64,000 bases of DNA from Streptomyces spinoverrucosus. Its GTDB lineage: Bacteria; Actinomycetota; Actinomycetes; Streptomycetales; Streptomycetaceae. The notes under the pieces are model-generated. The model was not told where the DNA came from. It was given only the letters and a program-made list of their open reading frames with translations, and searched no databases. Location: the NCBI RefSeq assembly GCF_015712165.1, contig NZ_JADPZX010000001.1, forward strand, positions 992,001 through 1,056,000, read 5' to 3'. Shown here in pieces: positions 1-64,000 of this stretch (its first letter is position 1; each line of letters starts with the position of its first letter). A program made the position numbers and the translations under genes.

Positions 1-58
1 CGAGTCCGTACGCGGTCGAGCCGACGACGCCGGACAGCAGGATGTTGGTGACGGTCAC
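1..58 (-). CDS. Nucleotidyltransferase-domain protein, N-terminus only (partial)
   Basis: Only the first 19 codons lie in the window. A GTG start, preceded on the minus strand by a G-rich ribosome-binding stretch, opens the peptide MTVTNILLSGVVGSTAYGL. The GSTAYG segment matches the GS-x-AYG signature at the start of small polymerase-beta-like nucleotidyltransferases, where it leads into the metal-binding Asp-x-Asp. The Asp pair lies outside the window, so function is inferred from one short motif. It is divergent from the glycerophosphodiesterase gene. Confidence 0.45.
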   Translation of the reverse strand, partial: MTVTNILLSGVVGSTAYGL

Positions 59-276
59 TGGAGCCCCCCGTTGTTCGAACGCGCGCCCGTTGGTGCGAAG
101 GGCGGCGGACCGTCATGATGCAGCGTCCGGCGGGCGGACGGCCTGTCATTTTCCGGGGTGGCGTGCCCCTCGGGTTCCGCCAGCGTTCACAGCCGCATCA
201 CATCCAGGTCTTCGGGTGCGCCCCGGTGTCGAACTAGCGTCCTGGGATCGTCCCGATACGAACGAGTGAGGTTTCG

Positions 277-1347
277 ATGTCCGCAAGACATGTCCTCGCC
301 GGCCTGACCCTGGTGCCGGTGCTCGCCGTCCCGACGGCCGCCCACGCGACACCGACGGACGGTCCCGGCGCGTTCTCCCACAAGGCGCGCTTCGACCTGC
401 AGGCCCACCGCGGCGGCCTCGGTATGACGACCGAGAGCACCCTGGAAGGGTTCGGCAAGGCGCTGCGGCTGGGGGTGTCCACGCTGGAGCTGGACACCCA
501 GGTCACCAAGGACCGCAAGGTCGTCGTGACGCACGACCGGCAGGTCAGCGCGCAGAAGTGCCGGGACACGGCGCCGGTGGTGCCGGGCGACCCGATGTAC
601 CCGTACGTCGGCAAGTACATCAAGGACCTGACGCTGGCGCAGATCAGGACGATGGACTGCGGCTATCAGCAGCTTCCGGGGCACCCCGAGCAGGAGCGGA
701 TCGAGGGCGCCCGGATGGTCGAGCTCCGCGACGTGCTGAACCTGGTCAAGCGTTACAAGGCCCGGCAGGTCACGCTCAACATCGAGACGAAGGTCGAGGC
801 GGGCGCGCCCGAGCAGACCGCGCCGCGTGAGCTGTTCGTGCGCCGGGTGTTCGAGGAGATCCGCGCCTCGGGCCTGGAGCGCCAGGTCACCGTCCAGTCC
901 TTCGACTGGGGTGCGCTGAAGGCGATGCACAAGCTGGCGCCGAGATGGCCGCTGGTCGCCCTGACCAACTACGACTTCCTCCAGGTCGGCAAGCCCGGCG
1001 CCTCCCCGTGGCTCGGCGGCATCGACGCCGACGACTACGACGGCGACTTCGTGAAGGCCGCCGCGACCGTCCCCGGCGTCAGGGCCCTCTCCCCCAACTA
1101 CGGCTTCCCGCAGAACGGCAAGATCGGCGACCCGGGATTCCGCTTCTACCCGGACCGCACGATGATCGACGAGGCGCACGCCCGGGGCCTGAAGGTCGTC
1201 CCGTGGACCTGCGACGACCCGGCCACGGTGGAGGCGCTGATGGACATGGGCGTCGACGGCATCATCACCAACTACCCCGACCGCGTCCGCCAGATCATGG
1301 CCGACCGCGGGATGCGACTGCCGAAGCCGTACTTCCCACGCCTCTGA
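277..1347 (+). CDS. Secreted glycerophosphodiester phosphodiesterase
   Basis: A 356-residue exported enzyme of the GDPD family, expected to hydrolyse glycerophosphodiesters to glycerol-3-phosphate and an alcohol outside the cell. An N-terminal signal peptide runs to about residue 24 (cleavage near AHA). The mature TIM barrel carries the family landmarks: the AHRGG His-Arg pair near residue 43, an E-S-T in place of the usual E-N-T a few residues later, E-L-D at about residue 71 and the catalytic VVTHD segment near residue 89. The C-terminal part has the conserved VVPWTCDD and GVDGIITNYP motifs. The ATG at 277 has a GTGAGG ribosome site. It stands alone, with a 450-base gap after it. The exact substrate cannot be told from sequence. 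Confidence 0.9.
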   Translation: MSARHVLAGLTLVPVLAVPTAAHATPTDGPGAFSHKARFDLQAHRGGLGMTTESTLEGFGKALRLGVSTLELDTQVTKDRKVVVTHDRQVSAQKCRDTAPVVPGDPMYPYVGKYIKDLTLAQIRTMDCGYQQLPGHPEQERIEGARMVELRDVLNLVKRYKARQVTLNIETKVEAGAPEQTAPRELFVRRVFEEIRASGLERQVTVQSFDWGALKAMHKLAPRWPLVALTNYDFLQVGKPGASPWLGGIDADDYDGDFVKAAATVPGVRALSPNYGFPQNGKIGDPGFRFYPDRTMIDEAHARGLKVVPWTCDDPATVEALMDMGVDGIITNYPDRVRQIMADRGMRLPKPYFPRL

Positions 1348-1799
1348 CGTACCGGGGGCGGAGCACCGTGCCGTCCCCTCCGGGGCAGGGTCAGCACCAG
1401 GTCACCCTGCCGCCCGATGAGACCGTCACCCTGCTGCCGCGTATCGTCACCGCCGACGGACGGGACCCTGCGGGGCCTGCCCGTCGTGGCACGGATCGGG
1501 CTGGGGGACGACCTGAGGGGTCGGCGCTCGTGAGAGCACGGGGAGGGCTGCCCCGCTCCGGACGCGGCCTCCTGATCGCCGTATGGCATGATGTCGCCGC
1601 AGCCGATCATGGCCGATGACCAGCGCCGCGACGCCGACCACGGGCCCGAGGGTGGGGGAAGAGCCCACGAGCCGTGCGCGCGGCGCTGTCGTATGCATAC
1701 GGCAACCCCCTAGCCGATGGGCGTCGGGTGGGCCGTTGGCTTCGCGACATGTGTGGCATGCACAGTCGCAGCCGACTCCCACCTGAAAGGGCATGCCCC
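1348..1799. other. Intergenic region (452 bp) with a 12-bp palindrome
   Basis: I see no convincing gene here on either strand; the open frames are out-of-phase translations of GC-rich DNA. The one notable element is the perfect palindrome CGTATGCATACG at 1690-1701, about 100 bases before the next start, which could be an operator. A GAAAGG ribosome-binding stretch sits at 1784-1791. Confidence 0.5.
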
Positions 1800-3452
1800 A
1801 TGCAGTTCCGAACGGCACGGCGCTGGTTGTTCGGCGGGGCTACGACCGCCTTCGTGGTCGCCGTCACAATCGCCGCGAGCGTGGAGACCGAGCCGACCGC
1901 GCGGCCGACCGACGTGGCGGCCGCAGGGAAGCTGCCGCTGGGACCCGCCATCCTGACGGAGACCCGCACCTCCCGGCAGATCGCTCCGGGTGTGACACAC
2001 ATCGCGATCGAGCGCGGCCAGCCGTCGGCGAACGACTTCTGGACCGTCACGATCGGCCTCGCCACGAGCGAGACGGAGGCCGCCGAGCTGGAGGGCAAGG
2101 TCCGCGCCGCCGGGTACCAGCCGCGGCGTGACCGCACCGCCGGGCCGGATCCCCGGGGGCCGCGCGACCGGCCGCTCGGCTGGATGGTGCGGGTGGGCCG
2201 GTACTCCGACCAGGCCGCCGCCGACCGGGTCAGGAACGAGCTAGCGGCCCGCGGGCTGGCCGGCGGCAGCGTCCAGCACAGCGGCGAGGACGGGCACGCC
2301 ACGACGGGTCCCTGGTCCCTGGACGTGCTCGTCGTCGACCCTGCGCGGTTCCGCGGCAGTCTGCGGTCGGAGCTGACCGACGGAATCGTGCCGGGCCGCG
2401 AGACGACGAGCTCGGTGGCGCGTCGCACCGGCGCCCTCGCCGCGGTCAACGGCGGCTATTTCGTCACCGGTGGCGCTCACACGACTCCCGGCAACTGGGT
2501 GGCGGGCACCGACGGCGATCCCGCCGGCATCTCGGTGATCGGCGGCTCCCTCGTCTCGGAGGCCGTGAACGGGCGGCCCGCCCTGGTCGTGCCCGGCGAC
2601 TCCGGGCAGGGCACCTCGGTACGCCGGCTCAGGACCAGAATCACGGTCCGTGCGGCGGACGGCGCCACCCGCGAGGTGACCGGCCTCAACCGGCAGTCCG
2701 GCCTGATCGTGAACTGCGGCGGCGCCGGGAACGCCACCCCCTTCTCCCACCCGGCGCACGACTACACCTGCGGCAACGCCGACGAACTCGTGGCCGTCAC
2801 CGCCAGGTTCGGCGCCACCGCTCCGCAGGGCCCCGGATACCAGGTCACCCTCGACGCCGGCGGACGGGTGACCGCACTGCGGGCCGGCCGAGGCGGTTCC
2901 GTCCCCGCGCGCGGCACCGTGCTCCAGGGCACCGGGACGGGAGCCCAATGGCTGCGGGCCCACGCCCGGATCGGTGCCCGGATGTCGGTGCGCAGCACGG
3001 TGGTGGACGCCGAGAAGGGGACCCCGCTGCCGCTCACCGCGAAGACGTCCGTCGTCAACGGGGGTCCGCTGCTGCTGCGCAACGGCACCACGGTCCTCGA
3101 CCCGGTCCGTGACGGATGGAGCCCCGAGGACGTCCGGGGCGCGGACCGCGCCGCCATCTACAACGGCTGGTACCTGCGCCGAAATCCGCGTACCGCCGCC
3201 GGAGTCACCCGGGACGGGCGCGTTGTCCTGCTCACCGTCGACGGCCGCCACCCCGGCCACAGCGCCGGGCTGTCGATCACCGAGACCGCCGCGGTCATGC
3301 GCAGCCTGGGCGCGGTGAACGCGCTCAACCTGGACGGCGGCGGCTCCACGGCGATGGTCGTGCGCAACGCGCCACAGGGCCTGCCCAGCGACCCCACCGG
3401 CGAACGTGCGGCCGCCGACGCGCTCGTCGTCCTGCCCGAGTCGGCCCGCTAG
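1800..3452 (+). CDS. Exported SPOR-domain / phosphodiester glycosidase (NAGPA) family protein
   Basis: A 550-residue protein with an N-terminal signal or anchor helix (about residues 8-27). A SPOR-like peptidoglycan-binding stretch covers about residues 70-150, with two paired FWTVTIG / GWMVRVG strands. It is followed by the NAGPA fold named for N-acetylglucosamine-1-phosphodiester alpha-N-acetylglucosaminidase. The NAGPA region shows the hallmark VNGGYF motif and a C-terminal NLDGGGSTAM motif. I chose the ATG at 1800 rather than upstream in-frame starts because it is followed directly by the signal peptide and preceded by GAAAGG. It probably acts at the cell wall on a glycosyl phosphodiester; the substrate is unknown. 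No operon partner is evident. Confidence 0.8.
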   Translation: MQFRTARRWLFGGATTAFVVAVTIAASVETEPTARPTDVAAAGKLPLGPAILTETRTSRQIAPGVTHIAIERGQPSANDFWTVTIGLATSETEAAELEGKVRAAGYQPRRDRTAGPDPRGPRDRPLGWMVRVGRYSDQAAADRVRNELAARGLAGGSVQHSGEDGHATTGPWSLDVLVVDPARFRGSLRSELTDGIVPGRETTSSVARRTGALAAVNGGYFVTGGAHTTPGNWVAGTDGDPAGISVIGGSLVSEAVNGRPALVVPGDSGQGTSVRRLRTRITVRAADGATREVTGLNRQSGLIVNCGGAGNATPFSHPAHDYTCGNADELVAVTARFGATAPQGPGYQVTLDAGGRVTALRAGRGGSVPARGTVLQGTGTGAQWLRAHARIGARMSVRSTVVDAEKGTPLPLTAKTSVVNGGPLLLRNGTTVLDPVRDGWSPEDVRGADRAAIYNGWYLRRNPRTAAGVTRDGRVVLLTVDGRHPGHSAGLSITETAAVMRSLGAVNALNLDGGGSTAMVVRNAPQGLPSDPTGERAAADALVVLPESAR

Positions 3453-3610
3453 CGGAAAGACGCAATCACGTCCCGTACGTGAAGCCGCTGACCCCGCGAC
3501 CGCGTGGCGCCGGCTCCTGGGAGGCCCGAGTCCGGCACGCGTGAAGGCAGGACACGGGCCTCCGCCAGGGTGAGGGATGTCGACGCGGGGTCCCACACAT
3601 CTGGGCCACG

Positions 3611-3644
3611 CAAAAATGGTGGTCGGGATCTCTCCCGACCACCA
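3611..3644 (-). terminator. Rho-independent terminator of tRNA-Leu
   Basis: On the minus strand ATGGTGGTCGGGA pairs perfectly with TCCCGACCACCAT across a 3-4 nt loop and is followed by TTTTTG. It lies 19 bases past the 3' end of the tRNA gene, a textbook intrinsic terminator and rare in being T-tailed in this GC-rich DNA. Confidence 0.9.
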
Positions 3645-3662
3645 TGTCGATGATCTGATCTG

Positions 3663-3747
3663 TGTCCGAGGGGGGACTTGAACCCCCACGCCCGATAAAG
3701 GGCACTAGCACCTCAAGCTAGCGCGTCTGCCATTCCGCCACCCGGAC
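3663..3747 (-). tRNA. tRNA-Leu (anticodon GAG)
   Basis: An 85-nt class II tRNA with a 7-bp acceptor stem (GTCCGGG with CTCGGAC, one G-T wobble) and discriminator A. The anticodon stem is CTAGC/GCTAG around the loop TTGAGGT, giving anticodon GAG (codon CUC). A long variable arm typical of leucine tRNAs and the T-arm loop GTTCAAGTC complete it. CCA is not encoded. No integrase gene or matching att repeat is visible beside it. Confidence 0.95.
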
Positions 3748-3858
3748 GAGGTGTCTGCCGCCTTGCAGGAGATGTTCCGCGCGGCGACAGAGACAACAAT
3801 ACCAAGGTTTCGGAGTGCCCTTCACCTGCGTTTCCGCCCTGACTGCACAAGGAAAGAT

Positions 3859-3900
3859 GACCGATCGTGCCCAGAGGGTTACTCCTGGGCACGATCGGTC
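3859..3900 (-). terminator. Perfect 16-bp hairpin downstream of aldehyde dehydrogenase gene
   Basis: GACCGATCGTGCCCAG at 3859-3874 pairs perfectly with 3885-3900 across a 10-nt loop. It starts 16 bases after the stop of the leftward aldehyde dehydrogenase gene and is followed on that strand by a moderately T-rich stretch, so it is probably its terminator. Confidence 0.75.
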
Positions 3901-3915
3901 GGAAGCCGGGCCTCC

Positions 3916-5457
3916 CTACGGCATCAGGTGGTACTCCGGGAAGTTCCCCGGCAGCCGCTCCCCCGCCGGGCCCTGTGTCACCGCCCGCACCAGCAGCTCG
4001 CCGCCGACGAACGCACCCCGCCAGGACGCGCCGAACCCGCCGAAGAGCTCCTCGCGGTCGCCGCGGGAGCGTGGCGTGCCGTGGCCGGTCTTGAAGGCGC
4101 GGATCTGCGGGGCGAGCCGTTCGTACGTCGCCCGGTCGTCCGTGGAGAGCGTGGCGACGAGCGCGCCGTTGGACGCGTTCATCGCGGCGAGCAGCTCGGC
4201 CTCGGTGTCGACCAGGACGATGGTGTCGACCGGGCCGAAGGGTTCCGCGTGGTGCAGCGGGGAGGACGGCGGCGGGTTGAGCAGCGTGACCGGCTGGACG
4301 TACGCCGAGGTGTCCTGGCCGGGCAGGAAGCGGGCGTCGCTCAGCTTGCCGCGGTGCAGCGGGACGGCGCCGCGGTCGACTGCCTCGGCCACCTGGTCGT
4401 TGAGCTCCTTGGCCTTGGCGGCGTTGATCAACGGGCCGAAGTCCAGCGCCGGGTAGGGGTCGTCGCGTTTCTCGACGGCGAGCGGGTGGCCGACCGTGAG
4501 CGTGCGGACCGCCGGGAGGTACGCCGACAGGAACTCGTCGAACAGCGCGCGCTGGACGACGAAGCGCGGGTAGGCCGTGCAGCGCTGTTTGCCGTAGTCG
4601 AAGAGCTTGGGCACGACCGCCGTGAGCGCGTCCCAGTCCGAGTAGTTCCAGATGCCCCAGGTGTTGAGTCCTTCCTGTTCGAGGATGTGCCGCTTGCCGA
4701 GGTCGGCGACGGCCGTGGCCACCGCGGCGCCGGTGTCGCGGCCGCCGACGAAGGAGACGCAGCCGATCTCCGGCGCCCGTACCAGCGCCTCGGACAGCTC
4801 GCCTCCGCTGCCGCTGACGAGGGTGACGGGCAGTCCCTCGCGGGCGGCGAGCGCACAGGCCAGGGTCAGACAGGCGACACCGCCGTCGGTCGGGGTCTTG
4901 GCGATGACCGCGTTGCCTGCCAGTGCCTGTACCAGCATTGCGTGAACGAGCACGCTCATCGGGTAGTTCCAGCTCGCGATGTTGGACACCGGCCCGTCCA
5001 GCGGGGCCCGCCCGGCGAGCATCGGGTCGATGCCGTCGACGTACCAGCGCACTCCGTCGATGGCGCGGTCCACGTCCGCCTGTGCGAGCCGCCACGGCTT
5101 GCCGATCTCCCAGACGAGCAGCAGCGCGAGCAGTTCGCGGTGCTCGCTGAGCGCGTCGAGGGTGGCGGCGACCCGGGCGCGGCGTTCGTCGAGGGGGAGG
5201 TGCCGCCAGGCGCGGTGCTGGTCGAGTGAGGCGCGGACGGCCTGCTGGGCGGTGGCGCGGTCCAGGCGCGGCGGGCCCGCTATGGGGGTGCCGTCGACGG
5301 GGGTGGTGGCGGGGAGGGCACGGCCGTCCGCCTGCCAGGTGGCGTTCCAGTGGTTGAGGACGCGGTCGTCCCGGAACGCCTCGGGGGCGACGGCGAGGCA
5401 GCGCTGCCAGGCGTCGGCCCAGGTGGTGCCGGATTTCAGGGTGAGGGTGGGTGCCAT
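3916..5457 (-). CDS. Aldehyde dehydrogenase family protein
   Basis: A 513-residue NAD(P)-dependent aldehyde dehydrogenase. Recognisable parts are the substrate/cofactor segment SWNYPMSVLVHA near residue 165, the cofactor-binding VSFVGG, and LEQEG, which takes the place of the usual E-L-G-G but keeps the catalytic Glu. The nucleophile segment KQRCTAYPR carries the catalytic Cys near residue 300. I chose the ATG at 5457 over one eight codons upstream because GGAGCTC sits seven bases before it. It is the last gene leftward of the succinyl-CoA ligase pair, separated from it by a strong hairpin. The neighbourhood points to oxalate/glyoxylate metabolism, so a glyoxylate or short-aldehyde substrate is possible, but nothing in the sequence fixes it. 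Confidence 0.85.
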   Translation of the reverse strand: MAPTLTLKSGTTWADAWQRCLAVAPEAFRDDRVLNHWNATWQADGRALPATTPVDGTPIAGPPRLDRATAQQAVRASLDQHRAWRHLPLDERRARVAATLDALSEHRELLALLLVWEIGKPWRLAQADVDRAIDGVRWYVDGIDPMLAGRAPLDGPVSNIASWNYPMSVLVHAMLVQALAGNAVIAKTPTDGGVACLTLACALAAREGLPVTLVSGSGGELSEALVRAPEIGCVSFVGGRDTGAAVATAVADLGKRHILEQEGLNTWGIWNYSDWDALTAVVPKLFDYGKQRCTAYPRFVVQRALFDEFLSAYLPAVRTLTVGHPLAVEKRDDPYPALDFGPLINAAKAKELNDQVAEAVDRGAVPLHRGKLSDARFLPGQDTSAYVQPVTLLNPPPSSPLHHAEPFGPVDTIVLVDTEAELLAAMNASNGALVATLSTDDRATYERLAPQIRAFKTGHGTPRSRGDREELFGGFGASWRGAFVGGELLVRAVTQGPAGERLPGNFPEYHLMP

Positions 5458-5505
5458 TGGTGAGCTCCGCTCTCGGTGCACAGTCGGGGCGGGAGGTGCA
5501 TGGCC

Positions 5506-5544
5506 CGACGCCGCGCACGGCTCGCACTGCTGTGCGCGGCGTCG
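5506..5544 (-). terminator. 13-bp perfect hairpin between sucCD and aldehyde dehydrogenase
   Basis: CGACGCCGCGCAC (5506-5518) pairs perfectly with GTGCGCGGCGTCG (5532-5544) over a 13-nt loop, about 90 bases past the sucD stop. It may end or attenuate the sucCD transcript before the aldehyde dehydrogenase gene. Two perfect tandem copies of the 13-mer GTCGAAATCGTCG (5544-5569) adjoin it. Confidence 0.6.
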
Positions 5545-5633
5545 TCGAAATCGTCGGTCGAAATCGTCGTACGAATGAAGCTACTGACGCGTCAACAAGC
5601 GCGACAGTCACCGGTCGGCGACTATGAGTGACG

Positions 5634-6518
5634 TCACTTACCGGCTTCCAGCGCGGCCGGCACCAGGCGGGCGGTCTCGGTCGGTGTGCTCCCCACCCGC
5701 ACGCCGACCGCCTCCAGTGCTTCCTTCTTCGCCTGTGCCGTGCCGGACGAGCCGGAGACGATGGCGCCGGCGTGCCCCATCGTCTTGCCCTCGGGGGCGG
5801 TGAAACCGGCGATGTAGCCGACGACCGGCTTGGTGACGTGCTCGCGGATGTACGCGGCGGCCCGTTCCTCCGCGTCGCCGCCGATCTCGCCGATCAGCAC
5901 GATCAGTTCGGTGTCGGGGTCGTCCTGGAAGGCGGCCAGGCAGTCGATGTGGGTGGTGCCGACGACCGGGTCGCCGCCGATGCCGACGCAGGTCGAGAAG
6001 CCGATGTCGCGGAGCTCGTACATCAGTTGGTACGTCAGCGTGCCGGACTTCGACACCAGTCCGATCCGGCCGGGCTTGGCGATGTCGGCCGGGATGATGC
6101 CCGCGTTGGACTGGCCGGGGGTGATCAGGCCGGGACAGTTGGGGCCGATGATCCGGGTGCCCTTCTGTTTCGCGTACGCCGTGAAGGCGACGGAGTCGTG
6201 GACCGGGATGCCCTCGGTGATGACGACGGCGAGGCCGATGCCGGCGTCGGCGGCCTCGACGACCGCCTGCTTGGCGAAGGCGGGCGGCACGAAGACGACG
6301 GTCACGTCGGCTCCGGTCGCCGCCATGCCGTCGCCCACCGAGCCGAAGACGGGCACCGCTCGGTCGTCGAAGTCGACGGTGCGGCCCGCCTTGCGCGGGT
6401 TGACGCCGCCGACGACGTTGGTGCCGGCGGCGAGCATGCGCCGGGTGTGCTTCATGCCCTCGCCGCCGGTCATGCCCTGGACGAGGACCTTGCTCTCCTT
6501 GGTGAGGTAGATGGCCAT
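5634..6518 (-). CDS. sucD: Succinate-CoA ligase (ADP-forming), alpha subunit
   Basis: A 294-residue alpha subunit of succinyl-CoA synthetase. The N-terminal CoA-binding Rossmann domain ([15 protein letters not shown]) is followed by the ligase domain with IGPNCPG near residue 125 and the phospho-His segment GHAGAI (His near residue 245). Length is close to the usual 289-295. AAGGAG sits ahead of the ATG, and the gene starts 10 bases after the sucC stop, so the pair forms one operon. Divergence from the oxalate decarboxylase/transferase operon suggests this is an accessory ligase for the oxalate pathway, perhaps supplying succinyl-CoA as CoA donor or acting on formate or oxalate. That specialised role is inference; the family assignment is firm. 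Confidence 0.92.
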
Positions 6519-6528
6519 GTCCGTCTCC

Positions 6529-7659
6529 TTAGGCGGCGTTGGCGAGCTCGGCGGCCGTGCGGGCGGCGCCGTCCATGGTGGTGGCCTGCTGGACCAGGGG
6601 ATGCGCGCGTTCGTCGAGGATCGCGCGGCCGCGTGCGGCGTTGTTGCCGTCGAGCCGGACGACCAGGGGTTTGGTCAGCCGGACGGTGTCCAGCGCCTGC
6701 ACGATGCCGTCGGCGACCGCGTCGCATGCCGTGATGCCGCCGAAGACGTTGACGAAGACCGACTTCACGGCCGGGTCGGAGAGGATGACGGACAGGCCGT
6801 CGGCCATGATCTGGGCGGAGGCTCCGCCGCCGATGTCGAGGAAGTTGGCGGGTCGGGCGCCGCAGCCCGCGACGACGTCGAGCGTCGACATGACGAGTCC
6901 GGCGCCGTTGCCGATGATGCCGACCTCGCCGTCGAGCTTGACGTAGTTGAGGCCGCGTGCGGCGGCCACCGCCTCCAGCGGGTCGTCGTGCTCCGCGCTG
7001 TCTGCGCCCCAACGCGTCTGCCGGAAGCGGGCGTTGTCGTCCAGGGTGACCTTGCCGTCGAGAGCGAGGATCTGCCCCTGTGCGGTGCGCACCAGCGGGT
7101 TGACCTCGACGAGCAGGGCGTCCTCGCGGACCAGCACCTCCCACAGCCGTACCAGCACGTCGACCGTCTGCGGGGGCAGTCCGGCCGCCTCGGCGATCCG
7201 GCCCGCCTTCGCCGAGGTGACGCCCTCGGCGGGATCGATGGGGATGCGAGCCACGGCCTCGGGCCTGCTCGCGGCTACCTCCTCGATGTCCATGCCGCCC
7301 TCCGCGGAGGCGATCGCGAGAAAGCCGCCGGCCGCGCGGTCGAGGACATAGGAGACATAGAACTCGGTCTCTATGTCGACGGGTTGCGCCAGCATCACCT
7401 TGCCGACCGTGTGGCCCTTGATGTCCATGCCGAGGATCTGGCGTGCCGTCAGCTCGGCGGCGGCCGGGTCGGCGGCGAGCTTCACGCCGCCCGCCTTGCC
7501 CCGGCCGCCCGTCTTGACCTGCGCCTTGACGACGACACGACCGCCGAGCCGGCGGGCTATCTCACGCGCCTCCTTGGGCGAGTCGGTGACCTCGGCCCTC
7601 GGCACCAAGATGCCGTGTTCCTCGAAGAGTTCCCTTGCCTGGTGTTCGTACAGGTCCAT
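6529..7659 (-). CDS. sucC: Succinate-CoA ligase (ADP-forming), beta subunit
   Basis: A 376-residue ATP-grasp beta subunit. It opens with the family-typical [17 protein letters not shown], continues with [20 protein letters not shown] (ATP-grasp) and carries the C-terminal flavodoxin-like domain with [12 protein letters not shown] and [15 protein letters not shown] lies six bases before the ATG. It leads the two-gene operon with sucD. Its promoter faces the TPP-enzyme gene across a 176-bp region holding the operator-like palindrome at 7761-7784. The beta-subunit specificity residues for ADP versus GDP cannot be judged here. Confidence 0.92.
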
Positions 7660-7760
7660 CTCGGCTCCTGACTACTGAGTCTTCCGGGGCGACCCCGAGA
7701 CTCCCGAAAACTGCCGCACGCCCCCTGGACACCACCGACCGGATGCGGGATAACAAGCTT

Positions 7761-7796
7761 CATACAGTATTCGTCGACTGTATGCAATGTACTGCG
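7761..7796. promoter_or_regulatory. Candidate FadR/GntR-type operator, divergent oxalate promoter
   Basis: CATACAGT-N8-ACTGTATG (7761-7784) is a perfect inverted repeat, and the right arm continues into ACTGTATGCAATGTACTG. The core ACTGTA-KR-CAA recurs at 39542 before the reductase/formate dehydrogenase operon and, inverted, at 36837-36847 before the GntR gene. TATTCGTCGAC inside it also matches TATTTCGTCGAC at 39553-39564. It sits between sucC and the TPP-enzyme gene and could control both. Confidence 0.65.
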
Positions 7797-7835
7797 AGAG
7801 CGTTCCAACCCCCTAGGAAGGGACAGGACTTCGCC

Positions 7836-9518
7836 ATGCCCGACGACACCCAGGACGTCATCTCCGGCGGTCACCTCGTCGCCAAGGCCCTCAAGGCCGA
7901 GGGGGTAGACCGCATCTACACCCTGTGCGGCGGCCACATCATCGACATCTACGACGGTTGCGTCGACGAGGGCATCGAAGTCGTCGACGTCCGTCACGAA
8001 CAGGTCGCCGCCCACGCCGCCGACGGTTACGCGCGGATCACCGGCAAGCCCGGCTGCGCGGTCGTCACCGCGGGCCCGGGGACGACCGACGCCGTCACCG
8101 GCGTCGCCAACGCCTTCCGCGCGGAGTCCCCGATGCTGCTGATCGGCGGTCAGGGGGCACTCACCCAGCACAAGATGGGGTCCCTGCAGGACCTGCCGCA
8201 CGTCGACATGATGACGCCGATCACCAAGTTCGCGGCGGCCGTGCCGGACACGGCACGCGCGGCGGACATGGTGTCGATGGCGTTCCGCGAGTGCTACCAC
8301 GGCGCGCCCGGCCCCTCCTTCCTGGAGATCCCGCGCGACGTCCTCGACGCCAAGGTGCCGGTCGACAAGGCGCGCGTGCCGAAGCCCGGCGCCTACCGCG
8401 CCTCGACCCGCTCGGCCGGCGACCCCGAGGCGATCGAGAAGCTCGCCGACCTGCTCGTGCACGCCGAGAAGCCCGCGATCCTGCTGGGCAGCCAGGTGTG
8501 GACGACCCGCGGCACCGAGGCGGCCATCGAACTGGTCCGCACACTGAACATCCCGGCGTACATGAACGGCGCCGGCCGCGGCACCCTCGCGCCCGGCGAC
8601 CCGCACCACTTCCAGCTGTCGCGGCGCTACGCCTTCTCCAACGCCGACGTCATCGTCATCGTCGGCACGCCCTTCGACTTCCGCATGGGCTACGGCAAGC
8701 GGCTGTCGGCCAACGCGACCGTCGTGCAGATCGACCTCGACTACCGCACCGTCGGCAAGAACCGCGACATCGACCTCGGCATCGTCGGCGACGCGGGACT
8801 CGTGCTGAAGTCGGTGACCGAGGCCGCCTCCGGGCGCGTCAACGGGGGCGCGTCGAAGCGCAAGGAGTGGCTCGACGAGCTGCGCGCCGCCGAGCAGACC
8901 GCGCTGGAGAAGCGACTGCCGCAACTGCGCTCGGACGCCTCACCGATCCACCCGTACCGGCTGGTCAGCGAGATCAACGACTTCCTCACCGAGGACTCGA
9001 TCTACATCGGCGACGGCGGCGACATCGTCACCTTCTCCGGTCAGGTCGTGCAGCCCAAGTCACCGGGTCACTGGATGGACCCGGGCCCGCTGGGCACGCT
9101 CGGCGTCGGGGTGCCGTTCGTGCTCGCGGCCAAGCAGGCGCGCCCGGACAAGGAGGTCGTCGCGCTCTTCGGCGACGGCGCGTTCTCGCTCACCGGCTGG
9201 GACTTCGAAACCCTCGTCCGCTACAACCTCCCCTTCGTCGGCATCGTCGGCAACAACTCCTCCATGAACCAGATCCGCTACGGCCAGGCCGCCAAGTACG
9301 GCAAGGAACGCGAGCGGGTCGGCAACACCCTCGGCGACGTCCACTACGACAAGTTCGCGCAGATGCTGGGCGGTTACGGCGAGGAGGTCCGTGACCCCGC
9401 CGACATCGGCCCGGCGCTGCGGCGCGCCCGCGAGTCGGGCAAGCCGTCGCTGATCAACGTCTGGGTCGACCCGGACGCGTACGCCCCCGGAACCATGAAC
9501 CAGACCATGTACAAGTGA
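7836..9518 (+). CDS. Thiamine-diphosphate enzyme, probable oxalyl-CoA decarboxylase of non-standard type
   Basis: A 560-residue enzyme of the acetolactate synthase/oxalyl-CoA decarboxylase superfamily. Visible are the catalytic Glu in VRHEQVAAHAADGYAR (near residue 50), the AGPGTTD segment, and the TPP/Mg motif GDG...NN (GDGAFSLTG to VGNNSS, about residues 445-475). GGAAGGGAC precedes the ATG at 7836. It is translationally close (9-bp gap) to formyl-CoA:oxalate CoA-transferase, which argues for oxalyl-CoA decarboxylation to formyl-CoA and CO2. However, the D-Y-E-E tract that binds substrate in classical Oxc enzymes is absent; the equivalent stretch reads SLQDLPHVDMM, as in acetolactate synthases. 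The retained Glu excludes glyoxylate carboligase, which has Val there. Superfamily is certain, substrate inferred from context. Confidence 0.75.
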   Translation: MPDDTQDVISGGHLVAKALKAEGVDRIYTLCGGHIIDIYDGCVDEGIEVVDVRHEQVAAHAADGYARITGKPGCAVVTAGPGTTDAVTGVANAFRAESPMLLIGGQGALTQHKMGSLQDLPHVDMMTPITKFAAAVPDTARAADMVSMAFRECYHGAPGPSFLEIPRDVLDAKVPVDKARVPKPGAYRASTRSAGDPEAIEKLADLLVHAEKPAILLGSQVWTTRGTEAAIELVRTLNIPAYMNGAGRGTLAPGDPHHFQLSRRYAFSNADVIVIVGTPFDFRMGYGKRLSANATVVQIDLDYRTVGKNRDIDLGIVGDAGLVLKSVTEAASGRVNGGASKRKEWLDELRAAEQTALEKRLPQLRSDASPIHPYRLVSEINDFLTEDSIYIGDGGDIVTFSGQVVQPKSPGHWMDPGPLGTLGVGVPFVLAAKQARPDKEVVALFGDGAFSLTGWDFETLVRYNLPFVGIVGNNSSMNQIRYGQAAKYGKERERVGNTLGDVHYDKFAQMLGGYGEEVRDPADIGPALRRARESGKPSLINVWVDPDAYAPGTMNQTMYK

Positions 9519-9527
9519 GGTGACCCG

Positions 9528-10760
9528 GTGACCGCACAGGCTCTCGAAGGCATCCGCGTCCTGGACATGACCCATGTCCAGTCCGGGCCCTCCGCGACCC
9601 AGCTCCTCGCCTGGCTCGGCGCGGACGTCGTCAAGCTGGAGGCGCCGACCGGTGACATCACGCGCAAGCAGTTGCGCGACCTCCCGGACGTCGACTCCCT
9701 CTACTTCACGATGCTCAACTGCAACAAGCGGAGCATCACCCTCAACACCAAGACCGAGCGCGGCAAGGAGCTTCTCACCGAGCTGATCCGGCGCTCCGAC
9801 GTCATGGTCGAGAACTTCGGACCGGGCGCGATCGACCGCATGGGGTTCACCTGGGACCGCATCCAGGAGATCAATCCGCGTATCGTCTATGCCTCCATCA
9901 AGGGGTTCGGCGAAGGCCCGTACACCAACTTCAAGGCGTACGAGGTCGTCGCGCAGGCCATGGGCGGGTCGATGTCGACCACCGGTTTCGAGGACGGGCC
10001 GCCGCTGGCGACGGGGGCCCAGATCGGGGACTCGGGGACAGGCGTACACACCGTGGCGGGCATCCTCGCCGCTCTGTACCAGCGGGAGCGCACCGGGCGC
10101 GGGCAGCGGGTGAACGTGGCCATGCAGCACGCTGTGCTCAACCTCTGCCGGGTGAAGCTGCGCGATCAGCAGCGCCTGGCACACGGCCCGCTCGCTGAAT
10201 ATCCCAACGAGGACTTCGGCGACGAGGTTCCCAGGTCCGGGAACGCGTCCGGCGGCGGCCAGCCCGGCTGGGCGGTCAAGTGCGCGCCGGGCGGCCCGAA
10301 CGACTACGTGTACGTCATCGTGCAGCCCGTCGGCTGGCAGCCGATCAGCGAGCTCATCGGCCGGCCCGAACTGGCCGACGACCCCGAGTGGTCGACGCCG
10401 GAGGCCCGGCTGCCCAAGCTCAACAAGATGTTCCAGCTCATCGAGGAGTGGTCCTCGACCCTGCCCAAGTGGGAGGTGCTGGAGAAGCTCAACGCCCACA
10501 ACATCCCGTGCGGGCCCATCCTGTCCACCAGGGAGATCATCGAGGACGCCTCGCTGGCCGCCAACGAGATGGTCGTCCGGGTGCCGCACCCCGAGCGCGG
10601 CGAGTTCGTCACCGTGGGCAGCCCCCTGAAGCTGTCCGACTCCCCCGTGGAAGTGACCAGTTCACCGCTGCTGGGCGAGCACAACGAAGCGGTCTACGTC
10701 GGCGAGCTCGGCCTCGGCGACGAGGAGCTGCGCCTGCTCAAGTCGAACGGAGTGATCTGA
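9528..10760 (+). CDS. frc: Formyl-CoA:oxalate CoA-transferase
   Basis: A 410-residue class III (CaiB/BaiF) CoA-transferase that moves CoA from formyl-CoA to oxalate. It matches the Frc subfamily closely as I recall it: [20 protein letters not shown] at the N-terminus, [36 protein letters not shown], the catalytic Asp in IGDSGTG (near residue 168), and [11 protein letters not shown], the mobile glycine loop typical of Frc. It starts with GTG nine bases after the preceding stop with AGGTGA as ribosome site, and is followed one base later by the acyl-CoA synthetase gene, so the three form an operon. Confidence 0.93.
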
Positions 10761-10761
10761 C

Positions 10762-12909
10762 GTGATGGCCGAAGACCGGGTGCGGAGGGTGCGCACGCTC
10801 CTCGATGCCGTCCGGGCCGAGGGGCGTACGGCGCTCACCGCTCCCGAGGGCAAGGTGATCGCGGACGCGTACGGGATCGCCGTACCCGGCGAGGAACTCG
10901 CGACGGACGTCGACGAGGCGGTGGCGTACGCGGCGCGCTTCGGCGGGCCGGTCGTCATGAAGATCGTCTCGCCGGACATCCTGCACAAGACCGACGCCGG
11001 CGGGGTGATCGTCGGTGTCGAGGGCGCCGCCGACGTACGGGCCGCGTTCCACACGATCGTCGACAACGCGCGCGCGTACGACGCGAACGCCCGCATCGAG
11101 GGCGTACAGGTGCAGGAACTGCTCCCCAAGGGGCAGGAGGTCATCGTCGGCGCGGTGACCGATCCGACGTTCGGGAAGGTGGTGGCCTTCGGGCTCGGCG
11201 GGGTGCTCGTCGAGGTCCTCAAGGACGTCACCTTCCGGCTCGCGCCCGTGGACGCCGACGAGGCGCTGTCCATGCTGGACTCGATCCGGTCGGCGGAGAT
11301 CCTGCGCGGGGTGCGCGGCGCGGCGGGCGTGGACCGGTGGGCGATCGCCGAGCAGATCCGCCGGGTGTCCCAACTCGTCACGGACTTCCCGGAGATCGCC
11401 GAGGTGGACCTCAACCCGGTGATCGCCACCCCCGAGGGCGCGACCGCCGCCGACATCCGGGTGATCCTGTCCGAGGCGCCGGTGAAGCAGCGCCGCCGCT
11501 ACGGGCGCGAGGAGATCCTCGCCTCCATGCGCCGGTTGATGCAGCCGCGTTCGGTCGCCGTGATCGGCGCCTCCAACGAGCAGGGCAAGATCGGCAATTC
11601 GGTGATGCGCAATCTCATCGACGGTGGTTTCTCCGGGGAGATCCACCCGGTGAACCCCAAGGCCGATGACATTCTGGGCCGCAAGGCGTACAAGAGTGTC
11701 ACGGACGTTCCCGGTGAGGTGGATGTGGCCGTGTTCGCCATTCCCGCCAAGTTCGTCGCCGCGGCGCTGGAGGAGGTGGGGCGCAAGGGAATCCCGAACG
11801 CCGTACTGATCCCCTCCGGGTTCGCGGAGACCGGCGAGCACGAACTCCAGGACGAGATCGTGGAGATCGCCGAACGGCACGGCACCCGGCTGCTCGGCCC
11901 GAACATCTACGGCTACTACTCCACCTGGCAGGACCTGTGCGCCACGTTCTGCACGCCCTACGACGTCAAGGGCGGGGTCGCGCTGACCTCGCAGTCGGGC
12001 GGCATCGGGATGGCCATCCTGGGCTTCGCCCGGACCACGAAGACGGGTGTGTCGGCGATCGTGGGCCTCGGCAACAAGTCGGACCTGGACGAGGACGACC
12101 TGCTGACCTGGTTCGGCGAGGACCCGCACACCGAGTGCATCGCCATGCACCTGGAGGACCTCAAGGACGGCCGTGCCTTCGTGGAGGCGGCGCGGGAGAC
12201 CGTGCCGAAGAAGCCGGTGGTGGTGCTGAAGGCGGGCCGTACGGCGGCGGGCGCGAAGGCCGCCGGCTCGCACACCGGGGCCCTGGCGGGCGACGACGCG
12301 GTGTACGACGACATCCTGAGGCAGGCCGGGGTCATCCGGGCGCCCGGGCTGAACGACATGCTGGAGTACGCGCGCGGGTTGCCGGTGCTGCCCACCCCCA
12401 AGGGCGACAACGTCGTGATCATCACGGGGGCCGGCGGCAGCGGTGTCCTGCTGTCCGACGCGGTGACCGACAACGGCCTGTCCCTGATGGAGATACCGCC
12501 GGATCTGGACGAGGCGTTCCGGAAGTTCATCCCGCCCTTCGGGGCGGCGGGCAACCCGGTGGACATCACCGGGGGCGAGCCTCCCTCGACGTACGAGGCG
12601 ACGATCCGGCTGGGGCTGGAGGACCCGCGCATCCATGCGCTCGTCCTCGGCTACTGGCACACCATCGTGACCCCTCCCATGGTCTTCGCCGAGCTCACCG
12701 CGCGCGTGGTGGCCGAGTTCCGGGAGCGCGGGATCGAGAAGCCCGTGGTGGCGTCGCTCGCGGGCGACGTCGAGGTCGAGGAGGCGTGCCAGTACCTGTA
12801 CGAGCGGGGCGTCGTGGCGTACCCGTACACGACGGAGAAGCCGGTGGCGGTGCTGGGCGCGAAGTACCGGTGGGCACGGGCGGCGGGCCTGTTGGGGGGC
12901 GGTTCATGA
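10762..12909 (+). CDS. ADP-forming acyl-CoA synthetase (acetate-CoA ligase type), fused ATP-grasp and CoA-ligase domains
   Basis: A 715-residue NDP-forming acyl-CoA synthetase of the Acs/Acd family. The beta-like ATP-grasp half comes first (about residues 20-230, with GGPVVMKIVSPDILHKTDAGG). It is followed by the alpha-like CoA-binding domain (MQPRSVAVIGASN near residue 255) and two ligase subdomains, with SQSGGIGMA near residue 412 and the SHTGALAG segment near residue 510. This order is the reverse of the common alpha-beta fusion. The GTG at 10762 lies one base after frc with GGAG upstream; the next codon is ATG, an alternative start. In this operon it could save the energy of formyl-CoA as ATP or activate oxalate; that is inference. 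Confidence 0.85.
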   Translation: MMAEDRVRRVRTLLDAVRAEGRTALTAPEGKVIADAYGIAVPGEELATDVDEAVAYAARFGGPVVMKIVSPDILHKTDAGGVIVGVEGAADVRAAFHTIVDNARAYDANARIEGVQVQELLPKGQEVIVGAVTDPTFGKVVAFGLGGVLVEVLKDVTFRLAPVDADEALSMLDSIRSAEILRGVRGAAGVDRWAIAEQIRRVSQLVTDFPEIAEVDLNPVIATPEGATAADIRVILSEAPVKQRRRYGREEILASMRRLMQPRSVAVIGASNEQGKIGNSVMRNLIDGGFSGEIHPVNPKADDILGRKAYKSVTDVPGEVDVAVFAIPAKFVAAALEEVGRKGIPNAVLIPSGFAETGEHELQDEIVEIAERHGTRLLGPNIYGYYSTWQDLCATFCTPYDVKGGVALTSQSGGIGMAILGFARTTKTGVSAIVGLGNKSDLDEDDLLTWFGEDPHTECIAMHLEDLKDGRAFVEAARETVPKKPVVVLKAGRTAAGAKAAGSHTGALAGDDAVYDDILRQAGVIRAPGLNDMLEYARGLPVLPTPKGDNVVIITGAGGSGVLLSDAVTDNGLSLMEIPPDLDEAFRKFIPPFGAAGNPVDITGGEPPSTYEATIRLGLEDPRIHALVLGYWHTIVTPPMVFAELTARVVAEFRERGIEKPVVASLAGDVEVEEACQYLYERGVVAYPYTTEKPVAVLGAKYRWARAAGLLGGGS

Positions 12910-13033
12910 CGTGAGGTGAGGGGGGAGCCGGCCGACGGTGCGCGTCGGCCGGCCCCGGGACCCGCGCGCGCACGAAAGGCATTGGACAGGGGGCGCTGGC
13001 CAGATCTTTCGACGCAAAGGGGTGCAACACGAC

Positions 13034-14419
13034 ATGACAACGACCGATCTGCCAACATCGGTGACCTACCGCGAGGTGACCGACAGGAACGGACGCGTCT
13101 ACCGGGTCGGCGAGTCCGACATCGACATCATGGGGCGCAAGCGCAAGTGGATGGTGATCCTGCCCTGGGTGGGCATGATGGGCATCTCCTCCGCGGAGTA
13201 CGCGTTCGCGTCCGCCGAGGAGACGATCCACCAGGCCCATCACTGGTCCGAGGGCAGCATCTTCTGGATGCTGACCGTCTGGGTGTTCTTCCAGGCCGCG
13301 GTGGCCTTCCCGGCGGGACGGCTGCGTGAGACCGGCAAGCTGCCCGCGCGCTGGGCGATGATGCTGGGCGCGGCAGGCACGCTGATGGGCTACCTGTCAC
13401 TGGCCTACGCGCCGCACGTCATACTCGCCTTCGTCGGCTTCGGTATGTTCAGCGGTATGGGCGCGGGCATGGTGTACGCCACCTGCGTGAACATGGTCGG
13501 CAAGTGGTATCCGGAGCGGAAGGGTGGCAAGACCGGCTTCGTCAACGGCGGTTTCGCCTACGGCTCGGTGCCCTTCGTCTTCCTGTTCTCGACCGTGATG
13601 GACATCTCCAACTTCAAGGTCATCCTGGTCTCGGTCGGCTGCTTCCTCGCGCTGACCGTCGCCGTCGCCGGCTTCTTCTTCCAGGACCCGCCGAAGAACT
13701 GGTGGCCCGCCAAGATCGACCCGCTCAACCCGCCGGACGACCCCCGCGCACGCCGTTCCCTGGAGAAGAACCCGCCGGCCGTCCACCAGTACAGCCCCCT
13801 GGAGGCCTGGAAGACCGGCCGGGTGGCGCTCATGTGGTTCTGTCTCGCCTGCACCTCAGGCGTGAACATCTTCGGTATCGCCTTCCAGGTGGAGATCGGC
13901 GAGCACGCGGGATTCGCGGCCGGAATCGTGGCCACCGCCATGTCACTCAAGGCGATCGTCAACGGCACCGGACGCGGCGTCATCGGCTGGCTCTCCGACC
14001 TGTACGGACGCAAGCAGTGCCTGCTGTACGTCTGTGTCATCCTGGGCCTCGCCCAGTTCGGCATCATCTGGTCGGCCGAGCTCAAGAACCTGCCGCTGTT
14101 CCTGTTCTTCTCCGCGGTCTCCGGCTTCGGTGGCGGCGCCATCTTCCCGATGTTCGCGGCCATGACCGCGGACTACTTCGGGGAGAACAACAACGCGACC
14201 AACTACGGCATGGTGTACAGCTCCAAGCTGGTGTCGGGCCTCGGCTCCGGCATGGGAATCGTCGTCGTGTCGGCCTGGGGCCTGAACGGCGCCTTCATCC
14301 TGGCCGGCTGCATCTCGTTCTTCGCCGGTTTCGTGGCGCTGTTCCTCAGCCCGCCGGGACGGCCCAAGAACAAGCGCATCACCCCCAACCCGCAACCCCT
14401 GGGCGAGGAGACGGCCTGA
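13034..14419 (+). CDS. OFA-family oxalate/formate MFS transporter
   Basis: A 461-residue, 12-helix major facilitator of the oxalate:formate antiporter (OFA) family. Its membrane segments include ILPWVGMMGISSAEYAFA and the tract GKWYPERKGGKTGFVNGGFA between helices 4 and 5, with the W-Y-P-E-R-K-G signature of OFA carriers. It likely brings oxalate in, perhaps in exchange for formate. I chose the ATG at 13034 because AAGGGG lies upstream and the region before it lacks transporter character. It is the last gene of the rightward oxalate operon, 124 bases after the synthetase gene, and ends at a strong hairpin. A second OFA carrier is at 38051-39418. Confidence 0.88.
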   Translation: MTTTDLPTSVTYREVTDRNGRVYRVGESDIDIMGRKRKWMVILPWVGMMGISSAEYAFASAEETIHQAHHWSEGSIFWMLTVWVFFQAAVAFPAGRLRETGKLPARWAMMLGAAGTLMGYLSLAYAPHVILAFVGFGMFSGMGAGMVYATCVNMVGKWYPERKGGKTGFVNGGFAYGSVPFVFLFSTVMDISNFKVILVSVGCFLALTVAVAGFFFQDPPKNWWPAKIDPLNPPDDPRARRSLEKNPPAVHQYSPLEAWKTGRVALMWFCLACTSGVNIFGIAFQVEIGEHAGFAAGIVATAMSLKAIVNGTGRGVIGWLSDLYGRKQCLLYVCVILGLAQFGIIWSAELKNLPLFLFFSAVSGFGGGAIFPMFAAMTADYFGENNNATNYGMVYSSKLVSGLGSGMGIVVVSAWGLNGAFILAGCISFFAGFVALFLSPPGRPKNKRITPNPQPLGEETA

Positions 14420-14464
14420 CGTGACACGTGGCCCGCGAGGCCGCACGAAGCACCGCGAACGGAC

Positions 14465-14501
14465 CGGGCGGCCCTTCCCCACGGTGGGGAAGGGCCGCCC
14501 G
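14465..14501. terminator. Bidirectional terminator between convergent genes
   Basis: A 15-bp perfect stem, GGGCGGCCCTTCCCC with its complement (14466-14500), with a 5-nt loop and one more C-G closing pair. It lies between the rightward transporter gene and the leftward TIM-barrel gene and can serve both. Confidence 0.85.
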
Positions 14502-14514
14502 ATCGCGTGGTGGA

Positions 14515-15720
14515 TCAGCGGCGCCGCTTGCGCAGGGCCGCCATGTTGTCGTAGCTGATCTTGGCCTCCCGCAGCGACTGCGCGGGGTCGGTGGCGCTCG
14601 GGGAGTTGTCGTCCTCGACCATCGGGTTGTGGTAGTTCCGCTCCCCGACCCGGGAGAAGAACGTCGTGTAGTCGATGACTCCGGTCCCGAAGGGCACCAT
14701 CTCGTAGCCCATGCCGTTGGTGGTGCTGACGACGCCGTCCTTGGCGTGGAACAGCGGGTAACGCCTGTTGTTGCGGGCGACCAGGCCGGCCGGGTCGAAG
14801 ACGTTCCTGCGGGTGGAGCCGTCGTGGGCGGTGTAGGTGTGGAACTTGTACTGGGCGACGTGCGCCCAGAAGATGTCCATCTCCAGCCAGACGACCCTCG
14901 GGTCGGTGACTTTGAGGAAGTACTCCAGCTTCCGGATGCCCGAGCTGCGGGTCGGCCGGCCCTGGTCGTCCAGCGGGCCGCCGTCGAGCAGGAAGCCGTA
15001 GGCGCTGTCGTGGTTGTGGGTGTAGAGCTTGATGCCCTCGCGGCGGGCGATCTCGCCGAGGGCGTTCCACTTGTCGGCGGCCACGTCCCAGTCGGCGCGG
15101 TAGGAGCTGCCGGTGGGGTCGCCGCCGGTGCCCATGTGGTCCATGCCGATGATGTTGGCGATCTCAAGGCGCTGCTTGAAGGTGTCGAGGTCCGCCGTGG
15201 TCAGCGGCCAGGACGGCGGGATGAAGCCGTGGTTGCCCTGGGCGCGCAGACCGTAGTCGTCGAGCCAGCAGCGCAGCAGCTTGGCGCCCTGGACGGTTTC
15301 CAGGTCGGCGCCGCCGGGTGCGTTGGCGTGCTGGCGGTAGCCCGCGAACTCCACCTGGCGGTAGCCGTGGCGGGCCAACTGCTTGAACACCTCGCGGAAG
15401 CCGGAGGGCAGGTCGGTGGAGAGCGGGTCGCGTGCGGTGGCGTCACGGACGGTGTAGAGGATGATGCCGCGCTTGTGCGGCGGGACGAGGACCTGCCCGC
15501 CGTGCCCGTGGCCGTGGTCGTGGTCTCTGCCGCGGTCCTGGGCCAGGGCGGGGGAGGCGCCGAAGACCGGGGCCGCGACGGCTCCGGCCGCCACGGCGGT
15601 GCAGGTGCTGAGGAAACGGCGCCGGTCCACGCCGAGGGTGCGGCGCAGTCCCTCGTCGGGGGCGTCGGCGGCGGAGACGGTGGCGGCTTTGGTGCGGGAG
15701 GGATCGGAATACGGGGTCAC
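14515..15720 (-). CDS. Tat-exported sugar phosphate isomerase/epimerase-like TIM barrel protein
   Basis: A 401-residue protein of the xylose-isomerase-like TIM barrel group. The N-terminus has a twin-arginine motif (DRRRFLS near residue 32) and an A-rich hydrophobic stretch, so it is probably folded in the cytoplasm and exported. A short His-rich linker (DRGRDHDHGHGHGG) follows. The barrel begins at RGIILYTVRD and shows candidate metal ligands in VEFAGY, HNHDS, LEMDIFW and HAKDG. I chose the GTG at 15720 over an ATG 25 codons upstream because GAAGGCAGG lies just ahead of it and homologues begin near there. The leftward ebo-type operon ends 124 bp upstream, so co-transcription is possible. Substrate unknown. 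Confidence 0.8.
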   Translation of the reverse strand: MTPYSDPSRTKAATVSAADAPDEGLRRTLGVDRRRFLSTCTAVAAGAVAAPVFGASPALAQDRGRDHDHGHGHGGQVLVPPHKRGIILYTVRDATARDPLSTDLPSGFREVFKQLARHGYRQVEFAGYRQHANAPGGADLETVQGAKLLRCWLDDYGLRAQGNHGFIPPSWPLTTADLDTFKQRLEIANIIGMDHMGTGGDPTGSSYRADWDVAADKWNALGEIARREGIKLYTHNHDSAYGFLLDGGPLDDQGRPTRSSGIRKLEYFLKVTDPRVVWLEMDIFWAHVAQYKFHTYTAHDGSTRRNVFDPAGLVARNNRRYPLFHAKDGVVSTTNGMGYEMVPFGTGVIDYTTFFSRVGERNYHNPMVEDDNSPSATDPAQSLREAKISYDNMAALRKRRR

Positions 15721-15844
15721 GAATGGCCTGCCTTCTCGGTCGTGGCCGGTTCCGGTGCCGCCGGGATCGGCCGTTGTCAGTGCCGTGTGTTTCACTCTCA
15801 GTAGTCGGATCTCGTGACGCGTCCGTGTCGTCCGTGGCGGCGTG

Positions 15845-17239
15845 TCAGTCGAGTCCGGCGAGCTGGAGCAGGAGTTGTTTCACATCGGTGGCCGCCACAC
15901 GGCCGCCGACTGCGCGGGGGGTGGAGCAGATGAGGAGCGGACCGTCGTCGTCGCTCACGGGAAGGCGGCCGTGGCTGCCGCGAATAGGTGAGGGATCCAG
16001 CGGCACGACCGCCATGCGGTAGCGCATGCCGAGTTTCTTGCGGGCCAGTGCGGTGGCCGCCTTGACCTTGACGTAGGGGTCGAGGGGATCCATGAAGAGT
16101 TCGACCGGGTCGTAGCCGGGTTTGCGGTGGATCTCGACGAGCTGCGCGAAGTCGGGCGCGTGGGCGTCGTCGAGCCAGTAGTAGTACGTGAACCAGGCGT
16201 CCGGCTCCGCGACGGCGACGAGCTCGCCGGCCCGCGGATGGTCGAGGTGGTGGGCCTTCTTGCCCTCGTCGTCGAGGAGTTGCTCGATCCCGGGCAGCCC
16301 GTCGAGCGCGGCGCGGGCGGCGTCCAGGTCCTCGGGGCGGCGCACGTAGACATGGGCGATCTGGTGGTCGGCGACGGCGAAGGCGCGGGACGCCATCGGG
16401 TCGAGGTACTCCATGCCGTCCTGTGTGTGCACCTCCAGCAGGCCCGCGCGGCGCAGTGCGCGGTTGATGTCGACGGGCCGGCTCACGCGGGTGATGCCGT
16501 ACTCGGAGAGCACGACGACGGTACGGCCCTCGGCGCGGGCGTCGGCCAGCAGTGGGGCCATGGCCGAGTCCAGGTCGGCGGCCGCCTTCAGGGAGCGCGG
16601 GTCGTCGGGGCCGAAGCGTTGCAGGTCGTAGTCGAGGTGAGGGAGGTAGCAGAGGGCCAGGTCGGGGTGCCGGGTGCGGAGGATGTGGCGGGTCGCGGCG
16701 ATGATCCACCGGCTGGAGACGAGGTCCGCGCCCGGGCCCCAGAAGTGGAACAGCGGGAAGGTGCCGAGCTTTTCGGTGAGTTCGTCGTGGAGGTCCGGCG
16801 GTCGGGTGTAGCAGTCGGGTTCCTTGCGGCCGTCGGCGTAGTAGATAGGACGGGGGGTGACAGTGATGTCGGTGTCGGCGCCCATGGCGTACCACCAGCA
16901 GATATTGGCGACCGTGTAGCCGGGGTGGGCGCGGCGGGCGGCGTCCCAGAGCTTGTCGCCGGCGACCAGGCCGTTGTGCTGGCGCCACAGCAGGACGTCG
17001 CCGAGTTCCCGGAAGTACCACCCGTTGCCGACGATCCCGTGCTCGGACGGCATGGTGCCGGTCAGGAACGTGGACTGGGCGGCGCAGGTGACGGCGGGCA
17101 GGACGGTGCCCAGTGGGGCGTGGGAGCCGGACTGGGCGAGCGTCTTCAGGTGCGGCATGTGGTCGAGGAGACGGGGGGTGAGGCCCACGACGTCGAGGAC
17201 GAGGAGCGGGGTGGGGCGCGCTGTGTCGGGGGCGTTCAC
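15845..17239 (-). CDS. Alkaline phosphatase / nucleotide pyrophosphatase family protein of ebo-type operon
   Basis: A 464-residue type I phosphodiesterase/nucleotide pyrophosphatase-fold enzyme. It shows the N-terminal metal Asp in LVLDVVGLTP, the Thr nucleophile in VLPAVTCAAQSTFLTG (near residue 51), GNGWYFRE, LPHLDYD (metal Asp/His, near residue 195) and VVLSEYG. No signal peptide is seen, so it acts in the cytoplasm. It overlaps the EboE-like gene by four bases at its start and ends the coupled run. In cyanobacterial ebo clusters a phosphodiesterase of this type accompanies the core genes, so it may be the EboF counterpart; I am not certain of that letter. Confidence 0.82.
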   Translation of the reverse strand: MNAPDTARPTPLLVLDVVGLTPRLLDHMPHLKTLAQSGSHAPLGTVLPAVTCAAQSTFLTGTMPSEHGIVGNGWYFRELGDVLLWRQHNGLVAGDKLWDAARRAHPGYTVANICWWYAMGADTDITVTPRPIYYADGRKEPDCYTRPPDLHDELTEKLGTFPLFHFWGPGADLVSSRWIIAATRHILRTRHPDLALCYLPHLDYDLQRFGPDDPRSLKAAADLDSAMAPLLADARAEGRTVVVLSEYGITRVSRPVDINRALRRAGLLEVHTQDGMEYLDPMASRAFAVADHQIAHVYVRRPEDLDAARAALDGLPGIEQLLDDEGKKAHHLDHPRAGELVAVAEPDAWFTYYYWLDDAHAPDFAQLVEIHRKPGYDPVELFMDPLDPYVKVKAATALARKKLGMRYRMAVVPLDPSPIRGSHGRLPVSDDDGPLLICSTPRAVGGRVAATDVKQLLLQLAGLD

Positions 17240-18405
17240 GGCAGCTCCTTGAGTCCGAGGTCCGTCAGCAGGTCGCGGGCGAGGGTGAGTTCGGCCGCGA
17301 TGCCGTCCGTGAGCTGCGTGCGGGCGCGGGGCCGCAGCTCCGGTGGGAGGGCCTGCCAGGTGTAGGTCTCGACCTCCAGGTGGTGGGTGAGCGGACCGGG
17401 GCCGCCGACGAGGCGGGCCAGGGCGGTCTTGAGTACGTCGAGCGTGGAGGTGAGGGGCGCGGCGGGGGCCGCGTGCAGCGGGACGTGGAAGTGGGCGCGC
17501 CAGGGCGAGGCGTCGGGCAGGACGTCGTCCTTGAGGGCCGCGCCGAGGTCGTCGGTGCCGCGGAGGCCCGCGGTGGTGACGGTGCGGGTCTGGTGCAGGA
17601 AGCGGGGTTCGTCGAAGGCGGCGAGGGCGTCGCGGACTTCGGGGAGATGGGGGTGTTCGGCGTGCAGTGCGGCGGAGAGCTGGGATTTGACGATGGGCAC
17701 TCCGGCCCGGGTGAGGGCGTCCAGGGCGGTGTGCGGGTCTTCGAAGGAGGTGGCGAGGTGGCAGGTGTCGACGCAGATGCCGATGCGGTCGTGGTGGATC
17801 GCGGTCAGCGGGGCGATGGCGTCGCCGGTGGTCTCGACGACGCAGCCGGGCTCCGGCTCCAGGCCGACGCGGATGGAGCGGCCGGTCAGTTCCTGGAGGG
17901 CGTCGAGGCGTTCGCCGAGGGTGCGCAGCGCGGTGTGGGCGGCTTCGGCTCTTTCCGCGTCCTGGGCGGTGCGCCAGGCGAGTGGGAGGGTGGAGACGCT
18001 GCCCTCGGTGACGTCGTCGGGGAGGAGTCCGGCGAGGACGCGGGCGAGGGCGGTGGTGTGGGCGAGGCGTTCCGGGTCGGCCCAGTCCGGCTTGTACACG
18101 CGGTACTTGACCTCTTCGGCGCCGAAGCCCTCATAGGGGAAGCCGTTGAGGGTGACTACTTCGAGGCCCCGCCGGTCGAGTTCGGAGCGCAGGGTGCGCA
18201 GCGCGGACGGGTCGGTGACGAGGGCGTGGGCGGCGTCCCTGGCGAGCCACAGGCCGATGCCGAGCCGGTCGCGGCCGAGGCGGCGGCGGACGGGTTCGCA
18301 GTGGTCGCGGAGCTGGGCGAGGACACCGTCGAGGGTTTCGGCGGGGTGGACGTTGGTGCAGTAGGCGAGGTGCACCGTGGAGCCGTCGGGGTGGCGGAAG
18401 CGCAT
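17236..18405 (-). CDS. eboE: EboE-like metabolite traffic protein (TIM barrel)
   Basis: A 389-residue protein resembling EboE, a xylose-isomerase-like barrel conserved in ebo clusters. It begins with LAYCTNVHPAETLDGV and contains VVTLNGFPYEGFG, SVSTLPLAW, the VGLEPEPGCVVET segment and the VDTCHLATSFED metal-site segment. These give the Glu/Asp/His set of the fold. The N-terminal CTNVHP motif is the most distinctive trait of the EboE group. It starts three bases after the TatD gene stop and overlaps the next gene, so translation is coupled. In Nostoc the cluster is needed to place a scytonemin precursor in the periplasm, but the chemistry of EboE is not established. Confidence 0.8.
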   Translation of the reverse strand: MRFRHPDGSTVHLAYCTNVHPAETLDGVLAQLRDHCEPVRRRLGRDRLGIGLWLARDAAHALVTDPSALRTLRSELDRRGLEVVTLNGFPYEGFGAEEVKYRVYKPDWADPERLAHTTALARVLAGLLPDDVTEGSVSTLPLAWRTAQDAERAEAAHTALRTLGERLDALQELTGRSIRVGLEPEPGCVVETTGDAIAPLTAIHHDRIGICVDTCHLATSFEDPHTALDALTRAGVPIVKSQLSAALHAEHPHLPEVRDALAAFDEPRFLHQTRTVTTAGLRGTDDLGAALKDDVLPDASPWRAHFHVPLHAAPAAPLTSTLDVLKTALARLVGGPGPLTHHLEVETYTWQALPPELRPRARTQLTDGIAAELTLARDLLTDLGLKELP

Positions 18406-18408
18406 GGC

Positions 18409-19257
18409 TCACTCCCCGCCGCGCAGGATGGAGTTGCCTTCGTGGGTGGCGTCGGTCGCGGCGATGTCGAGGTTCAGCCGGCCGCTGAGCCCGTAGAACG
18501 CCACGGGGTTGCGCCACAGCACCTGGTCGACGTCGTCCTCGGTGAAGCCCTCGGCGAGCATCAGATCGCCGACCTTGCGGGTTTTCAGGGGGTCGCTGCG
18601 CCCCCAGTCCGCGGCGGAGTTCACCAGGACCTGCTCGGTCCCGTAGGTGCGCAGGATCGCGACCATCCGGTCCTCGTCCATCTTGGTGTCCGGATAGACC
18701 GAGAAGCCCAGCCAGCCGCCGCTGTCCTTGGCCTCCTTGACGGTGGTCTCGTTGAGGTGGTCGAGCAGGACACGGTCCGCGGGCAGGGCGGACTCCCGCA
18801 CGAGGTCGAGGGTGCGGCGCAGGCCGGCCAGCTTGTCGCGGTGGGGGGTGTGCACGAGTGCGGGCAGCTCGTGGTCGGCGGCGAGCTGGAGCTGGGCGGC
18901 GAGGGCGGTGTCCTCGGCGGGGGTCATCGAGTCGTAGCCGATCTCGCCGACGGCGACGACCTGGTCCTTGACGAGATACCGGGGCAGTTCGTCGAGGACG
19001 GGACGGCAGCGCGGGTCGTTCGCCTCCTTGGGGTTCAGGGCGATCGTGCAGTGGTGGGCGATGCCGTACTGGGCGGCGCGGAAGGGTTCCCAGCCGAGGA
19101 GGGAGTCGAAGTAGTCGAAGAAGGTGGCGGGCGCGGTGCGGGGCTGGCCCAGCCAGAAGGCGGGTTCGACGACGGCCCGGACACCGGCGGCGTGCATGGC
19201 CTCGTAGTCGTCGGTGGTCCTGGACGTCATGTGGATGTGGGGGTCGAAGATGCGCAT
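18409..19257 (-). CDS. eboB: TatD-family metal-dependent hydrolase (EboB-like)
   Basis: A 282-residue amidohydrolase-fold protein of the TatD group as found in ebo clusters. The metal site is visible: FDPHIHM at the N-terminus, VGEIGYDSM (Glu bridging residue), ALVHTPH, LLDHLNE and NSAADWG near the C-terminus. I chose the ATG at 19257 because the domain starts exactly there and the codon overlaps the EboA stop by one base (TGATG). Upstream sequence in this frame is the antisense of phase of EboA. The substrate is unknown; the link to the rest of the operon comes from overlapping starts and stops throughout. Confidence 0.85.
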   Translation of the reverse strand: MRIFDPHIHMTSRTTDDYEAMHAAGVRAVVEPAFWLGQPRTAPATFFDYFDSLLGWEPFRAAQYGIAHHCTIALNPKEANDPRCRPVLDELPRYLVKDQVVAVGEIGYDSMTPAEDTALAAQLQLAADHELPALVHTPHRDKLAGLRRTLDLVRESALPADRVLLDHLNETTVKEAKDSGGWLGFSVYPDTKMDEDRMVAILRTYGTEQVLVNSAADWGRSDPLKTRKVGDLMLAEGFTEDDVDQVLWRNPVAFYGLSGRLNLDIAATDATHEGNSILRGGE

Positions 19258-20066
19258 CAGGACTCCTTGCCGTGGGGGGTGTCCGATCCGTCCGCACCGT
19301 GCGGTGCCGGTGCGGAGTCGGTCAGGGCCAGGACGCGGTGCAGGTCCTCGGGTACGGGACGGCCCGCGGCGGTGCGTTCGGCGGCGTAGTCGCCGAGCAT
19401 GCGGGCCAGTTCGGCGTCGGCGCGGGCGCGGCGCCGCAGATCGGCCACGTTGTCGACGGGGACGCCGGTGAACAGGCACTTCAGTACGGCGTGGCGCCAG
19501 TTGTGCGGGTCGAGGTGCCGGGCGGCGTACGGGCCGACGGCGGCGGCGAGGAGCCGGGTGTCGTTGGTGCGCAGGGCGTCCTCGATCAGCGGGAGGGCGT
19601 CCGGGCCGGGCACCAGGTGCGGCAGCACGCACAGGACGGCGCGGCGCTCGGCGGAGGTGCCCTGGCGGTAGACGCGGCTGAGCGCGGCCGGGTCGGCACC
19701 GGCGGCGCGGAGGATCAGCACGCGGGCGGCGTCGACGTACTCGTCCCCGCAGCGGCGGCCCGCCTCGGCGATGCGCAGTTCCCACACGGAGATGGGGCCG
19801 TGCGTGCCGGGGTGGGCGGCGGCCTCGGCGAGGGCCTGGTCGAGCCAGGCGCGGGCGGCTCCGGGGAGGTGGGTGTTGAGGTGGGCGTGGAGGGACTCGG
19901 GCGGGGTGTGGGCAGGGTTGGGGGGTTCTGACGGCGTGATGGGTGTGGTGGCGTTGCTGTCCGTGGCCGCGTTCGTGACGGTCGTGTTGTCGTCCGCCTC
20001 GGTGGGCGTCGGCGCGTCGTCGGATCTCGGCGCCGGGGTCGCCGGGGTGGCGTGGGGGTGCTTCAC
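19257..20066 (-). CDS. eboA: EboA domain-containing protein
   Basis: A 269-residue protein with a disordered Pro/Thr/Asn-rich N-terminus (about residues 1-60) followed by an alpha-helical EboA-like domain. Recognisable features are WELRIAEAGRRCGDEYVDAARVLILRAAG, the run of helices up to YAARHLDPHNWRHAVLKCLFTGVPV, and the RRRARADAELARML tail. EboA has no known enzymatic activity; it is the marker protein of ebo clusters. The GTG start overlaps the preceding gene by four bases. The family call rests on pattern recall and on its place next to TatD, UbiA and EboE relatives, which together are diagnostic. Confidence 0.78.
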   Translation of the reverse strand: MKHPHATPATPAPRSDDAPTPTEADDNTTVTNAATDSNATTPITPSEPPNPAHTPPESLHAHLNTHLPGAARAWLDQALAEAAAHPGTHGPISVWELRIAEAGRRCGDEYVDAARVLILRAAGADPAALSRVYRQGTSAERRAVLCVLPHLVPGPDALPLIEDALRTNDTRLLAAAVGPYAARHLDPHNWRHAVLKCLFTGVPVDNVADLRRRARADAELARMLGDYAAERTAAGRPVPEDLHRVLALTDSAPAPHGADGSDTPHGKES

Positions 20067-21037
20067 GGGGTGCTCCCTTCAGGGGTGGCGGAGGGCACGC
20101 CGAGGGGTGCGACGGGCGGAGTCGGGGGTGGGACCGGCCCGTTGGGTGGCGCGGCGGTGCGGAGGAACGGGAGGGAGAGTGCGGCGTGGTGAGGGCCCGC
20201 GTGGGAGTGGCGGGGCAGTTCGACGACGGTCAGGCCCTGGTAGCCGGTGGCGGCGAGGGCCGCCAGGACGGGCGGGAAGTCGATCTCTCCCTCGCCGAAG
20301 GGGAGGTGTTCGTGCACGCCGCGGCGCATGTCCTCGATCTGGACGTGGCGAAGCCAGGGTGCGGCGGCGCGTACGCAGTCGGCCGGAGGGAGGGGTTCGA
20401 GGCACTGGCAGTGGCCGATGTCGAGGGTGAGACCGAGGAGGTCGGGGTCGCCGAGGGTGCGGCGCAGACGGTGGAAGTCGGCGAGGGTGGCGAGGAGGTG
20501 GCCGGGCTCGGGTTCGACGGCGAGCGGGATGCCGGCGGCGGCTGCGGCGTCCAGGACCGGGGCGAGGCTGTCGGCCAGGCGTTTCCACGCCGTGTCCTCG
20601 TCCGTGCCGGGCGGGAGGGTGCCGCTGAAGCAGTGCACGGCGTGGGCGCCGAGGTCGGCGGCGACCCGGACGGCGCGCAGCAGCAGGTCGACGCGGCGGG
20701 CCCGGTCGTCCGGCTCCGGGTCCAGGAGGGAGGGGCCGTGTTTGCGGCGCGCGTCGAGCACGTAGCGGGCGCCCGTCTCCACGGTGACCGTCAGCCCGAG
20801 CGCGCTGAGCCGTTGCGCGACTCGACGGGTGCGGGCGGACAGGTCCGGGGCGAGGGGGTCGAGGTGCATGTGGTCGAGGGTCAGGCCGACTCCGTCGTAG
20901 CCGAGGTCTGCCAGCAGGGCGAGGGCGTCGTCGAGCCGGAGGTCGGCGAGGCCGTTGGTGCCGTAGCCGAAGCGGAGGGGGGTGTGGGGGGAGGCCGGTT
21001 CGCCGGGGTCCTGCGCCGGGTGGGGCCGAGGGCTCAC
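20063..21037 (-). CDS. Sugar phosphate isomerase/epimerase of ebo-type operon
   Basis: A 324-residue xylose-isomerase-like TIM barrel. It has the opening strand FGYGTNGLADLRLDDAL, VETGARYVLD, AVHCFSGTLP, the metal Glu in LAVEPEPGHLL, the Asp/His pair in LTLDIGHCQCLE, HVQIEDM and the final Glu in VVELPRHSH. A Pro-rich tail of about 35 residues follows. The GTG start overlaps the prenyltransferase stop by four bases and its own stop overlaps EboA by four. It is the second of two isomerase-like barrels within the operon; the pair may act on successive cyclitol or sugar intermediates, which is inference. Confidence 0.82.
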   Translation of the reverse strand: MSPRPHPAQDPGEPASPHTPLRFGYGTNGLADLRLDDALALLADLGYDGVGLTLDHMHLDPLAPDLSARTRRVAQRLSALGLTVTVETGARYVLDARRKHGPSLLDPEPDDRARRVDLLLRAVRVAADLGAHAVHCFSGTLPPGTDEDTAWKRLADSLAPVLDAAAAAGIPLAVEPEPGHLLATLADFHRLRRTLGDPDLLGLTLDIGHCQCLEPLPPADCVRAAAPWLRHVQIEDMRRGVHEHLPFGEGEIDFPPVLAALAATGYQGLTVVELPRHSHAGPHHAALSLPFLRTAAPPNGPVPPPTPPVAPLGVPSATPEGSTP

Positions 21038-22263
21038 GTGATGCTCACCTTCCTCGCGTACTTCCGTCCGATCGGGGCGAGTGCGGCGATCGCCAGGGCG
21101 GTGAGGCCGGCTCCGGCGCGGGCGGCCAGGGCGGCTTGGAGGGGGATGGTGGCGCGGATGCCGCCGCCGACGGCTCGCTGGGTGAGTGGGGGTGAGGGGT
21201 TGAGCGCGGCGTGGGTGTAGGGACGACCGGCGGTGGCGGCGTAGGCGGTGGCCAGGGCGATGCGGAGGACACCGTCGAGGGTGAGGCCGGTGCCGGTGCG
21301 GCGGGTGCCGGTGCCGGTCCTGCCGACGCCGCTGCTGCCCATGCTGGTGCTGCCGGCGCCGGTGTTGCCGACGTCGCTGCTGTCGATGCTGGTCCTGCTG
21401 GCGCCGGTGCCGGTCCAGCCGAAGCCGGTCCAGCCGGTGCCCCTGCTGCCCGTGCCGGTCCTGCGGGCGCCGGTGCTGCCGCTGCTGCCGGTGCCGGTCC
21501 TGTCGGCGCCGGGCCTGCCAGGGCCGGTCCAGCCGAAGCCGGTCCAGCCGGTGCCGGTGCTGCCGGCGCCGCTGCTGCCGAAGCCGGTCCAGCCGGTGCC
21601 GAAGCTACCGACGCCGCTGCCGGTGCTGGTCGACGTGGATTCCTTCGTGCCCCGCGCGCCCCGTGCCACGAGGCGGGCGAGGGCGGCCGTCGCGGTGAGT
21701 GCGGCTAGGGGTGCCAGGGCCGAGCCGCCCTGGGTTTCCCGGCGGGAGACCGCCGTCACCGCGAGGGTGTGGGTGCCGAGGAGGGCGGCGGAGGGCAGCG
21801 CCTCGACCGGGCGGCCGGTCGTCGCGGCGGCGCCGAGGAGGTGGTCGAGGCCGCGGGCGGCGGCCATGGCCACCGGGCCGGCGGGCGTGTGCTTCAGGGC
21901 GAGGTCGTACGCCCAGACGGTGGCGGCCAGGGGCGTGGCCACGGCCAGGGCCGGGCGGCCGGCCCGAGCGGCCAGGGCGAGCCCGGCCGCGGTCAGGGCG
22001 CAGGCCGCCGTCAGGGCGGAGGACGGCCGGATGCGGCCGGAGGGGAGAGGGCGCTCGGGGCGCTCGGCGGCGTCCTCCTCGCGGTCCGCCCAGTCGTTGA
22101 GGGCCATGCCGGCCTCGTAGAGACACAGGGAGGAACCGATGGCGAGGGCGGTGCGGGTGTTGGGGCGGGCGCCGGTGGCGACGGCGCCGCTCAGGGCGTC
22201 GCCCGGGACGGTGAACAGGGCGGGAAGCCGCAGGAGTTCGGCCCAGGCGCGGCTGCGGCTCAT
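21034..22263 (-). CDS. eboC: UbiA-family prenyltransferase (EboC-like) with low-complexity insertion
   Basis: A 409-residue polytopic membrane protein of the UbiA prenyltransferase family as found in ebo clusters. The first Asp-rich motif is NDWADREED (residues 56-64), and YDLALKHTPAG marks the second active-site loop near residue 119. Transmembrane segments are rich in Ala/Leu. Residues 205-326 break the pattern: a hydrophilic run of Gly, Thr, Ser and Trp-Thr-Gly-Phe-Gly repeats sits between membrane helices, after which the normal C-terminal helices resume. Typical EboC proteins are near 290-300 residues, so the excess equals the insertion. The ATG overlaps the preceding stop (ATGA). It presumably prenylates or moves a small polar precursor at the membrane. 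Confidence 0.82.
   Translation of the reverse strand: MSRSRAWAELLRLPALFTVPGDALSGAVATGARPNTRTALAIGSSLCLYEAGMALNDWADREEDAAERPERPLPSGRIRPSSALTAACALTAAGLALAARAGRPALAVATPLAATVWAYDLALKHTPAGPVAMAAARGLDHLLGAAATTGRPVEALPSAALLGTHTLAVTAVSRRETQGGSALAPLAALTATAALARLVARGARGTKESTSTSTGSGVGSFGTGWTGFGSSGAGSTGTGWTGFGWTGPGRPGADRTGTGSSGSTGARRTGTGSRGTGWTGFGWTGTGASRTSIDSSDVGNTGAGSTSMGSSGVGRTGTGTRRTGTGLTLDGVLRIALATAYAATAGRPYTHAALNPSPPLTQRAVGGGIRATIPLQAALAARAGAGLTALAIAALAPIGRKYARKVSIT
21286..21651 (-). repeat. Coding low-complexity repeat tract inside eboC
   Basis: About 366 bases of imperfect short repeats, many built from (GCCGGTSCCGGTCCW)-like 15-mers on the plus strand, encode a Gly/Thr/Ser-rich insert on the minus strand. 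GTGWTGFGWTG-type blocks recur three times. The tract is in frame and contains no stop. Confidence 0.85.
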
Positions 22264-23897
22264 CGCCGCACTCCCCGGGGTGCCCCGCCCTGGGCCTGTG
22301 GCGCGGACGCCTCCGCCCCGGCGACCGCATCCCCTCCGGCGCCACCAATCTCCGCTCCAGCACCACTGGTGTCCGCTCCGGCACCACTGGTGTCCGCTCC
22401 GGCACCACTGGTGTCCGCTCCGGCACCACTGGTGTCCGCATCCCCTCCGGCACCACCAGTGTCCGCCCCGGCGACCGCATCCCCTCCGGCACCACCAGTG
22501 ACCGCTCCGGCTACCGCTTCCGCGCCGCCGACACCACGCGTCTCCGCACCAGTACCACCTGCCCCCTGCCCCGCATCCGCACGGGCGGCGACACCGGCAC
22601 CAATCGGGCCCTCCCCCACCTCCGCCCCGGCGACCGCCTCCGCGCCGACACCACCCGTCTCCGCACTGGCACCAACACCGACTCCAGCACCGACACCGAC
22701 ATCAACACCGACACCGGCACCGGCACCGGCACCGGCACCAGCACCCGTGCCAACATCAGCACCCTCACCCGCCCCCCGAAGCCGCCCCGCCAACCGGCCC
22801 AGCGCCGCGTACTGCTCCGCCAGGCCCGCCGGTCCGTCCCCCACCGGGTCCTTGAAGTAGAAGCCCAGTTCGTCGAGTGGGCCGGTCAGGCCGGCCTCGT
22901 GGGCGCGGGCGGTGAGGCGGGCCAGGTCCAGGACCAGGGGTGCCGCCAGGGCCGAGTCGCAGCCCTGCCAGATGGTCTGGAGGATCATGCGCGTGCCGAG
23001 GAAGCCGTCGAAGGCGATGTGGTCCCAGGCCGTCTTCCAGTCCCCGAGGGCAGGGACGTCGTCGATGTGCACCTCGCCCTCGGGAACGGTGCCGAGAGTG
23101 TCGGCGAGGACGCGTTCCTTGCCGGCGTTCTTCGCGGCAGCTGCGGCCGGGTCGGCGAGAGACGCGCCGTCGCCGCCGCCCAGCAGGTTGGTGCCGGACC
23201 AGGCGCGGACGGTCAGGGCACGTTGCGCGAACATCGGGCCCAGCACGGCCCGCAGCAGCGTCTGTCCGGTCTTGCCGTCCCGGCCGGCGTACGGCAGGCC
23301 GCTCCGCTCGGCCTCTCGGGCGGCCACGGGGTGATGCATGCCCTCGGAGGGGGTGAAGTTGACGTAGGGGCAGCCCGCGCGCAGGGCCGCCAGCGCGTAC
23401 AGCGTGCTGGCAGGGAGCGGGGAGTCGGGCCCCTGGGACGCGGGTTCGGTGGAGGCGACGTTCACCACCACCGCGCGCTCCAGCTCATGACGGCGTACGA
23501 AGTCGCGTATGTCGTCGGCGAAGGCCGTGATCAGTTCGGCCTCGCTGCGGGTGTCGCCCGGGGTGGGGCCGCCGGGCCTGATCTCCCGGTCGGCGGCGGC
23601 GAGTTCGGCCGCGACGGCGGTGGCGACGCCCGGCGGGACGACTCCGCCCGCGGTCAGGGCCTCGGCGCGTTTCGGCAGCGGGCAGTCGACGGTGTCGTGC
23701 CCGCCGAAGACGAGGTCGGACAGCGCGGGCAGGCCGCTGTCGGTGAACGCCGGGGTCTCGGTCACCATGCCGGTGGGTGGGTGCAGTCCCGCGGTGACGG
23801 CGGCGCACCCCGTGACGACGGTGGTGGCGACGGAGCCTCGGGCTCCGATCAGCCACACCCCCACACGCGGTCGGGAGAGGGACGCGGACGCGGACAT
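22260..23897 (-). CDS. Inositol-3-phosphate synthase family protein with Gly/Ala-rich tail
   Basis: A 545-residue member of the myo-inositol-1-phosphate synthase family. The NAD-binding start VGVWLIGARGSVATT, VVNVASTEP (residues 145-152), YVNFTPSEG, the GRDGKTGQTLLR segment (near residue 205) and WSGTNLLGGGDGASL are all family landmarks. AKNAGKERVL and IAFDGFLGTRM follow. The enzymatic core ends near residue 375; the last 170 residues are low-complexity Gly/Ala/Val/Asp repeats not expected in this family. It heads the leftward operon, with AGGAGGCTG before the ATG. It would cyclise glucose-6-phosphate or a related sugar phosphate and may replace the dehydroquinate-synthase-like EboD of other ebo clusters. 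Confidence 0.87.
   Translation of the reverse strand: MSASASLSRPRVGVWLIGARGSVATTVVTGCAAVTAGLHPPTGMVTETPAFTDSGLPALSDLVFGGHDTVDCPLPKRAEALTAGGVVPPGVATAVAAELAAADREIRPGGPTPGDTRSEAELITAFADDIRDFVRRHELERAVVVNVASTEPASQGPDSPLPASTLYALAALRAGCPYVNFTPSEGMHHPVAAREAERSGLPYAGRDGKTGQTLLRAVLGPMFAQRALTVRAWSGTNLLGGGDGASLADPAAAAAKNAGKERVLADTLGTVPEGEVHIDDVPALGDWKTAWDHIAFDGFLGTRMILQTIWQGCDSALAAPLVLDLARLTARAHEAGLTGPLDELGFYFKDPVGDGPAGLAEQYAALGRLAGRLRGAGEGADVGTGAGAGAGAGAGVGVDVGVGAGVGVGASAETGGVGAEAVAGAEVGEGPIGAGVAARADAGQGAGGTGAETRGVGGAEAVAGAVTGGAGGDAVAGADTGGAGGDADTSGAGADTSGAGADTSGAGADTSGAGAEIGGAGGDAVAGAEASAPQAQGGAPRGVRR
22263..22772 (-). repeat. VNTR-like coding repeats at the 3' end of the inositol-phosphate synthase gene
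   Basis: Low-complexity DNA encoding the Gly/Ala-rich tail. It contains four head-to-tail 21-mers at 22351-22434 (three identical, one with a single change), each encoding DTSGAGA on the minus strand. A run of GGTGCC hexamers lies at about 22708-22745. Unit lengths are multiples of three, so copy changes keep the frame. Confidence 0.9.
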
Positions 23898-23943
23898 GGG
23901 CAGCCTCCTGGTCGGTGCGCGAAACCCTGGGGTGGGACAAAGA

Positions 23944-23977
23944 CGGCGGGCGGGGGTCCGGCGTCCCCCGCCCGCCG
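23944..23977 (-). terminator. 13-bp GC hairpin after the giant ThuA protein gene
   Basis: CGGCGGGCGGGGG (23944-23956) pairs perfectly with CCCCCGCCCGCCG (23965-23977) across 8 nt. It lies directly after the stop at 23982 and before the ebo-type operon, so it probably separates the two leftward units. Confidence 0.75.
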
Positions 23978-23981
23978 CCGT

Positions 23982-26900
23982 TCAGTTACCCGTGACGGGC
24001 AGTTCCTTCAACTGGATGTTGCGGAAGGAGACCTGGTCGTCGGCGCCATGGTTCTGGAGGCCGATGTGACCGTCGGTCAGGCTCCGCTGGGGGTCCTTGT
24101 TGGTGAAGTCGTTGATCTTGACTCCGTTGAGGAACACCTGAAGGCGTTCGCCCTGGACCTTGATCTCGTAGGAGTTCCACTGGCCGGGCGGCCGCAGAAC
24201 CTGGTCACGGGCCTTGATGTTGGCCGACTTGAAGGAGTAGATCGCGCCCGTCGTACGGTCGGGTGCGTCCGTCGCGTCGATCTGGATCTCGTAGCCCTTG
24301 TTCACGGCGGACCAGGGGTCGTCGGAGGCGGGGAAGCCCACGAAGATTCCGGAGTTGTCGTCGCCCTGCATCTTCCAGTCGAGCTTCAGGGAGTACGACT
24401 TCAGCTCCTTGGCCTGGTACCACAGCAGGCCCATGCCGCCTTCGGACTCCATGGCGCCGTCCTTGACGACGAACTTGCCGGGTCCGGCCTGCTTCCAGCC
24501 CTCCAGGGTCTGGCCGTTGAAGATCTTCCGGTAGTCCTTGCTCGGCTTGCAGTCCGCCTTGACCTGGCCGGTGGCGTACTGCAGACCGCCGAGCAGATGG
24601 GCCCGGAAGGCCTCCTCGGCGTAGGACTCCTTGGTGTGACCGAGGCCGGTGTAGAAGGACCGGCCGCCGCCGTAGTTCTGACACCAGGCGATCGGGTGGT
24701 CGCCCTTCATCGTGCCGCCCTGGTACGTCGTCTCGTCGAGGGTGGCGAGGACCTTGACCTGCTCGCGCGGGTTGGTGCGGTAGTCGTACCACTCGTCGGT
24801 GCGCTCCCAGGCGTCGCCCAGGTGCGCGGTGGACGGGTGGTCGTGGTCCTCGACGCGCACGGTGGCCTTCTGGGTGGCCGGGTGCGAGGCGAAGTAGGCG
24901 CCGACGAGGCCGCCGTAGAACTCCCAGTCGTACTCGGTGTCGGCGGCCGCGTGGATGCCCATGTAGCCGCCGCCACCCGCCACGTAGTTCTCGAACGCCT
25001 TCTGCTGCTCGGCGTTCAGCACGTCGCCCGTCGTGGACAGGAAGGCCACCGCGTCGTACTTGGCGAGGTTGGTCGTGGTGAACTGCCGGGCCTCCTCGGT
25101 CGCGTCGACCGTGATGCCGGCCGGGGCGCCGAGCTCCTTCAGGGCGGCGATGCCGGCCGGGATGGAGTCGTGCCGGAAGCCGGCGGTCTTGGAGAAGACC
25201 AGGACCTTCTTGCCGCCCTTGAACGGCTCCTTGGAGAACTCGAAGTCGTCCACGTCGTACAGCGCGCCGTCGCCGCCCTTGAAGACCAGGTAGATCTCCG
25301 TGGTCTTCTTCGGCAGCGCCCGCAGCGGTACGTCGACGTTCTGGAAGGTCTCCCAGCTGCCGGTCGGCGGGATGTAGGCCGAGCCGTGCAGCGGTCCGTC
25401 GGGCGAGCCGGTGCGCAGCTCGATGAAGCCGCCCGCGCCGCCGGAGGAGGCCCGCACGGTCATCTTCTTCTGCCCGTCGAACCGGTAGGGGGTGAAGGAG
25501 ATCCAGTCGCCGTCGTTGATGTCGCCGACGGTCTTGCCGCCGTTGGCGCCGGTCTTGTCGATGACCGAGACGCCCTGCTGCTTCGTGAAGTGCTCGCCCT
25601 GGCGGTGCAGCGGCTGGAGCACGGTGCGGGCGGTGCCGGTCAGGGCCTCCTGGCCGTTCGCCCCGCCGTCGGTGTAGCTGGCGCCGACGACGCCGTAGAT
25701 GTTGGCGTTGGGGTCGTGACCGCCGTCACCGGGCGGCGGCTTCAGGGTGCCCTCACAACCCATTTCGCTGGTCAGCTCGTGGGCGTGGGAGTCGTGGCCG
25801 AGGCTGTAGACGACCTTGACCTTGGAGCAGTCGATCGTCTCCTCGGGGTCGGTGACGGTCACCTTGAACGGGACGGGCTCGCCGAAGGCGGCCAGGCTGC
25901 CGTTGCCCGGGACGTCGATCCGCACCTTGGGCTCGGTGTTGCCGACCACGATCCGGACGCTGGCGTTGCCCGTGTTGCCCTCGGGGTCCTTGGCGGTGAA
26001 GGTGGCGGTGTAGGTGCCGACCTTCTTGTACTTGTGGGTGGGGTTGAGGCCCTCGCCCTGGGTGCCGTCGCCGAAGTCCCAGCTGTAGGTGAGGTCCGGG
26101 GAGTCGGCGTCCTTGGCGGCGCCGGTGAACTTGACCTTCAGACCGGCCGCGCCGGACGTCCTGTCGGCGCTGACCTCGGCGATCGGGGAGAAGCCGTCCT
26201 CGGCGTTCTCGATCCGGTACAGCGCGGAGTGCTCGTCGCCCTGGAACCAGGAGACGCCGTAGTCGAGGACGTAGAGCGCGCCGTCGGGGCCGAACTCCAT
26301 GTCCATGATCTGGGTGCCGGTCCACGGGAAGTCGTTGATCTTCGCGACGGAGCCGTCGGCGTTCTGCTCGATCCGCTTGATCCAGCGGCGGCCGAACTCA
26401 CCCGCGAAGAAGTCGCCGTCGTAGGCCTCGGGGAACTTCACCTTGGAGTCGAGGTCGGGGTCGTAGCGGTAGACCGGGCCGGCCATCGGGGACTCCGAGC
26501 CGGTGCCGAACTCGGGCACCGAGCCGCCGTCGTACGGGATCCAGGCGGCCTGCGCGGGCGGCAGGTCGACCAGGCCGGTGTTGTGCGGCGAGGTGTTCTT
26601 CGGGGCGGCGCAGTCGAACTTCGCGCCGGACTCCTTGGTGGCGAAGTCGTAGTCGAGGTAGGCGTCGTTGTTGCCCGTGCAGAAGGGCCAGCCGAAGTTG
26701 CCGGCCTCGGTCACCTTCGCGAACTCGACCTGTCCGGCCGGCCCCCGCTTCGGGTCGGCGGCTCCGGCGTCGGGGCCGTAGTCACCCACGTACACGGTGC
26801 CGGTGGGCTTGTCGACGCTCATCCGGAACGGGTTGCGGAAGCCCATCGCGTAGATCTCGGGGCGGGTCTTCTCCGTGCCCGGGGCGAAGAGGTTGCCCTC

Positions 26901-27704
26901 CGGGATGGTGTACGAGCCGTCCTCGGCGACCTTGATACGGAGGATCTTGCCGCGCAGGTCGTTGGTGTTGGCGGAGCTGCGGCGGGCGTCGAAGGCGGGG
27001 TTGCGGTTCTCGCGGTCGTCGATCGGCGTGTAGCCGTCGGAGGCGAAGGGGTTGGTGTCGTCGCCGGTCGACAGGTAGAGGTTGCCGTCCGCGTCGAAGT
27101 CGATGTCGCCGCCGACGTGGCAGCAGGTGCCCCGGGAGGCCGCGACGTCGATGACCTTCTTCTCGCTGGCCATGTCCAGCGTGCCGTTGGCGTTGAGGAC
27201 GAAGCGGGAGAGGCGGTTGACGCCCTCGAACTTCTCGAAGTCCGCGGCGGTGCCGGTCTCCGGGGCGTCGCCGGCGGGGGTGTCGAGCGGCGGGGCGTAG
27301 TAGAGGTAGATCGCCCGGTTGTTCTTGAAGTCCGGGTCGATGCCGACGCCCTGCAGGCCCTCCTCGTCGTGGCTGTAGACGGGGATCTTGCCGGCGACCT
27401 TGGTGACGCCGCCCTGGTCGGTGAGGCGCAGTGTGCCGTCGCGCGAAGTGTGCAGCACGCTGCGGTCCGGGAGCACGGCGAGCGACATCGGCTCGCCCGT
27501 CTCGGGCTCGCCCTTGGCGAGCGGGACCTGCTGGAACTGCCCCTCGGCGGCGGCCGGTTCGTCGTGCTCCGGGTGGCCGGGGTGGGCGCCGGCGAGAGTG
27601 GCCGGGGCGCCCACGGCCAGGAGCAGGCCGGTGAACAGGGCGAGGGGGGTGCGAAGCCTGGGACGCCTCGGGGTGCGGGTGCTTCGGAGTCTGGTTCTGT
27701 GCAC
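23982..27704 (-). CDS. Giant secreted PQQ-type sugar dehydrogenase / PKD / CBM6 / ThuA / 3-keto-hydrolase protein
   Basis: A 1,240-residue exported multidomain protein. After a signal peptide (about residues 1-40, ending at TLAGAHPGH) it carries a soluble-PQQ glucose-dehydrogenase-like propeller (about 50-460, with CCHVGGDIDFDADGNLYLS and GPDGALYVLDYG). A PKD domain follows (about 470-560, YSWDFGDG), then a CBM6-like domain (about 680-810) and a ThuA-like domain (about 815-1040, KVLVFSKTAGFRHDS, GIHAAADTEYDW). A DUF1080/3-keto-disaccharide hydrolase domain ends it (about 1045-1238, IFNGQTLEGW, NSGIFVG, GYEIQI). I chose the GTG at 27704 because GGAGGG lies five bases before it. It probably oxidises or cleaves keto-sugars outside the cell for the adjacent transporter module. 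A ROK-type operator lies upstream. Confidence 0.88.
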   Translation of the reverse strand: MHRTRLRSTRTPRRPRLRTPLALFTGLLLAVGAPATLAGAHPGHPEHDEPAAAEGQFQQVPLAKGEPETGEPMSLAVLPDRSVLHTSRDGTLRLTDQGGVTKVAGKIPVYSHDEEGLQGVGIDPDFKNNRAIYLYYAPPLDTPAGDAPETGTAADFEKFEGVNRLSRFVLNANGTLDMASEKKVIDVAASRGTCCHVGGDIDFDADGNLYLSTGDDTNPFASDGYTPIDDRENRNPAFDARRSSANTNDLRGKILRIKVAEDGSYTIPEGNLFAPGTEKTRPEIYAMGFRNPFRMSVDKPTGTVYVGDYGPDAGAADPKRGPAGQVEFAKVTEAGNFGWPFCTGNNDAYLDYDFATKESGAKFDCAAPKNTSPHNTGLVDLPPAQAAWIPYDGGSVPEFGTGSESPMAGPVYRYDPDLDSKVKFPEAYDGDFFAGEFGRRWIKRIEQNADGSVAKINDFPWTGTQIMDMEFGPDGALYVLDYGVSWFQGDEHSALYRIENAEDGFSPIAEVSADRTSGAAGLKVKFTGAAKDADSPDLTYSWDFGDGTQGEGLNPTHKYKKVGTYTATFTAKDPEGNTGNASVRIVVGNTEPKVRIDVPGNGSLAAFGEPVPFKVTVTDPEETIDCSKVKVVYSLGHDSHAHELTSEMGCEGTLKPPPGDGGHDPNANIYGVVGASYTDGGANGQEALTGTARTVLQPLHRQGEHFTKQQGVSVIDKTGANGGKTVGDINDGDWISFTPYRFDGQKKMTVRASSGGAGGFIELRTGSPDGPLHGSAYIPPTGSWETFQNVDVPLRALPKKTTEIYLVFKGGDGALYDVDDFEFSKEPFKGGKKVLVFSKTAGFRHDSIPAGIAALKELGAPAGITVDATEEARQFTTTNLAKYDAVAFLSTTGDVLNAEQQKAFENYVAGGGGYMGIHAAADTEYDWEFYGGLVGAYFASHPATQKATVRVEDHDHPSTAHLGDAWERTDEWYDYRTNPREQVKVLATLDETTYQGGTMKGDHPIAWCQNYGGGRSFYTGLGHTKESYAEEAFRAHLLGGLQYATGQVKADCKPSKDYRKIFNGQTLEGWKQAGPGKFVVKDGAMESEGGMGLLWYQAKELKSYSLKLDWKMQGDDNSGIFVGFPASDDPWSAVNKGYEIQIDATDAPDRTTGAIYSFKSANIKARDQVLRPPGQWNSYEIKVQGERLQVFLNGVKINDFTNKDPQRSLTDGHIGLQNHGADDQVSFRNIQLKELPVTGN

Positions 27705-27801
27705 GAAGTCCCTCCGGGAACGGGTGGGCCGTACTGGATGGGTGCGAAGGCGTGCGGTGCGGGCGCCGGGGTGCGCCGTCACCCCGGAGGTGGGTGTGCC
27801 A

Positions 27802-27831
27802 TGAACACTTCCCTGTGTGTCCTGAACACTT
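27802..27831. promoter_or_regulatory. Direct repeat TGAACACTT, two helical turns apart
   Basis: TGAACACTT occurs at 27802-27810 and again at 27823-27831, a 21-bp period. It lies about 100 bases upstream of the giant protein start, between that gene and the ROK-like operator. The spacing on one face of the helix suggests a dimeric regulator site, but no partner sequence was seen elsewhere. Confidence 0.4.
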
Positions 27832-27889
27832 CAGGGACGGTAACCGCGTCCGTGCGGGGCGAACACCCCTTGCGTCAGACTCGGTTGAA

Positions 27890-27912
27890 CTTTCTCCCAG
27901 CACAGGACAAAG
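27890..27912. promoter_or_regulatory. Candidate ROK operator upstream of the giant ThuA protein gene
   Basis: CTTTCTCC-N7-GGACAAAG, an inverted repeat with 7 of 8 matching arm positions. The same architecture, CTTTTTCC-N7-GGACAAAG, lies at 35428-35450 in front of the ROK regulator gene; the two share 15 of the 16 arm bases and the flanking A and ACA. Confidence 0.65.
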
Positions 27913-27988
27913 CAGGATACGGGCAGGTCGGAGGGGGGATCGGCGGTGCTGCCGGTCCCCGTCCCCGACCTGCCGCCGGGTGCGTGGT

Positions 27989-28987
27989 TCAGCTGTTGAA
28001 CGCGGCGTCGAAGGACGCGCTGGGCGGTTCGAAGTCGAACGCCTTAAGGCGGGTCAGGGCCTCGGGGGCGCCCTGGAGCCGGTCCATGCCGGCGTCCTCC
28101 CACTCGACGGAGATGGGCCCCTGGTAGTCGATGGAGCGCAGCATCCGGAAGACGTCCTCCCAGGGGACGTCGCCGTGCCCCGCGGAGACGAAGTCCCAGC
28201 CGCGCCGTGGGTCGCCCCAGGGCAGGTGTGAGCCGAGGCGGCCGTTGCGGCCGTCGAGGCGCTTGCGGGCCTCCTTGCAGTCGACGTGGTAGATCCGGTC
28301 GCGGAAGTCCCACAGGAAGCCGACCGGGTCGAGGTCCTGCCAGACGAAGTGCGACGGGTCGAAGTTCAGCCCGAAGGCGGGACGGTGGCCGACCGCCTCC
28401 AGGGCGCGTTGGGTGGTCCAGTAGTCGTAGGCGATCTCGCTCGGATGCACCTCGTGCGCGAACCGCACGCCCTCCGCGTCGAAGACGTCCAGGATCGGGT
28501 TCCAGCGCTCGGCGAAGTCCTCGTAGCCGCGTTCGATCATCGACTCGGGGGCGGGCGGGAACATCGCGACCAGGTGCCAGATGGCGGAGCCGGTGAAGCC
28601 GATGACGGTGTCGACGCCGAAGGCGGCCGCGGCGCGCGCGGTGTCCTTGATCTCGGCGGCGGCCCGCTGTCGTACGCCTTCCGCGTCGCCGTCGCCCCAG
28701 ATCCGCCCCGGCAGGATGGCCTGGTGCCGCTCGTCGATGATGGCGTCGCAGACGGCCTGGCCGACGAGATGGTTGGAGATGGCCCAGCACTTCAGGCCGT
28801 ACTTGTCGAGGAGCTGGTGCCTGGACGCGATGTAGCCGGGGTCGCTCAGTGCCTTGTCGACCTCGAAGTGGTCGCCCCAGCAGGCGAGTTCCAGGCCGTC
28901 GTAGCCGAAGTCGCGGGCGAGGCGGCAGACCTCTTCGAGGGGCAGGTCGGCCCACTGGCCGGTGAAGAGCGTGAAGGTGCGGGGCAT
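27989..28987 (-). CDS. Sugar phosphate isomerase/epimerase
   Basis: A 332-residue xylose-isomerase-like TIM barrel. It opens with [19 protein letters not shown] and contains [25 protein letters not shown], the metal Glu in [15 protein letters not shown], Asp/His in [20 protein letters not shown] and the final Glu in [12 protein letters not shown]. No signal peptide. It lies 12 bases after the Gfo/Idh gene and is transcribed with it. Pairing of this barrel type with a Gfo/Idh dehydrogenase is common in inositol and 3-keto-sugar catabolism, where it isomerises or epimerises the oxidised sugar. The precise substrate is unknown. Confidence 0.87.
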
Positions 28988-28999
28988 TGCCGGGCCTCC

Positions 29000-30232
29000 T
29001 CAGACCGCGATCGGGGTGTAGACGGAGTTCTTCTCGGCGCTCTCCTCCACCGCCGCGAGGACGCGCTGCACCTGCAGCCCCTCGGCGAAGGAGGGTTCGG
29101 GGCGGCGGCCCTCGGCGACCGCGTGGACCAGGTCGCGGGCCTGGTGGACGAAGCTGTGCTCGTAGCCGAGGCCGTGCCCGGGCGGCCACCAGGCCTCCAG
29201 GTAGGGGTGGTCGGGTTCGGTGACGAGGATGCGGCGGAAGCCGGAGTGGGTGTCGGGCTCGGTGCCGTCGTGGTACCAGAGCTCGTTGAGCCGCTCCAGG
29301 TCGAAGGCGAGCGAGCCGCGCTCACCGTTGAGTTCGATGCGCAGGGCGTTCTTGCGGCCGGTGGCGTACCGGGTGGCCTCGAAGGAGGCGAGGGCGCCGG
29401 AGGTGAAGCGGGCGGTGAACAGGGCGGCGTCGTCGACGGTGACCTGTCCGGTGCCGTCGGCCGAGACGGCGCCCAGTCCGCGCGCGGCACCGGCGAGCGG
29501 CCGCTCCCGGACGAAGGTCTCCGTGAGCGCCGAGACCCCCGCGAGCTGCTCCCCCGCCAGGTACTGCGCCAGGTCCACGATGTGCGCCCCGAGGTCGCCG
29601 AGCGAGCCGGAGCCGGCCAGTTCCTTGCGCAGCCGCCAGGTCAGCGGGGCCTGCGGGTCGACCAGCCAGTCCTGGAGGTACGACACCCTGACGTGCCGCA
29701 GGGTGCCGACGCGGCCCTCGGCGACCATCCGCCGGGCCAGCGCGGTGGCGGGCACCCGGCGGTAGTTGAAGCCGACCATGGCCAACTGGCCACGCTCGTA
29801 GGCGGATTCGGCGGCCGCCGTCATCGTCGCGGCCTCCTCGACGGTGTTCGCGAGGGGCTTCTCGCACAGGACGTGCTTGCCGGCGGCCAGCGCGGCGAGC
29901 GCGATCTCGGCGTGGCTGTCGCCGGGTGTGCAGATGTCCACCAGGTCGATGTCGTCCCGGGCGATCAGCGCCCGCCAGTCGGTCTCGGCCGCCGCCCAGC
30001 CGTGCCGGTCGGCCGCCGCGCGCACGGCCGTCTCGTCCCGCCCGCAGATCGCGGCGAGCACCGGCTGCCGGGGCAGGTCGAAGACGCGGCCCACGGTGCG
30101 CCAGCCCTGGGAGTGGGCGGCGCCCATGAAGGCGTAGCCGACCATGCCGATGCGCAGCGGCGGCTTGTCGACGGCGCCGGGTGTCGGCGTCCCGGCGCCG
30201 CTGTCGGCTTCGGGCTGCTGCGGCTGTCCCAT
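29000..30232 (-). CDS. Gfo/Idh/MocA family oxidoreductase
   Basis: A 410-residue NAD(P)-dependent sugar or cyclitol dehydrogenase. The Rossmann start RIGMVGYAFMGAAHSQGW (near residue 28) is followed by VDICTPGDSHAEIA, the catalytic-lysine EKPL motif in HVLCEKPLANT (near residue 120), GFNYRRVPA and the GDLGAHIVDLAQYL segment with the active-site Asp/His pair. GGAGGACC precedes the ATG. It is the first gene after the transporter set, separated from it by about 220 bp holding a Streptomyces-type repeat. It likely oxidises the sugar brought in by the ABC transporter, with the downstream isomerase acting next. Confidence 0.9.
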   Translation of the reverse strand: MGQPQQPEADSGAGTPTPGAVDKPPLRIGMVGYAFMGAAHSQGWRTVGRVFDLPRQPVLAAICGRDETAVRAAADRHGWAAAETDWRALIARDDIDLVDICTPGDSHAEIALAALAAGKHVLCEKPLANTVEEAATMTAAAESAYERGQLAMVGFNYRRVPATALARRMVAEGRVGTLRHVRVSYLQDWLVDPQAPLTWRLRKELAGSGSLGDLGAHIVDLAQYLAGEQLAGVSALTETFVRERPLAGAARGLGAVSADGTGQVTVDDAALFTARFTSGALASFEATRYATGRKNALRIELNGERGSLAFDLERLNELWYHDGTEPDTHSGFRRILVTEPDHPYLEAWWPPGHGLGYEHSFVHQARDLVHAVAEGRRPEPSFAEGLQVQRVLAAVEESAEKNSVYTPIAV

Positions 30233-30340
30233 GAAGAGGTCCTCCTCGTCGTCGGTGCGCTGTGGGGGGTTGGGGGGCCGTGCCGCGAAGGGGGCGGGGG
30301 TGTGGCACGCCGCGAAGTGCCGCGTTCAGCCGTCCACGGT

Positions 30341-30412
30341 CTGCGGCGCCGTCGTGGCTTCTCGCGTCCACGCGGCGGAGCCGCATGTCAGGCACAGCCC
30401 CGCGCCCCTTGG
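30341..30412 (-). repeat. Streptomyces-type interspersed GC-rich repeat (intergenic copy)
   Basis: On the minus strand the element reads GGGGCGCGGGGCTGTG, then TGCGGCTCCGCCGCGTGG, CGCGA and ends GGCGCCGCAG. I recognise this pattern as a highly repeated intergenic element in Streptomyces genomes. A second copy with the same blocks lies inside a transporter gene at 38739-38824. Confidence 0.7.
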
Positions 30413-30449
30413 GCCTCGGCTCGGATCGGGATCCGAGAGGCGCAGCCCC

Positions 30450-31493
30450 TTACTCGAAGCCGGTGGACATGTACTGGTCGACGTTGGTCTTGTCGACGAC
30501 GGCCGAGTAGAGCGTGAGCGACGCCGGGATCTCGTACTCGGCGAGGCCGCCGACGCCCTTGCCCTGGCCGAGGGCGCGGGCGAGGTCGATGGCGGAGGCG
30601 GCCATGGTGGGCGGGTAGAGGACGGTCGCCTTCAGCACGCCGTCGTCCTGCTTGATGGCCTGGAAGGCGGAGAGCGCGCCCGCGCCGCCGACCATCAGGA
30701 AGTCGTCGCGCCCGGCCTGCTCGATGGCGCGCAGCGCGCCGACGCCCTGGTCGTCGTCGTGGTTCCACAGCGCGTCGAACTGCGACTGCGCCTGGAGCAG
30801 CTGGGCCATCTTGGCCTGCCCGGACTCGACGGTGAAGTCGGCGGCCTGGCGGGCCACCTTGCGGATGTTGGGGTAGTTCTTCAGCGCGTCGTCGAAGCCC
30901 TGGGTGCGCTGCCTGGTCAGTTCCAGGTTGTCCAGTCCGGCCAGTTCGATGACCCGGGCGTCGGACGTGCCCTTGAGCTTCTCACCGATGTAGTGACCGG
31001 CGTTGAGGCCCATGCCGTAGTTGTCGCCGCCGATCCAGCAGCGGTACGCCTGCGGGGTGTTGAAGATCCGGTCCAGGTTGATCACCGGGATGCCCGCCCG
31101 CATCGCCTTGAGCCCCACCTGGGTGAGGGCCTTGCCGTCGGCGGGCAGGATGACCAGGACGTCGACCTTCTTGTTGATCAGGGTCTCGATCTGGCCGATC
31201 TGCGCGGCGGTGTCGTTGGAGCCCTCGGTGATCTCCAGCGTCACGTCCTGGTACTTCTCGGCGCGGCTCTTGGCGTTCTCGTTGATCGCGTTGAGCCAGC
31301 CGTGGTCGGCCTGCGGACCGGCGAAGCCGATGGTGACCTGCTTGCCGGGCTGGTCGTCGGCGGCCGGCTGGTTGTCGGCGGCCTGCTCCTTCTCCTTGGG
31401 CTCGTTGCTGGTGCACCCGGTGAGGAGGGCACCGGCCGAGACGGCGGCGGTCCCGAAGAGCAGTCCTCTGCGGCTGGTGAGTTGCTGCGGCAT
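30450..31493 (-). CDS. Sugar ABC transporter substrate-binding lipoprotein (ribose type)
   Basis: A 347-residue periplasmic-binding-protein-1-like receptor. The N-terminus has a twin-arginine pair (SRRGLLFG) and a lipobox LLTGC (Cys near residue 27), so it is probably exported folded and anchored to the membrane by lipid. The mature part begins at VTIGFAGPQADHGW and shows the RbsB-like VDVLVILPADGKALT, IPVINLDR, GGDNYGMGLNAGHYIG, and WNHDDDQGVGALRAIEQAGR hinge motifs. AGGAAAGGG precedes the ATG. It is the third gene of a transporter operon with permease and ATPase upstream. The ligand is probably a sugar or cyclitol; residues cannot be assigned to one. Confidence 0.92.
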   Translation of the reverse strand: MPQQLTSRRGLLFGTAAVSAGALLTGCTSNEPKEKEQAADNQPAADDQPGKQVTIGFAGPQADHGWLNAINENAKSRAEKYQDVTLEITEGSNDTAAQIGQIETLINKKVDVLVILPADGKALTQVGLKAMRAGIPVINLDRIFNTPQAYRCWIGGDNYGMGLNAGHYIGEKLKGTSDARVIELAGLDNLELTRQRTQGFDDALKNYPNIRKVARQAADFTVESGQAKMAQLLQAQSQFDALWNHDDDQGVGALRAIEQAGRDDFLMVGGAGALSAFQAIKQDDGVLKATVLYPPTMAASAIDLARALGQGKGVGGLAEYEIPASLTLYSAVVDKTNVDQYMSTGFE

Positions 31494-31510
31494 GGCGGTG
31501 AACCCTTTCC

Positions 31511-32530
31511 TCAGGTCGTGCTCGCGGTACGGCGCTGGACCAGCACGGCGGCGACGATGATCGCGCCCTTGGCGATCTGCTGGACGTCGCTCTGCAGGTT
31601 GTTCAGGGCGAAGATGTTGGTGATCGTGGTGAAGATCAGGACGCCGAGCACGGAGCCGACGATGGTGCCGCGGCCGCCGCTGAGCAGGGTGCCGCCGATG
31701 ATCGCGGCGGCGATGGCGTCGAGTTCGTAGAGGTTGCCGTTGGTGTTCTGGCCGGAGCCGGACAGGATGATCAGCAGGAAGGCGGCGATGCCGCAGCACA
31801 GCCCGGAGAGCAGGTACAGATACAGCCGCTGCCGGCGTACGTCGATGCCCGCCAGCCGGGCCGCCTCCGCGTTGCCGCCGACGGCGACGGTGCGGCGGCC
31901 GAAGGTGGTGCGGTTCAGCAGCAGCCAGCCGATGATCGTGACGACCGCGAAGACGAGGACGAGCGGCGGGATGCCGAGCACGTACGCGTCGCGCTCGCCG
32001 AGGTCGAGGACGGAGGGCACCGTGACGATCTGCGTCCTGCCGTCCGTGATCTGCAACGCCAGTCCGCGCGCCGAGGCCAGCATGGCGAGGGTGGCGATGA
32101 ACGGGACCATCCCGCCGTAGGCGATGAGCAGTCCGTTGACCAGGCCGCAGCCGACGCCGACGAGCACCGAGGTGAAGAGGATGCCGCCGAAACCGAAGTC
32201 CTGGGTGGCGACGGTGGTCGCCCACACGGAGGCGAGCGCGACGATCGCGCCGACGGAGAGGTCGATGCCGCCGGAGATGATGACGAAGGTCATGCCGACG
32301 GTGACGACGCCGATCACGGAGGCCTGGGTGAGGACGAGTTGGAGGTTGCGGGTGTCGAGGAACTCGTCGGGCTTGGTGATGCCGCCGATGACGACGAGGG
32401 CGGCGAGCACGCCGAGCAGGGACAGGGTGCGGACGTCGGCGCGGAACAGCATGCCGCGCCAGGCAGGGGGTTGAACGGCCGACGGCGCCTTGTCGGCGCT
32501 GTCCCGCGGCGGGGAGACGGGCTGCGTCAT
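31511..32530 (-). CDS. Sugar ABC transporter permease (RbsC type)
   Basis: A 339-residue inner-membrane permease of the ribose/xylose transporter family. About nine hydrophobic segments are visible. The family signature VGMTFVIISGGIDLSVGAIVAL lies near residue 78-99, with RTTFGRRTVAVGGNAEAARLAGI, the cytoplasmic loop that contacts the ATPase, near residue 210. The final segments hold AAIIGGTLLSGGRGTIVGSVLG. It overlaps the ATPase gene by four bases at its start and is 17 bases from the binding-protein gene, so the three are one unit. Confidence 0.93.
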   Translation of the reverse strand: MTQPVSPPRDSADKAPSAVQPPAWRGMLFRADVRTLSLLGVLAALVVIGGITKPDEFLDTRNLQLVLTQASVIGVVTVGMTFVIISGGIDLSVGAIVALASVWATTVATQDFGFGGILFTSVLVGVGCGLVNGLLIAYGGMVPFIATLAMLASARGLALQITDGRTQIVTVPSVLDLGERDAYVLGIPPLVLVFAVVTIIGWLLLNRTTFGRRTVAVGGNAEAARLAGIDVRRQRLYLYLLSGLCCGIAAFLLIILSGSGQNTNGNLYELDAIAAAIIGGTLLSGGRGTIVGSVLGVLIFTTITNIFALNNLQSDVQQIAKGAIIVAAVLVQRRTASTT

Positions 32531-34044
32531 GACGCCGGGCTTCCTTCCATCACGAGGTCGAGTACGCGGTGTTCGTCCAGCTCATGGGCGGGCGCGGTGT
32601 GTACGACCCGGCCCTCGCGCAGTACCAGAACGCGGTCGGCGAGGCCCAGCACCTCGGGCACCTCGCTGGAGACCAGCAGCACCGCGAGGCCCTCGTTCGC
32701 GAGGCGCCGGACGACCGCGTAGAGCTCGGCGCGGGCGCCGACGTCGACGCCCCGGGTCGGCTCGTCGAGCAGCAGGACCCGGCAGCCGCGCAGCAGCCAG
32801 CGGGCGAGGACGGCCTTCTGCTGGTTGCCGCCGGAGAGGGTGCGGATCGGCGCGGACGGGTTGTCGGGCCGCAGGGACAGCTCGCGGGTGGCGGAGCGCG
32901 CGGCGCCCAGTTCGGCGGCCCGGTCGATCCAGCCCGCCTTCGAGAAGCGGGACATGGAGGAGACCGAGACGTTACGGGTGACCGACTCCAGCATCAGCAG
33001 GGCCTGCGCCTTGCGCTCCTCGGGGGCGAGCCCGAGTCCGGCGCGGACGGCGGCGCGCACGCTGCCGGGCTTCAACGGCCGCCCGTCGACGAGGACCTGG
33101 CCGGCGGCGGGCTTGCGGGCGCCGTAGATGGTCTCCAGGATCTCGGAGCGCCCGGAGCCGACGAGTCCCGCGAGGCCGACGATCTCGCCGGGGCGCACGG
33201 TCAGGTCGAACGGCTCGAACTCGCCGTTCCGAGCCAGTCCCCGCACGTGCAGCAGCGGCTCCCCGCGCACCGGGGAGGCGGGCCGTTCGGGGAAGACGTA
33301 CTCCACGTTCCGGCCGGTCATCAGCGCCACGACCTCACGCGTCGGCGTCGACTTCGCGGGCAGTCCGCCCGCCACGGCCCGGCCGTCCTTCAGTACGGTC
33401 ACCCGGTCGCCGATCCGGCGGATCTCCTCCAGGCGGTGCGAGATGTAGACGACGGCGACGCCGTCGGCGGTGAGGTCGCCGACGATCCGGAAGAGGTTGT
33501 CGACCTCGTCCGGGTCGAGGGCGGCGGACGGCTCGTCCATCACGATCAGCCGTACCTCGTGGGAGAGCGCGCGGGCCATGGAGACGATCTGCTGCTGGGC
33601 GGCCGACAGCTCGCCGACGAGACGCCCGGGGTCGATCTCCGGATGCCCAAGTCTCTTCAGCAGCAGGGCAGTCGACTCCTTCGCCGTCCCGCGTCGTACG
33701 ACGAAGCCGGCGGCCGTGGGTTCATGGCCGAGGTGAACGTTCTCGGCGACCGACAGGTGCTCCACCAGGTCGAGTTCCTGGTAGATGGTGGCGATGCCGA
33801 GGCGCATGGCGGCGATCGGCGAGCGCAGGGTGACCGGTTCGCCGCGCCAGTTGATGGTGCCGGTGTCGGGCTGGTGGGCACCGGCCAGGACCTTGATGAG
33901 GGTGGACTTCCCGGCGCCGTTCTGGCCGAGCAGACAGTGCACTTCACCGGCCTGGACGTCGAGGTCGACGCCGTCCAGGGCGCGGACGCCGGGGAACGAC
34001 TTGGTGATGCCGGACATGCTGAGCAGCGGTGGTTCTGGTGCCAT
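32527..34044 (-). CDS. Sugar ABC transporter ATP-binding protein, two ATPase domains (RbsA/XylG type)
   Basis: A 505-residue tandem ATPase. Domain 1 has Walker A GQNGAGKST (near residue 40), a degenerate signature LSAAQQQIVSMARAL and Walker B LIVMDEPSAALD. Domain 2, from about residue 260, has a degenerate Walker A (GLVGSGRSE), the signature LSGGNQQKAVLARWL and Walker B VLLLDEPTRGVD. This asymmetry is normal for the RbsA/XylG group. It is the first gene of the transporter operon, 89 bp after the ROK regulator gene, with the same direction, and may be co-transcribed with it. Confidence 0.94.
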   Translation of the reverse strand: MAPEPPLLSMSGITKSFPGVRALDGVDLDVQAGEVHCLLGQNGAGKSTLIKVLAGAHQPDTGTINWRGEPVTLRSPIAAMRLGIATIYQELDLVEHLSVAENVHLGHEPTAAGFVVRRGTAKESTALLLKRLGHPEIDPGRLVGELSAAQQQIVSMARALSHEVRLIVMDEPSAALDPDEVDNLFRIVGDLTADGVAVVYISHRLEEIRRIGDRVTVLKDGRAVAGGLPAKSTPTREVVALMTGRNVEYVFPERPASPVRGEPLLHVRGLARNGEFEPFDLTVRPGEIVGLAGLVGSGRSEILETIYGARKPAAGQVLVDGRPLKPGSVRAAVRAGLGLAPEERKAQALLMLESVTRNVSVSSMSRFSKAGWIDRAAELGAARSATRELSLRPDNPSAPIRTLSGGNQQKAVLARWLLRGCRVLLLDEPTRGVDVGARAELYAVVRRLANEGLAVLLVSSEVPEVLGLADRVLVLREGRVVHTAPAHELDEHRVLDLVMEGSPAS

Positions 34045-34133
34045 GGTTGGTTCCCCTTGGCTGGCGTGCGGGCCGGTGTCAGGGCAGGGCAGAGCAGGGA
34101 GGGGGTGCTGGTGGTGCCGTAACTGCGAGAGGT

Positions 34134-35324
34134 TTACGCGGGTGAGAACAAGTGGTCGCTGATCAGCCGGGCCGCGCCGATGACTCCGGCGGTGGGGCCC
34201 AGCTCGCCCAGGACGATGGGCAGGTTGCCGGTCGCCAGCGGCAGCGACTGGCGGTAGACCTGGGTGCGGATGGCGGCGAGCAGGTTGTGGCCGAGGCCGG
34301 TCACCCCGCCGCCGATCACCACCAGGCCGGGGTTGAAGAAGCTGACCAGGCCGGCGATGACCTGGCCGGTGCGGTTGCCGCCCTCACGGATCAGTTCGAG
34401 GGCGGTGGCGTCGCCCGCGGCGGCCGCGGCGGCGACGTCGACGGCGGTGAGGCTGCCGTTCGTCTCCAGCCGGGTCGCGAGTTCGGCCGACTGCCCTTGC
34501 TGGGCGGCCTCCAACGCGTCCCGGGCGAGGGCCGCGCCGCTGAAGTGGGCTTCCAGGCAGCCCCGGTTGCCGCAGGCGCACGGACGTCCGTCGGGCACGG
34601 CCTGGATGTGCCCGATGTCGCCCGCGGAACCCGTCGTGCCGCGGTGGACCGCGCCGCCGACGACGATGCCGCAGCCGATGCCCGTGCCGATCTTGACGCA
34701 GAGGAAGTCGCCCACGGAGCGGGCGACGCCCGCGTGCATCTCCCCCATCGCCATCAGGTTCACGTCGTTGTCGACCATGACCGGGCAGCCGAGTTCCTGA
34801 CTGAGCGCCTCCCGCACGGGGAAGCCGTCCCAGCCGGGCATGATCGGCGGCGCCACGGGGACGCCCTCCGGGAAGCGGACGGGGCCCGGGACGCCGATGC
34901 CGGCGCCGTCGAAGCCCTCCGCGAGCCCTGAGGCCCGCAACTTGGCGGCCATGGACAGCACTTGCTCGAAGACCGCGACGGGACCTTCGCGCACCTCCAT
35001 CGGCTGGGTGATGTGCCCCAGGATCTCCAGCTCCGCGTTGGTGACCGCGACGTCGATGGAGGTCGCGCCGATGTCGACGCCGAGGAAGCGCAGGTTCGGT
35101 GCGAGCCGGATGTTGTGCGAGCGTCGGCCGCCGCGAGAGGCGGCGAGGCCGTCGGCGACGATCAGGCCCGTCTCCAGGAGCCGGTCCACCTCCACGGCCA
35201 GCTTGGACCGCGAGAGGTCGACCTGATCGCCCAGCTGGGCCCGGGAGTTGGGCCCGCCGTCGCGCAACAGCTTCAGCAGCCTGGCCTGGTGGGCGTTCGC
35301 GGGTCGTGCGGTCATACGTCTCAC
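34134..35324 (-). CDS. ROK-family transcriptional regulator
   Basis: A 396-residue XylR/NagC-like repressor. An N-terminal winged helix-turn-helix (AHQARLLKLLRDGGPNSRAQLGDQVDLSRSKLAVEVDRL, quoted in part as DLSRSKLAVEVDRL) precedes a ROK sugar-kinase-like domain. The ROK part has LGVDIGATSIDVAV, GIGVPGPV, VDNDVNLMAMGE, and the zinc-binding CACGNRGCLE motif near residue 265, with GHI three residues before it in the usual pattern. I chose the GTG at 35324 because GGGGAGGGG sits at a good distance; an ATG three codons later is possible. It probably represses the transport and giant-protein genes until a sugar binds. The operator candidates at 35428 and 27890 fit that. Confidence 0.9.
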   Translation of the reverse strand: MRRMTARPANAHQARLLKLLRDGGPNSRAQLGDQVDLSRSKLAVEVDRLLETGLIVADGLAASRGGRRSHNIRLAPNLRFLGVDIGATSIDVAVTNAELEILGHITQPMEVREGPVAVFEQVLSMAAKLRASGLAEGFDGAGIGVPGPVRFPEGVPVAPPIMPGWDGFPVREALSQELGCPVMVDNDVNLMAMGEMHAGVARSVGDFLCVKIGTGIGCGIVVGGAVHRGTTGSAGDIGHIQAVPDGRPCACGNRGCLEAHFSGAALARDALEAAQQGQSAELATRLETNGSLTAVDVAAAAAAGDATALELIREGGNRTGQVIAGLVSFFNPGLVVIGGGVTGLGHNLLAAIRTQVYRQSLPLATGNLPIVLGELGPTAGVIGAARLISDHLFSPA

Positions 35325-35427
35325 GAGCCCCTCCCCGCCTCGAATCGGCCATCGCTGTCCGGCTTTCGAGGGGAAAGTAGCAGCGGCTGCCGGGAGTGGG
35401 AAGAAGGTGCGCAGGAATTGCCGCAGA

Positions 35428-35450
35428 CTTTTTCCACTGACAGGACAAAG
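35428..35450. promoter_or_regulatory. Candidate ROK operator upstream of the ROK gene
   Basis: CTTTTTCC-N7-GGACAAAG, an inverted repeat 104 bases upstream of the ROK start, matching 27890-27912 in sequence, arm length and spacer. A smaller inverted repeat, CTTTC-N5-GAAAG, lies nearer the start at 35363-35377. Together they suggest autoregulation. Confidence 0.65.
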
Positions 35451-35576
35451 AGAGGGTGGCGAGGCCGCGCTCACGCTCAGTGACCAGGGGTATTACCTCG
35501 CGGGTAATCGACCTGCGGGCGGTATTGGCGCAGGGTGGTGACCGTTCGGACTCCCACCCCCGGAGGTGCTCCCCCC

Positions 35577-35993
35577 ATGACCGACGACGCCGGCACGACC
35601 AGCCCGAACGCCCTGCTGGCCGCGCTCCCCTTCGCCGAGGAGCTGGGGATGAGCCTGGAGGAGGCGACGCCGGAACGGGTGGTGGCCGGCCTCGCCTGGG
35701 CGCCGCGGCTGTGCACGGCGGGCGGTGTGCTGCACGGGGGTGCGCTGATGACCCTCGCGGACACGGCGGGCGCGGTGTGCGCCTTCCTCAACCTGCCGCC
35801 GGGTGCGGCCACGTCGACGGTGGAGTCGGGCACCCACTTCTTCCGTGCGGTGCGCTCCGGCACCGTCCGCGCGGAGGCGCGCCCGCTGCATGTGGGGCGG
35901 TCCTTCGTCGTCGTGGAGACGCGGGTGCGGGACGAGCAGGGGCGTGCGGTGGGGCGGACCACTCAGACGCAGGCGGTGCTGGGCGGCACATGA
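35577..35993 (+). CDS. PaaI-family hotdog thioesterase
   Basis: A 138-residue hotdog-fold acyl-CoA thioesterase. The family signature is GGVLHGGALMTLADTAGAVCAF, where the Gly-Gly and Asp form the catalytic helix region, followed by STVESGTHFFRAV and RSFVVVETRVRDEQGR. I chose the ATG at 35577 with GGAGGTG nine bases upstream over a start 14 codons earlier. It faces away from the ROK gene and converges on the GntR gene, with which it is not co-transcribed. Its acyl-CoA substrate is unknown; a clearing role for stray CoA esters of the oxalate pathway is conceivable. Confidence 0.85.
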   Translation: MTDDAGTTSPNALLAALPFAEELGMSLEEATPERVVAGLAWAPRLCTAGGVLHGGALMTLADTAGAVCAFLNLPPGAATSTVESGTHFFRAVRSGTVRAEARPLHVGRSFVVVETRVRDEQGRAVGRTTQTQAVLGGT

Positions 35994-36062
35994 GAACGCC
36001 CGCACGACGATCGGCGTCGCGTGCCGGGCCCCGCGACGCCGACATGATCCGAACGACCGGCT

Positions 36063-36740
36063 CTAGGTACGCGGACGTGCGTGGTACGACTTGCGTGTGT
36101 GCTCGGTGTGGCCCCGCATGATCTCCGTGGCCCGCCGCTCGTCCCGCGCCGTGATCGCGGCGATCAGCTCGCGGTGTTCGATCCAGGACTGCTTGCCCCG
36201 CTGCCGGGCGACCGGCGTGTAGTACCAGCGGACCCGGCGGTCCACCTGCGCGGCGAGTTCGGCGAGGACGGCGTTGCCCGCCAGCTCCATGACCTTCGCG
36301 TGGAAGCGGGCGTTGAGCGCGACCGCGCCGTCCACGTCGTCGGCGGCGACCGCGCGCTCACCCTCCGCGCACAGCTCCTCAAGGGCGGTGACGCCGGCGC
36401 TGCCCGCGTTGGCGGCGGCGAGCCGGGCGGCCTCGGCCTCCAGCAGCGTACGGACCGTCAGGAGCTGGTCGGCCTCCTCCTCGGTCGGCTCGTGCACGAA
36501 CGCGCCCTGCGCCGGCCGCAGATCGACCCACCCCTCGGTGTTCAGCCGCTGCAACGCCTCGCGCACCGGCTGCCGGGAGACGCCGAGGTGCCCGGCGAGT
36601 TCGCTCTCGACCAGGTGCTGGCCGGGCTGGAGGGCGCGGGTGGTGATGAGTTCGAGCAGCGCCTCGTAGACGCGGTCGCGCAGCGGGCCGGGACGTTCGA
36701 GCTTGGGCACCGCACCTTGCGGCAGTCCTGTCGACAACAT
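36063..36740 (-). CDS. GntR-family regulator, FadR/FCD subfamily (probable oxalate regulon regulator)
   Basis: A 225-residue regulator. The N-terminal winged helix (LRDRVYEALLELI, LVESELAGHLGVSRQPVREAL, GWVDLRPAQGAFV) is of the FadR subfamily. The all-helical FCD effector domain has the metal-site pattern LNARFHAKVMELAGN (Asn/His near residue 142), then HRELIAAI and RGHTEHTRKSYH at the end. AGGAGGGGG precedes the ATG. Its own promoter region holds TTGTCTACAGT (36837-36847), which fits the TNGTNNNACNA-type consensus of this subfamily and is the inverse of the motif in front of the formate dehydrogenase operon. It probably senses oxalate, formate or glyoxylate; the ligand is inferred. Confidence 0.88.
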   Translation of the reverse strand: MLSTGLPQGAVPKLERPGPLRDRVYEALLELITTRALQPGQHLVESELAGHLGVSRQPVREALQRLNTEGWVDLRPAQGAFVHEPTEEEADQLLTVRTLLEAEAARLAAANAGSAGVTALEELCAEGERAVAADDVDGAVALNARFHAKVMELAGNAVLAELAAQVDRRVRWYYTPVARQRGKQSWIEHRELIAAITARDERRATEIMRGHTEHTRKSYHARPRT

Positions 36741-36836
36741 CGGTCCCCCTCCTGGCAGGGCCGTGCACAGCAGATGTCAATGCCAGAGCAACCCTTGGAG
36801 CCGTAAAGCCCTGGGAAAGACAGTATCAATTGCCTT

Positions 36837-36847
36837 TTGTCTACAGT
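36837..36847. promoter_or_regulatory. Candidate autoregulatory operator of the GntR gene
   Basis: TTGTCTACAGT, whose reverse complement ACTGTAGACAA is identical to 39542-39552 (upstream of the reductase/formate dehydrogenase operon) and matches 7777-7787 in nine of eleven positions. It lies about 97 bases upstream of the GntR start. Confidence 0.6.
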
Positions 36848-36896
36848 CTACGGTGCACAATGGCTACCGAATCGGGGAGTTGACCTCGTCACACCC

Positions 36897-37835
36897 TCAC
36901 GGACAGCGGACGACCTGACCGGCGTACGACAGGTTCCCGCCGAACCCGAACAGCAGCACGGGATCCCCGGTCGAAATCGCCCCCTGCTCCACCAGCTTGG
37001 AGAACGCGAGCGGAATGCTGGCCGCAGAGGTGTTACCGGACTCGGCGACATCGCGGGCGATGACCGCGTTGACGGCGCCCAGCTTCTCGGCGAGCGGCTC
37101 GATGATCCGCAGGTTGGCCTGGTGCAGCACCACCGCGGCGAGGTCCTCCGGCGCGTACCCGGCACGCTCGCAGGCCTGCCGGGCGAGCGGCGGCAGCTGG
37201 GTGGTCGCCCACCGGTAGACGCTCTGCCCCTCCTGCGCGAACCGCGCGGGCTCGCCCTCGATCCGCACCGCGTGTCCCATGTCCGGCACCGACCCCCAGA
37301 GCACCGGCCCCACCTCCGGTTCGTCCGAGGCCTCCACGACGGCGGCCCCCGCTCCGTCGCCGACGAGCACGCAGGTCGTCCGGTCGGTCCAGTCGGTGAC
37401 GTCGGACATCTTGTCGGCGCCGATGACCAGCGCCCGGCTCGCCGCGCCGGCCCGTACGGTGTGGTCGGCGGTGGCCAGGGCGTGGGTGAAACCGGCGCAC
37501 ACCACGTTGATGTCCATCGCGGCGGGGCGTGGGACGCCGAGCCGTGCCGCGACCCGGGCGGCCATGTTCGGGGAGCGGTCGACCGCCGTCGAGGTGGCGA
37601 CGAGGACCAGGTCGATGTCCGCCGGGGCCAGCCCGGCGGCCGCGAGTGCCTTGGCGGCGGCGTGCGCGGCCAGCTCGTCCACCGGTTCGTCGGGGCCGGC
37701 GATGTGCCGGGTGCGGATGCCGACCCGGGTTCTGATCCACTCGTCGCTGGTGTCGACCATGCCCGCCAGGTCCTCGTTGGTGAGCACCTTGGCGGGCTGA
37801 TAGTGGCCGATGGCGGCGATGCGCGAGCCGTTCAT
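36897..37835 (-). CDS. 3-oxoacyl-ACP synthase III (FabH-like)
   Basis: A 312-residue thiolase-fold condensing enzyme of the KAS III type. The catalytic triad is intact: Cys in INVVCAGFTHAL (near residue 110), His in VVLHQANLRI (near residue 238) and Asn in AESGNTSAASIP (near residue 268). The first strand RIAAIGHYQPAKVLTNEDL and DEWIRTRVGI are typical of FabH. It is about 10-20 residues shorter than housekeeping FabH and stands alone without ACP or other fatty-acid genes, so it is probably an accessory paralogue. It lies between the GntR gene and the OFA transporter; any link to oxalate is only positional. Confidence 0.88.
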   Translation of the reverse strand: MNGSRIAAIGHYQPAKVLTNEDLAGMVDTSDEWIRTRVGIRTRHIAGPDEPVDELAAHAAAKALAAAGLAPADIDLVLVATSTAVDRSPNMAARVAARLGVPRPAAMDINVVCAGFTHALATADHTVRAGAASRALVIGADKMSDVTDWTDRTTCVLVGDGAGAAVVEASDEPEVGPVLWGSVPDMGHAVRIEGEPARFAQEGQSVYRWATTQLPPLARQACERAGYAPEDLAAVVLHQANLRIIEPLAEKLGAVNAVIARDVAESGNTSAASIPLAFSKLVEQGAISTGDPVLLFGFGGNLSYAGQVVRCP

Positions 37836-37947
37836 GGGTGGTCCCCTCGTTGCTGCCGGATGCGGGACCCACCAGTCTGGTCAGCGACTCACGAGTAACA
37901 GTGCAGGCAAAGACACAGGAAAGGGATGCCGGGGTTGTCGGATTCCC

Positions 37948-38082
37948 TCACCCGGTGAACAGCTGTGTCGCCTTTTGTACGAGTTCGTACAGGCCGTACG
38001 CGAGCGGCGTGCCCACCCACAGCCAGGCGAACACGATCAGCGGGCGCCGGTCAGGCCGACTCCGGCTGTTGTCGTTCGACAT
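37948..38082 (-). CDS. 44-residue single-helix protein, probable small subunit of the OFA transporter
   Basis: A small gene encoding MSNDNSRSRPDRRP followed by one hydrophobic helix LIVFAWLWVGTPLAYGLYEL and a short polar tail ending FTG. Its ATG lies inside the last codons of the upstream OFA transporter gene (32-base overlap), implying translational coupling. Tiny one-helix proteins of this kind are found directly after OFA transporter genes in actinobacteria and are annotated as transporter small subunits. The N-terminus is positive, so the helix probably has its N-end in the cytoplasm. The other OFA gene in this window (13034-14419) has no such partner. Confidence 0.75.
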   Translation of the reverse strand: MSNDNSRSRPDRRPLIVFAWLWVGTPLAYGLYELVQKATQLFTG

Positions 38083-39418
38083 CGACGGCCTCCTGACGGG
38101 GGGCGGGGACATGGTGACGGGGGTGGACGGGGCGGACGAGTTCGTTGGCGACGAAGCCGACGACCAGCAGCCCGATCATGATGGTGAACGACAGCCCGTA
38201 CAGGGACGCGCCGTGCTGGCCGGCCTCCTCCTGCCGGTCGGCGATCCAGTTGACGATCAGCGGCCCGAGCACGCCGGCCGTGGACCAGGCGGTGAGCAGC
38301 CGCCCGTGGATCGCGCCGACCTGGTAGGTGCCGAAGAGGTCCTTCAGATACGCCGGAATCGTCGCGAAGCCGCCGCCGTAGAAGGAGAGGATCACCAGTG
38401 CGCACAGGATGAACAGCGGCTTGGACGAGTCGCCGAACAGGGCGATGAGCAGGTACATCAACGCGCCCACGCCCAGGTACACGCGGTAGATGTTCTTGCG
38501 TCCGACCAGGTCGGACGTCGACGACCAGGCGATGCGGCCCGCCATGTTCGCCGCCGAGAGCAGCGCGACGAACCCGGCGGCCGCCGTCACGGAGACCGGT
38601 GTCGAGGTGTCCGCGAAGAAGTCCGTGATCATCGGGGCGGCCTTCTCGAGGATGCCGATGCCGGCGGTCACGTTCATGCAGAGCACGATCCACAGGCACC
38701 AGAACTGGGGTGTGCGGATCGCCTGGTTCGCGGACACCTGCGGGCCGGTGGGTGCCGGTCGCGCCCCCGCGGCGGTAGCCGCAGACTCAACACTGCCCCG
38801 CGCCCCCGGGGCGCCTGCGGGCACCCGAACCAACAGCACGCCCAGCAACATGAAGACGGCGTACGACAGTCCGTGGACCAGGAAGGCGAGTGCGATTCCG
38901 GAGCTGTCGGAGCCGAAGGACTCCAGCATCTGGGCGCTCCACGGCGAGGCGATCAGCGCGCCGCCGCCGAAGCCCATGATGGCGATGCCGGTGGCCATGC
39001 CGGGCCGGTCCGGGAACCACTTGATCAAAGTGGAGACCGGCGAGATGTAGCCGATGCCGAGGCCGATCCCGCCGACGAAGCCGTAGCCGAGGACGATCAG
39101 CCAGTACTGCTCCGTCGCCGCGCCCAGCGCGGACAGCAGGAAGCCCGACGAGAAGCACACCAGCGCCACGGTCATCGCCCATCGCGGCCCCCTGCGCTCC
39201 ACGAGCGTGCCGCCGAACGCGGCGGACAGGCCGAGCATGACGATGCCGAGTTGGAAGGGCAGCGCGCTCTGGGTGCCGCTGAGACCGAGCGCGGATTCGA
39301 GGGGCGGCTTGAACACGCTCCAGGCGTAGGCCTGCCCGATGGAGAGATGTACGGAGAGCGCGGCGGGCGGCACCAGCCAGCGGCTCCAGCCGGGGGGTGC
39401 GACGGGGGGACCACTCAT
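38051..39418 (-). CDS. OFA-family oxalate/formate MFS transporter, second copy
   Basis: A 455-residue 12-helix major facilitator. OFA traits include SIGQAYAWSVFKPPLE in helix 1, LIKWFPDRPGMATGIAIMGFGGGALI around the loop after helix 4, and GRIAWSSTSDLVGRKN between helices 8 and 9. The central loop (around residues 225-250) is Ala/Pro/Gly-rich and encoded by a Streptomyces-type repeat. The start at 39418 lacks a clear Shine-Dalgarno sequence; the next in-frame starts upstream would add a charged, non-homologous stretch. It diverges from the reductase/formate dehydrogenase operon, with the operator candidate 39542-39564 between them, and overlaps the small-subunit gene at its 3' end. Confidence 0.87.
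   Translation of the reverse strand: MSGPPVAPPGWSRWLVPPAALSVHLSIGQAYAWSVFKPPLESALGLSGTQSALPFQLGIVMLGLSAAFGGTLVERRGPRWAMTVALVCFSSGFLLSALGAATEQYWLIVLGYGFVGGIGLGIGYISPVSTLIKWFPDRPGMATGIAIMGFGGGALIASPWSAQMLESFGSDSSGIALAFLVHGLSYAVFMLLGVLLVRVPAGAPGARGSVESAATAAGARPAPTGPQVSANQAIRTPQFWCLWIVLCMNVTAGIGILEKAAPMITDFFADTSTPVSVTAAAGFVALLSAANMAGRIAWSSTSDLVGRKNIYRVYLGVGALMYLLIALFGDSSKPLFILCALVILSFYGGGFATIPAYLKDLFGTYQVGAIHGRLLTAWSTAGVLGPLIVNWIADRQEEAGQHGASLYGLSFTIMIGLLVVGFVANELVRPVHPRHHVPAPRQEAVDVERQQPESA
38739..38824 (-). repeat. Streptomyces-type interspersed repeat inside a transporter coding region
   Basis: On the minus strand the blocks GGGGCGCGGGGC, TGCGGCTACCGCCGCG, GGGCGCGACC and CGGCCCGCAG occur in the same order and spacing as in the intergenic copy at 30341-30412. 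Here they are read in frame as the central cytoplasmic loop of the second OFA transporter. Confidence 0.7.
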
Positions 39419-39541
39419 GAGTCCGGGACGGTAGGAAGGATCAAGGGAGTTGGAAAGACGGCGCGTCGACCGTATGCGATGAGCGGTATTCAACTTGCGC
39501 CGAACGGTCATCGCACGGACCCTTGTCGGCCCAACCTCCAT

Positions 39542-39564
39542 ACTGTAGACAATATTTCGTCGAC
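39542..39564. promoter_or_regulatory. Candidate GntR operator, divergent transporter / reductase-FDH promoter
   Basis: ACTGTAGACAATATTT followed by CGTCGAC. Its first 11 bases are the exact inverse of the site before the GntR gene (36837-36847). Both ACTGTA-KR-CAAT and TATTTCGTCGAC have close partners in the promoter region at 7761-7796. It lies about 60-80 bases before the reductase start and about 125 from the transporter start. Confidence 0.7.
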
Positions 39565-39621
39565 ATAAGCCGTACGGCGTCACCTCCGCGGTACTCCCTC
39601 GACCGAACGGAGTGTTCCGAA

Positions 39622-40593
39622 GTGAAAGTCGCAGTCCTCGGCGCCGGTGCGATCGGCGCCTACGTCGGTGCCGCGCTCCACCGCGCGGGAGCCGAAGTGC
39701 ACCTCATCGCCCGTGGACCGCATCTCGCGGCCATGAGGCGGCACGGAGTACGGGTCCTCAGCCCGCGCGGCGACTTCACCGCGCACCCCCACGCCACCGA
39801 CGACCCGGCCGAAGTCGGCCCGGTGGACTATGTCTTCCTGGGCCTGAAGGCCAACTCGTACGCGGCGTGCGGGCCGCTGATCAAGCCACTGCTGCACGAC
39901 ACCACGGCGGTGATCGCCGCCCAGAACGGCATCCCGTGGTGGTACTTCCACCGCCACGGCGGCCCCTACGACGGCCACCGCATCGAGAGCGTGGACCCCG
40001 ACGGCGCGGTCAGTGCGGTGCTCGCGCCCGACCGGGCCATCGGCTGCGTCGTCTACGCGGCCACCGAACTCGAAGGCCCGGGCGTCGTACGGCACCTGGA
40101 AGGCACCCGGTTCTCCATCGGCGAGCCGGACCGCAGCGTCTCCGTCAGGTGCTCGGCCTTCAGCGAGGCGATGCTGGCCGGCGGCCTGAAGTGCCCGGTC
40201 GAACCGCACCTGCGCAACGACATCTGGCTGAAGCTGCTCGGCAACATCTCCTTCAACCCGATCAGTGCGCTGTCCCGCGCGACCATGCGCCAGATGTGCC
40301 TGCACGGCGGCACCCGCAAGGTCATCGAGATCATGATGACCGAGACGCTCGCCGTCGCCGAGGCCCTCGGCTGCGAGGTCGGCGTCTCCATCGAACGCCG
40401 CCTCGCCGGCGCCGAAAAGGTCGGCGACCACCGCACCTCCACGCTCCAGGACCTGGAGCGCGGCAAACCGCTCGAACTCGACGTGCTGCTCGCGGCGGTC
40501 GTCGAGTTGGCGGAGATCACCGGCGTCGACGTGCCCACCCTGCGCACCGTGCACGCCATCTCGGACCTGCTCGCGCTGAGGAGCGCCGCATGA
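39622..40593 (+). CDS. Ketopantoate-reductase-family enzyme, probable oxalyl-CoA reductase (PanE2-like)
   Basis: A 323-residue NADP(H)-dependent reductase of the 2-dehydropantoate 2-reductase family. The Rossmann motif VAVLGAGAIGAYVGAAL opens the protein. The catalytic Lys and Asn lie in IWLKLLGNISFNPIS (near residue 210), and the conserved STLQDLERGKPLELD near residue 276 holds the second active-site acid. The GTG at 39622 has GGAG upstream. It overlaps the formate dehydrogenase gene by four bases (ATGA), so it is co-translated with it. In Methylobacterium extorquens the panE2 gene of this family encodes oxalyl-CoA reductase, giving glyoxylate; the context here makes that the best guess over pantothenate synthesis. 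Confidence 0.8.
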   Translation: MKVAVLGAGAIGAYVGAALHRAGAEVHLIARGPHLAAMRRHGVRVLSPRGDFTAHPHATDDPAEVGPVDYVFLGLKANSYAACGPLIKPLLHDTTAVIAAQNGIPWWYFHRHGGPYDGHRIESVDPDGAVSAVLAPDRAIGCVVYAATELEGPGVVRHLEGTRFSIGEPDRSVSVRCSAFSEAMLAGGLKCPVEPHLRNDIWLKLLGNISFNPISALSRATMRQMCLHGGTRKVIEIMMTETLAVAEALGCEVGVSIERRLAGAEKVGDHRTSTLQDLERGKPLELDVLLAAVVELAEITGVDVPTLRTVHAISDLLALRSAA

Positions 40594-42509
40594 GGAAACG
40601 CGAACCGAAGACCTACACCAGGCTGACCCACCCCCTCGTCAGGGACTCACGCGACGAGCCGTTCCGCCCGGCGACCTGGCAGGAGGCCCTGGACCGGGCC
40701 GCCCGGGGTCTGGAGCGCAACCGAGACGCGTTCGGCATGTTCTCCTGCGCCCGCGCGACCAACGAGATGAACTACGTCGCCCAGAAGTTCGCCCGCGTGG
40801 TCATGGGCACCAACAACGTCGACTCCTGCAACCGCACCTGCCACGCCCCGAGTGTCGCGGGCCTGTCCGCCGCGTTCGGCTCCGGCGGCGGTACCTCGTC
40901 GTACGAGGAGATCGAGCACACCGACGTCATCGTGATGTGGGGTTCCAACGCCCGCTTCGCCCACCCGATCTTCTTCCAGCACGTGCTGAGGGGGATCAGG
41001 AACGGCGCCCGGATGTACGCCGTCGATCCGCGCCGCACCTCCACCGCCGAGTGGGCGGAGAGCTGGCTCGGCATCGACGTCGGCACCGACATCCCGATGG
41101 CACACGCGATCGGCCGCGAGATCATCCACGCGGGGCTCGCCAACGAGGCGTTCATCGAACGGGCCACCACCGGCTTCGAGGAGTACAAGGCGCTCGTCGA
41201 GCCGTGGACGCTGTCGCTCGCCGAGAAGGTGACGGGCGTACCGGCCGCCGCCATCAGGGACCTGGCCCACGCCTTCGCCCGCGCCGAACGCGCCCAGCTG
41301 TGCTGGACCCTCGGCATCACCGAGCACCACAACGGCACCGACAACGTCCGCGCGCTCATCAACCTGTCCCTGCTGACCGGCCACGTCGGCCGCTACGGCT
41401 CCGGCCTGCAGCCGCTGCGCGGCCAGAACAACGTGCAGGGCGGCGGCGACATGGGCGCGATCCCCAACCGCCTGCCGGGCTTCCAGGACATCCTCGACGC
41501 GGACACCCGGCTGAAGTTCGAGTCGGCCTGGGACACCGTCATCCAGCCGCACTACGGACTGAACCTCACGGAGATGTTCGAGGCGATGGAGGAGGGCACC
41601 CTCAAGGCCGTCTACTGCATCGGCGAGAACCCCGCCCAGTCGGAGGCGGACAGCGAACAGGCGATACGGCGGCTGAAGGCCCTCGACTTCCTCGTCGTAC
41701 AGGACATCTTCCTGACGAAGACCGCCGAACTGGCGGACGTCGTGCTGCCCGCGACCGCCGGATGGGCCGAGACCGACGGCACGACCACCAACAGCGAGCG
41801 GCGCGTGCAGCGGGTGCGCAAGGCCGTCACCCCGCCCGGCGAGGCCCGCGAGGACATCGACATCATCTGCGAGCTGGCGGCACGCCTCGGCCACGACTGG
41901 AAGTACGCCGACGCCGAGGCCGTCTGGAACGAGCTGCGCTCGGTCTCGCCGGACCACTACGGGATGACGTACGACCGCCTGGAGGAGCGCCAGGGCATCC
42001 AGTGGCCGTGCCCGAGCACCGACCGGCTCGAACCCACCTATCTGCACGGCCGGTTGTGGGAGTCGGACCCGGCGAGGCGTGGCCGGCTCGCGCCCTTCGG
42101 GCTCGTCCAGCACGACCCGCCCGTCGACCTCACCGACGACCAGTACCCGATCCGGCTCACCACCGGTCGCCGGCTCGACTCCTACAACACCGGTGTGCAG
42201 AGCGGCAGTTTCGCCTCCCCGCTCAGGCGCGGCGAGTACGTCGAGCTGTGCCCGGAGGACGCCGAGCGGTACGGGGTCGTGGTGGGCGAGGAGGTGCAGG
42301 TGACCTCCCGGCGGGGGTCCGTGGTCGCGCCCGTGTGGGTCGACCCAGCGCTGCGGCCCGGCCTCGCCTTCATGACCATGCACTTTCCCGACGAGGTGGA
42401 CACCAACCAGCTGACGATCGAGGCGAACTGCCCGATCGCGGGCACGGCGGAGTTCAAGGCGTCGGCGATCCGGATCGAGAAGCTCCCCGTCGCGACCATC
42501 GTGAGGTGA
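40590..42509 (+). CDS. Formate dehydrogenase, molybdopterin catalytic subunit lacking its Fe4S4 domain
   Basis: A 639-residue molybdopterin-oxidoreductase chain of the FdhF/FdhA type. The active-site tract NNVDSCNRTCHAPSVAGL (near residues 75-92) aligns with the formate dehydrogenase tract that carries Sec or Cys followed by His; here it is Cys (TGC codon). LRGQNNVQGGGDMGAIPN near residue 283 and the C-terminal molydopterin-dinucleotide-binding domain (LTTGRRLDSYNTGVQSG) are typical. What is missing is the N-terminal C-x2-C-x3-C-x27-C iron-sulfur domain that normally precedes THPLVRD; it is found instead at the end of the gene at 44329-45189. It oxidises formate to CO2 in the cytoplasm. Confidence 0.9.
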   Translation: MRKREPKTYTRLTHPLVRDSRDEPFRPATWQEALDRAARGLERNRDAFGMFSCARATNEMNYVAQKFARVVMGTNNVDSCNRTCHAPSVAGLSAAFGSGGGTSSYEEIEHTDVIVMWGSNARFAHPIFFQHVLRGIRNGARMYAVDPRRTSTAEWAESWLGIDVGTDIPMAHAIGREIIHAGLANEAFIERATTGFEEYKALVEPWTLSLAEKVTGVPAAAIRDLAHAFARAERAQLCWTLGITEHHNGTDNVRALINLSLLTGHVGRYGSGLQPLRGQNNVQGGGDMGAIPNRLPGFQDILDADTRLKFESAWDTVIQPHYGLNLTEMFEAMEEGTLKAVYCIGENPAQSEADSEQAIRRLKALDFLVVQDIFLTKTAELADVVLPATAGWAETDGTTTNSERRVQRVRKAVTPPGEAREDIDIICELAARLGHDWKYADAEAVWNELRSVSPDHYGMTYDRLEERQGIQWPCPSTDRLEPTYLHGRLWESDPARRGRLAPFGLVQHDPPVDLTDDQYPIRLTTGRRLDSYNTGVQSGSFASPLRRGEYVELCPEDAERYGVVVGEEVQVTSRRGSVVAPVWVDPALRPGLAFMTMHFPDEVDTNQLTIEANCPIAGTAEFKASAIRIEKLPVATIVR

Positions 42510-42514
42510 CGTAA

Positions 42515-44332
42515 GTGGACCTGCACTTCGGCGACAGCAAACCGACGGACGACGAACGGGCGGCCGTCGACGCCCTGCTCGGCCCGCCGGAGTCCTCCTG
42601 GGAGGGCGCCGACCGCTCCGACGCGGACCTGCGCTGGGCGCGCGGCGGGCGCGAGGCCCGGGACCGCCGCGACCTGCTGTTGCCGGGGCTGCACGCGATC
42701 AACGACCGGGTGGGCTGGATCAGCGAGGGCGCCCTGGACTACCTGTGCCGGCGGCTGACCGTGCCGCCGGCGGAGGCGTACGGGGTGGCCACCTTCTACG
42801 CGATGTTCTCGGTGAAGCCCCGGCCCGCGACCGTGCTCCACGTGTGCACGGACCTGGCGTGCGCGGCCGCCGGGGCGCCGGAGCTGTGCGCCGGGATCGA
42901 GGCCCGGCTCGGCCCCGGCGTCCACGTCGAGCGCAGCCCCTGCCTCGGCCTGTGCGAACGCGCCCCGGCCGCGCTGGCGATCAGGGCCGGGGATCCGGTG
43001 CGTACGGCGGTCTCGGCACCGGCGACCGTCGAAGGAGCCGTCCTCGCCGCGACCGCGCCGGACTCCGCGCCCGAGGAGCCCCCGGCGGCGATGGCGGTCC
43101 CCCAGGCGGGCGGCGACGACCTGATCCTCCTGCGTCGCGTCGGCGTGGTGGATCCGCTCAGCCTCGACGACTACCGCGCCCACGGCGGCTACACGGCCCT
43201 GCGCCGGGCCTTCGAACTCGGCCCCGCCGGAGTCATCCGCGAGGTCACCGACTCCGGCCTGGTCGGGCGTGGCGGCGCCGCCTTCCCCACCGGCCGCAAG
43301 TGGCAGGCCACGGCGTCCCAGCCCGACCACCCGCACTACGTCGTCTGCAACGCCGACGAGTCCGAGCCGGGCACCTTCAAGGACCGGGTGCTCATGGAGG
43401 GCGACCCGTACGCGCTGATCGAGTCCATGACCATCGCGGCGTATGCCACCGGTGCCCACCAGGGCTATCTCTACCTGCGCGGCGAGTACCCGCGCGCCCT
43501 GCACCGCCTGGAACACGCCATCGCCCAGGCACGCGCGCGCGGCCTGCTCGGCGACGACGTCCTGGGGCAGGGCTACGCCTTCGACATCGAGATCCGGCGG
43601 GGCGCGGGGGCGTACATCTGCGGCGAGGAGACGGCGCTGTTCAACTCCATCGAGGGCTACCGGGGCGAGCCACGCTCGAAGCCGCCCTTCCCGGTGGAGA
43701 AGGGCCTGTTCGGCAAGCCGACGGTCGAGAACAACGTGGAGACCCTGGTCAACGTGCTGCCGATCCTGACCATGGGCGCACCCGCGTACGCGGCGATCGG
43801 GACGGAGCGGTCCACCGGTCCGAAGCTGTTCTGCGTGTCCGGGAGCGTGGAGCGGCCGGGAATCTACGAGCTGCCGTTCGGCGCGACGCTGGGTGAGCTG
43901 CTGGAGCTGGCGGGTGTGCGCGAGCGCCTGCGCGCGGTCCTGCTCGGCGGCGCGGCGGGCGGCTTCGTACGGCCCGACGAGAGGGACATCCCGCTCACCT
44001 TCGAGGGCACCCGCGAGGCCGGCACGACGCTCGGCTCGGGCGTCGTGATGGCCTTCGACGACACCGTGCCGCTGCCCCGGCTGCTGCTGCGCATCGCCGA
44101 GTTCTTCCGTGACGAGTCGTGCGGGCAGTGCGTGCCGTGCCGGGTCGGCACCGTGCGGCAGGAGGAGGCGCTGCACCGGATCGTGGCGCGCACCGGTGCC
44201 GCTGCCGCGGACGACATCGCGCTGCTCAGGGACGTCGGCCGCGCGATGCGGGACGCCTCGATCTGCGGTCTGGGACAGACCGCCTGGAACGCCGTGGAAT
44301 CCGCCATCGACCGTCTGGGAGCGTACGAATGA
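42515..44332 (+). CDS. Formate dehydrogenase NAD-reducing subunit, NuoE-NuoF fusion
   Basis: A 605-residue diaphorase subunit. The N-terminal NuoE-like thioredoxin fold (about residues 40-180) has the [2Fe-2S] ligands in VCTDLACAAAG (C-x4-C) and PCLGLCE (C-x3-C). The NuoF-like part (from about 210) has FMN/NADH-binding GRGGAAFPTGRKW, NADESEPGTFKDR, the ICGEETAL tract and the [4Fe-4S] motif SCGQCVPCRVGT near residue 535. It starts with GTG five bases after the catalytic gene and overlaps the next gene by four bases. It passes electrons from formate to NAD+, so the complex is a soluble NAD-linked formate dehydrogenase. Confidence 0.93.
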   Translation: MDLHFGDSKPTDDERAAVDALLGPPESSWEGADRSDADLRWARGGREARDRRDLLLPGLHAINDRVGWISEGALDYLCRRLTVPPAEAYGVATFYAMFSVKPRPATVLHVCTDLACAAAGAPELCAGIEARLGPGVHVERSPCLGLCERAPAALAIRAGDPVRTAVSAPATVEGAVLAATAPDSAPEEPPAAMAVPQAGGDDLILLRRVGVVDPLSLDDYRAHGGYTALRRAFELGPAGVIREVTDSGLVGRGGAAFPTGRKWQATASQPDHPHYVVCNADESEPGTFKDRVLMEGDPYALIESMTIAAYATGAHQGYLYLRGEYPRALHRLEHAIAQARARGLLGDDVLGQGYAFDIEIRRGAGAYICGEETALFNSIEGYRGEPRSKPPFPVEKGLFGKPTVENNVETLVNVLPILTMGAPAYAAIGTERSTGPKLFCVSGSVERPGIYELPFGATLGELLELAGVRERLRAVLLGGAAGGFVRPDERDIPLTFEGTREAGTTLGSGVVMAFDDTVPLPRLLLRIAEFFRDESCGQCVPCRVGTVRQEEALHRIVARTGAAAADDIALLRDVGRAMRDASICGLGQTAWNAVESAIDRLGAYE

Positions 44333-45189
44333 CCGCGATACCGCTGGGAGTGCCGCGCCGGCTGGTCGAGTTCACGATCGACGGGCAGGAGGCCAGGGTC
44401 CCGGAGGGCTCGACCATCCTCGACGCCTGCCGGGCCGCCGGAAAGGACGTCCCCACCCTCTGCCACGGCGACACCCTCACCCCGAAGAACGCCTGCCGGG
44501 TCTGCGTGGTCGAGGTGGAGGGCTCCCGCACCCTGGTCCCGGCCTGCTCCCGCAGGGCGGAACCGGGCATGACCGTCCACACGGAAACGGAACGCGCCCG
44601 GCACAGCCGCAAGCTCGTCCTGGAGCTGCTCGCCTCCTCGGTCGACCTGTCGACCACACCCCAGGTCGCCGGGTGGATCAAGGAGTACGAGGCCAAACCG
44701 GACCGCTTCGGCCCCGAGGCCGCCCGCCTCAACGAGGAACCCAGGATCGACAACGACCTCTACGTCCGCGACTACGACAAGTGCATCCTCTGTTACAAGT
44801 GCGTCGACGCCTGTGGCGACCAGTGGCAGAACACCTTCGCGATCTCGGTCGCAGGCCGGGGTTTCGACGCCCGGATCGCGGTCGAGCACGACGCCCCGCT
44901 CACCGACTCGGCGTGCGTGTACTGCGGCAACTGCATCGAGGTCTGTCCGACGGGCGCTCTGTCGTTCAAGTCGGAGTTCGACATGCGGGAGGCGGGTACG
45001 TGGGACGAGTCGAAGCAGACGGAGACGACGACGGTGTGTGCCTACTGCGGAGTGGGCTGCAACCTCACGCTCCACGTGCAGGACAATGAGATCGTCAAGG
45101 TCACCTCGCCGCACGACAACCCGGTGACCCACGGCAACCTCTGCATCAAGGGCCGTTTCGGCTACCAGCACGTACAGAACCGGGGCTGA
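44329..45189 (+). CDS. Formate dehydrogenase iron-sulfur subunit carrying the displaced Fe4S4 domain of the catalytic chain
   Basis: A 286-residue electron-transfer subunit. It has an N-terminal plant-type [2Fe-2S] domain ([21 protein letters not shown] and the distal Cys near residue 66) and a NuoG-like His/Cys cluster region. Two [4Fe-4S] ferredoxin motifs follow ([13 protein letters not shown] and [19 protein letters not shown]). The last 50 residues are [14 protein letters not shown] to [10 protein letters not shown], the Fe4S4 domain that in ordinary FdhA directly precedes the molybdopterin domain. The protein stops a few residues later, exactly where the catalytic gene (40590) would continue. 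So this is the N-terminal half of a split FdhA, placed downstream of its C-terminal half. Confidence 0.92.
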
Positions 45190-45196
45190 GCAGGAC

Positions 45197-46045
45197 ATGG
45201 GACGAGTCACGGAACGACGCAAGGTGATCCGCATCCGGGACGGCGCGGTCTCCACCCGCCCGGACACGCTCGTCGCCGAGGAACCCCTGGAGATCCGGCT
45301 GAACGGCAAGCCGCTCGCGATCACCATGCGCACCCCCGGCGACGACTTCGCGCTCGCGGCGGGGTTCCTGGTGAGCGAGGGGGTGCTCGCCGAGCGGCAG
45401 GATCTGCAGAACATCGTCTACTGCGCGGGCGCCACCGTGGACGGCTCGAACACGTACAACGTGGTGGACGTGAAGACGGCCGCCGGGGTCGCGATCCCCG
45501 ACATCACCCTCGAACGCAACGTCTACACGACCTCGTCCTGCGGGCTGTGCGGCAAGGCCAGCCTGGACGCGGTGCGCACGACGGCCCGCTGGCCCATCGC
45601 CGACACTCCCCCGGTCCGGGTGGAGCCCGAGCTGCTCGCGAGCCTCCCCGACCGGCTCCGCGCGGCCCAGCGGGTCTTCGACCGGACCGGGGGGCTGCAC
45701 GCGGCGGCGCTGTTCACGGAGGACGGCGAGCTGCTGGACATACGGGAGGACGTGGGCCGGCACAACGCCGTCGACAAGCTGGTCGGCCGCGCCCTGCAGA
45801 ACGGCGACCTGCCCCTGACCCGGACGATTCTGCTGGTGTCCGGCCGGGCCTCCTTCGAGCTGGCGCAGAAGGCCGTGATGGCGGGCATCCCGATGCTGGC
45901 GGCGGTCTCGGCGCCCTCGTCGCTGGCGGTGGACCTGGCCCACGAGACCGGGCTGACCCTGGTGGGCTTCCTGCGGGGCAGCTCCATGAACGTGTACGCG
46001 GGCGAGGACCGGGTCGCTCTGCGGACCGCGGCCGCCCAGGGCTGA
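45197..46045 (+). CDS. fdhD: Formate dehydrogenase accessory sulfurtransferase FdhD
   Basis: A 282-residue FdhD protein, which transfers sulfur from a cysteine desulfurase to the molybdenum cofactor and is needed for formate dehydrogenase activity. Landmarks are [34 protein letters not shown], the sulfur-carrying Cys pair in [11 protein letters not shown] (near residue 119), [13 protein letters not shown] and the C-terminal [13 protein letters not shown] and [11 protein letters not shown]. It begins seven bases after the iron-sulfur subunit gene and ends the operon of reductase and formate dehydrogenase genes. Length matches the family. Confidence 0.95.
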
Positions 46046-46091
46046 CGGTCCCCCGCGGCACGGCGGCGGGGCCCCGACCGGCGGGGAGCGC

Positions 46092-46108
46092 CCCCTGCGC
46101 CGCAGGGG
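46092..46108. terminator. Short hairpin between convergent fdhD and MarR genes
   Basis: CCCCTGC-GCC-GCAGGGG, a 7-bp stem in a GC-rich 87-bp gap between two converging genes. It may be the core of a bidirectional terminator; no T-run follows. Confidence 0.45.
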
Positions 46109-46132
46109 TCCCGCCTCAGCCCCCGCCGGGCG

Positions 46133-46567
46133 TCACTCCGTACCGGAGATCCTGCCCAACAGGTCCATGAACTGGCGGCGTTCGGCCGCCGTGAGCGGGG
46201 CGAGCAAGGCGTCGTTCGCCTCGCATGCCGCCTTCTCGCAGCGCTTCAGCAGCCGTGCGCCCTCCTCGGTGAGGGACACGGCGTTCTTGCGGCGGTCCTT
46301 CGGATCGGGTTCGCGTACGACGTGGCCGGCCGATTGCAGGTCGTTGAGGACGCCGACCACGTCCTTGGGGTCGAGCCCGACGCTCCGGCCGAGGTCGGCC
46401 TGCGCGATCGGGCCGAGGTCCCGGACGGCGACCAGCACCACGTGGTGCCACATCCTCATGCCCTCCGCGGCCAGCGCCTGAGCGACCAGGGCGCGCCCGC
46501 GGGCCGCGGCACGGCCGAGGATCCAGCTGGGCAGCCGGTGGATCGCGGAGAGTGGTGCTTCGGCCAT
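46133..46567 (-). CDS. MarR-family transcriptional regulator
   Basis: A 144-residue winged-helix regulator. Helices before the DNA-binding part (MWHHVVLVAVRDLGPIAQADLG), the recognition region VGLDPKDVVGVLNDLQSAGHV and the wing PDPKDRRKNAVSLTEEGARL are those of MarR proteins. It diverges from the zinc-type oxidoreductase gene across an 87-bp region containing the palindrome CGTTGGG-GCC-CCCAACG, a probable binding site, so it likely controls that neighbour and itself in response to a small molecule such as a quinone or aldehyde. Confidence 0.9.
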   Translation of the reverse strand: MAEAPLSAIHRLPSWILGRAAARGRALVAQALAAEGMRMWHHVVLVAVRDLGPIAQADLGRSVGLDPKDVVGVLNDLQSAGHVVREPDPKDRRKNAVSLTEEGARLLKRCEKAACEANDALLAPLTAAERRQFMDLLGRISGTE

Positions 46568-46617
46568 GGATCCAGCCTAGTGCGTAATTCGTTGGTTTTC
46601 CCCATGACCTGATTTAT

Positions 46618-46634
46618 CGTTGGGGCCCCCAACG
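46618..46634. promoter_or_regulatory. Candidate MarR operator
   Basis: CGTTGGG-GCC-CCCAACG is a perfect 17-bp inverted repeat, 20 bases upstream of the oxidoreductase start. A half-site copy, TTCGTTGG, lies at about 46588-46595, nearer the MarR start. The two sites fit control of the divergent pair. Confidence 0.65.
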
Positions 46635-46654
46635 AACTCATGGAGGTCCGATCG

Positions 46655-47452
46655 ATGCGCCGCGTCCGGTACGACTCCCCCGGCGACCCCCTCCTCCTGG
46701 AGGAGGCACCCGTACCGGAACCGGCCCCCGGCGAGCTCCTCGTGCGATGCGAGGCCGTCGGGGTCACCCTCCCCGTGGTCCGCAAGGTCACCGAGGCCGC
46801 CGAGCCGGTCCCGCTCGGCGGCGAGGTCGCCGGGGAGGTGGTGGCGGCCGGGGCGGGCGTCACCCGTTTCCGTACCGGCGATCGGGTGACCGGCCTCTGC
46901 TTCGGCCACGGTTACGCCGACTTCGCGCTCCTGCACGAGGCCATGGCCTCCCCGATACCCGACGACGCCTCGGCCGTCGACGCCGTCGCACTGGTCCGCG
47001 GCGGCCTGGTCGCCCTCGGCGCCCTCGACGCGGCCCGGCCCGAGCCGGGCGAGGCCGCCCTGGTGACGGCGGCGGCGAGCGGCGTCGGCCATCCGGCCGT
47101 CCAACTCGCGCGACGGCGCGGCGCGGCCCGGGTGGTGGGTGCGGTCTCCACCCCGGCCAAGGCCGACTTCGTCCGCTCCCTCGGGGCCGACGCGGTCGTC
47201 GGTTACGGCGACGACGGCTGGGGCGAGCCCGTCGACTACGCCCTCGACGCCGTCGGCGGCGAGTTGCTCACCCCTGCCCTGGCCGCGCTCGCACCGGGGG
47301 GAGGCTCGTGGCGCCGGGAGCTGTGGCGGCTGTTCACCGGCGGTGAGCCGAGGCCCGCCGTGCACGGGAAGTTCGCGCTGGAGGACGCGGCGAAGGCGCA
47401 CGAGGCGATCGAGTCGCGGAGCGACCTCGGGAAGGTCGTACTGCTCCCCTGA
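46655..47452 (+). CDS. Zinc-type alcohol dehydrogenase / quinone oxidoreductase family protein, internally shortened
   Basis: A 265-residue medium-chain dehydrogenase/reductase of the NADPH:quinone oxidoreductase type. The N-terminal GroES-like domain (PAPGELLVRCEAVGVTLPVV, GGEVAGEVVAAG, FRTGDRVTGL) and the Rossmann start (ALVTAAASGVGHPAVQLARRRGA) are normal, and the C-terminus FALEDAAKAHEAIESR...GKVVLLP is normal too. Between LAPGGG (near residue 214) and SWRRELWRL about 40-50 residues of the usual fold are absent, without a stop, so the protein is shorter than the normal 305-330. I chose the ATG at 46655 because GGAGGT lies at 46642. It may have reduced or altered activity. Confidence 0.82.
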   Translation: MRRVRYDSPGDPLLLEEAPVPEPAPGELLVRCEAVGVTLPVVRKVTEAAEPVPLGGEVAGEVVAAGAGVTRFRTGDRVTGLCFGHGYADFALLHEAMASPIPDDASAVDAVALVRGGLVALGALDAARPEPGEAALVTAAASGVGHPAVQLARRRGAARVVGAVSTPAKADFVRSLGADAVVGYGDDGWGEPVDYALDAVGGELLTPALAALAPGGGSWRRELWRLFTGGEPRPAVHGKFALEDAAKAHEAIESRSDLGKVVLLP

Positions 47453-47590
47453 CAACACGTCAGGCAACCTGGGAACCACCTCCGTTGCCCCTGCACGCTG
47501 CTTGCGGTGTGTCGCTGCGGCCAACTACCGTCTGTCGCGCATAGGTTGGACGTGGGATGTCCAGATGTTCAGACAAATGAAGGGCCTTTC

Positions 47591-49465
47591 ATGCCGTCAA
47601 GACTCCGCGCACGTCTGAGAACCACCCTCACCGCGGGCGTCGTCCTGACAGCCGCCGCCCTACCGGGCCCCGCCCGAGCCCAACCCGCCTCGGCCGCACC
47701 GCTGTTCGAGGAGCAGATCCTGTTCAAGGCCTCGCAGGACCCGGGCTACGCCTGCTTCCGGATTCCGACGGTCGTGCAGACCACCAAGAACACACTGCTC
47801 GCGTTCGCCGAGGGACGGGTCCTCAACTGCGGGGACGCCACCGACATCGACATCGTGCTGAAGCGCTCCACCGACGGCGGCCGCACCTGGGGCCCGTTGC
47901 AGGTCGTCAACGACGGCGCCGGTGACACCCACGGCAACCCGACCCCGGTCGTCGACCGGGAGACCGGCCGGGTCCTGCTGGCGGAGACGTACAACACGGG
48001 CCGTGCCGACAGCGAGCACTGCGACGTCCCCTGCGACCGCACCCCCCATCTGCAGTACAGCGACGACGACGGCGTCACCTGGTCCACCCCCCGTGACCTC
48101 AGCCCGCAGATCCTGCCCTCGCACTGGAACTCCTGGTACGCCACCGGCCCCGTGCACGGCATCCAGCTCACCCAGGGCAGCAACGCCGGCCGGCTGGTGT
48201 TCGGCGTCAACACCGAGAGCTGGGACGGCAACCGGGTCACCGCGAACCACGCCGCGCTCATCCTCAGCGACGACGGCGGCACCACGTGGCGGGTCGGCGC
48301 CACCGACTCCTGGGCGCTCGCGGCCGACGGCAGTTTCCGTCAGAAGCCCTCCGAGATCTCCATGACCGAGCGCTCCGACGGCACGATCCTGGTCAGCGGC
48401 CGCGAACAGGAGGGCACCGACATCGGCCACCGATCCCAGGCCGTCAGCCGCGACGGCGGCGAGAGCTTCGCGGCCCCCTTCGAGGCCATCCCCGACCTCT
48501 ACGCCCCCCAGGTCCAGGGCGCCACGCTGCGCCTCGGCGACCGCATCCTGCTGTCCTGCCCCGGCGACCCCGACCGCCGCCGGACCATGATGATCCGCTC
48601 CTCCTACGACGACGGCGAGACCTGGGACAGCGTGGACCGCGGCACCGTCGTCAGCGGCGACTGGTCCGGCTACTCCGACCTGGTGAACATCTCCGACAGC
48701 ACCGTCGGCCTGATGTACGAGGGCGGCGTGGCCGACGCCCGCGACGAGATCCGCTTCGCCCGCTTCAACGAGGAGTGGCTCAAGCCCCGCCGCGGCGCCG
48801 ACCCGACCACGCCCGACCGTGCCCTGCTCGCCCCCGAGGCCAACGTCCTGGGCGGTGCCTCGACCACCGCCGGCGTGCTCAACAGCGCCGTCACCTTCGA
48901 CGGCGTCGACGACGCCGTACGCCTGCCGTATCGCGACGAACTCCTGCTCGGCAGCGAGGACTTCACCGCCTCCCTGTGGTTCCGCTACACCGCCACCAGT
49001 GGTGAGCAGCCGCTGCTGTGGATGGGCGGGGTGGGCACCAGCCAGCCGCAGGTGTGGCTGCGCGCCGAGCCCGCGAGCAACCGCGTGCGCGGGCTGATCA
49101 CCACCCGGGAGGGCGTCCGGACCGTCAACACGGCCGCCGTGCAGACGACCGGCGCCCACAACGACGGCCAGTGGCACCACCTCGCGCTGCGCCGCGGCGA
49201 CGGACAGCTGACCCTCTTCCTCGACGGCACCCCGGTCAGCACCGAGGACGTGCCCGGCTCGGTGAGCCGCAACTCGCCGTTCGGGGTGCACATCGGCCAG
49301 CGCATGGACAGCCGGGCCTTCTTCACCGGCGCGATCGACGAGGTCCGCGTCTGGGACAGTGCCCTGTCCGACGAGGAGATCGACCAGGTCCGCCGCACCC
49401 ACACCGGCCCCTCCTTCAACAACGTCCTGTGGCTCCCCATGGACCAGGTGACCGCCGCCCGCTAA
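47591..49465 (+). CDS. Secreted exo-alpha-sialidase with C-terminal LamG domain
   Basis: A 624-residue exported glycoside hydrolase of family GH33 type. After a signal peptide (to about residue 30, ARA/QPA) comes a six-bladed propeller with the YACFRIPTVV arginine motif and at least five Asp-boxes: STDGGRTWG, SDDDGVTWS, SDDGGTTWR, SRDGGESFA and SYDDGETWD. The Glu/Tyr catalytic pair is not assigned by eye. From about residue 440 a LamG/concanavalin-like carbohydrate-binding domain follows (GVDDAVRLPY, WHHLALRRGDGQLTLFLDG, GAIDEVRVWDSALS). AAGGG precedes the ATG. The upstream region has an inverted repeat TGGAC-N7-GTCCA near 47547-47563. It releases terminal sialic acids from glycans. Confidence 0.9.
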   Translation: MPSRLRARLRTTLTAGVVLTAAALPGPARAQPASAAPLFEEQILFKASQDPGYACFRIPTVVQTTKNTLLAFAEGRVLNCGDATDIDIVLKRSTDGGRTWGPLQVVNDGAGDTHGNPTPVVDRETGRVLLAETYNTGRADSEHCDVPCDRTPHLQYSDDDGVTWSTPRDLSPQILPSHWNSWYATGPVHGIQLTQGSNAGRLVFGVNTESWDGNRVTANHAALILSDDGGTTWRVGATDSWALAADGSFRQKPSEISMTERSDGTILVSGREQEGTDIGHRSQAVSRDGGESFAAPFEAIPDLYAPQVQGATLRLGDRILLSCPGDPDRRRTMMIRSSYDDGETWDSVDRGTVVSGDWSGYSDLVNISDSTVGLMYEGGVADARDEIRFARFNEEWLKPRRGADPTTPDRALLAPEANVLGGASTTAGVLNSAVTFDGVDDAVRLPYRDELLLGSEDFTASLWFRYTATSGEQPLLWMGGVGTSQPQVWLRAEPASNRVRGLITTREGVRTVNTAAVQTTGAHNDGQWHHLALRRGDGQLTLFLDGTPVSTEDVPGSVSRNSPFGVHIGQRMDSRAFFTGAIDEVRVWDSALSDEEIDQVRRTHTGPSFNNVLWLPMDQVTAAR

Positions 49466-49476
49466 CGTCCCGGAGC

Positions 49477-50706
49477 GTGCCCGACGATCGACGAGCACGA
49501 CAGCGCGCGGGAACCGGGGTCGGACTGCTGCTGACCCTGGTTCTCGCAGCCGTGCTGCTCTCCGCACTCCCGGACGGCGAGGGGGAGGGCGGCGGCGCGT
49601 GCACGAGCCGTAAGGTCGCCTCCTGGTCGGCCGCTCACGCGCTCACCGGCGAGTTCGCCCGCTACGGCGACGACGCCGGCCGCACCGACGACTGGACCGG
49701 CGGCGACGGCACGCACTCGCTGAAGCTGCCGGACGGCCGGGTGCTGTGGCTGTTCTCCGACACCTTCCTCGGCCCCGTGCACCCCCCGCCCAACCCGTCC
49801 GGCGAGTCGTACGCCTGGCGCGATGCCACCGCCCCGATGGTGCGCAACTCGGCGGTGGTGATGTCCGGGGGCCGCCTGCGCACGACGCTCCCCGCACCCC
49901 TCTTCCCCGACCCGGCGGCCGGGCAGTGGCGCTGGCCCGTCGCGGCCCGGGTCGAGCCACGCGCGCCCGGCTCGTCGGAGCAGGTCGTGCGGGTGCTGCT
50001 GTGGACACGCGCGGCCGGCCAGTCGCCGTGGATCTACGGCGTCCCGCTCGCCACCGAGGTCGCCACGCTCTCCCTGCCGCAGCTGCGGGTCGAGTCCGTC
50101 ACCAAGGTGTTCGACCAGCGGTCGGTGCCGGATCCGTCCCGGCGGGTGCTGTTCGGTACGACGCTGGTGGCCGAGGACGGCTGGACGTACGTCTTCGGCG
50201 GCGACGACGGGCAGGCCGTGTCCCGCCCGGCCTCGTCGGCGTATGTGGCGCGGGTGCCGGACGGCGGGCTCGCGGATCCGGCCGCCTGGGAGTACTGGAA
50301 CGGCTCTGCGTGGGTCACCGGCACCCGTCCGGCCGCGGTGCTCGGCGACGAGCGGCGCACCGGGGTGGGCAGCGCGTTCTCGGTGGTGCGGGACGGGGAC
50401 ACGTACGTGCTGTTCACGATGGCGGCGGGTGCCGCCGGGCTGAGCACGGTGACGTCGTACTGGGCGTGCTCGCCCACCGGGCCCTGGCACGGGCCGACAC
50501 GCGGCTTCAGCCCGCCGCTGCCGTCGGGCGGGGTCGCCGCGTACAACCCGCAGGCGCACCCGGACGTGGGCGGCGACGGGCGCCTGGTCCTCAGCTACGA
50601 CGTCAACTGGCTGGGGGAGACGACGGGTGCGGCGGCGGCAGTCAGCCGGAACGTGACCCTGTACCGACCGCGGTTCGTGACCCTGAGGCTGAAGCCGGCC
50701 GAGTGA
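49477..50706 (+). CDS. Membrane-anchored or secreted DUF4185-type beta-propeller protein
   Basis: A 409-residue protein with a basic N-terminus and one hydrophobic helix (GLLLTLVLAAVLLSALP, about residues 15-32), then a Cys-containing exported region. The body resembles DUF4185, a propeller related to glycoside hydrolase folds: GDGTHSLKLPDGRVLWLFSDT, MVRNSAVVM, VLFGTTLVAEDGWTYVFGGD and YNPQAHPDV. The GTG at 49477 is the only reasonable start, 11 bases after the sialidase stop, though GGAG sits too close for a good ribosome site, so coupling to the sialidase is likely. It may act on a glycan beside the sialidase. The last 65 bases overlap the convergent SBF gene. Confidence 0.72.
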   Translation: MPDDRRARQRAGTGVGLLLTLVLAAVLLSALPDGEGEGGGACTSRKVASWSAAHALTGEFARYGDDAGRTDDWTGGDGTHSLKLPDGRVLWLFSDTFLGPVHPPPNPSGESYAWRDATAPMVRNSAVVMSGGRLRTTLPAPLFPDPAAGQWRWPVAARVEPRAPGSSEQVVRVLLWTRAAGQSPWIYGVPLATEVATLSLPQLRVESVTKVFDQRSVPDPSRRVLFGTTLVAEDGWTYVFGGDDGQAVSRPASSAYVARVPDGGLADPAAWEYWNGSAWVTGTRPAAVLGDERRTGVGSAFSVVRDGDTYVLFTMAAGAAGLSTVTSYWACSPTGPWHGPTRGFSPPLPSGGVAAYNPQAHPDVGGDGRLVLSYDVNWLGETTGAAAAVSRNVTLYRPRFVTLRLKPAE

Positions 50707-51682
50707 CCTCTTCGCGCGGGTCGTGGGAGCGGCGCTTGGCGATCACCGCGCACACCATCAGCTGCATCTGGTGGAAGAGCATCAGCGGCAGCACGGCCAG
50801 CGAGGCCTGCGCGCCGAACAGCACACTCGCCATCGGCAGGCCGGAGGCCAGCGACTTCTTCGACCCGGCGAACTGGATGGCGATGCGGTCCTCCCGGTTG
50901 AAACCGAGTGCCTTGGCGCCGTACCAGGTCAGGGCGAGCATCACGGCGAGCAGCACCGCCTCCACGGCGAGCAGCCCGGCCAGCCGGACGGGGCTGACCT
51001 GGTGCCAGACGCCGTGGACCATGCCCTCGCTGAACGCGGTGTACACGACGAGGAGGATCGAGCCTCGGTCGACGTATCCGAGGCCCTTCTTGTGGCGGGC
51101 GACGAAACCGCCGATCCAGCGCCGCAGCAGCTGCCCGGCGAGGAACGGCACCAGCAGTTGCAGCACGATCTTGATGATCGAGTCGGCGTTGAACCCGCCC
51201 GCACCGCTGCCCAGCAGCGACGCGGCGAGCAGCGGGGTGATGACGATGCCCGCGAGGGAGGAGAAGGAGCCGGCGCAGATCGCGGCGGGCACGTTGCCGC
51301 GGGCGATCGAGGTGAACGCGATCGACGACTGGATGGTCGACGGGACCAGGGTGAGGAAGAGCAGGCCGGCCCACAGGGAGTGGGTCAGGAACACCGGGAC
51401 CAGTCCGCGGGCGGCCAGTCCGAGCAGCGGGAAGACGACGAAGGTGCAGGCCAGGACGGTGACGTGGAGCCGCCAGTGCCTGAGTCCGTCCAGCGCCTCG
51501 CGGGTGGACAGGCGGGCGCCGTAGAGGAAGAAGAGGAAGGCGATCGCCGCGGTGGAGGCGCCGGAGGCCACGTCGGCGGCCGTACCCCGGGCCGGGAGGA
51601 GCGCCGCGAGGCCCACCGTCCCGAGCAACAGCAGGATGTACGGGTCGATCGGCATCCAGGACGGCGGGCGCAGGCGTTTCAC
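50642..51682 (-). CDS. Bile acid:sodium symporter (SBF-like) family transporter
   Basis: A 346-residue polytopic membrane protein with about ten helices, of the SBF-like group. Typical tracts are YILLLLGTVGLAALLPARG, FLFFLYGARLS, LTLVPSTIQSSIAFTSIARGN (the crossover helix) and QFAGSKKSLASGLPMA with VLPLMLFHQMQLMVCAVIA at the end. Substrate unknown; members carry organic anions. It is divergent from the LysR gene, a common pairing for substrate-induced uptake. Its 3' end runs antisense through the last 65 bases of the DUF4185 gene. Confidence 0.9.
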   Translation of the reverse strand: MKRLRPPSWMPIDPYILLLLGTVGLAALLPARGTAADVASGASTAAIAFLFFLYGARLSTREALDGLRHWRLHVTVLACTFVVFPLLGLAARGLVPVFLTHSLWAGLLFLTLVPSTIQSSIAFTSIARGNVPAAICAGSFSSLAGIVITPLLAASLLGSGAGGFNADSIIKIVLQLLVPFLAGQLLRRWIGGFVARHKKGLGYVDRGSILLVVYTAFSEGMVHGVWHQVSPVRLAGLLAVEAVLLAVMLALTWYGAKALGFNREDRIAIQFAGSKKSLASGLPMASVLFGAQASLAVLPLMLFHQMQLMVCAVIAKRRSHDPREEVTRPASASGSRTAVGTGSRSG

Positions 51683-51828
51683 GGTGCTCCACTTGCTTGA
51701 ACATGAGGCTTGGATCTGAGGGCCGGTACGGGCTCACGGGTCCCCGCTCCATCTTGCGCCCTCACCCGCCGATCGTGAATCCGGCATACCACTCTGACTG
51801 TCATCACGGATCGCGATAACCTGCCCGT

Positions 51829-52692
51829 GTGTACGACCCCTCCCACCTGCGCACGTTCCTGGCCGTCGCCCAGACGCTGAGCTTCACGCAGGCCGCGCGG
51901 CGGCTCGGGCTGCGCCAGTCGACGGTCAGCCAGCACGTACGGCGGCTGGAGGACGTCACCGGACGCCAGCTGTTCAGCCGGGACACGCACTCCGTGGAGC
52001 TGACGGAGGACGGCGAAGCGATGCTGGGTTTCGCGCGCCGGATCCTGGCGGTGCACGAGCAGGCCACGGCGTTCTTCGCCGGCACCCGGCTGCGCGGCCG
52101 GCTCCGCTTCGGCGCCTCGGAGGACTTCGTGCTGACCCGGCTCCCGGAGATCCTGGAGGGCTTCCGCCACGACCACCCGGAGGTCGACCTGGAGCTCACG
52201 GTCGAGCTGTCCGGCACCCTGCACGAACACCTGGCCGCCGGAAAGCTGGACCTGGTCCTGGCGAAACGGCGCCCCGAGGACCCGCGCGGCGAACTGGTCT
52301 GGCACGACCGACTGGTGTGGATCGGCGCGGAACGCCTCCGCCTCGACCCCGACCGCCCGGTCCCGCTGATCGTCTATCCGCCACCGGGGATCACTCGCGC
52401 CCTCGCCCTGGAGGCCCTCGAACGCCAGGGCCGCGAGTGGCGCATCGCCTGCACCAGCGGCAGCCTCAACGGCCTCGTCGCCGCCGCCCGCGCGGGCCTC
52501 GGCGTGATGGCCCACTCCCGGGGCTTCGTCCCCCCGGGTCTGATCCGCGTCCCGGACCGCTTCGGCCTCCCCGAACTCGGCAAGGTCGACTTCGTCCTGG
52601 TCCACGGCCGCCGCCGCACCGGGGCCCAGGGCCCGGCGGACGCTTTGGCGGCGGCGATCCTGGCGGCGGGCGACCGGCTGCACCGGCGCTGA
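51829..52692 (+). CDS. LysR-family transcriptional regulator
   Basis: A 287-residue LysR protein. The N-terminal helix-turn-helix reads LRTFLAVAQTLSFTQAARRLGLRQSTVSQHVRRLE (in part), followed by GRQLFSRDTHSVELTEDGE. The effector domain starts at RLRFGASEDFVLTRLPEIL and ends with GLGVMAHSRGFVPPGL. It diverges from the SBF transporter gene and probably controls it. The start is a GTG right at the first residue of the family domain (YDPSHLRTFL); no strong ribosome-binding site is seen. Confidence 0.92.
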   Translation: MYDPSHLRTFLAVAQTLSFTQAARRLGLRQSTVSQHVRRLEDVTGRQLFSRDTHSVELTEDGEAMLGFARRILAVHEQATAFFAGTRLRGRLRFGASEDFVLTRLPEILEGFRHDHPEVDLELTVELSGTLHEHLAAGKLDLVLAKRRPEDPRGELVWHDRLVWIGAERLRLDPDRPVPLIVYPPPGITRALALEALERQGREWRIACTSGSLNGLVAAARAGLGVMAHSRGFVPPGLIRVPDRFGLPELGKVDFVLVHGRRRTGAQGPADALAAAILAAGDRLHRR

Positions 52693-52925
52693 CCACGCCG
52701 GCGACCGCGTCGTACAGATTCGGTGGAGATTACGCCGCCGAAACTTACTCCACCGTCAGGAATCTGTCCGACCCTTCCCCATGTGCACGCATTTTCCACG
52801 GCTGACCAGCGCGTACCTGAGCGCCGCTCCGCTTTCGCACCCCTCCCGTCACGACGGGCCGTGGGGTAGCTTTCACGGCCTGTGCGGGCGTCACAGGGAA
52901 CCGTCACAGAGAGCGGGGAACGGGT

Positions 52926-54752
52926 TTGCGCGAGTTCAGCAATCCTCCGTTGGCGTTGGCACCCCCGGTGGGCGGTCTGGCCGACGTCGTCTTCGAGCAC
53001 GCCCAGGACGACCCCCTGCACATCGCGCTCGGCCGCAAGGACGACGCCGGGCGCTGGCGGGACGTGACCAGCGCCGAGTTCCGCGACGAGGTGCTCGCCC
53101 TCGCCAAGGGCCTGCTCGCCGAGGGCATCCGGTTCGGCGACCGGGTCGCCATCATGTCCCGCACCCGCTACGAGTGGACGCTGTTCGACTTCGCGCTGTG
53201 GACGATCGGCGCCCAGGTGGTGCCCATCTACCCGACCTCCTCGGCCGAGCAGTGCTACTGGATGCTGTACGACGCGGAGGTGACGGCCGCGATCGTGGAG
53301 CACGAGGACCACTCGATGACCATCGCCACCGTCATCGACCGGCTGCCGAGGCTGCGCCGGCTGTGGCAGCTGGACGCGGGCGCGGTCCAGGAGCTGTACG
53401 ACGCCGGCGCCCACCTCGACGACGAGGTGGTGCACCGGCACCGCAAGGCGGTCACTCCGGACACGGTGGCGACCGTCATCTACACCTCAGGGACGACCGG
53501 CCGGCCCAAGGGCTGTGTCATCTCGCACGGCAACTTCATGTACGAGGCGGACACCGTCATCGAGCGCTGGGAGCCGGTGTTCCACTCGAAGAAGGGCGAC
53601 GAGGCGGCGACCCTGCTCTTCCTGCCGCTCGCGCACGTGTTCGGCCGGATGGTGGAGGTGGCCGCGATCCGCGGCAAGGTGCGCTTCGGCCACCAGCCGC
53701 AGCTCAACGCGGCCGCCCTGCTGCCCGACCTGGCCGCCTTCAAACCGACCTTCTTCCTGGCCGTGCCGTACATCTTCGAGAAGGTCTTCAACGCGGCCCG
53801 GCGCAAGGCCGAGCGGGAGGGCAAGGCGGGGCCCTTCGGGAAGGCCGTGGACATCGCCGTGCGGTACGCGGACGCGGTGGAGGCGAAGGCGTGGGGCGTC
53901 GGGCCCGGCCCGTCGACCGCGCTGCGCATGCAGCACCAGCTGTTCGACAAGCTCGTCTACTCCAAGGTGCGCGAGGCGATGGGTGGCCGGGTCCGGCACG
54001 CCATGTCCGGCGGCTCGGCGATGGACCGGCGGCTCGGCCTGTTCTTCGCGGGCGCGGGCGTGCAGATCTACGAGGGGTACGGCCTGACCGAGTCCACGGC
54101 GGCCGCGACGGCCAACCCGCCCGAGCGCACCCGCTACGGCACGGTCGGGCAGCCCATCCCCGGTGTCGCCGTGCACATCGCCGACGACGGCGAGATCTGG
54201 CTGCGCGGCGGCAACGTTTTCCAGGGCTACCTCAACAACCCCAAGGCCACCGACGAGACCCTGCACGACGGCTGGCTGGCCACCGGCGACCTGGGCTCCC
54301 TCGACGAGGACGGCTACCTCACCATCACCGGCCGCAAGAAGGAGATCCTGGTCACGTCGGGCGGCAAGAGCGTGGCTCCGGGGCTCCTGGAGGAACGCGT
54401 ACGGGACCACCCGCTGGTCGCCCAGTGCATCCTGGTCGGCAACGACCGCCCGTACGTCGCCGCCCTGGTCACGCTCGACCAGGAGGCCGTCGAGCACTGG
54501 CTCCAGATGCGCAAGAAGCCCCGGCTCACCCCCGCCGAGCTGGTGCGCGACCCGGACCTGGAGACCGAGGTACGCAGGGCGGTGGTCGCCGCGAACACGC
54601 TCGTCTCCCAGGCCGAGTCGATCCGCACCTTCCGCATCCTGGCGCAGCCGTTCACCGAGGAGCACGGGCTGCTCACGCCGTCGCTGAAGCTGAAGCGGAA
54701 GGCGATCGAGAACGCCTACGCCCAGGAGGTCGAGGCGCTGTACCGGACGTAA
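52926..54752 (+). CDS. Long-chain fatty acid-CoA ligase (AMP-forming)
   Basis: A 608-residue AMP-dependent acyl-CoA synthetase of the FadD15-like group. Motifs are the P-loop YTSGTTGRPKGCVISHGN (near residue 190), FLPLAHVFGRM, the GYGLTESTAAATANPP tract (near residue 385), TGDLGSLDEDGYLTITGRKKE and the final Lys in LTPSLKLKRKAIEN, which makes the adenylate. The start is a TTG at 52926 with GGGGAACGGG upstream; it yields MREFSNPPLAL, the usual opening of the group. It stands alone. A perfect 20-bp duplication spans its stop codon. Confidence 0.92.
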   Translation: MREFSNPPLALAPPVGGLADVVFEHAQDDPLHIALGRKDDAGRWRDVTSAEFRDEVLALAKGLLAEGIRFGDRVAIMSRTRYEWTLFDFALWTIGAQVVPIYPTSSAEQCYWMLYDAEVTAAIVEHEDHSMTIATVIDRLPRLRRLWQLDAGAVQELYDAGAHLDDEVVHRHRKAVTPDTVATVIYTSGTTGRPKGCVISHGNFMYEADTVIERWEPVFHSKKGDEAATLLFLPLAHVFGRMVEVAAIRGKVRFGHQPQLNAAALLPDLAAFKPTFFLAVPYIFEKVFNAARRKAEREGKAGPFGKAVDIAVRYADAVEAKAWGVGPGPSTALRMQHQLFDKLVYSKVREAMGGRVRHAMSGGSAMDRRLGLFFAGAGVQIYEGYGLTESTAAATANPPERTRYGTVGQPIPGVAVHIADDGEIWLRGGNVFQGYLNNPKATDETLHDGWLATGDLGSLDEDGYLTITGRKKEILVTSGGKSVAPGLLEERVRDHPLVAQCILVGNDRPYVAALVTLDQEAVEHWLQMRKKPRLTPAELVRDPDLETEVRRAVVAANTLVSQAESIRTFRILAQPFTEEHGLLTPSLKLKRKAIENAYAQEVEALYRT

Positions 54753-54775
54753 GGCCGCTGTACCGGACGTAAGGC
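54736..54775. repeat. Perfect tandem 20-mer across the acyl-CoA ligase stop
   Basis: CGCTGTACCGGACGTAAGGC occurs twice head to tail (54736-54755 and 54756-54775). The first copy holds the last codons and the TAA stop; the second copy is untranslated. It looks like a recent slip or duplication. Confidence 0.95.
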
Positions 54776-54870
54776 CGCTTCCGGCCCATTTTCCGGTCAG
54801 GAATGCATCCGGGCCCGTGATCGTTGACGATAGGAGTACCACCTGACGACAAGCGAAGGATCAAGAGCTC

Positions 54871-55707
54871 GTGAGCAGCAAGGTCCCCCCGATCATCCTC
54901 AACAACGGCGTCGAGATGCCCCAGCTGGGCTTCGGCGTGTGGCAGGTGCCGGACGACGAGGCGGAGCGGGCGGTCGCCACGGCGCTGGAGGCCGGGTACC
55001 GCAGCATCGACACAGCGGCGATCTACGGCAACGAAGAGGGCACCGGCAAGGCCATCGCCGCGTCCGGAGTCCCGCGCGAGGAGCTTTTCGTCACCACCAA
55101 GCTCTGGAACAGCGACCAGGGGTACGACTCCACCCTCCGCGCCTTCGACGTCTCCCTCGACAAGCTCGGCCTGGACTACGTGGACCTGTACCTGATCCAC
55201 TGGCCGAGCCCGGCGAAGGGCAAGTACGTCGACACCTACAAGGCGTTCGAGAAGCTGCACTCCGACGGCCGGATCAAGGCGATCGGCGTCTCCAACTTCC
55301 TGACGGAGCACCTTGAGCGGCTGATCGCCGAGACGTCCGTCATCCCGGCCGTCAACCAGATCGAGCTGCACCCGCACCTGCAGCAGCACGCCGCCCGGGA
55401 GTTCCACGCGGAGCAGGGCATCGCCACCGAGGCCTGGTCGCCGCTGGGCTCGGGCAAGGGCCTGCTGGAAGTCCCGGCGATCGTCGCCATCGCCCAGAAG
55501 CACAACCGCACGCCCGCCCAGGTCGTGCTGCGCTGGCACCTCCAGCTCGGCAACGTGGTGATCCCCAAGTCCGTGACGCCGTCCCGGATCAAGGAGAACA
55601 TCGACGTCTTCGACTTCAGCCTGGACACCGAGGACCTCGCGGCGATCAGCGCCCTGAACGAGGACCGCCGCCTCGGCCCGGACCCGGCCACGTTCGAGAT
55701 GGGCTGA
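54871..55707 (+). CDS. Aldo/keto reductase (2,5-diketo-D-gluconate reductase type)
   Basis: A 278-residue NADPH-dependent carbonyl reductase. The catalytic tetrad is visible: Asp in RSIDTAAIYGNEEG (near residue 46), the Tyr of the same stretch, Lys in VTTKLWNSD (near residue 76) and His in YLIHWPSP (near residue 110). GVSNFL, NQIELHPHLQQ and IPKSVTPSRIKENI (cofactor phosphate) complete the pattern. The GTG at 54871 is 118 bases after the preceding stop. A hairpin at 55742-55771 follows. Substrate unknown. Confidence 0.93.
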   Translation: MSSKVPPIILNNGVEMPQLGFGVWQVPDDEAERAVATALEAGYRSIDTAAIYGNEEGTGKAIAASGVPREELFVTTKLWNSDQGYDSTLRAFDVSLDKLGLDYVDLYLIHWPSPAKGKYVDTYKAFEKLHSDGRIKAIGVSNFLTEHLERLIAETSVIPAVNQIELHPHLQQHAAREFHAEQGIATEAWSPLGSGKGLLEVPAIVAIAQKHNRTPAQVVLRWHLQLGNVVIPKSVTPSRIKENIDVFDFSLDTEDLAAISALNEDRRLGPDPATFEMG

Positions 55708-55741
55708 CCTCAAGGTCGTACACCTGAAGGTCCTTCGAGGG

Positions 55742-55771
55742 CGCCCCGGGATCCACAGCGGTCCCGGGGCG
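55742..55771 (+). terminator. 10-bp GC hairpin after the aldo/keto reductase gene
   Basis: CGCCCCGGGA (55742-55751) pairs perfectly with TCCCGGGGCG (55762-55771), followed by TTCG. It is 35 bases past the stop and fits a terminator. Confidence 0.7.
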
Positions 55772-55784
55772 TTCGCATGCGTGC

Positions 55785-55844
55785 CAGGTCCAGGTCCGTG
55801 TCCAGGTCCATGTCCAGGTTCAGGTTCAGGTCCACGTCAAGGTC
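55785..55844. repeat. Ten imperfect CAGGTC hexamer repeats
   Basis: Ten consecutive hexamers close to CAGGTC (five exact; variants CGTGTC, CATGTC, CAGGTT twice, CACGTC, AAGGTC, counted by eye). They lie between the reductase terminator and the WD40-like fragment, whose stop falls in the last units. Confidence 0.85.
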
Positions 55845-56217
55845 CGCAGACGTCCCGGTACGGCACGGACGGCACATACCTCCGCCACTCGGCCTCGGTG
55901 AGCCCGCCGCCCGCCCGGGCGCACAGGGCGTCGGCGGCCCGGTCGGGCCTCATCTCCCGTGGCCGGGCGGCCAGATGGGGTGTGGCGATGCTCAACCGGC
56001 CACCGCTCCCGCTGAACTCCAGCCGCAGCACGGGCCCGTCCCCGACCGGCAGCACAGCGGCCGGCAGCCCCGGTGCCGCCGTCTCCCACACCCGTACCGA
56101 TCCGTCGGACCCGCTCACGGCGAGCAGCGCGCCGTCCGCCGAGAACGCCAGGACCGGCCCGTCGATCGCCGGGTCGACCGCCCGCAGGACGGCGATCCAG
56201 TCCTCAAGGCCCGTCAC
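55837..56217 (-). pseudogene. WD40-repeat protein C-terminal fragment
   Basis: A 126-residue frame with one recognisable WD40 blade (PVLAFSADGALLAVSGSDGSVRVWE, in part) followed by the tail AGGGLTEAEWRRYVPSVPYRDVC. This tail is typical of the end of large actinobacterial WD40 proteins, which normally have six or seven blades and an N-terminal effector domain. Everything before the last blade is missing. A GTG opens the frame, but it may be a decayed remnant and not an active gene. It converges with nothing and lies head to head with the damaged glycosyltransferase-like gene. Confidence 0.6.
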
Positions 56218-56221
56218 ACGC

Positions 56222-57635
56222 GTACCGGTTCACGAGCCCCCGCCCCGTCCGCGCGGACACGCCGTCGTCCTCGTCCCCGTCGCCGTTTCCCTCGCCCTGG
56301 GGCTGTGGGGCGTACGGCGTGGCGGCAGCACGTGGCGGGACGAGGCGGTCACGTACGACATGGCCCGGCGAACCCTGCCGGAGCTGTGGGCGACGCTTGC
56401 CCGGGCGGACGCCGTGCACGGCCTGCACTACCTGCTGATGCACGGCCTGTTCCGGCTCTTCGGCGACGCGGATCCGCTGCTGGTGCTCCGGCTGCCGTCG
56501 GTGCTGGCGGCCGCCGCGGCCTGTGGCACGCTGGCGCTGCTCGGCCACCGCCTCGCGGGTCCGCGCGCCGGGCTGCTGTCCGGGGTGGTGTTCGCGTTGC
56601 TGCCGCCGGTGCAGCGGTACGCGCAGGAGGGGCGTTCGTACGCGCTGGTGTGCGCGCTGGTGATCTGGGCGACCTACCTCCTCGTCCGGGCCGTGGCGAC
56701 CGGAACACGCCGGGCCTGGGCCGGGTACGGGGCGGTCGTGCTGGGCGCGTGCCTGCTGCACGAGTTCGCCGTACTGGCCCTGGTCGCGCACGCCGTGGCG
56801 GTGCCGGTCGCGCGGCGCCGGGCCTGGCTGCGGGCCGCCGTGCCGGTCTGCGCGGCGGTCGCGCCGCTCGCCGTGTTCAGCGCGGGCCAGTCGGCCCAAG
56901 TGGCGTGGATCGGCGACCTCGAGGTCGGTGCCGTCGCGAGCTTCGCCGGGGTGACCGTGCTCGGCGTGTGCTGCGCCGTACTACTGCGCGGAGGTCGTGG
57001 GCCGATACGACTGCCGGTGCCGGCGTTGGCGCTGCTGGTGCTGCCCGCGCTGGCTGCTGATGCTGGTGTCACTGGTCAAGCCGCTGTACGTGGACCGCTA
57101 CGTGCTCTACGGCCACGCGGGCACCGCCCTGCTGGTCGGCGCCGCCCTGGACCGGCTGGGGCGGGCCCGGGCCGCCGCGCTGCTCGCCGCCGCGGCCGCC
57201 GTCCTCGCGCTGCTGCCCTACTCGGTGCATCTGCGCACGCCGGCCAGCCGCCTCGACGACCTCACCGCCATCGCACAGGCGGTGCGCGAGGCCGGGCGCG
57301 ACGCCGACGGCGTCCTCTATCTGCCGGGGCGACGGAGGGTGTGGTCGCTGTCGGACCCGGCGGCCGTGCGCGCGCTGCGGGACATCGCCCTGGACCGCAC
57401 CCCGGCCGCCTCGCACACGCTGTACGGCACCGAGGTGCCCGCGCACGTCGTGCGGGCCCGGATGCTGGCGACGCCGCGCATCGTCGCCGTCGGCGACCCG
57501 CCCGGGCAGCCGCTGGACCGGACCGAGGCGGAGCTGGTCAAACGGCGGGTGCTGGACGCGTACTTCGAGGAGTGCCGGGCCTGGCAGGTGCAGGGGGCAC
57601 GGATCGCGGTGTACGCGCGCCCGGGTCGCTGCTGA
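56222..57635 (+). pseudogene. Frameshifted membrane glycosyltransferase (GT39/ArnT-like)
   Basis: Two frames make up one membrane protein. Up to about 57050 the frame encodes VSLALGLWGVRRGG, STWRDEAVTYDMARR, HGLHYLLMHGLFRLFGDADP and LAGPRAGLLSGVVFALLPPV. These are landmarks of dolichyl-phosphate-mannose-type GT39 proteins, including the D-E loop acid. From about 57055 the continuation, LMLVSLVKPLYVDRYVLYG, is in the next frame and runs to 57635. One extra base within 57045-57060 would explain it. No ATG/GTG start is found in frame before 56222 that fits the domain. It is either a sequencing artefact or a broken gene. Confidence 0.7.
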
Positions 57636-57645
57636 GGCAAGGCGC

Positions 57646-58551
57646 CTACAGCGCCCTGGTCGCGGTGTGCACCGTCTGCGCCGCCAGCAGGAAGAGGTCC
57701 GGGCGGTGGTGGACGCTCGCCTTGTCGTCGGGGTCGAGGAGGCGGTCGAGGGTGTCGCGGTCGGTGGTGTCGAGGCGTTCGGCGAGGGCGTCGCGGGTGC
57801 GGGTGAGGGTGGCGGCGATGTAGGCGCGGGCCCTTTCGGGGGCCGGGGCGGGCAGGTCGAGCAGGAAGCTGCGGGTGCGTGTGTGGGTCAGGCCGGCGGC
57901 GGTCAGCAGCGCCGGCCAGTCCTCCGTCTCGTCGACCGTGCCGGGCAGCCCCGCGCGCATCTCGGTGAACCACTCCTCCTCGATCGCGTTCAGCCGGGCC
58001 TGGAGCCCCGGGCGGCCGATGCCGATGTCGCGCGGCAGGAACCGCGTGGGCAGGCCGCCCTCCATGATCGCCAGCGTGCCGCCGGGTGCCAGCCGCTCGG
58101 CGAACGCGGCGAGGGCGGCGCGCTGGTCGCCGAGGTGGTGCAGGCTGCGGCTGGCCCAGAGCAGGTCGGCGGGGTAGTCGAGGTCGCCGAGCACGTCGGG
58201 CAGCTCACCGGCGAGGGTGCTGAACCGGTCGGCGAGGCCGAGGCGGGCGGCGCGGTCGCGGGCCCGGGCGAGGAGCGGCTCGGAGCCGTCGACGGCGACG
58301 ATCCGGGCGCCCGGGAAGGTCTCGGCGAGCAGACAGGACACGACGCCGGGTCCGCTGCCCGCGTCGACGACCAAGCCCGGGTCGGTCTGCTGCTTCGCCA
58401 GCCAGGCCAGGGCCCGCTCGTACAGGGACGAGTACAGCTCCGCGCCCGCCTCCAGCAGCGGGGCCATCTCGGTCCAGTCGATCTCGGCGTGGTCGTGGTG
58501 GTGACCGTGCCGGTGCTCCTGCTGGTGGGCGTGGTGGTGGTCGTGCGCCAT
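57646..58551 (-). CDS. Class I SAM-dependent methyltransferase with His-rich N-terminus
   Basis: A 301-residue methyltransferase. The N-terminal 22 residues (MAHDHHHAHQQEHRHGHHHD) are nearly half histidine, followed by the Rossmann-like domain with motif I VVDAGSGPGVVSCLLAE (near residue 61), IVAVDGSEPLLARAR, LLWASRSLHHLGDQ and the post-motif GGTLAIMEGG. The His run could bind nickel, zinc or cobalt. It converges on the damaged glycosyltransferase gene with a 10-base gap and diverges from the PhyH-like gene. Substrate unknown. Confidence 0.88.
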   Translation of the reverse strand: MAHDHHHAHQQEHRHGHHHDHAEIDWTEMAPLLEAGAELYSSLYERALAWLAKQQTDPGLVVDAGSGPGVVSCLLAETFPGARIVAVDGSEPLLARARDRAARLGLADRFSTLAGELPDVLGDLDYPADLLWASRSLHHLGDQRAALAAFAERLAPGGTLAIMEGGLPTRFLPRDIGIGRPGLQARLNAIEEEWFTEMRAGLPGTVDETEDWPALLTAAGLTHTRTRSFLLDLPAPAPERARAYIAATLTRTRDALAERLDTTDRDTLDRLLDPDDKASVHHRPDLFLLAAQTVHTATRAL

Positions 58552-58687
58552 GGGTCAGCCTCTCCTCCGTGTGCCGCCAGCGTGCGACGGCGCACGGGGA
58601 CGGTGCAAGAGACGTTGCCGAAGCGGCAAAACGCGGGCCGTGGAAAATCGGATGCCCGGAACCGGCCCACTCCCCCACGATGACCCC

Positions 58688-59461
58688 ATGGACGACGAGA
58701 TGGTGGAGCGCTTCCTCGAGGACGGGTTCGTGAAGATCGAGGGCGCCTTCCCGCCCCGCGTCGCCGAGCACTGCGCGCGGCTGCTGTGGCGGGAGACGGG
58801 GTACGACCCCGCCGACCCCGGCACCTGGAAGGACCCCGTGCACTGGGTGTACGACATGGCGCAGGGGCCGTTCGCCGCCGCGGTCAACACGCCTGTGCTG
58901 CACGAGGCGTTCGACGCGCTGGTCGGCGCGGACCGCTGGACGTCGCGCTACTCGCTGGGCAGCTTCCCGCTGCGGTTCCCGCACGAGGAGGAGCCGGACG
59001 ACGCGGGCTGGCACATCGAGGGCAGCTACGCCCCGGAGGGCGCCACGCTCCCCCACACCAACCTGCGATCGAGGGACCGGGCCCTGCTGATGCTGTTCCT
59101 GTTCAGCGAGGTGAGCGAGGCGGACGCCCCCACCAGGATCAGGGTCGGCTCGCATCTCGACGTACCGCCGGTCCTTCAGCCCTACGGCGAGGAAGGCGCC
59201 TCCTTCATGGAGCTCGGCCCGAAGGTGGACGCGGCCTCCGAGCGCCGCCCGCTCGCATACGCCACCGGCCGTCCCGGTGACGTCTACCTCTGTCATCCGT
59301 TCCTGGTCCATGCCGCCCAGCCGCATCACGGCACGCGCCCGCGTTTCATGGCGCAGCCGCCGCTGCTCCCCGCCGAGCAGCTCCGGTTGGAGCGGCCCGA
59401 CGGGGACTACTCGGCGGTGGAGTTCGCGATCCGCCGGGGTCTGGAGCCTCGCGAGGCCTGA
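58688..59461 (+). CDS. PhyH-like Fe(II)/2-oxoglutarate dioxygenase with HxE motif
   Basis: A 257-residue protein of the phytanoyl-CoA dioxygenase type. It has FLEDGFVKIEGAFPP at the start, WHIEGSYAPEG (near residue 113) in the place of the iron-binding HxD, TRIRVGSHLDVP, and HPFLVHAAQPHHG (near residue 207) with the distal His. The usual Asp of the HxD triad is Glu here, which may alter iron binding or the reaction. The ATG at 58688 is used; one 12 codons upstream is possible. It is divergent from the methyltransferase. Substrate unknown. Confidence 0.75.
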   Translation: MDDEMVERFLEDGFVKIEGAFPPRVAEHCARLLWRETGYDPADPGTWKDPVHWVYDMAQGPFAAAVNTPVLHEAFDALVGADRWTSRYSLGSFPLRFPHEEEPDDAGWHIEGSYAPEGATLPHTNLRSRDRALLMLFLFSEVSEADAPTRIRVGSHLDVPPVLQPYGEEGASFMELGPKVDAASERRPLAYATGRPGDVYLCHPFLVHAAQPHHGTRPRFMAQPPLLPAEQLRLERPDGDYSAVEFAIRRGLEPREA

Positions 59462-59481
59462 CCCCGGCGGACCGGATCGGT

Positions 59482-61206
59482 TCAGGACAGCGGCGGGTAG
59501 GCGTTGGCCATCAGCTGCCGGAACTGCGCGGAGAACCAGTGCCCGGACAGCGGCGCGTCCGGCAGGGCACCGGACATGTTGTTGCCGTTGCGCGGGTTGC
59601 CCGTGTAGGTCGGGTCGCACATCCGGTCGAAGCCCTTGCCCTCGTCGTTCGGGATCTCCCGGCTGGCCCCGTCGGACTCACCCGGCGGCTTCATCCACAC
59701 GTAGGCGTCGATCCCGGCGGCGGGAGCGGCCTGCGGGCGTTCGCCGAGCCCGGCACCGGACTGGTTGCACCAGTTGCCGATGTGGATCCGGCGGTCGTAG
59801 CGGCCGCCGTCGACGTAGGTGTCCACGGTGGTCGTCGCGCCCGGGCCGGCGGGCCGTGCGCTGCCGCCCCAGCCGTTGCGGGAGGTGTCGATCAGCATGC
59901 CGATGGAGGAGTTGAAGCCGACCGAGACCAGTTGGTTGCGGAAGGCCTGCGCGAACGACAGCTCGTCGACGTAGCGGTTCCAGTCCACCCACTTCGACTC
60001 GCGGACCGACTTGCCCGCGACGTTGTCGTTGATGGTGAAGTTGTTCTCCTTCAGGGCGCTGTAGTTCGCCGTGTTGGTGATGAACCCGTGCACGTCGCCC
60101 ACCGTGGCGCCTTCGGCGGTCGCCGCCTCCTTGAAGGTGTTGGCCGAGGCGCCGAAGTTGTCGTCCCAGCCGATCCAGCCGTGGTGGCCGGCGTCGACGT
60201 AGTTGTAGACGTTGGGCACGTCGCCGAGCTTGTTCAGGGCGTAGCCGACGCCCTTGACGTAGTTGCCGTTGGCCTTCATGACATCGCACTGCGGGGTCGC
60301 CGTCGGGCGGCTGCCGGTGTTGGTGACGAGGTTCGGCAGCGAGTCGATCTCGACGGTCGTGACGATCCGCAGCGAGGCGTACTTCGGGTCGGCGAGGATC
60401 GCGGCGATCGGATCGATGTACTCGGCCTTGTACCGGTCGAGCTCCGTCGGGCCAAGCTCGCCGTTGGAGGCGAGGGCCGCGCAGTCACGGCCGGGCAGGT
60501 TGTAGATGACCAGCTGCACGACCAGCTCGTCGGAGCCCTTCTGGCGCAGCGCCTCGTCGAGGTGAGCGCGCAGGCCCATGCCGCCGTTCACGCCGTTGAT
60601 CGCGGCGATCCGGTCCAGCCACACCCCGGTCGGCTGGTTGGAGATGCGGCTGCCGCCCGGCTCGGCGGCGGCCTTCGCGGACCATTCGGGGTTCACGTAC
60701 ACCTTGGCGCCGGCGTACGGGTTGTCGACCCGCCCGCCCGGGCCCCCGGGGTCCGGCGGGTCGGTCGGGCCGCCGCCGCCGTCGTCGACGTTGCAGGTCA
60801 CACCGTCGAGGGTGAAGGTGGTGGGCAGGGCGTTGCTGCCGCTGTAGGTGCCGTTGAAGCCGAAGCTCACCGAACCGCCGGTCGCCAGCGTCCCGTTGTA
60901 GCTCTCGTTGGCGGCCGTGACGGCGGTCCCGCTCTGGGTGACCTTGGCGTTCCAGGCGCTGGTGATCCGCTGGTTGCCGGCGTACGACCACTGCACCGAC
61001 CAAGCGGACTTGGCGGCGTTGTTGTTGGTGACCGTGACGGAGGCGGTGAAGCCGGTGTCCCACTGGTTCTGCACCGTGTAGTCGACGGTGCAGGGGACGG
61101 CGGCAACGCCTGCGTCGCCGGGCACCGCCGCGATGGCGGTCCCGGTCGCACCGGCCACGAGCGCCAGCGCGGCGAGCAGTGCCGTTCTCGTTCTGGTACG
61201 GCTCAT
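59482..61206 (-). CDS. Secreted cellobiohydrolase/endoglucanase, CBM2 + GH6
   Basis: A 574-residue secreted cellulase. After a signal peptide (about residues 1-27) a CBM2 cellulose-binding domain occupies about residues 36-140, with the two bracketing cysteines (PCTVDYTVQNQWDTGF to LDGVTC). A Pro/Gly linker leads to a GH6 catalytic domain (about 160-570). GH6 traits: VVQLVIYNLPGRDCAALAS with the catalytic Asp, VTTVEIDSLPNLV, YVDAGHHGWIGWDDN and HIGNWCNQSGAGLG. GAGGAACC precedes the ATG. It lies 31 bases after the GH5 gene in the same direction and is probably in its transcript under the CebR-like box at 62780. Confidence 0.93.
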   Translation of the reverse strand: MSRTRTRTALLAALALVAGATGTAIAAVPGDAGVAAVPCTVDYTVQNQWDTGFTASVTVTNNNAAKSAWSVQWSYAGNQRITSAWNAKVTQSGTAVTAANESYNGTLATGGSVSFGFNGTYSGSNALPTTFTLDGVTCNVDDGGGGPTDPPDPGGPGGRVDNPYAGAKVYVNPEWSAKAAAEPGGSRISNQPTGVWLDRIAAINGVNGGMGLRAHLDEALRQKGSDELVVQLVIYNLPGRDCAALASNGELGPTELDRYKAEYIDPIAAILADPKYASLRIVTTVEIDSLPNLVTNTGSRPTATPQCDVMKANGNYVKGVGYALNKLGDVPNVYNYVDAGHHGWIGWDDNFGASANTFKEAATAEGATVGDVHGFITNTANYSALKENNFTINDNVAGKSVRESKWVDWNRYVDELSFAQAFRNQLVSVGFNSSIGMLIDTSRNGWGGSARPAGPGATTTVDTYVDGGRYDRRIHIGNWCNQSGAGLGERPQAAPAAGIDAYVWMKPPGESDGASREIPNDEGKGFDRMCDPTYTGNPRNGNNMSGALPDAPLSGHWFSAQFRQLMANAYPPLS

Positions 61207-61237
61207 GAGTGCGGGTTCCTCATCTCTCACAGGTGGG

Positions 61238-62731
61238 TTATCCGTCCAGGGCGCGCAGGTGATCACGCAGCCCGATTCCGTACGACGTGGGAGTCCCGTC
61301 GTAACTGCTGATCAGGGCCGGACCGGAGGAGCAGTTCCAGGTGTTCCAGGTCCAGCCGAGGTAGGAGAGTGCGCGGGCGTCGAACCACGCCATGACGCGG
61401 TCGACGAAGGAGTGCGCGCAGGAGTTCTCGCCGATCTCGCCCGCGACCAGCGGAACTTGCGCGGCGACCGGCGCGAGCGTGCTGTCCCAGCAGCTCTCGT
61501 TCGCGCAGGCGTTGAAGTTGTAGACGTGCCAGGCGGCGGCGAGATTGCCCGTCGGGTCGGTGGGCTTGTACGTCAGCCACTGGCTCAGGTCGTTGGAGTA
61601 GGCGAGCCCGCCGGCCAGGATGACGTTGCGCGCGCCGGTGGCGCGGATCGCGTCGATCAGGTCCTGCATGCCGGCGACCTCGTAGCCGATGCCGGGGCAG
61701 GTGCCGCCGTCGCGCCAGCAGGTCCAGGCCTGGGCGGCCGTGGCGGTGGCACGGTCCGGATAGGGCTCGTTGAACAGGTCGAAGACGACGGTCGGGTCGT
61801 CCTTGAAGGTGTTCGCCACCGAGGTCCAGAAGGACGGGGTGTACTCCATGTTGGGCATCGGCTTCTGGCAGGTGGCGTGCACGTCGGCGCAGCCGGCCGA
61901 GTTGCCGGTGTACTGGCCCCAGGACCAGTGCAGTTCGAGCATCGGCGTCATGCCGTGCGCCTTCACCCTGGCCACCAGGTCCTTGACGGCGTTGATGTAG
62001 TTCGCGCCGGCGTACTCGGGCTTGATGTTGGAGGTGCCGAGCCAGCACTCCTCGTTGAGCGGGATGCGCACCGTGTTGGCGTTCCAGTCGGCGATCGCCT
62101 TGACGGACGCGTCGTCGACCGGGCCGTCCCAGATGCCATAGCCCTGCACGCAGGCGAACTCGCCGCCGGACCGGTTCACGCCGAGCAGCCGCCGGGTGGT
62201 GCCGGCCGCGTCCACCAGCTTGTTCCCGGACACCCGCAGCGCGGGCGGCCCGTCGCCCGGCTCCGGTGGATCGGTCGGATCCGTCGGGTCGGTGGGCGTC
62301 GGGGTGGGCTCGCTGTCGACGTTGCAGGTCGTGCCGTTGAGCTTGAACGACGTCGGTACGGCGTTGTTCCCGGACCAGGAGGCGAGGAACCCGGCGCTGA
62401 CGCTCGCGCCGGTGGCCAGCGAGCCGTTCCAGCTCTCGTTGGTGGCGGTGACCGTCGTACCGGACTGGGACCACTTGGCGTTCCAGCCCTGGCTGACCTT
62501 CTGGCCGCCGGCGAAGTCGAAGGTGAGGGTCCAGCCGGTCAGCGCGGCCGAGTTGTTGGTGATGCGCACGCCGCCCTGGAAGCCGGTGTCCCACTGGCCG
62601 GTGACGGAGTACTCCACGACACAGGCCGGGCCGGCCCCGGACGCCGTGACGACCGGTGCGACCGCGGTGCCCACGAGGGCGAGCGCGGCGGCACCGGCGA
62701 GTAAAAGAGCTGAACGCGGGGGGTGTCGCAT
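61238..62731 (-). CDS. Secreted endo-beta-1,4-glucanase, CBM2 + GH5
   Basis: A 497-residue secreted cellulase. After a signal peptide (about residues 1-33) comes a CBM2 (about 35-137, CVVEYSVTGQWDTGF to LNGTTC), a T-P-T-D-P-rich linker and a GH5 catalytic domain (about 165-497). The catalytic acid/base Glu is in FDLFNEPYPD and the nucleophile Glu in VAGEIGENSC. AAGGAG lies eight bases before the ATG at 62731. Leucine codon 10 is TTA, the rare codon read by the bldA tRNA, so translation may be developmentally controlled. A CebR-like box lies about 50 bases upstream. It cuts cellulose internally, supplying ends to the GH6 enzyme. Confidence 0.93.
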   Translation of the reverse strand: MRHPPRSALLLAGAAALALVGTAVAPVVTASGAGPACVVEYSVTGQWDTGFQGGVRITNNSAALTGWTLTFDFAGGQKVSQGWNAKWSQSGTTVTATNESWNGSLATGASVSAGFLASWSGNNAVPTSFKLNGTTCNVDSEPTPTPTDPTDPTDPPEPGDGPPALRVSGNKLVDAAGTTRRLLGVNRSGGEFACVQGYGIWDGPVDDASVKAIADWNANTVRIPLNEECWLGTSNIKPEYAGANYINAVKDLVARVKAHGMTPMLELHWSWGQYTGNSAGCADVHATCQKPMPNMEYTPSFWTSVANTFKDDPTVVFDLFNEPYPDRATATAAQAWTCWRDGGTCPGIGYEVAGMQDLIDAIRATGARNVILAGGLAYSNDLSQWLTYKPTDPTGNLAAAWHVYNFNACANESCWDSTLAPVAAQVPLVAGEIGENSCAHSFVDRVMAWFDARALSYLGWTWNTWNCSSGPALISSYDGTPTSYGIGLRDHLRALDG

Positions 62732-62779
62732 GAGCGACTCCTTGCAGTTCGGGCGCGTCGTGACGGACGCGTCGACTGA

Positions 62780-62793
62780 TGGAATCGCTCCCA
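62780..62793. promoter_or_regulatory. CebR-like box, GH5/GH6 side
   Basis: TGGAATCGCTCCCA matches 12 of 14 positions of the CebR operator TGGGAGCGCTCCCA, about 49 bases upstream of the GH5 start. CebR represses cellulase genes until cellobiose or cellotriose is present. Confidence 0.8.
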
Positions 62794-62923
62794 CTGGTGT
62801 GGCCGAAGGTAGCGCCAAGTGACGGTAAAGAACAGGGGCGTCGCTGACTTTTCCTCAACGGCTGCCCGTCGAATCTTTTCGACTCTTCAAGCACCTTGAC
62901 CCCTCTTCACCCCGTCCCCACTA

Positions 62924-62937
62924 TGGGAGCGCTCCCA
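62924..62937. promoter_or_regulatory. Perfect CebR box, third cellulase side
   Basis: TGGGAGCGCTCCCA, the exact consensus, 50 bases upstream of the ATG at 62987. With the box at 62780-62793 it gives one site for each divergent promoter. Confidence 0.92.
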
Positions 62938-62986
62938 CTGGTTCAAGCCTTGACTTCTCCCCGAACCGGCAAGGAGGAACCAGCAC

Positions 62987-64000
62987 ATGCCCCCCAGAAA
63001 CAGACGCCGTGCGGCGCGGCGGTTATGGACGGCCGTCGTGGCCGCACTCGCGGTCCCCTTGTCGATGCTGGCGGCGAATCCGACTCCCGCGCACGCGGCG
63101 GCGGTTCAGTGCGGCGTCGACTACAAGACCAATGACTGGGGCTCCGGCTTCACGGCCGACCTCACGATCACCAACCGGGGCACGGACCCGATCGACGGCT
63201 GGACCCTGACGTACTCCTACGCGGGCAACCAGCAGCTGACGAACGGCTGGAACGGCACCTGGTCCCAGTCCGGCCAGTCGATCACCGTGCGGAACGCGTC
63301 GTACAACGGCACGATCGCCACCGGCGCGGCCGTATCCACCGGCGCGCAGTTCACCTACAGCGGCGGCAACGCCGCCCCCGGCTCGTTCGCGATCAACGGC
63401 ACCCCCTGCACGGGCGCGCACCAGCCGCCCATCACGGTGCTGACCAGCCCCGCGCCGGGCGCGGTCTACACGCAGGGCAGCGCGGTCCCGCTCGCGGCCA
63501 CCGCCGCCGCGGCCGACAACGCCACCATCACCAAGGTGGAGTTCTACGACGACACCACCCTGCTCGGCACGGACACCACCTCGCCGTACTCGCTCTCGGC
63601 CGCCAGTTTGACCGTGGGCGGTCATTCGCTGGTGGCCAAGGCGTACGACAGCCTGGGCGCGTCGGCGTCGTCGACGCCGGTCGGCATCACGATCGCCTCG
63701 GGACCGGCCGTGGTGGCCGCCCCGGCCCAACTGCCCGTCCGTCAGGGCCAGTCGGCGACGTTCGACGTGAAGCTGTCGACCCAGCCGTCGTCGAGTGTCA
63801 CCGTCACGACCGCGCGGACCGGCGGGAACACCGGCCTGTCGGTGACCGGCGGCGCCTCGCTCACCTTCACGCCGGCGAACTGGAACACGGCACAGAAGGT
63901 GACCATCAGCGCCGACTCCTCCGGCACCGGCGCGGCCACCTTCGAGTCGACGGCGCCCGGACACGGCAAGGCCACGGTCACGGCCACGCAGATCGCCGCG
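62987..64000 (+). CDS. Secreted CBM2 multidomain cellulase, N-terminal part (cut by window end)
   Basis: The first 338 residues of a large secreted enzyme. A signal peptide (to about residue 37, AHA/A) is followed by a CBM2 (about 41-140, CGVDYKTNDWGSGF to INGTPC). Next comes an Ig-like/Big domain (about 145-225, TSPAPGAVYTQGSAVPLAA) and a second beta-sandwich (about 235-335, LPVRQGQSATFDVKLSTQP). The catalytic domain is beyond the window, so the glycoside hydrolase family cannot be read. AAGGAGG precedes the ATG. Leucine codon 13 is TTA (bldA-dependent), as in the divergent GH5 gene, and a perfect CebR box lies upstream. Confidence 0.85.
   Translation, partial: MPPRNRRRAARRLWTAVVAALAVPLSMLAANPTPAHAAAVQCGVDYKTNDWGSGFTADLTITNRGTDPIDGWTLTYSYAGNQQLTNGWNGTWSQSGQSITVRNASYNGTIATGAAVSTGAQFTYSGGNAAPGSFAINGTPCTGAHQPPITVLTSPAPGAVYTQGSAVPLAATAAAADNATITKVEFYDDTTLLGTDTTSPYSLSAASLTVGGHSLVAKAYDSLGASASSTPVGITIASGPAVVAAPAQLPVRQGQSATFDVKLSTQPSSSVTVTTARTGGNTGLSVTGGASLTFTPANWNTAQKVTISADSSGTGAATFESTAPGHGKATVTATQIAA

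Follow-up and report, generated by a model that had tools for sequence, protein, structure and literature searches.

An apparent operon was located on the forward strand of the window (the whole stretch of DNA analysed, 64,000 nucleotides). It begins with a gene for an ApbA/PanE-type 2-dehydropantoate 2-reductase (39622–40593, with the start at 39622 picked by us; Pfam ApbA and ApbA_C; NCBIfam, 463 bits). Next come genes for a catalytic chain of 639 residues (40590–42509; Pfam Molybdopterin and Molydop_binding), a NuoE-NuoF fusion of 605 residues (42515–44332; Pfam 2Fe-2S thioredoxin-like, FMN, SLBB and 4Fe-4S domains) and a NuoG/HoxU-like subunit of 286 residues, here called N (44329–45189, the last base closing its stop codon; Pfam Fer2_4 and Fer4-type domains, then PF04879). 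FdhD, the accessory sulfurtransferase that prepares the cofactor of formate dehydrogenase, is encoded directly downstream (45197–46045; Pfam FdhD-NarQ, NCBIfam above cut-off). Gene junctions were tight, with ATGA overlaps at 40590 (reductase stop and catalytic start) and 44329, and a gap of 5 bases before 42515.

Features of an NAD+-dependent metal-containing formate dehydrogenase (FDH) were found in the window: a MopB catalytic domain in which His comes directly after a Cys ligand (Cys or Sec in relatives), a NuoG-like relay of one 2Fe-2S and two 4Fe-4S clusters, and a NuoE plus NuoF diaphorase. In the catalytic chain the expected Mo/W ligand is Cys84 (codon 40839–40841) within SCNRTCHAPS, where deeper lineages carry an in-frame TGA. 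An RGQNNVQG motif lies at 41418–41441. The best PDB matches of this chain were FDHs. PF04879, the Fe4S4 domain, was not found in it by Pfam search.

That domain was found on N (residues 232–284, 45022–45180; 75.4 bits by Pfam on the protein, 79.6 bits by genome search), where it would hold the proximal cluster, A1. N ends in C-x2-C-x3-C-x27-C-x-K-GRFG, a conserved Lys following the last Cys. The spacing up to this Lys was exact in the window, where it was read by eye, and in 140/140 related N subunits. Upstream lie 2Fe-2S ligands C45, C56, C59 and C73 (44461–44547; alignment and motif), in the place of cluster A5 of the Rhodobacter capsulatus enzyme, and two 4Fe-4S ferredoxin motifs between C152 and C206 (44782–44946; Pfam, alignment and motif), in the place of A3 and A2. 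Both ferredoxin motifs were intact in all 44 split N subunits scanned. The motif of the His-Cys cluster (A4) was found by the same kind of scan in 0/44 split N subunits versus 14/18 fused ones.

The two chains were tiled onto fused alpha chains. On the NCBIfam model TIGR01591 (Fdh-alpha), N covers positions 1–50 (53.1 bits) and the catalytic chain 52–672 (624.3 bits); neither reaches the curated cut-off of 666.25 alone, and the arithmetic sum of both scores does. On R. capsulatus FdsA (PDB 6tg9, chain A), N covers 16–303 and the catalytic chain 307–931, almost without gaps. The break falls in an inter-domain linker, because the N tail after GRFG is short (median 8 residues, n=121), as is the catalytic head before an RLTxPL-type motif (median 12 residues, n=105, counted from the nearest ATG/GTG). 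The initial annotation had held that the molybdopterin chain begins just past the Fe4S4 boundary, that the missing domain is the C-terminus of the ferredoxin-type subunit two genes on, and that the two proteins end to end rebuild a large FdhA; these points were borne out. Had the catalytic chain carried an Fe4S4 domain of its own, this would have spoken against it; a scan of the upstream part of the catalytic frame in 110 loci gave no Fe4S4-like motif. Nor had homologues of the catalytic chain always lacked one: N domain, Fe4S4 domain and catalytic part lay in one frame in 18/18 fused comparators, and in E. coli FdhF an Fe4S4 match lies directly ahead of the catalytic match. The split of Fdh alpha at the Fe4S4/molybdopterin boundary is real.

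Related loci were collected from Streptomyces, family f17 and deeper Actinomycetota. The catalytic gene was present in 127 of 140; all 127 were split, in the order catalytic, E-F, N, so that the permuted order first proposed for the window, with the C-terminal half leading and the NuoE-NuoF fusion in between, holds throughout. The remaining 13 stop at a contig end 626–1758 bases upstream of N. RGQNNVQGxxDMG was found in 127/127 catalytic chains and SCNRT[C/U]HAPS in 125/127; the exceptions were L091, with SCTRTCHAPS, and L188, which is masked at this site, so that [C/U]HAPS is present in 126. FdhD directly follows N in 79/80 loci of the largest set, 19/19 of L153–L171 and 13/20 of L231–L250, but in only 1/21 of L172–L192. 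An MFS transporter of the oxalate/formate antiporter superfamily (best NCBIfam model a lactate transporter, just under cut-off) was considered as an operon partner. It was found in 60 of the 68 loci of the 80-locus set with at least 1400 bases upstream but in 0/35 others, and was therefore not taken as part of the system. A TAG in L159–L162, all of one genus, was considered as a site of read-through, which was also rejected; N normally terminates at this TAG, about 4 residues past GRFG.

At least six remnants without a catalytic gene were found in the window's family among the matches listed. In their Fe4S4 piece the fourth Cys was replaced by Arg in three and the frame was shifted in one; L194 and L197 keep all four Cys ligands. 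The dN/dS values of remnants were 0.15–0.43 versus 0.037–0.17 in eight intact Streptomyces loci, and the intact locus L157 (0.28) fell inside the remnant range. The Fe4S4 piece thus tends to decay where the catalytic gene is gone. A free-standing function of the piece in these six was thought unlikely, ligand or frame being lost in four. Separately, L175 is a related locus without a catalytic gene.

We conclude with good confidence that the locus encodes a three-chain, cytoplasmic, NAD+-dependent Mo or W formate dehydrogenase whose proximal cluster is predicted to be supplied in trans, the split most likely having arisen by fission of a fused alpha chain. The proximal cluster probably comes from another protein, because the catalytic chain has no Fe4S4 domain and N has one instead. 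The catalytic chain would carry the metal bis-MGD site, and the C-terminal domain of N would dock on it where the domain sits in fused enzymes, giving the proximal cluster and the adjoining conserved Lys in trans. Electrons would pass from Mo through A1, A2, A3 and A5, all on N, to B6, FMN and NAD+ on the E-F fusion, in the direction of formate oxidation. Formate is the substrate predicted from homology, from FdhD and from one indirect report on Actinomycetospora chiangmaiensis. Single-chain AlphaFold models, made from an alignment of the window and Streptomyces rows only, had mean pLDDT of 46.5 (N) and 33.2 (catalytic chain), both too low for use.

The origin of the split was examined in trees. 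The split clade had 100/100 support in both the catalytic and the N tree, on a long and deep branch in each, and a topology that unites all fused FDHs and leaves the split clade outside them was not rejected (p-AU 0.189). Branch and topology are both compatible with a primary split, in which catalytic chain and ferredoxin subunit were separate from the start and the large alpha chains arose by later fusion. We consider this unlikely. The outgroup NuoG is itself a fusion of N, Fe4S4 and MopB parts (in G000 a 921-residue frame with PF04879 and PF00384; matches in L221–L223), the other FDH lineages are fused in 18 of 18 cases, and an Fe4S4 match lies just ahead of the catalytic match in E. coli FdhF, in NapA and in a nitrate-reductase-like protein of the window's genome. 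The domain would have had to start on the partner and then fuse more than once. Parsimony favours fission of a fused alpha gene. Most likely this would have been a single event that went along with a rotation of the operon; if E-F-N.CAT were duplicated in tandem and the two outer parts then lost, for instance, CAT-E-F-N would be left. For the sister-lineage test 32 rows were used, with 10 of the 18 split rows kept and L209 left out. The best tree joined the split clade to Fds (support 83/78); a grouping with Me1 was not rejected (p 0.425) and one with a Moorella-like group was borderline (p 0.0498). Other weak sisters appeared under another model, and no one sister lineage was named.

A three-chain oxidoreductase of the same build acting on a substrate other than formate is very improbable. 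The catalytic chain does score below the curated TIGR01591 cut-off (624.3 against 666.25), but what it lacks is roughly what the missing Fe4S4 part would score, the best PDB matches are FDHs, and FdhD is the direct 3' neighbour of N in most loci of every set but L172–L192. Likewise very improbable is that N carries its Fe4S4 domain as a relic of no service to the catalytic chain, electrons leaving the metal site otherwise. The domain would then resemble N7 of Thermus thermophilus complex I, a counterpart of A1 that is disconnected in that complex, according to the part of the source available (PMC7171172), and two of the six remnants do keep four ligands. Against it, the motifs for A3 and for A2, the cluster through which A1 is coupled to the rest of the chain in R. 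capsulatus FDH, are intact in all 44 split N subunits scanned, the Fe4S4 spacing is exact in all 140 relatives, and ligands are lost in the other four remnants. One relative, G190/L193, does have N in two frames, but a mere error in a single genome (of assembly, by frameshift or through a misread start) is refuted by the same break in all 127 loci with a catalytic gene, and a frameshift cannot explain the split because gene order changed too.

The catalytic residue is selenocysteine in most deeper lineages (in-frame TGA). In L167, tandem Sec and Cys catalytic genes share one E-F and one N; in L171 a decayed Sec copy lies beside an intact Cys copy; other loci have Cys-only operons. In the tRNA-Sec search the count was limited to matches that exceed the Rfam cut-off, because E-values up to 0.001 loosely matched 14/14 genomes and 14/14 controls. 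We tentatively suggest that this Actinomycetota lineage, by parting the metal site from the proximal cluster, lets one diaphorase-ferredoxin module (A1 included) serve exchangeable catalytic chains; L167, L171 and the Cys-only operons might then be stages of a Sec-to-Cys swap eased by the split.

To our knowledge, the proximal Fe-S cluster of MopB enzymes, where present, belongs to the catalytic chain. The usual build is a large alpha chain plus diaphorase; here there are three chains, alpha in two pieces, conserved in many actinobacteria. Such a lineage offers a natural system for mixing, mutating and reconstituting the metal site and the first relay separately, along with a ready-made collection of Sec and Cys catalytic chains for a single type of relay. 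The tiling also suggests that annotation may under-call split enzymes, because the catalytic chain is 42 bits short of the cut-off and 51 positions, worth 53 bits, lie in the other gene.

Known systems share parts of this build. In NAD+-dependent metal FDHs of the FdsABG/MeFDH1 type the proximal Fe4S4 lies in the MopB chain, and in the window it does not. HoxU of NAD-reducing hydrogenases is, like N, a stand-alone NuoG-like module (NCBIfam HoxU, 133.4 bits, under the cut-off of 333), but it ends ahead of the molybdopterin-type Fe4S4 domain, and the model match on N stops at residue 215 of 286. Of the fused groups compared, the one whose Fe4S4 domain comes closest to that of split N (50–62%) is the fused FdhA of about 900 residues in deeper Actinomycetota (L200–L205 and L225–L228), which we take to be Moorella-like. 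Some of its loci have an in-frame TGA, as in the split lineage; it differs in being one chain with the F gene upstream, and the A4 motif is present in L200–L205, the loci scanned.

FDH3 of A. chiangmaiensis (FdhA3, FdhB3, FdhC3) is very likely a member of the split lineage, judged by subunit sizes and description. According to the available part of its published account, the subunits have 640/614/316 residues with Sec in FdhA3, the enzyme is cytoplasmic and NAD+-dependent, all three subunits are in the proteome and 2.2–3.1-fold up on 2-hydroxyisobutyrate, and three Sec FDHs coexist; the split of alpha is not remarked on in that part. L232 allows subunits of 640/614/318 residues. R. capsulatus FdsABGD has the same domains as the window enzyme, and its electron path, in the part of the source available, is MGD-A1-A2-A3-A5-B6-FMN (PMC7171172). 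Its alpha is fused, FdsB and FdsG are separate, FdsD is present and an off-path A4 sits at the dimer interface between protomers, whereas in the window alpha is split and NuoE-NuoF fused, and split N subunits lack the A4 motif. MeFDH1 of Methylobacterium extorquens, an alpha-beta W-FDH, combines NuoE- and NuoF-like parts within its beta chain, much as they are fused in the window, and its catalytic and N domains (7vw6) are homologous to the window's. Its cluster set, as given in the accessible part of PMC10869683, equals that of the split enzyme, without the His-ligated cluster. The MeFDH1 alpha (7vw6), however, is one chain of 989 residues with the Fe4S4 domain inside, whereas in the window alpha is two chains, with the catalytic gene first.

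Against the Fdh-alpha model (672 positions), the catalytic chain (639 residues, 40590-42509) scored 624.3 bits over positions 52-672, under the cut-off of 666.25, and the NuoG-like N subunit (286 residues, 44329-45189) scored 53.1 bits over positions 1-50. On FdsA, the alpha chain of R. capsulatus FDH (PDB 6tg9 chain A), N covered residues 16-303 and the catalytic chain 307-931. Profile searches of the 8.85 Mb genome (G000, of which the window is C1:992001-1056000) gave four matches to PF04879 and five to PF00384. Three of the PF04879 frames (865, 1016 and 921 residues) also matched PF00384, unlike the N frame; by similarity, the 921-residue frame is NuoG and the 865-residue frame is nitrate-reductase-like. 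The initial annotation had the Fe4S4 domain on N instead of the catalytic chain and the two chains rebuilding FdhA end to end, and the first was confirmed and the second supported.

Past the GRFG motif, N subunits ran on for 4-72 residues (median 8, n = 121), and catalytic chains, counted from the nearest ATG or GTG, started a median of 12 residues ahead of RLTxPL (n = 105). In the fused comparator L200, eight residues lie between the GRFG and RL motifs (GRFG-FDFVNHPD-RL). The short tail and head and this spacer place the break in the linker joining the Fe4S4 and catalytic domains. The final Fe4S4 ligand and the next lysine (C272-I-K274), which we take to lie between the cluster and the pterin, are carried by N. 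Judged from these sequences, the proximal cluster (A1) is very likely supplied in trans by N, as had been proposed. In two N subunits (L158, L164), the Fe4S4 match is followed by a tail of 36-38 extra residues with a high share of Ser, Ala, Gly and Pro.

The catalytic gene is preceded by an ApbA/PanE reductase gene (39622-40593) and followed by the NuoE-NuoF fusion (E-F; 42515-44332), N and FdhD (45197-46045), all on the forward strand. Genes overlap by ATGA or are separated by gaps of 5 and 7 bases, and such tight junctions would fit one co-translated operon. An MFS transporter gene of the oxalate/formate antiporter superfamily (38051-39583, reverse strand) is divergent from the operon; such a gene accompanied 60 of the 68 loci among the best 80 that reach far enough upstream, and 0 of 35 others. 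The ApbA gene of L160 lacks a middle part: its two matches cover residues 1-166 and residues 256-317 within a single frame.

N was used as the query for surveys of the window's family, a second actinobacterial family (f17), the phylum and plasmid records; the class sample overlaps the first three. Among the matches listed, an intact-looking N at 82% identity or more was present in 21 of the 200 genomes searched in the window's family. One further genome (G190, L193) had N in two frames (residues 1-75; 65-226 plus Fe4S4) in an otherwise complete operon, either real or a sequencing error. N matches were found in 66 of 200 f17 genomes (rows below 1e-70) and, at 60% identity or more, in 41 of 396 genomes of the phylum sample. 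Plasmid records, the sole search beyond Actinomycetota, yielded 218 matches, all below 60% identity. An alignment-based scan confirmed at least 553 stretches of named genomes as encoding a relative; the best 80 were read (79 titled Streptomyces and one, L079, Actinobacteria bacterium), and the remainder may include fused relatives. The closest named N among the matches listed was from S. spinoverrucosus (97%).

The breakpoint was surveyed in 140 split loci (the best 80, 40 hand-picked from the matches and 20 more from f17). The catalytic gene was present in 127, always in a different frame and upstream of E-F and N, the permuted order described by the initial annotation. In the other 13 (10 of the best 80, L175, L231 and L243) the contig ended 626-1758 bases upstream of N. 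The spacing C-x2-C-x3-C-x27-C-x-K was kept in all 140 N subunits, RGQNNVQGxxDMG in 127/127 catalytic chains and SCNRT[C/U]HAPS in 125 (L091 has SCTRTCHAPS; L188 is masked).

In six loci of the window's family among the matches listed (L194-L199), the operon was deleted save the end of N and FdhD (81-91% identity); L198 also kept a piece of ApbA in frame with the N remnant. The fourth Fe4S4 cysteine was replaced by Arg in L196, L198 and L199, and the Fe4S4 piece of L195 left the frame; L194 and L197 retained all four ligands. Over short stretches of 48-60 codons, dN/dS against the window was 0.15-0.43 in the remnants, 0.037-0.17 in eight intact Streptomyces loci, 0.05 in L193 and 0.10-0.28 in four intact loci of other genera. 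Taking these values together with the loss of Fe4S4 ligands in four of the six remnants, we read the constraint on the Fe4S4 piece as probably dependent on the catalytic chain. Remnant genomes had 4 to 9 PF00384 matches each, some being fragments.

In the majority of deeper lineages, and in part of the f17 loci, an in-frame TGA takes the place of the Cys84 codon (40839-40841), giving SCNRTUHAPS. A tRNA-Sec scoring over the Rfam cut-off was found in 14/14 tested genomes with a TGA-bearing catalytic gene (G1031, G931 and G955 included), and in 2 of 10 tested genomes with the Cys form only (G021, G953); none was found in the other eight (G000, G033, G404, G097, G252, G1035, G428, G546; the Cys form of G033 was inferred from a match without stops). 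It was also found in G1016 (decayed Sec copy) and G947 (contig without a catalytic gene). On the tree, Cys forms were nested inside Sec forms with two form changes, one owed to scoring the masked L188 as Cys (bootstrap 2-3). In L167 (2144-6047; G1031), Sec and Cys catalytic genes stand in tandem, with just one E-F and one N after them. In L171 (G1016), the Cys copy was intact, and the Sec copy upstream of it was reduced to pieces matching residues 3-102, 132-340 and 572-633. These two loci look like stages of a Sec-to-Cys replacement. A tRNA-Sec gene lay within the same stretch as the split operon in L171 (14999-15093) and L231 (2392-2487).

Split rows formed a single clade (100/100) in the catalytic (42/60 rows) and N (44/62 rows) trees, recovered again with outgroups added (25/48 and 25/49 rows); trees with a NuoG outgroup gave no firm branching order for FDH lineages. 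As NuoG is fused, like the other FDH lineages read, fission of a fused alpha gene costs the fewest steps; the alternative was not rejected (p-AU 0.189). Both the split and the permutation would follow in one step from tandem duplication of E-F-(N.CAT) and loss of the outer parts. Fused forms, too, differ in gene order: alpha is ahead of E-F in L207 and L212.

Searches of open-licence literature listed no paper whose title or abstract deals with a break at the Fe4S4/molybdopterin boundary. The main text of a MopB survey (PMC10100899) contains neither 'split' nor 'fused', and the accessible text of an FDH review (PMC13397495) uses 'split' for water splitting only. The cytoplasmic FDH3 of Actinomycetospora chiangmaiensis consists of FdhA3 (640 residues), FdhB3 (614) and FdhC3 (316), all three detected by proteomics, at levels raised 2.2-3.1-fold on 2-hydroxyisobutyrate relative to acetone; Sec is present in the alpha subunits of its three FDHs, and selenite was needed for formate removal (PMC7176365, in whose main text the word 'split' is absent). 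L232 and L233 allow similar subunit lengths, and FDH3 is taken as a member of the split group, judged by size and not by sequence.

Motifs for A5, the two ferredoxin clusters and A1 were found in all 44 split N subunits scanned. The A4 motif (H-x3-C-x2-C-x(4-7)-C) was found in 0/44 by the same motif scan and in 14 of 18 fused comparators (not L207, L209, L212 or L213). N subunits of L167-L172 and L182-L192 were about 13-26 residues longer; the four included in an alignment had a 24-column insertion that follows the 2Fe-2S domain and precedes the ferredoxin motifs, close to the expected place of the A4 domain. The direct chain of R. capsulatus FDH runs through A1, A2, A3, A5 and B6; A4 sits outside this path, at the interface of the dimer (PMC7171172). 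MeFDH1, an alpha-beta heterodimer, lacks a cluster matching A4 (numbered A5 in that paper; PMC10869683). Since A4 is off the direct path in the former and missing from the latter, the electron path to FMN in the split enzyme can be complete without it. The split N subunits differ from R. capsulatus FDH, which has A4, and resemble MeFDH1 in lacking an A4-type cluster. The split enzyme is predicted to work like MeFDH1, except that the alpha subunit, one chain in MeFDH1, is in two pieces.
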